A stretch of 39,818 bases of DNA, taken from NCBI GenBank assembly GCA_016281335.1, contig JAEEIK010000137.1:1-39818 (forward strand), read 5' to 3'. The notes beneath the pieces were generated by a model. That model saw only the letters and a program-made list of their open reading frames with translations. It was not told the origin of the DNA and did not search any database. Origin of the DNA: Lachnospiraceae bacterium (GTDB lineage Bacteria > Bacillota > Clostridia > Lachnospirales > Lachnospiraceae). This document shows positions 1-39,818 of this stretch, piece by piece; the first letter of the stretch is position 1; every line of letters begins with the position of its first letter. The translations under genes and the position numbers were made by a program.

Positions 1-20
1 GTTTTAAATTGATACTCCAT
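1..20 (-). CDS. Start of a protein-coding gene, cut by the window edge
   Basis: Only the first codons (M-E-Y-Q-F-K) are present. An ATG at 20 reads leftwards off the window and is preceded by a strong AGGAGG ribosome site at about 27-33, eight bases upstream. It follows the GNAT gene on the same strand with a 13-base gap, so it probably belongs to the same transcript. The product cannot be named. Confidence 0.6.
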
Positions 21-33
21 AAAATTATCCTCC

Positions 34-567
34 TTAATCATCCTTCAGTTTTTTATACAGATACATTATCAGATCATCATCAACCGTGCAGACCGTCTCA
101 TATTGCACGCATTGTTTATCCTGATACCATACGCCCGATCCGTCCGGGATGTATCCGCGTTTTACGTACATCCTCTGTGCGCTGCCATAGCTGTCACATA
201 CTCCGACTCCCAGGCAGACAGTATCCGCATACTCTGTCGCAAGCTTTTCTGCAGCATCCATAAGCCTGTAGCCGATACCTTTCCTCCGGAATTTAATCAG
301 GACATTAAAATCAACGATCATCGGCCAGCCTTTTCCCTTAAACGGTCCTTCATTAACCGTCTTATACAGATACACATAGCCTGCCGCCTGTCCCTGATAC
401 ACGGCTGTCAGCGTAATGCACTTTCCTTCAGCCTCGTCTTTTATTCTCTTAATCCAATCGCCGATCTGCGGGTGCCATCCCTGTGCAGTAAGCGCTTCAT
501 AGAACTCTTTATCATCCGCCTCTTCCATAGAGCGTATGAGCAGTTCATCGTCTTTGTAATATACCAT
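34..567 (-). CDS. GNAT family N-acetyltransferase
   Basis: This 177-aa protein has the GNAT fold pattern. A central beta strand (MIVDFNVLIKFRRKGIGYRL, about residues 82-101) holds the acetyl-CoA pyrophosphate-binding R-x-x-G-I-G loop, and a late segment (GSAQRMYVKRGYIPDG) is typical of motif B. Small GNATs of this kind acetylate amines on metabolites, antibiotics or protein N termini; the substrate cannot be read from the sequence. A GGAG site lies upstream of the ATG at 567. It sits 6 bases after a P-loop kinase gene and 13 bases before another gene start, so it is probably part of an operon of small modification enzymes. Confidence 0.88.
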   Translation of the reverse strand: MVYYKDDELLIRSMEEADDKEFYEALTAQGWHPQIGDWIKRIKDEAEGKCITLTAVYQGQAAGYVYLYKTVNEGPFKGKGWPMIVDFNVLIKFRRKGIGYRLMDAAEKLATEYADTVCLGVGVCDSYGSAQRMYVKRGYIPDGSGVWYQDKQCVQYETVCTVDDDLIMYLYKKLKDD

Positions 568-573
568 TTTCTT

Positions 574-1062
574 TCACTCTCCTTCGATCAGGTCCGCAAC
601 TCCTTCCACGGATAAACCGCTCGTATTGATACAGTTATCCGCCTGCGAGAAATGATCAAGCGACTTAACCGCCGTCTCCAGCCATTCCTCTGTACGCCAC
701 GAACATTTCTTATCTGCCATCCACTGTTTTCTCAATTGTTCTTCAGCACAGATCAGGGTAACACTCTTTATCTCAAGTCCTGACTCCCTGATCCCTGCAC
801 TCAGCTTTTCATACACCCATGCATCATCCATCAGCCAGGCGAACACGATCATCCTGCATTCCGTACAATCCCGGTAATTACGTATCATATGCAGAATGTT
901 ATCGACAGCCATTTCCTTCGTTTCCCTGTTTCCGACAAAGGGATGTATATCCATGCACCAGTCTCCGTCTATAAAAGCCGTTCCCGGATGCCTGTCTGCG
1001 ATACATGTACCCACAGTTGTTTTTCCTATCCCCATCGGACCGTTAAGTATTATCACTTTCAT
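574..1062 (-). CDS. Small P-loop kinase (AAA-type/nucleotide-kinase-like)
   Basis: This protein of about 162 aa opens with a Walker A loop, GPMGIGKTT, directly after the first beta strand (MKVIILN), the pattern of shikimate-, gluconate- and nucleoside-kinase-like P-loop enzymes. An acidic strand (FIDGDWC) follows where substrate-binding or metal-binding residues usually lie. I prefer the ATG at 1062, which has GGTGG six bases upstream; a second in-frame ATG at 1068 abuts that site. The substrate is unknown. It lies between a GNAT gene and another P-loop kinase on the same strand with short gaps. Lid-type charged residues (KKCSWRTEEW) in the C-terminal third support a phosphotransferase. Confidence 0.8.
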   Translation of the reverse strand: MKVIILNGPMGIGKTTVGTCIADRHPGTAFIDGDWCMDIHPFVGNRETKEMAVDNILHMIRNYRDCTECRMIVFAWLMDDAWVYEKLSAGIRESGLEIKSVTLICAEEQLRKQWMADKKCSWRTEEWLETAVKSLDHFSQADNCINTSGLSVEGVADLIEGE

Positions 1063-1094
1063 GATCATCCACCATATACACCTGTATCATCATT

Positions 1095-1607
1095 TTACTT
1101 TAACAACTTCTGTATGATCTCTTCCGCACATTCTTCCGCTGTTAATTTACTTGTATCTACGCACAGGCTGTACGCAATATCCTTACTCATCAGCTCTGCC
1201 TGTTCATCAGACTGGCTTTCATATCTGTCTCCGCGCTCGATGTTTCTCTGCCTGCATATTTCCAGAGGACAATATACTTCAACAATATCAAGCGGACTGT
1301 CTTTTAATATCTCCTTAAGCTTATGATAATGCGGTTTGATCTCATCACGCTCTACCAGTATACCGTCGATCAGGACATTCTTGCCCAGATCCGAATACAG
1401 CTTTGCAGTATGATACATCATGATGATCACTTCCGACAGATACTTCCAGTAATCCTCCTCCAGATACTGCTCTCCTACCATTTCCTGAAACAGGTCATTG
1501 GCAACCACATAGAAGAACACATCCCTGCGGGACTGCAAGGCATCAACTATCGATGTTTTACCCGAACTGGTAACACCGTTTAAAAATATGATCTTTCCCT
1601 TTTCCAT
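1095..1607 (-). CDS. Chloramphenicol phosphotransferase-like P-loop protein
   Basis: The 170-aa product begins MEKGKIIFLNGVTSSGKTS, matching the start of the chloramphenicol phosphotransferase family (LNG-x-S-S-S-GK-[ST]). Later it has VLIDGILVERDE and a CPLEICRQRNIERGDR segment, both typical of that family. The known member phosphorylates chloramphenicol in its producer; many homologues have unknown substrates, so resistance is not established here. I chose the ATG at 1607 because AAGGAG lies correctly upstream, overlapping the end of the preceding gene. A longer GTG start at 1628 would place that ribosome site inside the gene. Confidence 0.8.
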   Translation of the reverse strand: MEKGKIIFLNGVTSSGKTSIVDALQSRRDVFFYVVANDLFQEMVGEQYLEEDYWKYLSEVIIMMYHTAKLYSDLGKNVLIDGILVERDEIKPHYHKLKEILKDSPLDIVEVYCPLEICRQRNIERGDRYESQSDEQAELMSKDIAYSLCVDTSKLTAEECAEEIIQKLLK

Positions 1608-1611
1608 TTTC

Positions 1612-2193
1612 TTAACTCTCCTTCTCACAGATCAACGATCCGTTATTTATCAATGCAGCTATTTCTTTGGTTTCCTGTTCTATGCTCTTTCCCGTATTAT
1701 CATAGATGTGTCCCCGATTCTCTGCAGTATTCTCCAGCTTTTTCTTCAGGAATAATGCCCGTTCAACCATTTCCGTATCACCGCGCATTTCAATACGTTT
1801 TTTTATCTCATCTTCAGCTGCGGTAAGTACCAGATAGTGAAGTCCGGCATTATACTCTATAGACAACGTTTTCAGAAGCGGCATCTCATCTTCAACAATG
1901 TAATCGATCAAAACGTCCATTCCGCGTTTTAGTACTTTAGCCGCCATGTCAATAATGCATTCCCAGTTAAACTTAAGTATCTCCTGCCATTCGATCCTGT
2001 CCGCAGCCTGTCCGTCTTCCCAGAAAGGGCCTTCCTCATACAAACGCAGCACAAAGCCCTGATGAAAATCATCGCCATGGATCACATAGACCTGCTTTCT
2101 TTTCTCAACTGTTACCATATACTTTGCCAGTGCGTCCGTGAGTGTCGTTTTACCACAGCCACAGGGTCCGGAAATAAAATATATATCTGCCAT
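1612..2193 (-). CDS. P-loop kinase / AAA family ATPase
   Basis: This 193-aa protein starts MADIYFISGPCGCGKTTLTD, a classical Walker A loop after the first strand. A second acidic strand, VYVIHGDDFHQG, resembles the substrate-binding part of uridine-kinase and shikimate-kinase-like enzymes. VLIDYIVEDEMP may serve as Walker B, and KKRIEMRGD fits a lid arginine segment. The phosphoryl acceptor is unknown. It is the third small P-loop kinase in this cluster; its stop lies four bases from the next ATG, so the two are probably translated from one message. A REP-like hairpin lies just upstream at 2213-2240. Confidence 0.82.
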   Translation of the reverse strand: MADIYFISGPCGCGKTTLTDALAKYMVTVEKRKQVYVIHGDDFHQGFVLRLYEEGPFWEDGQAADRIEWQEILKFNWECIIDMAAKVLKRGMDVLIDYIVEDEMPLLKTLSIEYNAGLHYLVLTAAEDEIKKRIEMRGDTEMVERALFLKKKLENTAENRGHIYDNTGKSIEQETKEIAALINNGSLICEKES

Positions 2194-2212
2194 TTCTCCT
2201 CCGTATTATTTT

Positions 2213-2240
2213 CCGATCAGGGAACCGTCCCCCTGATCGG
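2213..2240. repeat. REP-like hairpin, copy 1 (perfect)
   Basis: A perfect 10-bp inverted repeat, CCGATCAGGG and CCCTGATCGG, encloses the loop AACCGTCC. The stop codon of the GNAT gene at 2243 adjoins it. It is the cleanest of seven copies in the first 11.2 kb that share the same loop and related stems. It resembles a REP element; terminator activity is possible, but there is no long T-run. Confidence 0.85.
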
Positions 2241-2242
2241 TT

Positions 2243-2818
2243 TCAATTTAGATCCAGATACCAGATAAACTGTACTTCGTTTCTGCAATCCGGTTCATCA
2301 TAATAGGCATACATATCAAGCTTTGACAATAATGCTCCCTGCTTATGATAAAACTTACATGCCGGAACATTATTATTCTGACATTCGATGATCATCTGTT
2401 TATAACCGGCTGTCTTGGCATCCTTAATTGCAAGATCAAGCATTTTCTGCCCTATGCCCTGATGCTTATATGCATCTGCCACACGGATATCCCATAAAAC
2501 ACAGGCATCTTCCCGTCCTGCAAGCATATACAGCTTATCGGTTTTTGCCGCGATCGTTAATGCACCTACAGGTTTTTCATCATCAAAAGCCATATAAAAA
2601 CTCCAGTATGTGATATCAAATTCTTTTTCATATTCCGTAGCGCGTTCATAAACACTCAGATCTTTGATATACGGCGTGACCGGAACTTCCTCAAATATCA
2701 TTCCTCCCAAACCGTTATCAAGCCTTTTTATCCTGTATTCGCTTCGTACATCCACATTCATACCTACGGAATCATACATTTCAAAACAGGCTCTGTCTGT
2801 TTTCTTTACATATATCAT
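2243..2818 (-). CDS. GNAT acetyltransferase, streptothricin-acetyltransferase-like
   Basis: This 191-aa protein contains a well-formed GNAT core: VLWDIRVADAYKHQGIGQ (acetyl-CoA loop with Q/H-x-x-G-I-G) and MIIECQNNNVPACKFYHKQG, the motif B seen in streptothricin acetyltransferases such as SatA and Sat4. The ending (VQFIWYLDLN) also matches that group. Known relatives acetylate the beta-lysine amine of streptothricin; many chromosomal homologues have not been tested, so the antibiotic role is inference. Its TGA stop lies against REP-like copy 1, and it sits 12 bases downstream of the SAP-domain gene. Confidence 0.85.
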   Translation of the reverse strand: MIYVKKTDRACFEMYDSVGMNVDVRSEYRIKRLDNGLGGMIFEEVPVTPYIKDLSVYERATEYEKEFDITYWSFYMAFDDEKPVGALTIAAKTDKLYMLAGREDACVLWDIRVADAYKHQGIGQKMLDLAIKDAKTAGYKQMIIECQNNNVPACKFYHKQGALLSKLDMYAYYDEPDCRNEVQFIWYLDLN

Positions 2819-2830
2819 TTTCCTAACTCC

Positions 2831-3439
2831 TTATTGAATAAACTCCCTGAATTCTTCCAAAAGTTCATGTGTATATTTCTTCTCTCTGTCGGATTCACGT
2901 ACGATCTTCCACAAAGCAGCTGCCGCCTTCAGTCTTTCCGGATATACATTTGTAGCTTCATCTTCGCAGAAATCATGAACAAACTTATTCCATTGCAGAG
3001 CAGACTTATCATACTTTGCGTAAGTCTGCTTTCCGTAATAGATGTCCAGCAGGTCCCCCAGCGTAAAAGCCTCGTCCCCGTTTTCCTTTACCGCCTTAGC
3101 AGTTGCCACCATATCAACATTGAATTTAAATTTCGCTTCTCCCGTTTGTTCAATGAAGAAATCCCTGAAACGCGGACCGAAGGTAAAGCCGCATTCTATA
3201 AGTCCCGTATCCAATGATAATTCGGTAACAACAGTCTTCTTTCTCTTAGCGGAAGCTTTCTTCTCCGGAAGGATCTTCTCTCCTGAAAAATAAGCTTGGA
3301 TCACTTTATTGAGTTCTATTTTACTGCCGTCCGCTTTAAGTCCGTGAGCCCTGCATATCTTTATCAGTTCCTCGCGATACCAGTAATATTTTAAAAACTC
3401 CTCATAACTTTTGATCGCATCAAATTCCGGTCTTGTCAT
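2831..3439 (-). CDS. SAP-domain protein with DUF6434-like C terminus
   Basis: The 202-aa protein begins with a helix-extended-helix segment (YREELIKICRAHGLKADGSKIELNKVIQAYF, about residues 22-52, quoted here only in outline) that matches a SAP-like putative nucleic-acid-binding motif. A basic linker (KKASAKRKK, about residues 60-68) follows. The remainder (ECGFTFGPRFRDFF ... YAKYDKSALQWNKFVHDFCED) resembles the DUF6434 region found with SAP domains in Firmicutes. Its biochemical role is unknown. A GAGGT ribosome site precedes the ATG at 3439, and REP-like copy 2 lies upstream at 3456-3482. Confidence 0.7.
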   Translation of the reverse strand: MTRPEFDAIKSYEEFLKYYWYREELIKICRAHGLKADGSKIELNKVIQAYFSGEKILPEKKASAKRKKTVVTELSLDTGLIECGFTFGPRFRDFFIEQTGEAKFKFNVDMVATAKAVKENGDEAFTLGDLLDIYYGKQTYAKYDKSALQWNKFVHDFCEDEATNVYPERLKAAAALWKIVRESDREKKYTHELLEEFREFIQ

Positions 3440-3455
3440 ATTTCTACCTCTTTGT

Positions 3456-3482
3456 CAATCAGGGGGACGGTTCCGCGGTTGG
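3456..3482. repeat. REP-like hairpin, copy 2 (imperfect)
   Basis: This copy reads GGACGGTT on the plus strand, so its orientation is inverted relative to copy 1. The arms CAATCAGGG and CCGCGGTTG pair imperfectly. It lies two bases from the stop codon of the 721-aa ABC transporter gene at 3485. Confidence 0.75.
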
Positions 3483-3484
3483 TC

Positions 3485-5650
3485 TTATGTACTCTGTGCC
3501 ATCTGCAGATTGTAATAGATTCCCTTCTTTGCCATCAGTTCCTCGTGAGATCCGATCTCGGCAACACGATGCTTATCTATGACCATGATACGATCTGCAT
3601 TCTTCAAAGTCGAAAGCCGGTGCGCGATAGCAAAAGTAGTCTTTCCTCCGGTCAGACGGCTCAGAGCCTTCTGTATCATAAACTCACTTTCCGTATCGAG
3701 ACTTGCCGTTGCTTCATCAAGTATCAGCAGCCTGGGATCAGTAAGTATTGCCCTTGCTATAGCGATACGCTGTCTTTCTCCGCCTGATAAGGTATAGCCT
3801 TTCTCTCCCACATAGGTATTGTAACCGTTCGGCGTACTGCAGATGAAATCATGAGCATTGGCCATCTTGGCGGCCCGTATGATCTCCTCATAGCTTGCTT
3901 CAGGTTTTGAAAACCGGATATTCTCCAATATCGTCCCTGAGAACAGGAAAGTCTCCTGCAGCACCACTCCTATCTGTGAATGATATGAACTGCTTCGTAT
4001 CGTCTTTTTGTCACGCCCGTCTATAAGTATCCTTCCGTCGTCTACATCATAGAGTCCCATCAGCAGGTTGATCAAAGTAGACTTCCCTGCTCCCGAAGCC
4101 CCGACTATACCGATCATCTCTCCCGGTTTTACTCTGAGGCTTATATCTTCAAGCACCGGCTGATATGATTTATAACCGAAGGTGGCATGATCAAAAACTA
4201 TTTCGCCCTTTATATCCATATCCTGTACCAGCTTCTCATCCTCAACTTCCGGTTCCTGTCCGAGAATATCATTGATACGGTCCATGCAGGCGGCCAGCTG
4301 TGCAAGTTGCAGCGGCAAACGGTTCATCCAGGAAATATACTGGAACAGCAGTGAGGTATAAGTAACAAACTGATACAGTTCACCTGCGCTCATCTTGTCA
4401 GAGAGCACATCCATACCGCCGAAAAGCACCACCGCCAGCACTCCCAGCCCCATCACCATCTGCAAAAGCGGCGAGAAATAAGCCCAGAAAGTCTCATTTC
4501 TTCTGTTTATCCTTGCGTATTCCGCTGACAGTCTCTTAAACTTTTCCGACTCCTCTTTTTCTTTTCCATAGGTCTTTACCACGCGCATACCCGAAAGCAC
4601 ATCCTGCAGGTCACTAGCCACATCGTCATTCTTTCTGAACTGGAGACGGAAGATCCTGCTCACCGTCTTACGAAATGCCACGGTAAGTATGACTCCGGCC
4701 GGAATAAAGGCAAAGGTGATCAGTGACAATTTCAGATTCAGCGCCATCATGAACACCACATCCCAGATAAAGATGAACAACACTGCAAACAGGTTGCAGA
4801 ATACATCTTCCATGAACATTCGGATATACTGAGTATCATTGGTTATACGGTTTAACAGTTCACCCGGCCGCCTGTCGTTGATAAAGCTGATAGGCAGTTC
4901 CTGGTATTTTCTGAAAAGCTTTGACCTTAAGTCTGCGGAGATCCTTGCGCCGAGCTTGGCAGAAGCATTGCTCTTCAGGACGTTTACGATTACTATGCCC
5001 ACACTTAAGGAAAACATCATTCCTAAGAATACAAGTGCCTTTCTCATCCCACCGTTTCCCTTGAGCACATCATTGATAAGATGCTTCTGGATCTCCGGAT
5101 TTAAGAGCGTAGTTACTGCCGCAAGTATCATAAGGATGAATATCCAGAAGAAGTCCTTTTTATAGGGCCCTGCCATCCTGACAAAAGTCTTCAGGAAGCC
5201 GCCTTCCTTTGAACACTTCTGGCAATGCTTTGTCCCCGGTATAGCTCGTCCGCATATTGGACAGGTTTTTTCATATTCCCTGCTCTCTACTTCTTCAAAG
5301 CGGCCGGATACAAGTATGTTGATACCTCTTGCAATATAAGCATAACGGCTCAGATGTTTTGCCGAATAGTGCACAAGTATCTTTTCATCTCCCTTATGCA
5401 CCACAGTCAGCAGCCCTCCGCCCACGCGGGGCACGGCTTTCGCGTTACTGATGTCTTTAATGTCCAAAGAACTTTTGAGCTCATCCTTTTCAAAGACCAG
5501 CACTCTTTTTGTTGTAACGACCACATAGGAATCACTGACCCAGCCTGCACCGCTGTCAATATCAAAGGGAACCGCATAATAGATCCGCTCATCATCTGCC
5601 AGCTTGAGCTTTTCATTTATTATTTTGGGTATCGTATATTTTAATATCAT
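3485..5650 (-). CDS. Fused ABC exporter with N-terminal PH-like domain and zinc ribbon
   Basis: This 721-aa protein is a half-transporter. Residues about 1-115 form a beta-rich, bacterial-PH-like domain (VVVTTKRVLVFEKDEL). A zinc ribbon follows at about 130-147 (CPICG ... CQKC). An ABC type-1 membrane domain with about six helices spans 165-460. The nucleotide-binding domain has Walker A GASGAGKST near 518, signature LSGGERQR near 622 and Walker B LLILDEATAS near 643. All catalytic motifs look intact. It lies 13 bases downstream of the 942-aa transporter gene, with GAGGAG before its ATG, so the two probably form a heterodimeric exporter. The cargo is unknown. Confidence 0.9.
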   Translation of the reverse strand: MILKYTIPKIINEKLKLADDERIYYAVPFDIDSGAGWVSDSYVVVTTKRVLVFEKDELKSSLDIKDISNAKAVPRVGGGLLTVVHKGDEKILVHYSAKHLSRYAYIARGINILVSGRFEEVESREYEKTCPICGRAIPGTKHCQKCSKEGGFLKTFVRMAGPYKKDFFWIFILMILAAVTTLLNPEIQKHLINDVLKGNGGMRKALVFLGMMFSLSVGIVIVNVLKSNASAKLGARISADLRSKLFRKYQELPISFINDRRPGELLNRITNDTQYIRMFMEDVFCNLFAVLFIFIWDVVFMMALNLKLSLITFAFIPAGVILTVAFRKTVSRIFRLQFRKNDDVASDLQDVLSGMRVVKTYGKEKEESEKFKRLSAEYARINRRNETFWAYFSPLLQMVMGLGVLAVVLFGGMDVLSDKMSAGELYQFVTYTSLLFQYISWMNRLPLQLAQLAACMDRINDILGQEPEVEDEKLVQDMDIKGEIVFDHATFGYKSYQPVLEDISLRVKPGEMIGIVGASGAGKSTLINLLMGLYDVDDGRILIDGRDKKTIRSSSYHSQIGVVLQETFLFSGTILENIRFSKPEASYEEIIRAAKMANAHDFICSTPNGYNTYVGEKGYTLSGGERQRIAIARAILTDPRLLILDEATASLDTESEFMIQKALSRLTGGKTTFAIAHRLSTLKNADRIMVIDKHRVAEIGSHEELMAKKGIYYNLQMAQST

Positions 5651-5663
5651 TTCAAACTCCTCT

Positions 5664-8492
5664 TTACAGGAACATATCCAGCTTACGGCGTTCCTTCATT
5701 GTCAGTTCGTTGACATCACGTATCTCAAAACGATTCTCATCAAGATCCGCAATGATCAGCCTGTCGTCCGAAAGTTTTGTGACCGCATTTGAAGCCATAT
5801 TGATAGCGAATTTGCACTCTCCTTTATCCGTGAGCACATGGAAGTAGGCAAAACCGAACTCATCCTTTATGCTGTAGATTTTTTTGATCACCGGTGTAAA
5901 GTAGTTAAGTGCCAGTTGTTCTTTCAGTATCTTAACCGTTTCTTCCGGCATCGCATTCAGATCTTCAATAATACCTATCTCCCTTTCTTTCTCGTCACTC
6001 TGTCTTATGGAGATATATTTATCGGCATCCGTAAAGGGAAAGAGTCTTACCACTTTCACACTCTTATAGAGTTTTCCCCTGCTTCTCAGGTTCACAAAGC
6101 CGCCTTCGGTCCGTTCAAATTGATCCTCTGCACCGATCATATACAGCTTTGTCATCTCCTCAGCTTCTTTTTCATAATAGTTGATCTCGTTTTCTTCCGT
6201 CATTTCACTCACCTCACTGAACTCATCTTTTTTTCTGAGCTGTAATCTGCTTAGTTTATGGTAGATACCGTCCTCATTCTTATCCAGTTCTTCCGCCGTG
6301 CCTTCCTCTGCGATACGTCCTTTTTCTATGACTATCAGCCTGTCCGCATCCCTTAAGGTTGAGAGCCGGTGTGCTATGGATAAAGTAGTTCGTCCATTTA
6401 CCAGTATCTTCAGCGAATTTTGTATCGCCTTTTCTGTCTCCGTATCCACGCTTGCGGTAGCTTCATCGAGTATCAGTATCTTCGGATCAGCCAGTATTGC
6501 TCTTGCTATCGATACTCTCTGTTTCTCGCCACCCGACAGGTCTTTACCTGAAGCGCCTATCACCGTATCGTAGCCGTCAGGCATCTTTGATATGAACTCA
6601 TGGGCGCTGGCCATCTTGGCTGCTCTTATTATCTCAGCTCTTGTGGCATCTGCTCTTCCGTAGGCGATATTCATCGCTACACTGCCCATGAAGATGTAGG
6701 TATCCTGTGACACCATGGCCACGTTACGGCGTAGGTCGGCAAGTGCCAGATCTTTCACATCCACTCCGTCTATCTTTATGCTTCCTTCCTGCACATCATA
6801 GAGTCTGGATATTACATTGACCAGCGTTGACTTACCCGCACCGGAGCGTCCCACTATACCGAGCAGTTCTCCTTCCTTTACTTTTAAGTTGATGTTCTTT
6901 AGTACCGGTTTACTTACGGAATAACCGAAGGTCACATTGTCCAGCTCTATTTCACCTCTCGGCGCATCCATGTGCATCGGATGTTCACGCTCTCTTATAT
7001 CCGGTATGGAATCAATGATCTCAAATAATCTCTGTGCGGAGTTGATACTGTCCGACCACATACGGAACACTCTTGAAAAGAAATTCATCGGCCCGTTCAG
7101 CTGCGCCACATAGCCCACAAAAGTGAGCAGCACACCCAATTCCATCTGCTTTGTCTTTAATACAAAGAACACGCCTATGATCCATATCCAGATACTTGAG
7201 ACCTCCTGCACCAGGTTATAAAGTATGGAAAACTGATTTCTCAGCTTTACGATATTTACTTCCGTCTCTCTAAGCTTCCTGTTTGGTTTCTCGAATTTCT
7301 CAATCTCAGCTGCCTGCTGTCCGAAAGCTTTTACCACACGCGCTCCGGTCAGGTTATCATTAGCTTTGGCGGTAACGGCTTTTTCCGCACGGTGACGCTT
7401 GCCCGACAAAGTCCACAGTCCCGGACGGAGCTTGACAGTCATATATACCAGAAGCGGCAGCAATATGCAGGCGATCAGAGCCATCTGCCAGTTCAGTCTA
7501 TACATGACCACGAAAGTAACTATTATTGTCAGTCCCTGTATAAATACAGAAGGCAATCCGTCGATAAAAAACTCCGTAACACGCTCCGCGTCACTAACCA
7601 CACGGGTCATCAGCCCGCCTGTCTGTTTGTCAGTAAAGAATTTCAGCGACAGTCTGCTCATTGCCGAGAAGATATCACTCTTTATATCCCTTACCGTGGA
7701 TGTAGCTACTTTGGCCATTACCGCCATCTGTACCGCACTGGTCAGGTGGCTGATCAGCCTGCAGCCGAACATCATCACAACGAGCAGGATAAGCGCAAGC
7801 GTAAACTGTCCGCTAAGACCGTATCTTGCAAGGAACTCCTCATTTCTTGCAAGTACGGAATCATAAAGCACCTTACCTGAAAGATATGGCCAGGCAATGC
7901 TGATCACAGCAGATAAGATATAGCAGAAGATCAGCAGCAGTATCGAAGCCTTATATCTGAAGAAATATTTAAGCGTCCTTCCGAAGATCGTGCGCTTATT
8001 AGCTTTCTTTGCAGCATAGTTTTCTTCTTCATGATCGATCTCCTGCAACACTTCCTCATCCGGCTTCTCTCCGGATTTTAGCCGTTTCCACTGCCTGATG
8101 AAGCCGAACATAGCTTCCGCATTGGTATTGGTAAGAACGGCTATCTCAGCTTTTTCACCGTCGTAATCGGCGCATAGAACATTGGAACCTATATGTCTTT
8201 CAAGACGGAGTTCTTCTGTTTTATCTATGGCATACAGACATATGTTACTGTCGCTGCCCGTCTCTTCCTTAATGCCTTCTTTTTCCTTCGCTCCCCTGAA
8301 GTACCACACATGATCATCAGGTAGTTTTTCGGTATATACACCGAGAGACTTTTCCGTAAGAAATACGAAACCCGAGATATACTCACAGTCTGAATTCAGG
8401 TCTATGGGGCTTGTTAACAACAGATCCCCCTCTTTTATGTCATATGCTGCAAGCTCTCCTTTTATGTATTTCGAAAGCTTTTTCTCTTTCAT
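5664..8492 (-). CDS. Fused ABC exporter with PH-like N terminus and DUF1854 C terminus
   Basis: This 942-aa protein is the partner of the 721-aa exporter. A non-membrane N-terminal domain of about 160 aa (SPIDLNSDCEYISGFVFLTE) resembles the partner's PH-like domain. An ABC membrane domain follows at about 175-480. The nucleotide-binding domain has Walker A GRSGAGKST near 547, LSGGEKQR near 650 and LILDEATASVD near 675. The last 165 residues (FPFTDADKYISIR ... RKLDMFL) resemble DUF1854. As I recall the family, DUF1854 is known from ABC proteins next to cyanophycin genes; no cyanophycin synthetase is present here, so polymer export is only a suggestion. GGAGG precedes the start, and hflX lies 18 bases upstream. 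Confidence 0.88.
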   Translation of the reverse strand: MKEKKLSKYIKGELAAYDIKEGDLLLTSPIDLNSDCEYISGFVFLTEKSLGVYTEKLPDDHVWYFRGAKEKEGIKEETGSDSNICLYAIDKTEELRLERHIGSNVLCADYDGEKAEIAVLTNTNAEAMFGFIRQWKRLKSGEKPDEEVLQEIDHEEENYAAKKANKRTIFGRTLKYFFRYKASILLLIFCYILSAVISIAWPYLSGKVLYDSVLARNEEFLARYGLSGQFTLALILLVVMMFGCRLISHLTSAVQMAVMAKVATSTVRDIKSDIFSAMSRLSLKFFTDKQTGGLMTRVVSDAERVTEFFIDGLPSVFIQGLTIIVTFVVMYRLNWQMALIACILLPLLVYMTVKLRPGLWTLSGKRHRAEKAVTAKANDNLTGARVVKAFGQQAAEIEKFEKPNRKLRETEVNIVKLRNQFSILYNLVQEVSSIWIWIIGVFFVLKTKQMELGVLLTFVGYVAQLNGPMNFFSRVFRMWSDSINSAQRLFEIIDSIPDIREREHPMHMDAPRGEIELDNVTFGYSVSKPVLKNINLKVKEGELLGIVGRSGAGKSTLVNVISRLYDVQEGSIKIDGVDVKDLALADLRRNVAMVSQDTYIFMGSVAMNIAYGRADATRAEIIRAAKMASAHEFISKMPDGYDTVIGASGKDLSGGEKQRVSIARAILADPKILILDEATASVDTETEKAIQNSLKILVNGRTTLSIAHRLSTLRDADRLIVIEKGRIAEEGTAEELDKNEDGIYHKLSRLQLRKKDEFSEVSEMTEENEINYYEKEAEEMTKLYMIGAEDQFERTEGGFVNLRSRGKLYKSVKVVRLFPFTDADKYISIRQSDEKEREIGIIEDLNAMPEETVKILKEQLALNYFTPVIKKIYSIKDEFGFAYFHVLTDKGECKFAINMASNAVTKLSDDRLIIADLDENRFEIRDVNELTMKERRKLDMFL

Positions 8493-8510
8493 TTTTCCTC
8501 CGTTAATGTA

Positions 8511-9740
8511 TTATTCCGCAACACCTGCCGGCACATAGGCCTTTATGCTGATGCCTTCTTCAAGGTATTCTTCTTCCAGGATGCTTCCGTATCTGTGAAG
8601 TTTATCAAGGGTCCCCGCTTTGTCATATGGGATCAGATATTCCACATATTTTCTGCTCTTCTGAAGTATATCCTCTATAGTTGCCAGTACCCATTCCGTA
8701 TTATATCCGGTCTTAGCCGAGATCCTTGCACATGCATCTGCCTTAGTGTCTTTCAGCCATTCAGTTCCGTCAAGCAGATCCGCCTTATTAAAGACCGTTA
8801 TCACGGGCTTTCCCTTGATATCCAGATCCCGCAGCGTATCATAGACAACCTGTAAATGCATATCCAGCGCCGGATCCGAAGCATCTGCAACATGCAGGAT
8901 GATATCCGCATATTTTGCTTCTTCCAGCGTACTCCTGAAGGCATCGATAAGCTGATGAGGCAGCTTGTTGATAAACCCTACCGTATCCGTAAACAGCACT
9001 TCCTGTCCCCCTTTCAGCACACAGCTTCTTGTGGTAGGGTCAAGCGTAGCGAAAAGCTTATCCTCCGAAAGTACTGAAGCATCGGTAAGGAGATTCAGCA
9101 GTGTTGATTTTCCCGCGTTGGTGTATCCGACGATAGCGACAACGGGTGTCATGTTACCCATACGTTTTTTCCTCGTTGTCATACGCATACGCTGCATTTC
9201 CCTGATCTCAGAAGAAAGTCTGGCTATGCGTTTTCCTATCACTCTTCTGTCGCTTTCCAGCTTGCTCTCTCCGGGGCCTCTGGTACCGATACCGCCGCCC
9301 AATCTGGACATAGCCTTGCCGGCTCCCACAAGATGGCTGGAACGGTATTTAAGCTGTGCCATTTCCACCTGGAGTTTTCCCTCACTGGTATGTGCATGGG
9401 CTGCAAAAATATCCAATATCAGCATAGTCCTGTCTATCACCTTTGTATCCAGCAGTTCCGAGAGATTCCTCATCTGCGCCGGGGAAAGCTCATCATCACA
9501 TATTATACCATCTGCTTCGCGTGCCATAATGCTCATCTTAAGCTCGGCAGCCTTGCCGCTTCCTATGTAGCTTACGGGATCAGGCTTTGACATTTTCTGC
9601 TTCATTCTTCCCACTGCTATTCCGTCAGCGGTTTCCAGCAGCTCTGCCAGCTCATCAAGCGATGCATCCGCTTCTTCTTCCGATCCGCTGTAAACTATCA
9701 GCAAAATATATTTTTCTTTTCTTATATCATTTTCAAACAT
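8511..9740 (-). CDS. hflX: GTPase HflX (ribosome-associated)
   Basis: This 409-aa protein matches HflX, a GTPase that binds the 50S subunit and splits stalled or stressed ribosomes. The N-terminal domain contains YIGSGKAAEL and the characteristic SRLGGGIGTRGPGESKLE segment. The G domain has G1 GYTNAGKST near residue 207, G3 DTVGF and G4 NKAD. The start is the ATG at 9740, which has AGGAGG seven bases upstream. An in-frame TTG at 9758 would add six residues encoded by the ribosome site itself. REP-like copy 3 begins beside that ribosome site. Confidence 0.96.
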   Translation of the reverse strand: MFENDIRKEKYILLIVYSGSEEEADASLDELAELLETADGIAVGRMKQKMSKPDPVSYIGSGKAAELKMSIMAREADGIICDDELSPAQMRNLSELLDTKVIDRTMLILDIFAAHAHTSEGKLQVEMAQLKYRSSHLVGAGKAMSRLGGGIGTRGPGESKLESDRRVIGKRIARLSSEIREMQRMRMTTRKKRMGNMTPVVAIVGYTNAGKSTLLNLLTDASVLSEDKLFATLDPTTRSCVLKGGQEVLFTDTVGFINKLPHQLIDAFRSTLEEAKYADIILHVADASDPALDMHLQVVYDTLRDLDIKGKPVITVFNKADLLDGTEWLKDTKADACARISAKTGYNTEWVLATIEDILQKSRKYVEYLIPYDKAGTLDKLHRYGSILEEEYLEEGISIKAYVPAGVAE

Positions 9741-9754
9741 ACATCTACCTCCTC

Positions 9755-9784
9755 TCAATCACGGGGACGGTTCTCCGGTTGATT
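9755..9784. repeat. REP-like hairpin, copy 3
   Basis: The core GGACGGTT lies at 9765-9772 on the plus strand, with outer arms TCAATC and GGTTGA. With copy 4 it forms an inverted pair separated by about 48 bases, like a BIME. It abuts the hflX ribosome site. Confidence 0.75.
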
Positions 9785-9832
9785 CCAGCCGTTTTCTCCC
9801 CTCAAAATCCCTAACAGTCTCTGTTTTCAAGG

Positions 9833-9863
9833 CCAATCAGAGAACCGTCCCCCCGGTTGATTT
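9833..9863. repeat. REP-like hairpin, copy 4
   Basis: The core AACCGTCC lies at 9843-9850, with outer arms CCAATC and GGTTGATT. It overlaps the TAA stop codon region of the kinase/GNAT fusion gene and is in inverted orientation to copy 3. The 48 bases between copies 3 and 4 hold no recognisable gene. Confidence 0.75.
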
Positions 9864-10944
9864 AAACCTTCCTGCTATAGAGCCGGTCAGTCCCTCCGCC
9901 GTAATTGACTATATCCCTCACATAACTGTAGCCGTATTTCTCATACAGTCCTTCATATTCCGAAGGGATATAGCATACGTCAAAGCCCTGTTTTTTCGCA
10001 TAAGCTTCCGCATAAGCTATAAGTCTTCTGCAGATTCCCTTTTCCCTGTACTCTTCTGTCACGAACAGCGTGGATATCCAGGGGCATGTCTCGGGAAGCG
10101 GATAATAATCTGTCTTTAGCAGCGATGCCATGCCGACTATCTTCCCGTCGATAACGGCTGCAAACATAGTCTCCCAATCCGTATAATTCCAGCTTCTGAT
10201 ATTCTCTGCAGTATGCTCCTTAACCTCTGCCCAGGAACAGTTTTGAACGAATTCAAGCAATTCTGCGGCAAGAAACGTGTCTTTATCGACTTTCTTTATC
10301 TCTGCCAGACCGAAATGCTTCGCGACCAGCGCTGCCGTTTCCTCAATGCCCCTTTTGTCATCACGCTCCAGCCAGAAATACCCGCTCTTCTTAACATCCT
10401 GAAAATACTGCTCATTCAATGACTGCAGCGTTTCATTGCAGGTAGCCTTTGCCTTTTCGTAATCCGAAGCGCTGTGAATAAAATCGCTGAATCCCTGATG
10501 ATCCGGCCTGTTGCAGTAGTCTTCCACCAAATCCCTGGGTTCCTTTAGCATAAAAGCCATTCTGGAAGGATCGGTGACCATTGCCGCCTGTTCCAGTGTC
10601 AGATGACAGTCACAGATGATCGGTCCGTTCACTGACAGCCTCATCAGATCCAGCAGCACAAAGTCCAGCTGTTCCCTCGTATTCTGAAGCAGCCAGCTTT
10701 TATACTCTTCCACACTGCGCCCGAAAAACTCATCGGCATCCTTAAAACTTCTGTTCATTGCAGGCTGATGCTCTTTATCCGATATCCGCTGATGATCCTC
10801 AAAACGTTCATCTATGTCATATACGGGGATACCGAACTTTTTTCCCAGTGTCCTGGATACGACAGTCTTGCCGCCGCAGGGCGTACCTGCTATAAAATAC
10901 ACATTTTTTAAATATTCTTTTATTATATTATCCTGAAATATCAT
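9862..10944 (-). CDS. P-loop kinase fused to a GNAT acetyltransferase
   Basis: This 360-aa protein joins two domains. The N-terminal half (1 to about 205) is a shikimate-kinase-like P-loop enzyme with Walker A GTPCGGKTVVS near residue 20 and the strand VYDIDERFED after it. The C-terminal part (about 220-355) is a GNAT domain with ISTLFVTEEYREKGICRRLI, where R-x-x-G-I-C replaces the usual R-x-x-G-I-G, and LYEKYGY near the end. Substrates are unknown. The fusion places in one chain the two activities found as separate genes at 34-2818. A GGAG site precedes the ATG at 10944, and a 10-codon ORF lies about 45 bases further upstream. Confidence 0.85.
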   Translation of the reverse strand: MIFQDNIIKEYLKNVYFIAGTPCGGKTVVSRTLGKKFGIPVYDIDERFEDHQRISDKEHQPAMNRSFKDADEFFGRSVEEYKSWLLQNTREQLDFVLLDLMRLSVNGPIICDCHLTLEQAAMVTDPSRMAFMLKEPRDLVEDYCNRPDHQGFSDFIHSASDYEKAKATCNETLQSLNEQYFQDVKKSGYFWLERDDKRGIEETAALVAKHFGLAEIKKVDKDTFLAAELLEFVQNCSWAEVKEHTAENIRSWNYTDWETMFAAVIDGKIVGMASLLKTDYYPLPETCPWISTLFVTEEYREKGICRRLIAYAEAYAKKQGFDVCYIPSEYEGLYEKYGYSYVRDIVNYGGGTDRLYSRKV

Positions 10945-10988
10945 GATCTTTTTCTCCTTTTTCGTTGCTTATTTATTTACATTTCCGA

Positions 10989-11021
10989 TCAGATATCCTT
11001 AAGCCTTATAAATATCACCAT
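10989..11021 (-). CDS. Possible 10-aa small ORF with a perfect ribosome site
   Basis: An ATG at 11021 is preceded by AGGAGG at about 11030-11035 with normal spacing. It opens a short frame, MVIFIRLKDI, ending in TGA. It lies upstream of the kinase/GNAT gene on the same strand. It could be a leader peptide, the remnant of a longer gene broken by the adjacent repeat array, or chance. No function can be assigned. Confidence 0.3.
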   Translation of the reverse strand: MVIFIRLKDI

Positions 11022-11041
11022 TTTTCTTACCTCCTTATTTC

Positions 11042-11138
11042 TCAACCGGGGAACCGTCCCCCTGATCGTCAACTTTCAATCACGGAACCGTCCCCGTGAT
11101 TGTTAACTTTCAACCGCGGAACCGTCCCCCTGTTCGAT
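11042..11138. repeat. Tandem array of three REP-like hairpins, copies 5-7
   Basis: Three copies in the same orientation have cores GAACCGTCCCC at 11051, 11085 and 11119, an exact 34-base period. The linkers are nearly identical (CAACTTTCAA, TAACTTTCAA). The middle copy is a perfect 9-bp hairpin (CAATCACGG / CCGTGATTG) with loop AACCGTCC. The third copy lies inside the ABC-F reading frame and encodes its last dozen residues. Confidence 0.85.
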
Positions 11139-12665
11139 TCCGTTTTCGGTGAGTCTGTAAATGACGTCGCAGACTTCCGAAAGATATTTTCTGTCATGTG
11201 ATACGCTGATGATCGCTCCCGGAAATTCTTTAAGCATCAGTCTGATCACCGGCCCCGACAAAGGTGAGAAATTTCTCGTCGGTTCATCAAGTATCAGCAC
11301 GTTCGCACCGGACATGCTGAGTTTCAGCAGAAGTACCTTAGCCTTCTGTCCGCCCGATAATTCGCCTATGGGATGATCCATCTCATCAGCCGTATACTTA
11401 AGCGCTCCGAGATATGTACGTATCCTGGTCCTTTCCGCTTTGTCACCGCTTTTGTCCAGATAGTCAACCGGCGTCATGTCAGGATCCAGTAATTCTTCGT
11501 AGTTCTGAGGCATATACTCTGCCCTGATATCCTCTCTTTTAAGCAGTTCCTCCGCAATGCCGGAAAGCAGTGTTGTCTTCCCGCAACCGTTTAAGCCGAT
11601 GAGTCCGATTTTTTCGGATCCCCGTAACTTCAGCTCGATATTCTTTGAAAGCAATCTGCTTCCGTCTTTTGTCCTAAGTTCAGGGAGCATATATTCCAGC
11701 ACCCTTTTTCCCGCAGGTATCACGCTGTTCTTATCTCCGAGCTTAAAGAAGATCGCTTCCTCAGTTTCGGGGATATCGCTCATCTGCTCATCCTCACGTT
11801 CAAAACGCTTTTCCATTGCCTTGATGTTCTTCATCTTTTTCTTAAGCAGCTGACCTATGTGGTCTCTGTCCGCCCGGGAGATATTATCAAGCCGGCTGCC
11901 CACGCTCTGCTCCATACGCCTTATCTTTTCATCTCTTTTCTTCTTCTCCCTGCGTTCACCGAGCGCTATCTGTTCCTGCTTTTCAAAGCTGTTAAGCCGT
12001 TCCTTCACATACTGCTCATAAGGCATATTTGCCACTGTATGCCGACATTTCGTCTTCCTGCGTATCTGTTCGAAATGGATCACCCTGTTTGCCGTATGCT
12101 CGATCAGCACCTCATCATGAGATATGAAAAGCACTGCTCCGTCAAACTCATTGATGATGCGTTCCATAAGTTCGAGTGTCTCTATATCGATATCGTTTGA
12201 AGGTTCATCCAGAAGCAGTATGGTCGGCTTTTCCATCAGTATCCGCATCATCTGCGCCTTTACTCGTTCTCCGCCGGATAGTGTCCGCATCTTCTGTTCG
12301 CGGTAAAAGAACTCCTGCTCTACATGAAACTCTCCGGCCTGCATCGACAACTCTTTCGGAGTCATCTCATAAAAGGCTTCCTTTTCCGCAAAGTATGCAG
12401 CCACGCTTTTTTCTTCATCCTTCTTAGGCAATTCCTGAGGAAGATAGGCCATCATCTCCCTGCTGATCACCTTTTCGCCTTTATATTCTATATAATCATC
12501 CACCAGTTCCGGATCATATATCCACTTCATCAGTGTAGACTTCCCGTTACCTTCCTCGCCTATCATGACCGCTCTGTCCCCTTTATTCAGGACCAGCGAG
12601 AAATCTTCGAGTATGGTCCTCAGATCTTTTCTGTGTATGAAAGTAACATTCTTTAACTGAAACAT
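11103..12665 (-). CDS. ABC-F ATPase, antibiotic-resistance (ribosome protection) type
   Basis: This protein of about 520 aa has two ABC domains and no membrane segment, the ABC-F plan. The first domain has GEEGNGKST, LSGGE and LLDEPSNDID. A charged interdomain linker follows (GERREKKKRDEKIRR ... KKKMKNIKAMEKR). The second has GLNGCGKTT, LSGGQKAK and ILDEPTRNFSPLSGPVIR; as I recall, DEPTRNFSP occurs in Vga/Lsa-like resistance ABC-F proteins. Such proteins rescue ribosomes from drugs bound at the peptidyl-transferase centre. The ATG at 12665 follows AGGTGG; an earlier in-frame ATG at 12683 is less well placed. A uORF/terminator leader (12705-12835) suggests drug-induced attenuation. The last residues (EQGDGSAVES) come from a REP-like repeat. 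Confidence 0.9.
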   Translation of the reverse strand: MFQLKNVTFIHRKDLRTILEDFSLVLNKGDRAVMIGEEGNGKSTLMKWIYDPELVDDYIEYKGEKVISREMMAYLPQELPKKDEEKSVAAYFAEKEAFYEMTPKELSMQAGEFHVEQEFFYREQKMRTLSGGERVKAQMMRILMEKPTILLLDEPSNDIDIETLELMERIINEFDGAVLFISHDEVLIEHTANRVIHFEQIRRKTKCRHTVANMPYEQYVKERLNSFEKQEQIALGERREKKKRDEKIRRMEQSVGSRLDNISRADRDHIGQLLKKKMKNIKAMEKRFEREDEQMSDIPETEEAIFFKLGDKNSVIPAGKRVLEYMLPELRTKDGSRLLSKNIELKLRGSEKIGLIGLNGCGKTTLLSGIAEELLKREDIRAEYMPQNYEELLDPDMTPVDYLDKSGDKAERTRIRTYLGALKYTADEMDHPIGELSGGQKAKVLLLKLSMSGANVLILDEPTRNFSPLSGPVIRLMLKEFPGAIISVSHDRKYLSEVCDVIYRLTENGIEQGDGSAVES

Positions 12666-12697
12666 ACTACCACCTGCTTTCATGGGGAGTGCGCAAT

Positions 12698-12728
12698 AAA
12701 AAAATCTGTTTCACGTACGCAAAACAGA
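12698..12728 (-). terminator. Intrinsic terminator in the ABC-F leader (attenuator)
   Basis: On the minus strand TCTGTTTTGC and GTGAAACAGA form a 10-bp stem, including two G-U pairs, around the tetraloop GTAC. It is followed directly by seven Ts (12704-12698). It stands 33 bases before the ABC-F start codon, so it must be read through for expression. Its 5' arm is covered by the upstream ORF. Confidence 0.8.
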
Positions 12729-12770
12729 CTCACATAAATATACCCCTATACTGAACAGGTGCAAATACAT
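12711..12770 (-). CDS. Upstream leader peptide ORF of the ABC-F gene
   Basis: An ATG at 12770 opens a 19-codon frame, MYLHLFSIGVYLCESVLRT, ending in TGA inside the terminator loop. A ribosome stalled or slowed on it would cover the 5' arm of the terminator stem. This is the layout of leader-peptide attenuation in erm, cat and ABC-F genes. The ATG itself lacks a strong ribosome site. An in-frame TTG at 12803 with GAGGAG eleven bases upstream would give a 30-codon version. Confidence 0.55.
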   Translation of the reverse strand: MYLHLFSIGVYLCESVLRT

Positions 12771-12796
12771 GATAATCCGGAAGCGTACACAAACAA

Positions 12797-12858
12797 GTTG
12801 CAAATAAGCTGCAACTCCTCACTGTTTAATGTATACCAAAGCCAGATTATCTGATCCT
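12797..12858 (-). promoter_or_regulatory. Probable ABC-F promoter and leader hairpin
   Basis: The minus strand has an extended -10, TGG-TATACA (TATACA at 12835-12830), with only a weak -35 near 12858-12853. A leader of about 155 bases results. A 6-bp hairpin (GTTGCA / TGCAAC, 12815-12797) follows a GAGGAG site and could act as a pause or antiterminator partner. This block and the plus-strand promoter fill the intergenic stretch 12684-13045. Confidence 0.45.
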
Positions 12859-12958
12859 CATCTTCACACCTTTGCGCATAGCGCCCTTTCTTTATCTGAA
12901 TCGCATCATACCACAGGATAAATCTTTATGCAAGTATATTTTTTTAACATAACTATAA

Positions 12959-12987
12959 TTGCTTTTCCTTACTCTAACACTTATAAT
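12959..12987 (+). promoter_or_regulatory. Sigma-70-type promoter for the plus-strand island
   Basis: TTGCTT at 12959-12964 and a perfect TATAAT at 12982-12987 are separated by 17 bases. Transcription would begin near 12994, so the first gene must start downstream of that; ATG 13046 and ATG 13085 both fit. No other convincing promoter is seen inside the four-gene island. Confidence 0.7.
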
Positions 12988-13045
12988 ATGCTATGTGAGG
13001 GAAAACAGTATAAGCAATCAGATAGCCGGGATAAGCAAGCTGCAC

Positions 13046-14086
13046 ATGGTACGCTTTTATCACCTCTTCGGAGAAGAAAGTCCCATGTACGGTATTTTGG
13101 CCTATTATCAGGATAAGACCATCAATCTCTGCAATACGGATCCCTGCTTTGATCTGCTCTTTGAAAGACTGGCTTACGTGTATGGTCTTGAATCTTCTTC
13201 CTCCGTAATCATAACGGATGAGGAAACAAGAAAAATTCTTGAAAATGCAGCTGCCTTTTCCGATTGCTTCTATCATGAGCTTCTTTCGGATTATTCCCCG
13301 ATCACTACTCCCATGATAGTTCCCAAGGCCTACTCACACATATATTTACTTCCCATCGTCAAATATATCCTGAACAGTATCTATGTGGATACGAGCGACA
13401 GCCTGATCTTTCCTGAATATGATAAGATCTGGTTTGGAAAAGGCATGATCGATGCTACGAGAAACGGTCAGAACCTGCATTTCCCCTGCCGTATTCTCTC
13501 CCCCGATCCCGGCTATCATGAGATCACGCTTCTTAATGTACTCACAACGGGAAACACACTGAATGTCAGTATCGCATTTAATCGCAGAGATATTGCGCTT
13601 TCTTTTTACGACCGCTATTTCGGCTACGAAGGCTATATGACATACAGAACAGATAAAGACAGAGCGGCGTTTGAACTTAGCCTCTCTCAAAAAGATTCCG
13701 TAGTCTTTCACAGGGAAATGGAATATCAGCAGATAAAAGGATTTCCACCTGGTAACCGCATTCTTAAACTCACCCGTACAAAAAGCGATGACTGGTCCTG
13801 TTATGAACTTCCCTGGAACGGCCGCATTCATCTTGCATCGGCAAACGACTGTGAATACAGAGTAACGGTCAATGAAAGTAAAAAAATAAACATAAGCCGC
13901 TGCCTCTGTTATAAGAACCTCAAAGCAGAAGAAACAGAACTCACAGATCTTTGTGTTTACAGCTTGAATCTGTATGAACGTGAAGACCTGGCCGAGCTGC
14001 ATATGCTTAGAGAAGCCCCCCCTGTTTCCGGAACTTATGCTGCAGAATACGCCGGAACATTTTATAGCGCAGGCAATACCCCTTAA
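13046..14086 (+). CDS. Unknown protein, first gene of the AAA+/vWA-like/TelA-like island
   Basis: I do not recognise this protein of about 346 aa. It has no signal peptide, no membrane helix and no obvious catalytic motif. Mixed alpha/beta composition and several aromatic-rich strands (GYHEITLLNVL, VSIAFNRRD, GYEGYMTYR) suggest a globular cytoplasmic protein. The start is uncertain: ATG 13046 has a poor ribosome site, while ATG 13085 (MYGILAYYQDK) has GGAG eleven bases upstream. The frame is open further upstream, but that part precedes the predicted transcription start. It lies 18 bases before the AAA+ gene, so a substrate or sensor role for that ATPase is possible. Confidence 0.7.
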   Translation: MVRFYHLFGEESPMYGILAYYQDKTINLCNTDPCFDLLFERLAYVYGLESSSSVIITDEETRKILENAAAFSDCFYHELLSDYSPITTPMIVPKAYSHIYLLPIVKYILNSIYVDTSDSLIFPEYDKIWFGKGMIDATRNGQNLHFPCRILSPDPGYHEITLLNVLTTGNTLNVSIAFNRRDIALSFYDRYFGYEGYMTYRTDKDRAAFELSLSQKDSVVFHREMEYQQIKGFPPGNRILKLTRTKSDDWSCYELPWNGRIHLASANDCEYRVTVNESKKINISRCLCYKNLKAEETELTDLCVYSLNLYEREDLAELHMLREAPPVSGTYAAEYAGTFYSAGNTP

Positions 14087-14104
14087 AATTACAGGAGATA
14101 AAAA

Positions 14105-16348
14105 ATGGCAAACGATTATCTGAATGCAGGAAAAGCCGCAACCGGCAAAAAACTCAACAAAATCCTTGATGAGCTTAAAGATGATATAAACAAGCGCCAT
14201 CTTAAATCCGATCCTCTGAAAGAACTTGTTGACGGACTTGAACGCATAAAAATCGGTACAGAGCTTCCCAGGATCAAACCACTTGCGCTTTATCTCGATC
14301 TGATCGAAATGCTCCGTGCCGGATCCACGCAGCCCGGAAACTTTCCTACTCTCATAAACAGCGCGGAAGTCCTCTACGAAAATCTTTTCCTCTTTGGTGA
14401 AAAAACACCCGAGTTTGAAAAGACTGCTGAGATCTTTAAAGTACTTGCAGGCCAAAACGGATTGGTGATCAAAAGCTTCTTTGATCCCTATCTCTTTGCT
14501 TCCTTTACCGACAAGATCAATTACCTGACTCTTGTTAATGTGATTCACTCCGAAAGCAACGCCCTTAAGATATTTGACGGTCTCAGATCCTACGCGCTGG
14601 AAGCAAGACCCTTCTTTATCGATGACGAAGCTTATATGGCTTATTTACTGAATCTTGTCAGTAAAATGCGTTTCATCGCTCCCGATGAATACGGAGAGCA
14701 TTTAAAAAACGAGCTATGGAAATTACAGAGAGAAAACGGGCTCTATGATATAGATCCGCTCCGCCTTGCCGCAGTCGAGAAAAATGTACAGACAGCCGCT
14801 CTGACGATAGAAAACGGGAAAAGCGTTCTTGAATCCCTTGAGATAAAGAGCCGTGAGCTTGAACAACTCACCCGCGAACTGGAAGAACACACGCAGGAGA
14901 CCCTGCGTACCGCCGAAAGCATTCTTGAGAACAAGGCAAAAAACGCAAGAGATCTTATGGATGCAGAGCTTAATGATTATAAAGAAGCGGAGAAGAACGC
15001 CCTGCATCTTGAAAAAGATATCTTTGTTAAAGAACTTTTTTCCGATATCGAGAGCGAACTCACTAAATATAAGGCTATGGCCGGCGCCATAACCGGCTCC
15101 GCCGCAGCAGAGATCACTACCCTTTCGAAAGATGCCGACAAAGTGATCAGCCGCCTGAAAGAATCCATGGATAACGAAGAACGGCTGCGGGAGTATTCAA
15201 TACGTTCCCGCGAAGATAATGAGCTCCTGGAAAAGATAGCAAAACTGCAGCTCTTAAACGACAGCATGATAGACAGACTCGGAAAAGCCGCTGCAGCACC
15301 TGTCGAGGTCCCGGCTGATGCCGCCCCTCAGCTTCCGGTACAGACTTCAGAAGCCTGTAAAAATATGCCGGATACTTTATCCGACATTTCCCGTCCTCTT
15401 CCAAAACATCGAGCAATACCTGCAGTCAATCCTCTGCTTGATCGAAATGTTCCCTTCAAGGAAAGGTTTGCTCTGGCAATGAAGGAGAAAGAACGCAGGA
15501 TGGCGGCCGGCGAGATATTCCACGAAATGTTCGACGATGTCCTGATCGCCGTCATGGAAGAAGTCAATCCTTATCTTATCGGCCCTTCCGGCTGCGGTAA
15601 GACCTATATGGTCAGCCAGATAGGCGAGATCCTTAATATCGATCTCTCCGATATAGGTTACATCAACGAAGAATATGATATCCTTGGCTATGTAACGGCC
15701 ATGGGCGAATACAGCGAATCTAACTTTTACAGGCTGTACAAATACGGCGGCATAGCCTTCTGCGATGAGCTGGACAACGGAAACAGCAAAGCAACCGTAA
15801 AGCTGAATTCCTTCCTGGTCAACCGTGTACATGCAAGTTACTGTTTCCCCGGAGGTGAACGCGTAGAGAAACATCCCAATTTCCGTGTCATTGCTGCCGG
15901 AAACACAGACGGAAGCGGCGCTGACTTAAATTACAGCACCAGGGAACGCATAGAGGAATCTGTCCAGCAGCGTATGATCCCCATCTACGTTGATTATGAT
16001 AACCGTGTTGAAGAAGCAATACTCAAAAACTATCCCGACTGGTTCATCTTTGCCTGCGCTTTCCGCAAGGCTACAGATGAATGGAGCGCTGCCAGCGGCA
16101 TTCCCGCTCAGGGAATCTTTACCACCAGAGATGCTTTCCGCGTCAAAGAATACCTTGACAACGGCAGTTTCACTCCGGACAAGATCATGAGATATGAATT
16201 TGTCCAGACCAAGGAAAGCGAGTATCTCGGCTTTTTAAAGGAGGCTATCGGCAGACAGCTTACAACGGAATCCCCCGCTTACCCCATCTATCTGTTATTT
16301 GCGCAGGAAACAGACCGCATACGCCAGAATGGAAGATACGGCTCATGA
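14105..16348 (+). CDS. Coiled-coil AAA+ ATPase (MoxR/dynein-like AAA_5 type)
   Basis: This 747-aa protein has a helical N-terminal region (1 to about 215), a long charged coiled-coil stretch (about 220-390; LESLEIKSRELEQLTREL), a proline-rich linker (about 395-440) and a C-terminal AAA+ domain. The ATPase has Walker A GPSGCGKTY near 494, Walker B IAFCDELDN near 550, sensor-1 IAAGNTDGSG near 596 and arginine-rich STRERIEESVQQRM after it. This arrangement matches MoxR/AAA_5 ATPases, which usually act with vWA-domain proteins to remodel or activate targets. An AGGAG site precedes its ATG, and the vWA-like gene overlaps its stop by four bases (ATGA). Confidence 0.85.
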   Translation: MANDYLNAGKAATGKKLNKILDELKDDINKRHLKSDPLKELVDGLERIKIGTELPRIKPLALYLDLIEMLRAGSTQPGNFPTLINSAEVLYENLFLFGEKTPEFEKTAEIFKVLAGQNGLVIKSFFDPYLFASFTDKINYLTLVNVIHSESNALKIFDGLRSYALEARPFFIDDEAYMAYLLNLVSKMRFIAPDEYGEHLKNELWKLQRENGLYDIDPLRLAAVEKNVQTAALTIENGKSVLESLEIKSRELEQLTRELEEHTQETLRTAESILENKAKNARDLMDAELNDYKEAEKNALHLEKDIFVKELFSDIESELTKYKAMAGAITGSAAAEITTLSKDADKVISRLKESMDNEERLREYSIRSREDNELLEKIAKLQLLNDSMIDRLGKAAAAPVEVPADAAPQLPVQTSEACKNMPDTLSDISRPLPKHRAIPAVNPLLDRNVPFKERFALAMKEKERRMAAGEIFHEMFDDVLIAVMEEVNPYLIGPSGCGKTYMVSQIGEILNIDLSDIGYINEEYDILGYVTAMGEYSESNFYRLYKYGGIAFCDELDNGNSKATVKLNSFLVNRVHASYCFPGGERVEKHPNFRVIAAGNTDGSGADLNYSTRERIEESVQQRMIPIYVDYDNRVEEAILKNYPDWFIFACAFRKATDEWSAASGIPAQGIFTTRDAFRVKEYLDNGSFTPDKIMRYEFVQTKESEYLGFLKEAIGRQLTTESPAYPIYLLFAQETDRIRQNGRYGS

Positions 16349-17240
16349 AGATTAAAGAACTCAGCTTTCATGATGAATACCAGGCATACAGGATCTATCG
16401 GATAGACTTCAACTCCCTGACTCAGCTTGAGCTTTTCCTGTCCGGAGATCAGGCGGTAAATACTACTGCCTTCAGTTCCCAGAAGAGCCTTACTCTTCCC
16501 GTGGAATTCGCCGGTGTGCCTTTGAATGAAGCGATACAGTACTGTCATGGGGGATATGCAGAGGGTTTTCCCCTCTTCCTTCAATTAAAAAAGGAACTCG
16601 AGAATACAAACCGTAAAACCACAAACGTACGAAGGAGCGTCCCTTCCGTCGTGGGCTCCCGTCCTCATATTCCCAACTTCGTTGCCGGAACTCCCAAGAC
16701 CATGTGGAGACTTGATAAAGCAGAATCCAAGAGTTTTATAGATGTTTATATCAATCTTGTTTACAGTGCAGATACCACGGAAGAACAGATACGAAACCGC
16801 GGCATCTTAACACTTAACATGATCAATCTTTTCGAGCAGAATAACATCGCGGTAAACTTAAGCGTATTTGAAGCAAGCATGTTGAAAAACGAAATCTTCA
16901 TTGCGGACATCCGCCTCAAGAAACCCGGCCAGGTACTCAACGTCGGCAAGTGTTACTATCCCTTATGCGGAAAGGAATTTGTAAGAAGGCTGATGCTTCG
17001 CGTTAAAGAATCTATGCCCTTCAAACAGGAATGGGGAAAGGGTTACGGCATCGGTGTTCCGCGAAAGCTCTTAAGAAAATTGATGAACATAGACAGCAAC
17101 AAACTCCTTATCGGTTCACCCATGGAGATGGGCATTAAGGGAAAAAACATTTTTGAGGATGCAGATCACTTTTTTGAATGCTTAAAACTTACGGATAAGA
17201 TCCTGGTACCGAAATACACTCTACATCAAGGTAAAGCCAT

Positions 17241-17244
<4 letters not shown>
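16345..17244 (+). CDS. vWA-like protein (DUF7192-like), partner of the AAA+ ATPase
   Basis: This 299-aa protein has a basic linker near residue 90-95 (NRKTTNVRRSVPS) followed by PNFVAGTPKTMWR and a Rossmann-like half. That half has a first strand IDVYINLVYSADTTEE, a helix with RGILTLNMINLFEQNN, and strands VNLSVFEAS and EIFIADIRLKKPGQ. The pattern resembles DUF7192/vWA-like proteins found beside phage and stress-related ATPases, but a complete DxSxS metal site is not visible. ATGA overlaps with genes on both sides imply translational coupling. I infer that it acts as adaptor or target for the AAA+ protein. The family assignment is from recall and should be treated as tentative. Confidence 0.65.
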
Positions 17245-22036
<4,792 letters not shown>

Positions 22037-22043
22037 AAATATA

Positions 22044-22187
22044 AAAAAGGAAAGAGAAAAAACTTTGAAAGAAACAAAGCGTGCTTGTTTCTACCGGGCA
22101 ATACGTTTCTTCGCTGCCTGCAAAGCTTTTATAAAGAAACGCTGCACCCGCTGCAGGCGTGAATCTTCACATTTCTCTTTCCTTTTT
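22044..22187 (-). ncRNA. Candidate retron-like structured RNA upstream of the RT
   Basis: A perfect 16-bp inverted repeat bounds the segment. On the minus strand AAAAAGGAAAGAGAAA (22187-22172) pairs with TTTCTCTTTCCTTTTT (22059-22044). The interior has further pairings: GTGA/TCAC; CTGCA/TGCAG; CGTTTCTT with AAGAAACG; GAAACAA with TTGTTTC; and a competing GCCTGCA/TGCAGGC. The segment is 144 nt long and ends seven bases before the RT start. Retron msr-msd RNAs have exactly this plan, with a1 and a2 arms enclosing hairpins directly upstream of the RT. The branching guanosine cannot be assigned with confidence. A structured leader or small inverted-repeat element are alternatives. Confidence 0.5.
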
Positions 22188-22195
22188 ACACCTGA

Positions 22196-22678
22196 TCAGT
22201 TAAGAGCTTCCAGTATGCGTTCACGCATATAGTTCACTCCATTGGGAAGGTACTCGAAAAAGTCCAGTACCTTTATCCCGTTCATATCGCAATAGGTCTT
22301 CACCTGACGGTTAGCGACATGATCATATGTTAAATACTTTTTCCAGACTCTGATATATACTGCTTTCCCGTTCGCACTGAGCTTATAAGTGAAAGCATCC
22401 GGAGTAGCGCAGTTTCCTCTCTTATAGATCTGCTTTCCTGCAACAACTTCTATCTCATCAACAGGCACGAACTCTTCCACTCTGACATCACTGCGCTCGG
22501 CAAGCACTTCTTTTAACTTAACATCAAAGGGCCTTGCATCCTTTTCATACTGCTGCTGCAGCTGCGTAGTGGTAGGCGTCCCCGCCGGACGCGCATAGTC
22601 TTCTACCTTGTTATCCGCCTCACTTAACATCTTTCCCGCTGCTACGGCCATTTTGGCCAGACTACCGAGTAAACTCAT
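22196..22678 (-). CDS. 160-aa protein of unknown function
   Basis: I do not recognise this family. The N-terminal 75 residues look helical and flexible (MSLLGSLAKMAVAAGKMLSE; TTTQLQQQYEKD). The C-terminal part (about 75-160) looks like a compact alpha/beta domain with VVAGKQIYKRGNC, TYKLSANGKAVYIRVWKKYL and KVLDFFEYLPNGVNYMRERI. No signal peptide, membrane helix or catalytic motif is visible. Its ATG overlaps the EAL-protein stop (ATGA), and it immediately precedes the candidate RNA and RT. It is therefore a possible accessory protein of the RT, but it may equally belong with the phosphodiesterase. Confidence 0.8.
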   Translation of the reverse strand: MSLLGSLAKMAVAAGKMLSEADNKVEDYARPAGTPTTTQLQQQYEKDARPFDVKLKEVLAERSDVRVEEFVPVDEIEVVAGKQIYKRGNCATPDAFTYKLSANGKAVYIRVWKKYLTYDHVANRQVKTYCDMNGIKVLDFFEYLPNGVNYMRERILEALN

Positions 22679-24354
22679 ACTGCCCCCCCTTCTTTGATCT
22701 CAAAATACTTCGCTTCAAATTCCATTATCGGTATGGGCTTGGAAAAATAATATCCCTGGAACATCTTACAGCCCATATCATACATCATATCCAGCTGTTT
22801 CTTGGTCTCCACGCCTTCGGTGATGACCGACATATCCAGTTCCTTTGCCATACTGATTATATGGTTAAGTATTATCTCCGAGCGTTTTTCCTGCTCTATG
22901 CTTTTCAAAAACGCTCTGTCTATCTTTATGACGTTGGCTTGTATGTCTTTGAGTAAGTTAAGTGAGGAATAGCCCGTCCCGAAATCATCTATCTCTACTT
23001 TGAAGCCTCTGTTCTGAAGTCTCTTCACCAGCTCTATGCAGCCTTCCGGGTCTGCCATTACTGCAGATTCCGTTATCTCGAGATTGAGTCTCGAAGGATC
23101 CACATCATATTTTCTGACCAGATCCGCAAAGGTCTTTTCGATATCTATGTAGATCATATCCTTGGGTGAAATATTAACCGACAGCGGCAGGTTTTCTTTT
23201 ACGGTACCTGTCCAGTTTTTAAGCTGTATCACGGTCTTCTCCCAGATATAGCAGTCCAGTTCATGTATAAGTCCTGCATTCTCCAGTACACTGATAAAAC
23301 GATCCGGAGGAACTATCCCCTGCTCCGGATGATTCCATCTGACCAGCGCTTCCGCAGAAAGCAGCTTTCCGTTCCTGTCATTCTGGGGCTGCAGGAAGAT
23401 GCTCATCTGGTCCTTTCTGAGAGCTTCTTCAAAACCGGATATGACCTCGCTGGAATACAGCCGGTCCAGTATCATCGTATCCCTGTATCTGTTCAATGCC
23501 ACCGGATGATCCGAGGCTATGGCTTTTAAGGCAATCTGCGCCTTGTCGCACATTATGGAAATGTCTTCCTTGCGATCTGTTACCGGATAGAGTCCGAACT
23601 GGATATGGACCTTGTAGATCCCGAACTGCTGTCTGTCTACGACTTTCTGTGCAACGCGTCTTAAGGCTTCCTCGTCGAAATCCTCCTCTGCCATAAGCAT
23701 CAGAAAATGGTCTGCCCTTATGCGACCGTATACGCCTTTTGAACCTGCCAGTTCACGGCACATTGCCGCCATGGAATAGAGTATGTCATTTCCGCGGCTC
23801 CTGCCGTACAGCTGGTTGACAAGTTTAAAATCCTTGATATTGGCCCTTATCAGTATGCTCTTCTTATCTGCGGCATGGGAAAGGTATTCCATTGCCGCAT
23901 CCTTAAAGCCTTCCCAGTTACTTATTCCGGTCAGTGTATCTATGACTTCACGGAATTCAATGCTGCCTGCATCTTTATTCCACTCGTCATCGGATATGAC
24001 ATCACCTTCATTCACCTTACGGATCATTTCCAGACAGTACTGACGTCTTCCCGTCTCATCATCAAGAACAAGGGGTACCGCCACTACCTTGTATGCCTGT
24101 TCACCGGATATCTCGGATTTCTCCTGTATCATACCCGACTGGGCGGCACGGTAGCTGGCACAATCCAGGCAACGCCTCCCGCGCCCCCACTGGGCATGAC
24201 AGTATTCCCCCTCTGATCTTTTTATCTCACCATCCGAAGATATGTATATCACCTTACATTCGGACGGATCCACAATGCGAACCACATCATAGAGTTCGTC
24301 CACTGCCTTCATGAACTGTTTTATTTCGTCAATTTTGAATGAAGGTATGATCAT
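22675..24354 (-). CDS. Sensor/GGDEF/EAL protein, probable cyclic-di-GMP phosphodiesterase
   Basis: This 559-aa protein has a PAS-like N-terminal sensor (1 to about 120) with clustered cysteines (CHAQWGRGRRCLDCASYR), which could bind a metal or sense redox. A degenerate GGDEF domain follows (about 135-290; the active-site loop reads RADHF, so cyclase activity is unlikely). An intact EAL domain ends the protein (about 310-550): EALVRW, NLEITES, DDFGTGYSSL, KIDRAF and ITEGVET are all present. It should hydrolyse c-di-GMP. No membrane segment is visible. It is coupled to the EF-G-like gene by a one-base TAATG overlap and to the 160-aa gene by ATGA, so it sits inside the RT-lacZ operon. Confidence 0.93.
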   Translation of the reverse strand: MIIPSFKIDEIKQFMKAVDELYDVVRIVDPSECKVIYISSDGEIKRSEGEYCHAQWGRGRRCLDCASYRAAQSGMIQEKSEISGEQAYKVVAVPLVLDDETGRRQYCLEMIRKVNEGDVISDDEWNKDAGSIEFREVIDTLTGISNWEGFKDAAMEYLSHAADKKSILIRANIKDFKLVNQLYGRSRGNDILYSMAAMCRELAGSKGVYGRIRADHFLMLMAEEDFDEEALRRVAQKVVDRQQFGIYKVHIQFGLYPVTDRKEDISIMCDKAQIALKAIASDHPVALNRYRDTMILDRLYSSEVISGFEEALRKDQMSIFLQPQNDRNGKLLSAEALVRWNHPEQGIVPPDRFISVLENAGLIHELDCYIWEKTVIQLKNWTGTVKENLPLSVNISPKDMIYIDIEKTFADLVRKYDVDPSRLNLEITESAVMADPEGCIELVKRLQNRGFKVEIDDFGTGYSSLNLLKDIQANVIKIDRAFLKSIEQEKRSEIILNHIISMAKELDMSVITEGVETKKQLDMMYDMGCKMFQGYYFSKPIPIMEFEAKYFEIKEGGAV

Positions 24355-26447
24355 TAATCTTCCTTGTTACTTTCAGCAACAGCCTCCGCTCTTGCCGCCA
24401 CTTCCTTCTCCTGTACATCCGAAGGTGCCTGCTCGTATCTGATGAATTCGTATGCATAATCACCCCTGCCGCCGGTCATGCTTCTTAAATCCGTGCAATA
24501 ACCGTATAAGGAGGACATGGGTATCTCGGCTTCCACAACCTGCTTGCCGTTTCCGTCGGGATTCATTCCGAGAACTCTTCCTCTTCTCTTGTTCAGATCA
24601 CCCATAACATCACCGGTATACTTATCGGGAACGGTAACCTTGAGGGAAGCAATGGGTTCGAGAAGTATAGGTCCCGCTTCCATAAAGCCCTTCTTGAAGG
24701 CCTGTATCGTAGCCATCTTGAAGGCCATTTCCGAAGAGTCAACGGGGTGATAGGAACCGTCGTAAAGCACTCCCTTTACACCCACAACGGGATAGGCCGC
24801 AAGAGGTCCTCTCAGGACTGATTCCTGCATACCTTTTTCTACTGCAGGGAAGTAGTTCTTGGGAACGGCGCCGCCGACGACTTCCTGAGTGAATTCATAA
24901 GCTTCTTCCAGATTGCCGCTGGGTTCGAAACGCATCTTGACATGACCGTACTGTCCGTGTCCGCCTGACTGCTTCTTATACTTGTATTCAACATCGGAAT
25001 TCTTCCTGATCGTTTCTTTATATGCGATCTTCGGAGCAGAAAGCTCTATCTCAAGCTTATACTCGTTCAGCAGTCTGCTTGCTACCACATCCAGATGCTG
25101 CTCTCCCATACCGTAAAGCAGTGTCTGTCTGTTCTCACCGTCATTCACTACCCTTAAGGTCTGGTCTTCATGAGTCATCTTCTGCAGAGCCTGAGCCAGC
25201 TTATCTATATCACCCTTATTCTTGGGCTTGTAACGCATATAGGTATAAGGCGTGGAGATCGCTGCTTTTCCGTACTGTATGGTATTTGCCTTGGTGGAAA
25301 GCGTGTTGCCTGTCCTTGCAGCCGTAAGCTTTGCGATGGCGCCTATATCACCTGCATGGAGTTCCTTTATCTCTTCTGCCTTGCCGCCGGTAAGGATATA
25401 AAGCTTTGAAACCTTTTCCTCTACGTCCTTATCCTTGTTGTAGATAGTATCATCAGCCTTGAACACACCGCTCATGACCTTTATCAGCGAATACTTGCCG
25501 ATGAAAGGATCCACGATGGTCTTCCAGATATACGCGCTCTTAGGTTTGGAGAAATCGTAATCAGCCTGGAATATCTCATTGTTCTTAAGGGAGATGCCCG
25601 CAACCTTCTTGTTGAGAGGTGAAGGCATGAGTTTTACTATATCATCCATCAGCGCATATGTACCCTGGCAGAGCACGTTGGATCCCATTGATATCGGGAA
25701 GATATCGCAGGTATTCACGCTGATGCGAAGAGCTGCTCTTACTTCGTCTTCTGAGAAACTCTCACCGCCGAAGTATCTTTCCATCATATCTTCGCTGGTC
25801 TCTGCGACTGCTTCGATCAGCTGCTCATGATAAGTCTCAAGATACTCCTTGCTGTAATCGGGCATTTCCATATCAACCACTTCCTTGCCCTGCCACTTCT
25901 GAGCCTTCTGGCTGATAACATTTACATAGCCCACAAATTTTTCATTTTCACGGATAGGGAAATGAAGAGGAGCTATCTTCTTTCCGTATCTTTCGATCAG
26001 GTCATCGACAACATTCTTGAAAGATGCGTTGTCCACATCCATATCGGTAACGTAGAACATGCGGGGAAGCTTATTCTTTTCGCACAGATCCCATGCTCTC
26101 TCTGTACCGACTTCCACGCCTGCTTTACCGGAAACAACGATGATCGCCGCATCAGCAGCACTGATAGCTTCTTCAGCCTCTCCGACAAAGTCAAACATAC
26201 CGGGAGCATCGAGAACGTTGATCTTTGCTCCTTCCCATTCCATTGGGATGACAGAGGTCGATATGGATATGAGGCGCTTCTGCTCCTCTTTTCCGTAATC
26301 GGAGATGGTGTTCTTATCTTCGGTTTTTCCCATACGTGAGGTAAGTCCGGCCAGATAAGCCATAGATTCTGCAAGTGCTGTCTTTCCCGCACCGCTGTGC
26401 CCCAAAAGTACCACATTTCTGATCTTGTCTGTTGTATAGACGTTCAT
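24354..26447 (-). CDS. EF-G-like translation GTPase (FusA2 type)
   Basis: This 697-aa protein has the EF-G domain order. The G domain has G1 GHSGAGKTAL and G3 DAPGMFDFVGE, where canonical EF-G has AHIDAGKTT and DTPGHVDF; these changes mark the EF-G-like paralogue group. Domain II, then III (YGMGEQHLDVVASRL), IV (GGHGQYGHVKMRFEP) and V (PMSSLYGYCTDLRSMTGGRGDYAYEF) follow. Such paralogues accompany a separate main EF-G and may act under special conditions; the role is not settled. The ATG at 26447 has GGAGG eight bases upstream; a longer in-frame start at 26510 lacks a ribosome site. It is the first gene of the operon ending in lacZ. Confidence 0.9.
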   Translation of the reverse strand: MNVYTTDKIRNVVLLGHSGAGKTALAESMAYLAGLTSRMGKTEDKNTISDYGKEEQKRLISISTSVIPMEWEGAKINVLDAPGMFDFVGEAEEAISAADAAIIVVSGKAGVEVGTERAWDLCEKNKLPRMFYVTDMDVDNASFKNVVDDLIERYGKKIAPLHFPIRENEKFVGYVNVISQKAQKWQGKEVVDMEMPDYSKEYLETYHEQLIEAVAETSEDMMERYFGGESFSEDEVRAALRISVNTCDIFPISMGSNVLCQGTYALMDDIVKLMPSPLNKKVAGISLKNNEIFQADYDFSKPKSAYIWKTIVDPFIGKYSLIKVMSGVFKADDTIYNKDKDVEEKVSKLYILTGGKAEEIKELHAGDIGAIAKLTAARTGNTLSTKANTIQYGKAAISTPYTYMRYKPKNKGDIDKLAQALQKMTHEDQTLRVVNDGENRQTLLYGMGEQHLDVVASRLLNEYKLEIELSAPKIAYKETIRKNSDVEYKYKKQSGGHGQYGHVKMRFEPSGNLEEAYEFTQEVVGGAVPKNYFPAVEKGMQESVLRGPLAAYPVVGVKGVLYDGSYHPVDSSEMAFKMATIQAFKKGFMEAGPILLEPIASLKVTVPDKYTGDVMGDLNKRRGRVLGMNPDGNGKQVVEAEIPMSSLYGYCTDLRSMTGGRGDYAYEFIRYEQAPSDVQEKEVAARAEAVAESNKED

Positions 26448-26520
26448 ATCGTAACCTCCATTTTGTTTTTTTGTGGAATTTTCATAACTAAAACTACAAA
26501 AATCACCCACATTTAGAAAT

Positions 26521-26549
26521 ATTTTACCAAAACTACTGACGTATTACAA
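26521..26549 (-). promoter_or_regulatory. Promoter of the EF-G-like/EAL/RT/lacZ operon
   Basis: On the minus strand TTGTAA (26549-26544) and TAAAAT (26526-26521) are separated by 17 bases, a good sigma-70-type match. Transcription would start near 26514, giving a leader of about 67 bases. No other strong promoter is seen before the later genes, which overlap. Confidence 0.6.
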
Positions 26550-26601
26550 GTAAAATTTCATATGATTTATTCATCATATTGCCTTCATCTACCCGTTCTA
26601 C

Positions 26602-26772
26602 CCCGCAGCAGACATTAATCCCTTGCTAAATCGCTCCGCACATAAGCCCAGACTTCGCAACTAAACGATCCCGGACTCTCAACGTCCCTATCGGGAGTTG
26701 ATCCGTCCGGGATCAGTTGCTCGTCTTCGCTAAGTGCTACGCTAAGCCGCAGGGCTTAATGTCTGTGCGGAG
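26602..26772. repeat. Long two-tier imperfect hairpin between oppF and the EF-G-like gene
   Basis: CTCCGCACA-TAAGCCC (26634-26649) pairs with GGGCTTA and TGTGCGGAG (26752-26772), with a 5-base bulge. Inside it, GCAACT plus GATCCCGGAC (26657-26676) pairs with GTCCGGGATC plus AGTTGC (26705-26720), with a 4-base bulge. A further segment, CAGACATTAA at 26609-26618, competes for part of the outer arm. The remaining gene-free bases (26448-26601) hold the operon leader and promoter. It may terminate opp transcription or be a mobile repeat. Confidence 0.65.
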
Positions 26773-26774
26773 TT

Positions 26775-27503
26775 CTACTTATATATGCCCGCACTGTCCA
26801 GTAAGAGTTTCGTATATTCTTCTTTCGGATTGCGGTATAGTTCCGCCGGAACACCTTCTTCTATGATACGACCGTCTCTTAATATCAGCACCCGGTCACA
26901 GAAATGATACATAACCCGCAAATCATGTGAAATAAAGAGCATGGAAAGGTTACGCTTCTCCTTAAGTTCTTTCATGAGCTTAAGTACCTGGGCCGCCACG
27001 GTCACATCCAGTGCGGATACGGGTTCATCCGCTATCAGCAGTTCAGGTCTTCGCATCAGCGCCGCCCCTATACATACTCTCTGACGCTGTCCGCCCGAGA
27101 GTTCGGTACTCTTTCTGTCATAATATTCGGCTCCCAGGCCTACTTCCTCCAGCATAGAAAGCACAGCACTTTTTCTCTCGTCAGCGCTCATGCCCCCCTT
27201 CATCTTCAGCGGTTCCTGCATTATCCATCCCACGGTCTTCGCAGGATTCAGTGAACCATAGGGATCCTGAAACACCATCTGGGGATTCTCTGTGTTAACC
27301 ATACACTCTCCGCTGACAGGTTTTACCATTCCCAGAATGCTTTTAGCTATCGTGGTCTTGCCGCTGCCGCTCTCGCCCGCCAGCCCCAGTATCTCGCCTT
27401 TATTAAGACAGAAGTCCACGCCTTTAAGCACTTCTTTTATCTGCTTATTTACTCCCTTAAAGGAAACATGAACATCCCTGAGCTCAAGTATGGTATCACT
27501 CAT
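26775..27503 (-). CDS. oppF: Oligopeptide/dipeptide ABC importer ATPase (OppF/DppF type)
   Basis: This 242-aa ATPase has Walker A GESGSGKTT, the Q-loop MVFQDPYGSLNPA, signature LSGGQRQR, Walker B LLIADEPVSALD and the H-loop LFISHDLRVM, all intact. NPA after the Q-loop and the family-specific DEPVSALDVTVAAQ segment identify the OppF/DppF group. It hydrolyses ATP on the cytoplasmic face to power peptide uptake, paired with the OppD subunit. Its ATG overlaps the upstream ATPase stop (ATGA). It is slightly short for OppF because it lacks the C-terminal oligopeptide extension. It is the last gene of the importer operon and is followed by a long hairpin. Confidence 0.92.
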   Translation of the reverse strand: MSDTILELRDVHVSFKGVNKQIKEVLKGVDFCLNKGEILGLAGESGSGKTTIAKSILGMVKPVSGECMVNTENPQMVFQDPYGSLNPAKTVGWIMQEPLKMKGGMSADERKSAVLSMLEEVGLGAEYYDRKSTELSGGQRQRVCIGAALMRRPELLIADEPVSALDVTVAAQVLKLMKELKEKRNLSMLFISHDLRVMYHFCDRVLILRDGRIIEEGVPAELYRNPKEEYTKLLLDSAGIYK

Positions 27504-28291
27504 AGCTTCACCTCCGGGATAGCCCCTATAAGCTGCCTTGTATACTCTTCTTTAGGCTCTTTAAATATCTGACTCACACTTCCCTGCTCAACTATACGTC
27601 CGTTCTTCATTACCTGTACCTTATCCGATATCTGCTCTATCAGGGACAGGTCATGGGAAATAAAGAGAATGGAAAGTTTTTCTTTTTCATTAAGTTTCTT
27701 TAAAAGTTTGATTATCTGAGCCTGTACGGTCACATCCAGTGCTGTCGTAGGTTCGTCCGCTATCAGCAGCTTGGGATGTCCTACCATTGCCGCAGCGATC
27801 ATGACTCTCTGCCTCATACCGCCGGAAAGTTCATGGGGATAACTCTCATACACTGCCTCTGCGTCCTTAAGTTCTACATTTACAAGACATTCGATCGCCC
27901 TCTTTTTCCTGTCCTCAGGACTCATGTCCTTATGATGTATACGCAGTGCTTCTTCAACCTGCCTGCCGATCTTCATGGTCGGATTAAGCGCCGTCATGGG
28001 TTCCTGGAATATCATGCATATCTCATCACCCTGCAGCCCCCTTAATTCGCTCCTGTGCATAGTCAGCAGATCTTTACCTTCAAAGAGTATCTCACCTTCT
28101 TTTATAAGCTTCTTTCTCGGAAGCAGTCCGGCTATCGCAAGTGCCGTCATTGACTTGCCGGAACCGGACTCGCCGACTATACCAAGTATCTCTCCTTCAT
28201 CAATGGTAAAGCTCACATGCTCCACCACTTTCTCCGGAGTAAGATGATCATGGAATTCAACACCGAAATCTTTTACTTCAAGGAGGCTCAT
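27500..28291 (-). CDS. oppD: Oligopeptide/dipeptide ABC importer ATPase (OppD/DppD type)
   Basis: This 263-aa ATPase has Walker A GESGSGKSMTALAIAGLLP, Q-loop MIFQEPMTALNPT, signature LSGGMRQRV, Walker B LLIADEPTTALDVTVQAQI and H-loop LFISHDLSLIEQ. LSGGM and DEPTTALD are typical of the OppD/DppD subunit. It forms the ATPase heterodimer with the downstream subunit. ATGA overlaps join it to the permease gene upstream and the second ATPase downstream, consistent with balanced translation. The usual C-terminal cysteine motif of long OppD proteins is absent, so this is the shorter form. Confidence 0.92.
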   Translation of the reverse strand: MSLLEVKDFGVEFHDHLTPEKVVEHVSFTIDEGEILGIVGESGSGKSMTALAIAGLLPRKKLIKEGEILFEGKDLLTMHRSELRGLQGDEICMIFQEPMTALNPTMKIGRQVEEALRIHHKDMSPEDRKKRAIECLVNVELKDAEAVYESYPHELSGGMRQRVMIAAAMVGHPKLLIADEPTTALDVTVQAQIIKLLKKLNEKEKLSILFISHDLSLIEQISDKVQVMKNGRIVEQGSVSQIFKEPKEEYTRQLIGAIPEVKL

Positions 28292-29103
28292 CTGAATCCC
28301 CCCTTTACCGTATCTTCACTGATGCCTTCTGCCACCAGCGCAAAACCGAGGACCATCACGGCTATGGCAATTCCCGGGAATATCGCATACCAGGGAGCAG
28401 TGAACATATAGGATTGTGCCTCCGAAAGCATACGCCCCAGTGATGCCTCGGGAGGCTGCACACCTATACCGAGATAGCTTAAGCCCGCTTCTGCCAGCAC
28501 TGCATTGTTAAAACCTATCATTACCGCACTTAAAAGCACCGGTATGATATTCGGCAATATATGTACAAAGATTATGCGCAGATGCCCCGCCCCGAATAGT
28601 GCTGCACTCTGCACATAATCAAGAGCTACGTTTTTCTTGTATTCCGCTCTGACTATCCTTGCAAAACTCGGGATAAAAGCTATACCGAGTGCTATTACCA
28701 CATTAAAACTGCCTGTACCGAGTATTGAAACAATGACAAGCGCAAGCAGTATGCTGGGGAAGGAGAACATCACATCATTGATCCTCATCAGTGCATCATC
28801 TATCCTGCCTCCGAAATACCCGCACACCGCACCTATTATCACACCGAAGAAAGTTCCGATTGCCACAGTCCCGAGAGCTATGAAAAGAGTATTCCTTATT
28901 CCTTCCATCACCCTGGAAAAGATATCCCTTCCGTAGTTGTCACAGCCCATGATATGACTTGCCGTGGGCGCCGAAAACTTGAGTTCCATGTTCATCTGCG
29001 TAGACGGATACGGAGTAGCAAAACAACCGACGACCGCTATGAGCACTATCACAGCGGTGATTATCAGGCCGGCTTTGAAATTGAAGTTATCATACTTTTT
29101 CAT
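28288..29103 (-). CDS. oppC: Oligopeptide/dipeptide ABC importer permease (OppC/DppC type)
   Basis: This 271-aa membrane protein begins with a short cytoplasmic stretch and one hydrophobic helix (LIITAVIVLIAVVGCFATPY). A periplasm-facing segment has HIMGCDNYGRDIFSRVMEG, the DppC/OppC signature G-T/C-D-x-x-G-R-D. The binding-protein-dependent transport domain follows, with the EAA-like loop AEAGLSYLGIGVQPPEASLGRML near residue 225. It forms the transmembrane channel with the OppB subunit. It overlaps the genes on both sides by four bases. Confidence 0.93.
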   Translation of the reverse strand: MKKYDNFNFKAGLIITAVIVLIAVVGCFATPYPSTQMNMELKFSAPTASHIMGCDNYGRDIFSRVMEGIRNTLFIALGTVAIGTFFGVIIGAVCGYFGGRIDDALMRINDVMFSFPSILLALVIVSILGTGSFNVVIALGIAFIPSFARIVRAEYKKNVALDYVQSAALFGAGHLRIIFVHILPNIIPVLLSAVMIGFNNAVLAEAGLSYLGIGVQPPEASLGRMLSEAQSYMFTAPWYAIFPGIAIAVMVLGFALVAEGISEDTVKGGFR

Positions 29104-30035
29104 TTTATTCTCGGATCAACCTTCCTGCAGATCAGATCAACTATAAAATTCATCAGCACTACTACAAAGGCGATCAGCACGATCACTGCTTCCACTACCG
29201 GATAATCGCGGTTGGATATACTGGTAAGCAGCATTCTCCCGAGTCCCGGTATGTTAAATACCTGCTCTATGACTATGCTTCCCGCTATCATGTCCGCCAC
29301 AGTCATTCCCCAGAAGGTGATCAGCGGAACCAGTGCATTTTTCAGCACGTGCCTGTAAAGCACTTCCATTGTGGAATTACCCCTGCTGTATGCTGTCCGC
29401 ACATATTCCTTATCCGCTTCGGAAAGGATGGCACTGCGTAAAAGCTTTATACTCATTGCACATTTAGGTATCGCAATTGCAAGTGAGGGCCAGAAAAGAT
29501 AGCCGACAAAGCCCGCCACATTTTTTCTGTAGGATATGAAACCGCCCGGTCTGAACCACTTAAATACCATACCGAAAAGCCAGGTCATCAGTATTCCCAG
29601 AAAGAATGAAGGCACCGCCATCAAAGCCTGGTTCATGATCTGTCCCGTCCTGTCTATGCCGCTCTTTGCATACTTTGCAAGAAAAATGGCTGTGGGAACG
29701 GATATGACTAACGTCAGTATCATTGATATGGCCGTCATAACCAGCGTGATCGGAAGTTTATCTACGATCATTGAAGATACTTTCATGTTATAGCTGTAGG
29801 ATATGCCCATATCGCCTTTCAGCATGTCCCCGAGCCATGAAAGGAAACGAACGATAAAAGGGCGATCCAGCCCCATCTGGGCCCTGAGCCTTGCTACAGC
29901 CTCAGCCGTAGCATTGCTCCCGAGCTTTGATGTTGCCGGATCCCCCGGTATTATCTCAAAAGCCGCAAACACTACCGCACTGACTATCAGCAGTGTTGCA
30001 AACATTGATATGATCTTTTTGAAGACCTGCTTCAT
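29100..30035 (-). CDS. oppB: Oligopeptide/dipeptide ABC importer permease (OppB/DppB type)
   Basis: This 311-aa permease starts with an N-terminal helix (FATLLIVSAVVFAAFEIIPG) followed by DPATSKLG and LRAQMGLDRP, the conserved DppB/OppB entry. About five more helices follow. The cytoplasmic EAA loop reads EYVRTAYSRGNSTMEVLYRHVLKNALVPL, and GSIVIEQVFNIPGLGRMLL completes the signature. It pairs with the OppC-type subunit. The ATG directly follows the stop codon of the binding-protein gene with no spacing. Confidence 0.93.
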   Translation of the reverse strand: MKQVFKKIISMFATLLIVSAVVFAAFEIIPGDPATSKLGSNATAEAVARLRAQMGLDRPFIVRFLSWLGDMLKGDMGISYSYNMKVSSMIVDKLPITLVMTAISMILTLVISVPTAIFLAKYAKSGIDRTGQIMNQALMAVPSFFLGILMTWLFGMVFKWFRPGGFISYRKNVAGFVGYLFWPSLAIAIPKCAMSIKLLRSAILSEADKEYVRTAYSRGNSTMEVLYRHVLKNALVPLITFWGMTVADMIAGSIVIEQVFNIPGLGRMLLTSISNRDYPVVEAVIVLIAFVVVLMNFIVDLICRKVDPRIK

Positions 30036-31562
30036 TTATTTCTCCGTAAAATACAGGGATGCAAGATCCTGTACATAGAGCGGATAGAATTTATATCCGT
30101 CGATATTGTTCCTTATAGCCACAAATGTAGGCAGATCCTGGATATATACATTCGCAGCTTCATTGGCAAGTATGGAAAGACATTCCTTATAGCTTTCCGT
30201 CTGTATGCCGTCATTAACGGTTCCTATCGCTTTTTTGAATGCTTCATCATAAGCCGCTGATGAGAAATTCACAAAGTTCTTGCCGGAATCGGAAACGAAT
30301 CTCTCAAGCATAGCCCTCGCTGTCAGTGTAGATGCATCCACACCTACAACGGTGGCCTCGAAATTACGTCCCACATATACATCCGAAAGCCAGCTGTCCC
30401 ACTCGATCAGTGATATCTTCGCATCCACGCCTATAGCCTTTAACTGCTCGGATATTACCTCTGCGGTTGAGATATGCTGCTGGTAATTAGACGGAACACT
30501 TACGGTAAATGAGAAGCCATCCGGATATCCTGCTTCTTTAAGCAGGGCTTTTGCCTTATCGATATCCCTGTCATATACATGATTCAGACTCTCATCATAA
30601 TACTTACCGAAGGCAGGGAACATGCTGCTTCCGACTTCCGTACCCTTACCGCCTGAAACGAAGTCCATTATCTCCTGGGGATCTATTGCATAGCAGAGAG
30701 CCTGTCTTACCTTTACATCATCAAAAGGCTTGACCGCGTTATTTAAATACATAGCCTGCACCAGGTTCATTGTACCTTCCAGCACTTTGAAGTCAGAACC
30801 CTTAAGCTCCTCTGCCTGTGTATCAGTGATCCTGCAGATCATGTCTATGGATCCGCCTGTCAGCTCCATGACGATGGCATCCGGATTTGCAACGATCTTA
30901 AGCACCACATTTTTAATGTGCGCCTTGTTGCCCCAATACTTATCAAAGGCTTCCAGTTCAATGGACTCCTGAGGTGAACGTCCCACATATCTGTAGGGAC
31001 CTGTACCTATCACTTTTGTAGCGGGATCGTCGTTGCTCTTCGGTATCACAGCTGTGGTAAGTGAAGCCAGAAACTCGGTGTCCGCTGCATTAAGCGTTAT
31101 CACTACCGTACTGTTATCCTCTTTTACGACTGACGCGATATTAGAAAACGCCGGTACAAGCGGTTCTCCCGCAGTTGCATCGGCGCAGCGTTCTATGGAA
31201 TACACCACATCATCCGCGCTCATGTCACTTCCGTCGTGAAATTTCACACCGCTTCTTAAGCTGAAACGATAAGTAAGGCCGTCCTCGCTGATCTCATACT
31301 TCTGTGCGAGCGCAGGGATAAGATTACCGAACTCGTCATACTTAACAAGTCCCTCGAAGATATTGAACAGGATCTCCTTGGTACCTGCCGCGCTTACCTT
31401 ATGCGGGTCAAGTCCGTCTTCCAGATCCTGGGGAATACCTATGGTAATCGTCCCGTCAGAGGTTCCCTCCGCCTTGTCACCTGAGCATCCGCTCAGTGCA
31501 ACAGCCATCGTTACAAGCATAAGTGCGATGCCCTTTCTGAAAAGTTTTTTAAAGGTCATCAT
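30036..31562 (-). CDS. oppA: Peptide-binding lipoprotein of the opp-type importer (family 5)
   Basis: This 508-aa protein has a lipoprotein signal (basic MMTFKKLFRKG, a hydrophobic stretch, then lipobox LSGC with the modified cysteine near residue 27). It is expected to be anchored outside the membrane. The mature part matches solute-binding family 5: KYEISEDGLTYRFSLRSGVKFHDGSDMSADDVVYSIER in outline, DVKVRQALCYAIDPQEIM and the C-terminal ADAEVISEQLKAIGVDA-type lobe. Ligands are peptides in most members, but nickel, sugars and others are known. GGAGG lies upstream of two adjacent ATGs (31562 and 31559). It is the first gene of a five-gene operon. Confidence 0.94.
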   Translation of the reverse strand: MMTFKKLFRKGIALMLVTMAVALSGCSGDKAEGTSDGTITIGIPQDLEDGLDPHKVSAAGTKEILFNIFEGLVKYDEFGNLIPALAQKYEISEDGLTYRFSLRSGVKFHDGSDMSADDVVYSIERCADATAGEPLVPAFSNIASVVKEDNSTVVITLNAADTEFLASLTTAVIPKSNDDPATKVIGTGPYRYVGRSPQESIELEAFDKYWGNKAHIKNVVLKIVANPDAIVMELTGGSIDMICRITDTQAEELKGSDFKVLEGTMNLVQAMYLNNAVKPFDDVKVRQALCYAIDPQEIMDFVSGGKGTEVGSSMFPAFGKYYDESLNHVYDRDIDKAKALLKEAGYPDGFSFTVSVPSNYQQHISTAEVISEQLKAIGVDAKISLIEWDSWLSDVYVGRNFEATVVGVDASTLTARAMLERFVSDSGKNFVNFSSAAYDEAFKKAIGTVNDGIQTESYKECLSILANEAANVYIQDLPTFVAIRNNIDGYKFYPLYVQDLASLYFTEK

Positions 31563-31611
31563 AATGCTTTCCTCCCTGATGATGATATTAAGTTGTTAAT
31601 GTGCAGGTTGA

Positions 31612-31640
31612 ATGATATATCATCCTGACTGATTTTACAA
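31612..31640 (-). promoter_or_regulatory. Probable promoter of the opp operon with a palindrome over the -10
   Basis: On the minus strand TTGTAA (31640-31635) is followed after 17 bases by TATCAT (31617-31612). A perfect 12-base palindrome, ATGATATATCAT, covers 31612-31623, the -10 region, and could be an operator. The 5' leader to the ATG is about 45 bases. No gene occupies 31563-31645. Confidence 0.45.
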
Positions 31641-31645
31641 GTCTT

Positions 31646-33655
31646 TTATTTCGTACATTTTGCGGAGCCTTTTTTTATCACCAGCAAAAGTCCCGCAACA
31701 GTAAACAATGCGCCCAGCGCAGCCATCACAAATACAGCGTATAAGGGAACAGCTTCGGCCCAATCATATTTTTCTATCAGTACATCCCTGTATTTTGATA
31801 TAAGAACGGCGCTTAGGTTATTTAAAAAATGCATCAGCATTGTCGGAAAGATACTGCCGCTTTCATAAGCCACCACTGCCATAACCAAACCGAACACTGA
31901 TACCAAGAGTATCTGCATCGGACTTAAGTGGAACAGTCCGAAGATCAGTCCGCAGAGTATCACTGCCGTAAGTTTTTTATATCTGTTCTTTAAACTCCCC
32001 AGTAAAAAGCCCCTGAAGGCCCACTCCTCGCATATTCCGGGTATCAGTGCCGAAGATAAGACAAGCAGCCACAGAGGATCTTCGCCCCATATTGATACGA
32101 GATCGTTCTGTTGTGCGGCAAAAGCCTCGGGAAATAACTGCTGTATCGCATATCCCAAAACCTGCACTATAAGATAACTGCCGATCCAGGCGATAACTCC
32201 GCCGATAACGGCGGCAACACGCGGTCTTTTTATCATGAACAGCTTCTTAAAATCCGCTTTGATATACCAGGCATAAAAACTTGTGGCAAAGAATATAAGA
32301 AACTGTTCCGCTATCAGTCCCCATGAACCGAATCTGACTATCAGCAGCGAACCTGCAAAAAGTATTATAAGCAAAAGCAGCGACAGAAGAAGCACACAGT
32401 CTCCGACTCCGGGTATCTGTCCCTTCTTCATATTCTTCCTGCCTTCGAGAAGTTTCATTCCGCCTGCGCTGTCACCGAAGAGTATCTGTTCGGAAGAAAA
32501 GACCCTGGTCATGATCACTATCGCCAGTAATGAATATGCAACATTTGATAAGAGCACCATGGCTATCAGTGACAGTTCAAAATGAAGTTTAAACAACGAT
32601 GCTATCAATAGTGAAATATTAACAACAGGTATGAGCGCCGTTGTGCTGTCCAGTTCCAAAGCAGGTATCATGCCTGCCATTCCGCAGATCATAAAAACAA
32701 GCATCACCGGCGTGGTATAGTTCTGAGCCTCCTTAAAACTTTTGGCAAAGATACATGCGCTTAAACACACCGCCGAAGCGAACATTGCAAACACTATCAC
32801 ACATAAGAGCATGATAAGTACTGCCGGCAGATATGAGAGAAGGTTAAGCACCTCTCCTCCCGAACCGGCGACGGTACTGTAAAAATATGCTCCCATAAGG
32901 CTCATGGATATCATATTGAGTATGGCTGCCGCTACCGCAACAGTGGAAGTCGCTGCAAACTTGGCGGCTATCAGCTCCATGTTCCTTACGGGCAGAGTAA
33001 GCAATGTCTCCAGTGTTCCTCTTTCCTTTTCCCCTGCCGTAGCATCGATAGCCGGATAAAGCGCCCCCATCAGGATGCTTGTTATCATCAGAAACGGGAC
33101 TATATACCCCAACAGGTATCCTGCATTTTCTTCCTTACTGGACATATCCTTATGTTCAAAACTTATGGGATCCATGAATGCCTGTTCATCAAGCGCCATT
33201 TTCTTAAAGAGTTCGCTCCTTAAGTGCTCCCTATACTCACTCATCAGCTTTTCCGCTATGGATAAAGCCGTCTGTGAACTGGTCTCAGCTGCCTTATAGG
33301 CTATCTGATAATAAGCTTTCCCGCCGATCATTCTGTAGGATATGAATACATCGGCCACACCGGCTTCAAACTCGGATATATCAGCTTTAATATAAGCCAG
33401 CTTGTAATCATGCTTCGGCGCCCTTTCCGCAAAAAACTCTATGACGCCCTCACTTTCCGTCTTTTCGTCATAAGCAATGATATATGATCTCTCCGTATCG
33501 GAATTGATCAGGCTGCTGGTTAAATACATGGCTCCGAAAAACAGCAGCGGATAAAGGATAAGCGGGACCACGATCATCATAAGTATGGTCTTCTTATCCC
33601 TTAGGATATCCAGTATCTCTTTTTTATAAAGCGATATCAGTATACGCCTGTTCAT
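31646..33655 (-). CDS. NatB-type ABC permease fused to a CPBP intramembrane protease
   Basis: This 669-aa protein has an ABC-2/NatB-type N-terminal half: a cytoplasmic start, one helix near 25-50, a long external domain, and a helix bundle containing the GEKERGTLETLLTLPVRNMEL loop at about 210-230. The C-terminal half (about 430-660) is a CPBP (Abi/CAAX) protease-like membrane domain with EEWAFRG, FGLFHLSP and HFLNN, the three conserved glutamate, histidine and asparagine motifs. NatA/NatB systems export sodium or small compounds; the protease-like half may have a regulatory role, which is inference. Its ATG overlaps the ATPase stop. Confidence 0.88.
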   Translation of the reverse strand: MNRRILISLYKKEILDILRDKKTILMMIVVPLILYPLLFFGAMYLTSSLINSDTERSYIIAYDEKTESEGVIEFFAERAPKHDYKLAYIKADISEFEAGVADVFISYRMIGGKAYYQIAYKAAETSSQTALSIAEKLMSEYREHLRSELFKKMALDEQAFMDPISFEHKDMSSKEENAGYLLGYIVPFLMITSILMGALYPAIDATAGEKERGTLETLLTLPVRNMELIAAKFAATSTVAVAAAILNMISMSLMGAYFYSTVAGSGGEVLNLLSYLPAVLIMLLCVIVFAMFASAVCLSACIFAKSFKEAQNYTTPVMLVFMICGMAGMIPALELDSTTALIPVVNISLLIASLFKLHFELSLIAMVLLSNVAYSLLAIVIMTRVFSSEQILFGDSAGGMKLLEGRKNMKKGQIPGVGDCVLLLSLLLLIILFAGSLLIVRFGSWGLIAEQFLIFFATSFYAWYIKADFKKLFMIKRPRVAAVIGGVIAWIGSYLIVQVLGYAIQQLFPEAFAAQQNDLVSIWGEDPLWLLVLSSALIPGICEEWAFRGFLLGSLKNRYKKLTAVILCGLIFGLFHLSPMQILLVSVFGLVMAVVAYESGSIFPTMLMHFLNNLSAVLISKYRDVLIEKYDWAEAVPLYAVFVMAALGALFTVAGLLLVIKKGSAKCTK

Positions 33656-34431
33656 ATCTCTTCCTCGATCATCTTACGGAATGTCTCTCTTAAATTCTTG
33701 GTAGCTGTTTTTTCCATGAGTTCTTCCGGTGTACCTTCCACCACTATCCTGCCCTTATACATCATAAGTATACGATCGCAGAGATACTGTGCTTCCTCCA
33801 TGTAATGCGTGGAATACAGCACTGTCCGTCCCCTGTCTCTTTCCCCCATCATAAAATCGATTATCGATTCGCTGCTTAATATATCCAGTCCCAGCGTAGG
33901 TTCATCAAAAATATAAACAGAGGGCGAATGCACGAGACAGCGTGCTATGCTCACCCTCTGTGTCTGTCCGGTGGACAGTCTCTCTATCCTGTTATCGATA
34001 AAAGACGAAAGATCAAGTATCTCGGATATCTCCTCGATCCTTTTATCCTGAGTCTCCTCATCCATACCGTATATGTCCGCTATGGTATGCATCAGTTCCC
34101 TTGCTGAAAGCCGCTGGTACAGCCTGGTATTTCCGGACAGATAACCTATGTGTTTTTTTATCTCAACGGAGCCGTTTATCTCGCGGCCTTCATCATCCTT
34201 TAATATCACTCTGCCCGATGCCGGCTGCATCAGACAGCCCAGCATACGAAGAAGTGTGGTCTTGCCTGCCCCGTTAGGGCCCAGGACTCCCACTACCTCG
34301 CCTCCGCCGGCTTCAAGGTCCACATGATCGACAGCGTAAAATTCTTCCTGTTTAGTGGCTCCCCTCTTTCCGTTTTCGTCTTTTACAAGCCGCTTAAAGC
34401 TCTTGCATAAAGCTTCGGACTTAAGTATCAT
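33652..34431 (-). CDS. NatA-type ABC transporter ATPase
   Basis: This 259-aa ATPase has Walker A GPNGAGKTT, a Q-loop region ending at HIGYLSGNTRLYQRL, signature LSTGQTQRV, Walker B VYIFDEPTLGLD and H-loop LYSTHYMEEAQYL. LSTGQ instead of LSGGQ, and THYMEEA, are typical of the NatA/CcmA-like export group. It energises the fused permease encoded by the overlapping next gene. Its ATG lies 11 bases inside the end of trmD, so it is translationally linked to the ribosome-assembly operon. Confidence 0.9.
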   Translation of the reverse strand: MILKSEALCKSFKRLVKDENGKRGATKQEEFYAVDHVDLEAGGGEVVGVLGPNGAGKTTLLRMLGCLMQPASGRVILKDDEGREINGSVEIKKHIGYLSGNTRLYQRLSARELMHTIADIYGMDEETQDKRIEEISEILDLSSFIDNRIERLSTGQTQRVSIARCLVHSPSVYIFDEPTLGLDILSSESIIDFMMGERDRGRTVLYSTHYMEEAQYLCDRILMMYKGRIVVEGTPEELMEKTATKNLRETFRKMIEEEI

Positions 34432-35128
34432 TTTCAGCCTTCCATTTCTCGTACAGATCGGGCCTTCTTTGTCTGGTCCTCTCTATCGACTGTTCAAGCC
34501 GCCATTTTTCAACATTTGCATGATGCCCGGAAAGTAATACTTCCGGCACCTTTTTCCCGTGCCATTCTTCCGGCCTGGTATACTGCGGATACTCTAACAG
34601 TCCGTCGGAAAAAGATTCCGTCATTGCGGACTCATCATTGTTGAGCACTCCGGGTATCAGCCTCGATACCGCATCCATCATCACCAGACTGGCAAGCTCG
34701 CCGCCGGTTAATATGTAATCTCCGATAGAAAGATAGTCGGTAACTATCTCCTCCAGCACCCGCTCATCTATGCCTTCATAATGTCCGCATAAGAATATTA
34801 GCTCTTCTTCCTTCGACAGTTCTTCAGCCTTAGCCTGGTCAAACACGCTGCCCTGGGGCGTAGTATATATCACCCTTACCTTCTTATCGCTGCCTATCCT
34901 CGACATGATATCCTGATAGGTAAGATATACGTATTCCGCCTGCATCAGCATTCCTGCGCCGCCGCCGTATGTATAGTCATCCACCCGCTTATGCGGATTG
35001 CTCACATAATCCCTTATGTTGTATGTACTGAGGCTTAAGATCCCTCTGTCCATGGCACGATACAGCACGCCGGTGTTCATGCCTTTCTCTATCAGTTCGG
35101 GAAAGAGGGTCATCACATGAAAATTCAT
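34421..35128 (-). CDS. trmD: tRNA (guanine-37-N1)-methyltransferase
   Basis: This 235-aa enzyme methylates G37 of tRNAs reading CNN, UGG-type proline and related codons, preventing frameshifts. The trefoil-knot SPOUT domain is shown by YTYGGGAGMLMQ, LCGHYEGIDERV and LSIGDYILTGGELA, with AMTESFSDGLLEYPQYTRPEEW near the C-terminal side; HHANVEKWRLEQS starts the tRNA-binding tail. The ATG overlaps the rimM stop (ATGA). The gene that usually follows, rplS, is not here; a natA-like ATPase gene overlaps its end instead. Confidence 0.97.
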   Translation of the reverse strand: MNFHVMTLFPELIEKGMNTGVLYRAMDRGILSLSTYNIRDYVSNPHKRVDDYTYGGGAGMLMQAEYVYLTYQDIMSRIGSDKKVRVIYTTPQGSVFDQAKAEELSKEEELIFLCGHYEGIDERVLEEIVTDYLSIGDYILTGGELASLVMMDAVSRLIPGVLNNDESAMTESFSDGLLEYPQYTRPEEWHGKKVPEVLLSGHHANVEKWRLEQSIERTRQRRPDLYEKWKAENDT

Positions 35129-35628
35129 AGTCCCTCCATTACGGACACGTCCATTCTTCCGCCTTCGATATCCACTTTCAGTATACAGTCCTTTATTGCC
35201 GGAAGCAGCAGCATACTCCCATCTGTTCTCTCTATCTCATAAACATCATTGGCGCCATAGTTCTGCACCTCTTTAAGTACGCCTATCTTCTCATCATTTT
35301 CATATACATCCAGGCCTTCCAGATCTGTCACGTAGTACTCGTCTTTCTTAAGCGGCACCGCATCTTCACGGAGTATATAAAGCTCTTTCTTGCGCAGTTT
35401 CTCTACTGCGGTCCGGTCCGCATACTCTTCAAACTTAAGTATGATCCTGTCATTCTGGTTTTTAAAGCCCGCAGGAGTAAGAGGGATCATCCCGTCCCTC
35501 TCTTTAAGAAACATCTGCTTAACTTTTTTAAGATGCCCCGGCTCATCTCCGACGGGAAAGACTTTTACTTCGCCTTTGACTCCGTGAGGTTCCGTAATGA
35601 CACCTATCCTGAAATAATCTTTTTCCAT
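35125..35628 (-). CDS. rimM: 16S rRNA processing protein RimM
   Basis: This 167-aa protein helps mature the 30S head and binds ribosomal protein S19. The N-terminal RimM beta-barrel opens with FRIGVITEPHGVKGEVKVFP, the most conserved family segment. The C-terminal PRC-barrel has EYYVTDLEGLDVYENDEKIG, NYGANDVYEIE and LLLPAIKDCILKVDIEGG. The ATG at 35628 is chosen because AGGAAG lies upstream and the family motif begins immediately. The longer frame to 35676 would run back through an intergenic hairpin. Confidence 0.96.
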   Translation of the reverse strand: MEKDYFRIGVITEPHGVKGEVKVFPVGDEPGHLKKVKQMFLKERDGMIPLTPAGFKNQNDRIILKFEEYADRTAVEKLRKKELYILREDAVPLKKDEYYVTDLEGLDVYENDEKIGVLKEVQNYGANDVYEIERTDGSMLLLPAIKDCILKVDIEGGRMDVSVMEGL

Positions 35629-35646
35629 ATTTCTTCCTAAAAGCAA

Positions 35647-35667
35647 AGTAGGGGCTTTACCCCTACT
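35647..35667 (-). terminator. Hairpin between khpA and rimM, possible partial attenuator
   Basis: AGTAGGGG and CCCCTACT form a perfect 8-bp stem with a 5-base loop, five bases after the khpA stop. On the minus strand it is followed by TTGCTTTT. The T-run is interrupted, so it may only weaken or process the operon transcript rather than end it. Confidence 0.5.
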
Positions 35668-35672
35668 CTGAA

Positions 35673-35903
35673 TCATTCGATGATATCCACATCCACGTAG
35701 AGGTCTTCCTTGGTGGATGCCGCCTTCACAACCGCGCGTATCGCTTTGGCTATGCGCCCCTGTTTCCCGATCACTTTGCCCATATCACTCTGAGCGACTT
35801 TGAGCTTCACGATGGTCTTCTTCCCCTCTGTTTCTTCGGTAACACTGACTTCATCGGGATGGTCAACAAGAGCCCTGGCGATCACTTCAACCAGTTCTTT
35901 CAT
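35673..35903 (-). CDS. khpA: KH-domain RNA-binding protein KhpA (YlqC family)
   Basis: This 76-aa protein is a single KH domain. The conserved GXXG loop is GKQG within MGKVIGKQGRIAKAIRAVVKA (outline of the family core), preceded by IVKLKVAQSD. KhpA forms a complex with KhpB/Jag in Firmicutes and influences RNA stability and cell division. The ATG at 35903 follows GGAGGGGG. A longer frame would start inside rpsP. Its position between rpsP and rimM is the standard Firmicutes order. Confidence 0.95.
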   Translation of the reverse strand: MKELVEVIARALVDHPDEVSVTEETEGKKTIVKLKVAQSDMGKVIGKQGRIAKAIRAVVKAASTKEDLYVDVDIIE

Positions 35904-35916
35904 ATCCCCCTCCGTC

Positions 35917-36162
35917 TTACTTCTCGATGTTAGCAAGCTTTAAAAGCTTTCCTACTACCTCTGTGGGCTGAGCGCCGTTACCGAGCCACTTCTTAGCTTT
36001 CTCCTCGTCGATCTTGAATGTTGAAGGCTCTGTATTGGGATCGTAGGTTCCGATCTCCTCTATTACCTTACCGTCACGTGCGTTTCTTGAATCTGCAACA
36101 ACTACACGATAGATAGGATGCCTTTTCTTTCCCATTCTTGTCAATCTGATCTTTACTGCCAT
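35917..36162 (-). CDS. rpsP: 30S ribosomal protein S16
   Basis: The 81-aa protein matches S16 throughout: [41 protein letters not shown], and [18 protein letters not shown]16 stabilises the 30S body during assembly. The length is typical. GGAGG lies upstream of the ATG at 36162. It follows ffh by 34 bases and precedes khpA by 13 bases in the expected order. Confidence 0.98.
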
Positions 36163-36196
36163 CTTTCTTTCCTCCCTTGGAATTAAAATATCTATA

Positions 36197-37555
36197 TCAG
36201 AAGGGCATTCTGAATCCGCCCATTCCTTTCCTTTTACCGAAGCCCTTCATCATTCCGGGCATCTGCTTCATCATCTTCTGTGACTGCTCAAACTGCTTTA
36301 CAAAGCGGTTGACTACGGCTATATCAAGTCCGGCCCCCTTGGCGATCCTGTTCTTTCTCCTGGGATTCAAAAGCTTCGGATTAGCTCTTTCTTCCGGTGT
36401 CATTGAGAGTACGATAGCTTCCGTCTGCTTCATCTGCTTTTCGTCTATCATCCCCTCTATATCTCCCATCTTTGCGCCCATTCCGGGCAACAGGGACAGT
36501 ATCGCTCCGAGTCCGCCCATGTTACGCATCTGCTTCATGGACTCAAGATAGTCATTAAAATCAAACTTGCCTTTCTTTAAGCGGGAGCTCATCTCCCTTT
36601 CTTTATCGGCATCGATATCTATGGATGCGCTGGCCTTTTCGATCAGGCTTAAGACATCACCCATTCCCAGTATCCTGCCTGCCATACGGTCGGGATAGAA
36701 CTGTTCAAGATCGGAGAGCTTCTCTCCCATACCCACGAACAGTATCGGCTTTCCTGTAACAGCCTTTATCGAAAGAGCGGCGCCGCCTCTGGTATCACCA
36801 TCCATCTTCGTGAGCACTACGCCGGTGACTCCGCACTTCTCGTCGAATTCCTTGGCAACGTTTACAGCATCCTGACCGGTCATGGCATCCACGACCAGCA
36901 ATGTCTGGTGAACTGTCACGTTTTCCTTTATCTTCTGCAGCTCCTCCATCATGCCTTCATCAATGTGAAGACGCCCCGCAGTATCCAGTATCACCACGTT
37001 GTGTCCGTTCTTTGCCGCGTATTCAAGACCTTTCTGAGCTATTTCAACGGGACTGTGGTCGGTACCCATGTCAAATACATCCACCTGCTGTTTCTCACCG
37101 TTTATCTTTAACTGTTCAACTGCAGCGGGCCTGTATACGTCGCAGGCTACCAGCAACGGCTTCTTGCCCTTGAGCTTCAGCTTTCCTGCTATCTTTGCAG
37201 TGGTGGTGGTCTTACCTGCACCCTGAAGGCCGCACATCATGATGACCGTGATCGCCTGTCCGGGTTCCAGCTTCAGTTCCGTCACTTCGGAACCCATTAA
37301 GTTAGTCATCTCTTCGTTAACGATCTTGATGACCATCTGCCCCGGATTCAGTCCGTTCAAGACTTCCTCGCCGACGGCTCTCTCTTCCACGCTCTTGACA
37401 AACTGCTTGACCACACGGAAATTAACGTCCGCTTCCAGAAGCGCCATCTTCACTTCCTTCATCGCGACCTTCACATCATCGGGAGTAAGCTTTCCTTTCC
37501 CTTTGAGTGTTTTGAACACATTCTGCAGTTTATCACTTAAGCTCTCAAATGCCAT
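36197..37555 (-). CDS. ffh: Signal recognition particle GTPase Ffh
   Basis: This 452-aa GTPase binds SRP RNA and signal peptides to deliver membrane proteins to FtsY and SecYEG. The N domain occupies 1 to about 95. The G domain has G1 [10 protein letters not shown] near 109, [24 protein letters not shown] and GxGE ([13 protein letters not shown]). The methionine-rich M domain (about 325-452) has [20 protein letters not shown] and NRIAKGAG, ending in [14 protein letters not shown]. It is complete. It follows ylxM by 15 bases, the common arrangement in Firmicutes. Confidence 0.98.
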
Positions 37556-37570
37556 CTTTTATCCCTTAGG

Positions 37571-37924
37571 CTACTCACCTATCTCACTTAATATCTCCAG
37601 CACCCTGTCGCATTCTTCGGCACTCAGCCTTATGCTTCCGTTCTTATCCCTGTTCTTTTCCATGAGCTTTCTGATATCTTCAAGTCCCGAATTCTGCTCA
37701 TTGAACCTCTTTATCAGACCAAGTTTTTCTTCGTAAGCCTTCAATATCTTATCACAGCGCTTCAGTATATCATGCACGCCCTGACGGCTTATCTCAAACC
37801 TCTCCGCTGCCTCGGCAAGCGACAGATCTTCGTATATGCAGGCCTCGTATATCTCCTGCTGGTGCTCTGTCAGGAGCGGCCCGTAAAAATCATATAACAA
37901 TCCCTGCTCTACGATCTTTTCCAT
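37571..37924 (-). CDS. ylxM: YlxM family helix-turn-helix protein (UPF0122)
   Basis: This 117-aa protein matches YlxM: LLYDFYGPLLTEHQQEIYEA, then the sigma-like helix-turn-helix EDLSLAEAAERFEISRQGVHDILKR. It is associated with the SRP pathway and normally sits before ffh, as here; its precise role is poorly defined. The ATG at 37924 has no ribosome site, and the predicted transcription start lies only a few bases upstream, so translation may be leaderless. It is the first gene of the ffh-rpsP-trmD operon. Confidence 0.93.
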   Translation of the reverse strand: MEKIVEQGLLYDFYGPLLTEHQQEIYEACIYEDLSLAEAAERFEISRQGVHDILKRCDKILKAYEEKLGLIKRFNEQNSGLEDIRKLMEKNRDKNGSIRLSAEECDRVLEILSEIGE

Positions 37925-37934
37925 AACGAACTAC

Positions 37935-37963
37935 ATTAAAACACAGCGCCTTTCATCTGTCAA
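37935..37963 (-). promoter_or_regulatory. Consensus promoter of the ylxM-ffh-rpsP-trmD operon
   Basis: On the minus strand a perfect TTGACA (37963-37958) and TTTAAT (37940-37935) are separated by 17 bases. Transcription should begin near 37928, about four bases before the ylxM ATG, leaving almost no 5' leader. Confidence 0.8.
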
Positions 37964-37980
37964 GTATTTTTTCTTTACAG

Positions 37981-38021
37981 TTATAAAAACCCGAAATGCC
38001 GGGACATTTCGGGTTTTATAA
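37981..38021 (-). terminator. Intrinsic terminator after the leucine-rich-repeat gene
   Basis: A long, nearly perfect stem, TTATAAAACCCGAAATG against CATTTCGGGTTTTTATAA with one extra base, encloses the loop TCCCGG on the minus strand. The core CCCGAAATG/CATTTCGGG is followed by TTTTT. It lies 14 bases after the stop at 38036 and upstream of the ylxM promoter, insulating the two. Confidence 0.85.
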
Positions 38022-38035
38022 TCAGTCTTTTTTGA

Positions 38036-39818
38036 TCACCACACAGGGTAAAGCTTAATGGTCTTGCCCTTATCCGGTATCAGTCTTTCAAGTGATACCG
38101 TCTCTCCGGGCCTTACTGCCACTTCACTTCCGCCCTTAACTATGCTCCAGCCCTTAAGTGTATGTCCTTCGCATTCCAGCTCGGAGCCTTTTGCTGTCAG
38201 CATGCCGCCTTCATAGGATATCTTTTTCTCATCCTTTGTAAGTTTGATCTTTCCTTTTACTTTCACACCGTCTACCTTCTTGGGAACTTTATATGAGATG
38301 GTGTATTTTATCGGAGTGAACTTTGCTTCCAGCGTTATCTGCGGATTCTTCTTAAAGAACTTCGGTGTCAGGCTTTTTACTTTTTTACCGTTCATATACC
38401 AGCCTTTGAAGGTATAGCCCTTCTTATGCAGTTTTATGAGCTTTGCTTTCTTGCCTGATTTGTTTATCGTAAAGAAAGGTCCTGTTTCCTCTGCTCCGTT
38501 GGATATAAAGGTTACTGCGGAATTCACCACTTCATCCGTTAACTTGGAGACATCTGTATTTGGCTTGCCGCTCTCGGACTTCCATGTAAGCTTTCCGCCG
38601 TAATCCTTGCACTTATCTTTTGTCCATGACTTATCTCCGTCAGGATAGAAGGCTTCTGCCTCATCATTGTAAAATGCATTATCTCCTATATTCGGCGCCT
38701 TTCCCTGAAAATGGATCTTCTTAAGAGCGTAGCAGTCCTGGAATGACCAATCCCCTACATCCTTTACTGTTCCGGGGATAAATACCTCATACAGTCTGCA
38801 CCAGTCCTTGCTGCTGTTCTTATCACGATCCACTCCGAATAAGCAAGCGGGAATATGTGTCACTCCGGAAGTAAAGTTCACGGTAAAGCCATCCCCCACT
38901 TCCACACCGGCGTTGTAGAATACCGCTCTGTTGTCAGTATAGCGGCAGTCTTTAAGCTCCTTGGACTTAATGGTCACATTCTTCAGTCCCGTACAGTTTT
39001 TGAAAGTTGCATATTCAAGTGTAACAAGCGACGCAGGCAGTGTGACCGTAGTTAAAGCCGTACAGTCCTCAAATGCACTGACACCGATATACGTGATACC
39101 TTCGGGAAGGTTTATTTCCGCCAGAGCTGCTGCGCCATAGAAACAGCCTTCCCCCATTTCCTCGACAGCTTTGAAGTCTGCAGGGTACTTAGTCAGTCCT
39201 GTATTCGAGAATGCCCAGCTTTCCATGGTTTTGACAGCCGAACCTCCTTCAACTTCCTTGAGATCCCAGCAATTTGTGAAAGCTGTGTTGCCTATCTCGG
39301 TAACGCTGTCCGAAATGACAAGCTTTGATATCTTGCAATAATTCTTGTTGCTGTTCTTATCATAAACATTTGTATAGAACATAAATGCCGGAATACGCTT
39401 CACTCCGGAGCCGAAGGTAACCGTCATTCCGCTGGGTGCTCCTGCATTGTAAAATATCATTCTTGAATCTTCATAGCGGGTAACATCCCTGAGCTCTGCA
39501 CAATTGATATTTAACGTCGTGAGCGCGGTACAGTTTTTGAAAACACTTTGGGCCGTTCTTAATAGTGTTGCGGGAAGCGTAACGCTTTTCAGAGCCAGAC
39601 AATCCTCAAAAACACGAGGTCCCAAATCAGTAAGTCCTTCGGGAAGATCGGCTTCAGCCAATGCATATGCACCATCGAAACAACCTTCGCCCATGGTCTC
39701 AACAGCCTTGAGGGATGCGGGATACTTAGTCAGACCTGTATTCGCGAATACCCAGCTTTCCATGGTTTTGACAGCTGAGCCTCCTTCAACTTCCTTAAGA
39801 TCCCAGCAGTTGGTGAAA
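38036..39818 (-). CDS. BspA-like leucine-rich-repeat surface protein, 5' end outside the window
   Basis: The frame is open to the window edge and encodes at least 594 residues; the ATG at 39763 is internal. Repeated LRR_5 (BspA/TpLRR) units are visible, such as LPEGLTDLGPRVFEDCLALKS and LPASLVTLEYATFKNCTGLK. A larger unit of 179 aa is duplicated: MESWVFANTGLTKYPASLKA and MESWAFSNTGLTKYPADFKA start 537 bases apart. The C terminus carries InlB-type B repeats (GYTFKGWYMNGKKVK; GHTLKGWSIVKGG) ending in LYPVW, with no sorting motif. Such proteins are usually secreted adhesins. A terminator follows at 37981-38021. Confidence 0.88.
   Translation of the reverse strand, partial: FTNCWDLKEVEGGSAVKTMESWVFANTGLTKYPASLKAVETMGEGCFDGAYALAEADLPEGLTDLGPRVFEDCLALKSVTLPATLLRTAQSVFKNCTALTTLNINCAELRDVTRYEDSRMIFYNAGAPSGMTVTFGSGVKRIPAFMFYTNVYDKNSNKNYCKISKLVISDSVTEIGNTAFTNCWDLKEVEGGSAVKTMESWAFSNTGLTKYPADFKAVEEMGEGCFYGAAALAEINLPEGITYIGVSAFEDCTALTTVTLPASLVTLEYATFKNCTGLKNVTIKSKELKDCRYTDNRAVFYNAGVEVGDGFTVNFTSGVTHIPACLFGVDRDKNSSKDWCRLYEVFIPGTVKDVGDWSFQDCYALKKIHFQGKAPNIGDNAFYNDEAEAFYPDGDKSWTKDKCKDYGGKLTWKSESGKPNTDVSKLTDEVVNSAVTFISNGAEETGPFFTINKSGKKAKLIKLHKKGYTFKGWYMNGKKVKSLTPKFFKKNPQITLEAKFTPIKYTISYKVPKKVDGVKVKGKIKLTKDEKKISYEGGMLTAKGSELECEGHTLKGWSIVKGGSEVAVRPGETVSLERLIPDKGKTIKLYPVW

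What the first reader, a model, noticed from the sequence alone, without database searches (positions are those of the whole stretch)
22044..22187. Candidate retron-like msr-msd RNA directly upstream of a reverse transcriptase
A perfect 16-bp inverted repeat (22187-22172 with 22059-22044) brackets 112 nt that contain several smaller stems, ending seven bases before an RT start codon. Known retrons place an RNA with complementary a1/a2 ends and internal hairpins immediately 5' of the RT gene. The RT also carries YSDD and VTG. It lacks a clear NAxxH motif, so this could be a divergent retron or an unassigned RT class with its own template RNA. The arms are purine/pyrimidine biased, which raises the chance of coincidence somewhat.
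Basis: partly seen in the sequence, partly recalled or inferred. Interest (0 to 1): 0.85.

Follow-up and report, generated by a model that had tools for sequence, protein, structure and literature searches.

The report
UG26 reverse transcriptase's template-like RNA
A gut-type bacterium carries a reverse transcriptase with its own knotted companion RNA and a small partner protein; it is not a retron but an untested relative of bacterial anti-virus systems that copy short RNA templates into repetitive DNA.

Summary
In detail: a perfect 16-bp inverted repeat at 22044-22059/22172-22187, the only one of that size in the window (0 of 1000 local shuffles gave one). The retron reading does not. The RT (20852-22036, -) is PADLOC class UG26 (478 bits, next 120). 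That stem belongs to the RNA: over 78 distinct homologues 97.5% of its cells pair, with two-sided changes at 10 of 12 pairs. A pseudoknot (GCCUGC/GCAGGC), not in my model, is 99.3% paired, 5 of 6 pairs changed on both sides. A small upstream gene, a degenerate PD-(D/E)XK-like protein, recurs in 25 of 33 and 67 of 80 loci. Best reading: a three-part DRT-type system whose RNA scaffolds and templates short-repeat cDNA, as in DRT9, DRT10 and DRT3a. Candidate template: the loop between the last hairpin and the outer stem; a direct-repeat (A-B-A') signal there is suggestive, not proven. I found no expression, cDNA or defence data. RT class, RNA family and part of the partner family are known; joining them, the full fold and the template prediction appear new.

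The parts
22044..22187 (-). whole UG26/RT-5 ncRNA as defined here (P1 to P1')
   Evidence: own covariance model, 119 bits at 22183-22048 (the window's RNA is one of the 15 the model was built from); Rfam RF03026 70 bits at 22162-22057
22172..22187 (-). P1 5' arm (outer stem)
   Evidence: covariation
22044..22059 (-). P1 3' arm; its first 4 nt (22059-22056, UUUC) are the candidate A' alignment element
   Evidence: A' is inference
22159..22170 (-). P2 hairpin
   Evidence: 4 of 4 pairs with changes on both sides
22153..22158 (-). pseudoknot 5' strand GCCUGC
   Evidence: 99.3% of cells paired, 5 of 6 pairs with changes on both sides
22116..22121 (-). pseudoknot 3' strand GCAGGC, in the P5 loop
22095..22150 (-). 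P3-P4-P5 extended hairpin holding the pseudoknot loop
22071..22091 (-). P6 hairpin; candidate template boundary element
   Evidence: poorly tested by covariation (57-76% of cells paired); role inferred from DRT10 SL5 (PMC12632851)
22060..22070 (-). candidate template loop UUUCAAAGUUU (A = UUUC, B = AAAGUUU)
   Evidence: UUCAAA in 86 of 106 RNAs; direct repeats; inference
20852..22036 (-). UG26 reverse transcriptase, 394 aa
22196..22678 (-). accessory protein, 160 aa; N-terminal hydrophobic segment plus degenerate PD-(D/E)XK-like domain
   Evidence: homologue upstream on the same strand in 25 of 33 and 67 of 80 loci

Best explanation
This is a three-gene retroelement of the UG/DRT kind: accessory protein, ncRNA (RT-5 extended by an outer stem P1, hairpin P2 and a pseudoknot), and UG26 RT. 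Shown here: the RNA's conserved fold, its position and its close linkage to the RT. Inferred: the RT binds the folded RNA, and P6 sets the 5' boundary of a short template in the loop between P6 and P1'. The RT copies that loop repeatedly, the nascent cDNA slipping back onto a second copy (A') of the first template bases at the start of P1'. The product would be a short tandem-repeat single-stranded DNA, in the window probably units like AAACTTTGAAA or CTTTGAAA. The nearly invariant C-terminal Tyr370 could be the primer. The accessory protein would sense or be controlled by the cDNA or RNP, and the system would act in phage defence.
For: UG26 assignment 478 vs 120 bits; 27 of 27 aligned RTs also match UG26. 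RNA found by my model in 79 of 81 public-collection loci, same strand, 10-493 nt 5' of the RT; 31 of the 33 RT-positive family genomes appear in the RNA list. Covariation in P1, P2, pseudoknot and P3-P5. Accessory gene in 25 of 33 and 67 of 80 loci. The Class 2 UG systems studied so far use a cis-encoded ncRNA as template for tandem-repeat cDNA, and in DRT10 the template lies just 3' of a boundary stem-loop (PMC12632851, PMC13174585). The loop keeps UUCAAA in 86 of 106 RNAs; A and A' match better than permuted (1 of 2000 permutations reached it), and in the UUUAA type the first bases of A and A' agree in 25 of 33 RNAs against 13.4 expected. Tyr370 is kept in 34 of 34 and 79 of 80.
Against: No transcript, cDNA or phage data. 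A-A' in the 19 RNAs not ending UUC did not beat permutation (1626 and 672 of 5000), and with the LCS score on representatives it was weak (66 of 2000). In the UUUAA type, 6 of 87 (all) or 8 of 82 (unique) other columns carry as much mutual information with A's first base, so relatedness explains part of the signal. A' overlaps the top of P1', so P1 pairing alone could keep it. UG26 was not placed in a tree and its Class 2 status was not tested. The closest solved folds are group II intron RTs (TMq up to 0.75), then G2L4 (0.70) and DRT9 (0.62). Two divergent RTs (G193, G293) gave no RNA hit. The accessory gene is missing in 8 of 33 and 13 of 80 loci (4 of the 13 have under 700 nt upstream). The 16 of 16 occupancy of one genus is unusual for defence.
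Confidence: 0.55

Rival explanations
1. Same three-part UG26 system, but the RNA templates something else (a longer single-pass cDNA or a DRT2-like concatemer), or is only a scaffold or activator while synthesis is templated elsewhere.
For: The A-B-A' statistics are only suggestive; the template region was not observed; conserved UUCAAA could be a protein-binding site.
Against: The loop's position after a hairpin and at the base of the outer stem matches the DRT10 description. The loop is short: 9-12 nt in 105 of 106 RNAs.
Confidence: 0.3
2. Divergent retron: the inverted repeat is a1/a2 and the interval is msr-msd.
For: RNA upstream of an RT with complementary ends; VTG in the window's RT and somewhere in 28 of 81 RTs of the second set.
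Against: UG26 RT, retron St85 model far below cut-off; NAxxH in 0 of 34 and 3 of 81, VTG not conserved; RT-5 RNA with pseudoknot.
Confidence: 0.03
3. Cis-acting leader or attenuator that controls RT translation or transcription, not a trans-acting RNA.
For: In the window the RNA ends 7 nt before the RT ATG with no clear Shine-Dalgarno sequence (by eye).
Against: RNA-to-RT distance runs from 10 to 493 nt, over 100 nt in 12 of 79 loci, with the same fold; by eye a terminator-like hairpin lies between them in L004.
Confidence: 0.08
4. Chance inverted repeat in purine/pyrimidine-biased sequence.
For: Arms are purine/pyrimidine biased.
Against: 0 of 1000 local shuffles; compensatory changes at 10 of 12 P1 pairs in one set and 12 of 12 in the other.
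Confidence: 0.01

Closest known systems
Rfam RF03026, RT-5 RNA
   Same: The window's RNA scores 70 bits over the whole 104-position model (gathering 45.7); 28 of 30 family loci also hit.
   Different: The Rfam model's flanks are unpaired: P1 is absent and the match starts inside P2. cmscan shows no pseudoknot (it may not show one even if annotated). The output seen attaches no mechanism.
UG26 RT (PADLOC RT_UG26, DRT set)
   Same: Full-length match, 478 bits.
   Different: I found no paper on its RNA, product or activity in the library searched.
DRT10 (UG17 RT + SLATT + ncRNA)
   Same: ncRNA with a large outer stem and inner stem-loops, short loop template after a boundary stem-loop, a partner protein, conserved C-terminal residue that primes (PMC12632851). 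In UG26 the template and the priming are inferred.
   Different: RT is not UG17 (108 bits vs 478); no SLATT among the proteins scanned; order here is accessory, RNA, RT; the loop sequence is more conserved; tandem-repeat synthesis not shown.
DRT9 (UG28) and DRT3a (UG3)
   Same: ncRNA-templated repeat or homopolymer synthesis; conserved template stretch in DRT9 (PMC12483538, PMC13174585).
   Different: No poly-U or ACACAC template; Drt9 77.7 and Drt3a 67.7 bits.
PADLOC RTasCOG2852
   Same: 12 of 19 accessory homologues match it, best 3.5e-63.
   Different: The window's protein and 5 further homologues tested do not; profile comparison joins the two subfamilies (99.1%, E 1.1e-18).
Retrons
   Same: RT preceded by an RNA with complementary ends.
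   Different: RT class, motifs and RNA fold differ.

Membership tests
UG26 RT | best match to the class HMM over the whole protein | tested here: met
   478.4 bits, residues 1-390, model 1-397/398; next RT 119.8, UG17 107.6
UG26 RT | placement in an RT phylogeny | not tested
Rfam RT-5 RNA | score above gathering threshold | tested here: met
   70.0 vs 45.7 bits, model 1-104
Retron | RT with NAxxH and VTG motifs (as named in the finding; that they define retron RTs is recalled) | tested here: not met
   NAxxH 0 of 34 and 3 of 81; VTG at the aligned place 4 of 34, anywhere 28 of 81; the window's RT has VTG but no NAxxH
Retron | match to a retron RT model | tested here: not met
   NF038233 46.8 bits, cut-off 235; other retron models not tried one by one
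Retron | branched msDNA | not testable with these tools
   needs nucleic acid from cells
DRT10 | UG17 RT | tested here: not met
   107.6 bits vs 478.4 for UG26
DRT10 | SLATT partner | tested here: not met
   no SLATT among the Pfam hits of the 8 window proteins scanned or of 19 accessory proteins; other window proteins not scanned with Pfam
DRT10-like mechanism | A-B-A' template loop 3' of a boundary stem-loop | tested here: inconclusive
   UUC repeated downstream in 79 of 87 RNAs of the UUC type; permutation results mixed
DRT10-like mechanism | tandem-repeat cDNA, protein-primed | not testable with these tools
   Tyr370 conserved but no coordinates or assay
PD-(D/E)XK-like accessory domain | fold | tested here: inconclusive
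   AF2 pLDDT 89-96 per block over residues 91-160, 60-76 over 71-90, under 60 over 1-40; top Foldseek hits are Bax1, Hjc, RecU/PrfA, VRR_NUC, bunyavirus endonucleases, none at E<=0.001
PD-(D/E)XK nuclease | conserved catalytic D...(D/E)xK (motif recalled) | tested here: not met
   only M1 and R154 invariant, N146 and Y150 nearly so, in 19 proteins
RTasCOG2852 (PADLOC) | HMM match | tested here: not met
   window protein: only LmuC, E 0.0081; 12 of 19 homologues do match

The most novel reading that the evidence does not exclude
UG26/RT-5 is a previously unrecognised telomerase-like DNA writer spread over three bacterial phyla: its pseudoknotted RNA carries a UUC-AAA-N3..5-UUC template/alignment repeat from which the RT adds short DNA repeats, read out by a membrane-tethered, nuclease-derived sensor protein. 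In some genera it has become a fixed gene rather than an occasional defence element.
Probability: 0.3. Interest if true: 0.8.

Novelty: new variant of a known kind. Interest (0 to 1): 0.6.

Why it matters
DRT10 was recently proposed as a bacterial relative of telomerase (PMC12632851); another RT class with a conserved, pseudoknotted template-like RNA would test how general RNA-templated repeat addition is. The work turns three separately catalogued items (an Rfam RNA, an RT class for which I found no mechanism, a partly catalogued accessory family) into one system with a defined RNA, a stated template and a directly testable product.

Tried and rejected
Retron and chance readings: see rivals. 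Plain MAFFT alignments (A1, A2) misplaced P1 and P6, so a covariance model was built from 15 sequences (A2) and the RNAs were realigned to it (A4, A7, A8). A4, A7 and A8 therefore lean to the nested helices, but not to the pseudoknot, which was not modelled.

A UG17 search of 149 phylum genomes returned RTs of at most 178 bits, many in several copies, which I read as group II intron RTs; UG17 similarity is therefore not diagnostic. A tree of RT classes was dropped. The single-protein scan of genome contigs found nothing; the alignment query did. Viral contigs: one weak hit, 25% identity, no RNA. Among neighbours, apart from the accessory gene and an ABC-transporter cluster in 10 genomes, no cluster occurs in more than 3. 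Hits to mad3, PtuA and AriA in window proteins I take for generic ATPase matches, a guess not tested with Pfam. PDB sequence search with the accessory profile: nothing at E below 0.1.

Full report
OBSERVATION. The inverted repeat is as described, is unique at that size in the window, and is not expected by chance (0 of 1000 local shuffles). The intergenic strand folds far better than shuffles (z -5.48).

WHAT THE RT IS. ORF 20852-22036 (-) matches PADLOC RT_UG26 over its whole length (478.4 bits); next are 119.8 (generic RT), 107.6 (UG17), 99.5 (UG27), 88.5 (a Cas1 fusion) and 77.7 (Drt9). NCBIfam gives no call at its cut-offs; group II RT has 121 bits against 300, retron St85 47 against 235. 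AlphaFold2 model: mean pLDDT 93.4. Nearest solved folds among the 50 rows shown are group II intron RTs (TMq up to 0.75), then G2L4 (up to 0.70), DRT9 (up to 0.62), DGR (0.60), DRT2 (0.53) and retrons (0.43-0.48). I did not build a tree, so the place of UG26 among the UG classes is not established here.

WHAT THE RNA IS. Rfam RF03026, "RT-5 RNA", 70 bits at 22162-22057. RT-5 is at or above gathering in 28 of 30 UG26 loci of the window's family; of the two misses, L008 has a contig end about 80 nt upstream and L017 scores 103 bits with my model, which it helped to build.

MY MODEL. A model with the outer stem (R1) finds the RNA in 32 of 36 sources, 15 of them its own training loci; the four misses are L031, L052, L053 and L064. 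Of 81 loci fetched from the public collections it finds the RNA in 79; the misses are L109, with only 106 nt upstream, and the weak viral locus L175. Some of these 79 are the same loci as in the first set: 111 RNAs gave 106 distinct sequences. In family genomes the RT occurs in 33 of 299 at E<=1e-60 and the RNA in 33 of 397. Of the 33 RT-positive genomes, 31 are in the RNA list; G193 and G293 are not. The two other RNA-positive genomes (G725, G770) were not in the RT search.

TAXON RANGE. The 80 genome loci are the best of 537 or more relatives, and include records titled Lachnospiraceae, Clostridiales, Bacteroidales, Prevotella, Propionibacteriaceae and Bifidobacteriaceae (phylum names recalled). 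They were found through two motif patterns, so conservation of those motifs in them is by construction. Five RTs scanned from the non-Lachnospiraceae records score 473-555 bits for UG26. In 398 genomes sampled over the window's own phylum only 3 matched at E<=1e-40: the window's own, one in its family, and one weak, 140 bits.

COVARIATION. On 78 distinct RNAs (A7) 94.2% of cells pair, against 47-53% for partners slid by 1-3 columns; 37 of 42 pairs have changes on both sides. P1 is 97.5% paired with 10 of 12 pairs changed on both sides. The pseudoknot GCCUGC/GCAGGC is 99.3% paired with 5 of 6 (for example GUCCAU/AUGGAC and ACCCAU/GUGGGU); 6-9 of 78 rows have gaps there. The overlapping set A4 (32 RNAs) agrees: P1 12 of 12, pseudoknot 6 of 6. 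P1 and the other nested helices were in the model that made the alignments, which favours them; the pseudoknot was not. P6 is poorly aligned (57-76% paired) and its pairs are not well tested.

THIRD PART. The ORF just upstream (22196-22678) has a homologue in the same place in 25 of 33 family loci with upstream DNA (the profile was built from 21 of them; absent in G110, G294, G004, G189, G041, G193, G293, G079; G061 and G089 left out for lack of upstream DNA) and in 67 of 80 named loci, always upstream on the RT's strand (iterated profile; four of the thirteen misses have under 700 nt upstream). PADLOC knows part of this family as RTasCOG2852 (12 of 19), but not the window's or five others tested, from Bacteroidales, Prevotellaceae, Propionibacteriaceae, Clostridiales and Lachnospiraceae records. 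hhalign joins the two subfamilies (99.1%). Residues 91-160 are confidently modelled and the best structural neighbours are PD-(D/E)XK nucleases, none significant alone. The catalytic residues are not conserved, so I expect a binding rather than a cutting role (inference). The N-terminus is short and hydrophobic; membrane contact is speculation.

MECHANISM. In the Class 2 UG systems studied so far a cis-encoded ncRNA templates repeat cDNA (PMC13174585, passages). In DRT10 the template lies in a loop just 3' of a boundary stem-loop, uses an A-B-A' repeat, and is protein-primed at the C-terminus (PMC12632851, abstract, results, discussion and part 1 of 2 of the figure legends). In DRT9 a conserved U tract is the template (PMC12483538, passages). 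The UG26 RNA has the matching place: P6, then a loop of 9-12 nt (105 of 106), then P1'. The loop keeps UUCAAA in 86 of 106.

TEMPLATE-REPEAT TESTS. For: the bases before AAA recur downstream more than when 3' parts are permuted among RNAs (106 RNAs: 3.387 vs 3.10, 1 of 2000; 87 representatives: 3.287 vs 3.046, 1 of 2000; longest common substring on all: 5 of 2000). In the UUUAA subtype the first base of A equals that of A' in 25 of 33 (13.4 expected; 1 of 10000) and in 16 of 24 unique tails (9.4 expected; 36 of 10000). The clearest contrast is CUUU-AAUG-CUUU against AUUU-AAUG-AUUU within one genus. This subset of 37 loci was chosen after seeing the pattern, and 4 of the 37 did not fit it and were dropped. 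Against: 19 RNAs not ending UUC, no clear excess; weak for longest common substring on representatives (66 of 2000); 8 of 82 other columns (6 of 87 in the full set) share as much information with A's first base. The shuffles do not remove relatedness. I call this suggestive.

PRIMING. Tyr370 is kept in 34 of 34 and 79 of 80. Without coordinates I could not measure its distance to the active site.

DISTRIBUTION PUZZLE. In one genus 16 of 16 genomes carry one copy of the RNA, at several different chromosomal sites. In another, 3 of 3, with the same flanks around truA and rplM-rpsI where the contigs reach (gene names recalled from the sequences). In a third only 1 of 3, and a second genome of the window's own genus, G728, has none while G004 has it. 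Fixation in one genus is unusual for a defence element and unexplained.

LITERATURE. Searches for RT-5 RNA, UG26, COG2852, RF03026 and combinations found no paper describing this system; the one paper holding UG26 with reverse transcriptase (PMC10504277) is a cold-seep virus survey seen only in listings. The myRT paper (PMC8934634, passages) has no UG26 in its main text. The 2017 paper that I recall as the source of RT-5 is not held; the main UG/Abi survey (recalled) did not come up. So "new" means not found in this library.

Noticed in passing
L032/L209-L223 (genus of G238): 16 of 16 genomes of one genus carry exactly one copy of the RNA, at several non-syntenic sites.
   Followed up: partly
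L036, L224, L225: UG26 system between a truA-like gene and rplM-rpsI-like ribosomal genes in 3 of 3 genomes of a genus.
   Followed up: partly
L053 (G293), L052 (G193): Divergent UG26-like RTs without an RNA hit; L053 shows by eye a possible shorter RNA with an outer stem upstream.
   Followed up: no
L165, about 160-1260 nt 5' of the RT: Two neighbouring upstream open segments both match the accessory profile, perhaps a tandem duplication.
   Followed up: no
window 14105-17846 (+): AAA ATPase, DUF7192 and TelA-like genes in one run next to the system; no PADLOC match at E<=0.001.
   Followed up: partly
window 20852-20855: RT stop overlaps by 4 nt the start of a beta-galactosidase gene (17841-20855), hinting at coupled expression.
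   Followed up: no
L037 (G175), accessory protein: A longer accessory protein with a cysteine-rich N-terminal extension resembling a zinc ribbon.
   Followed up: no
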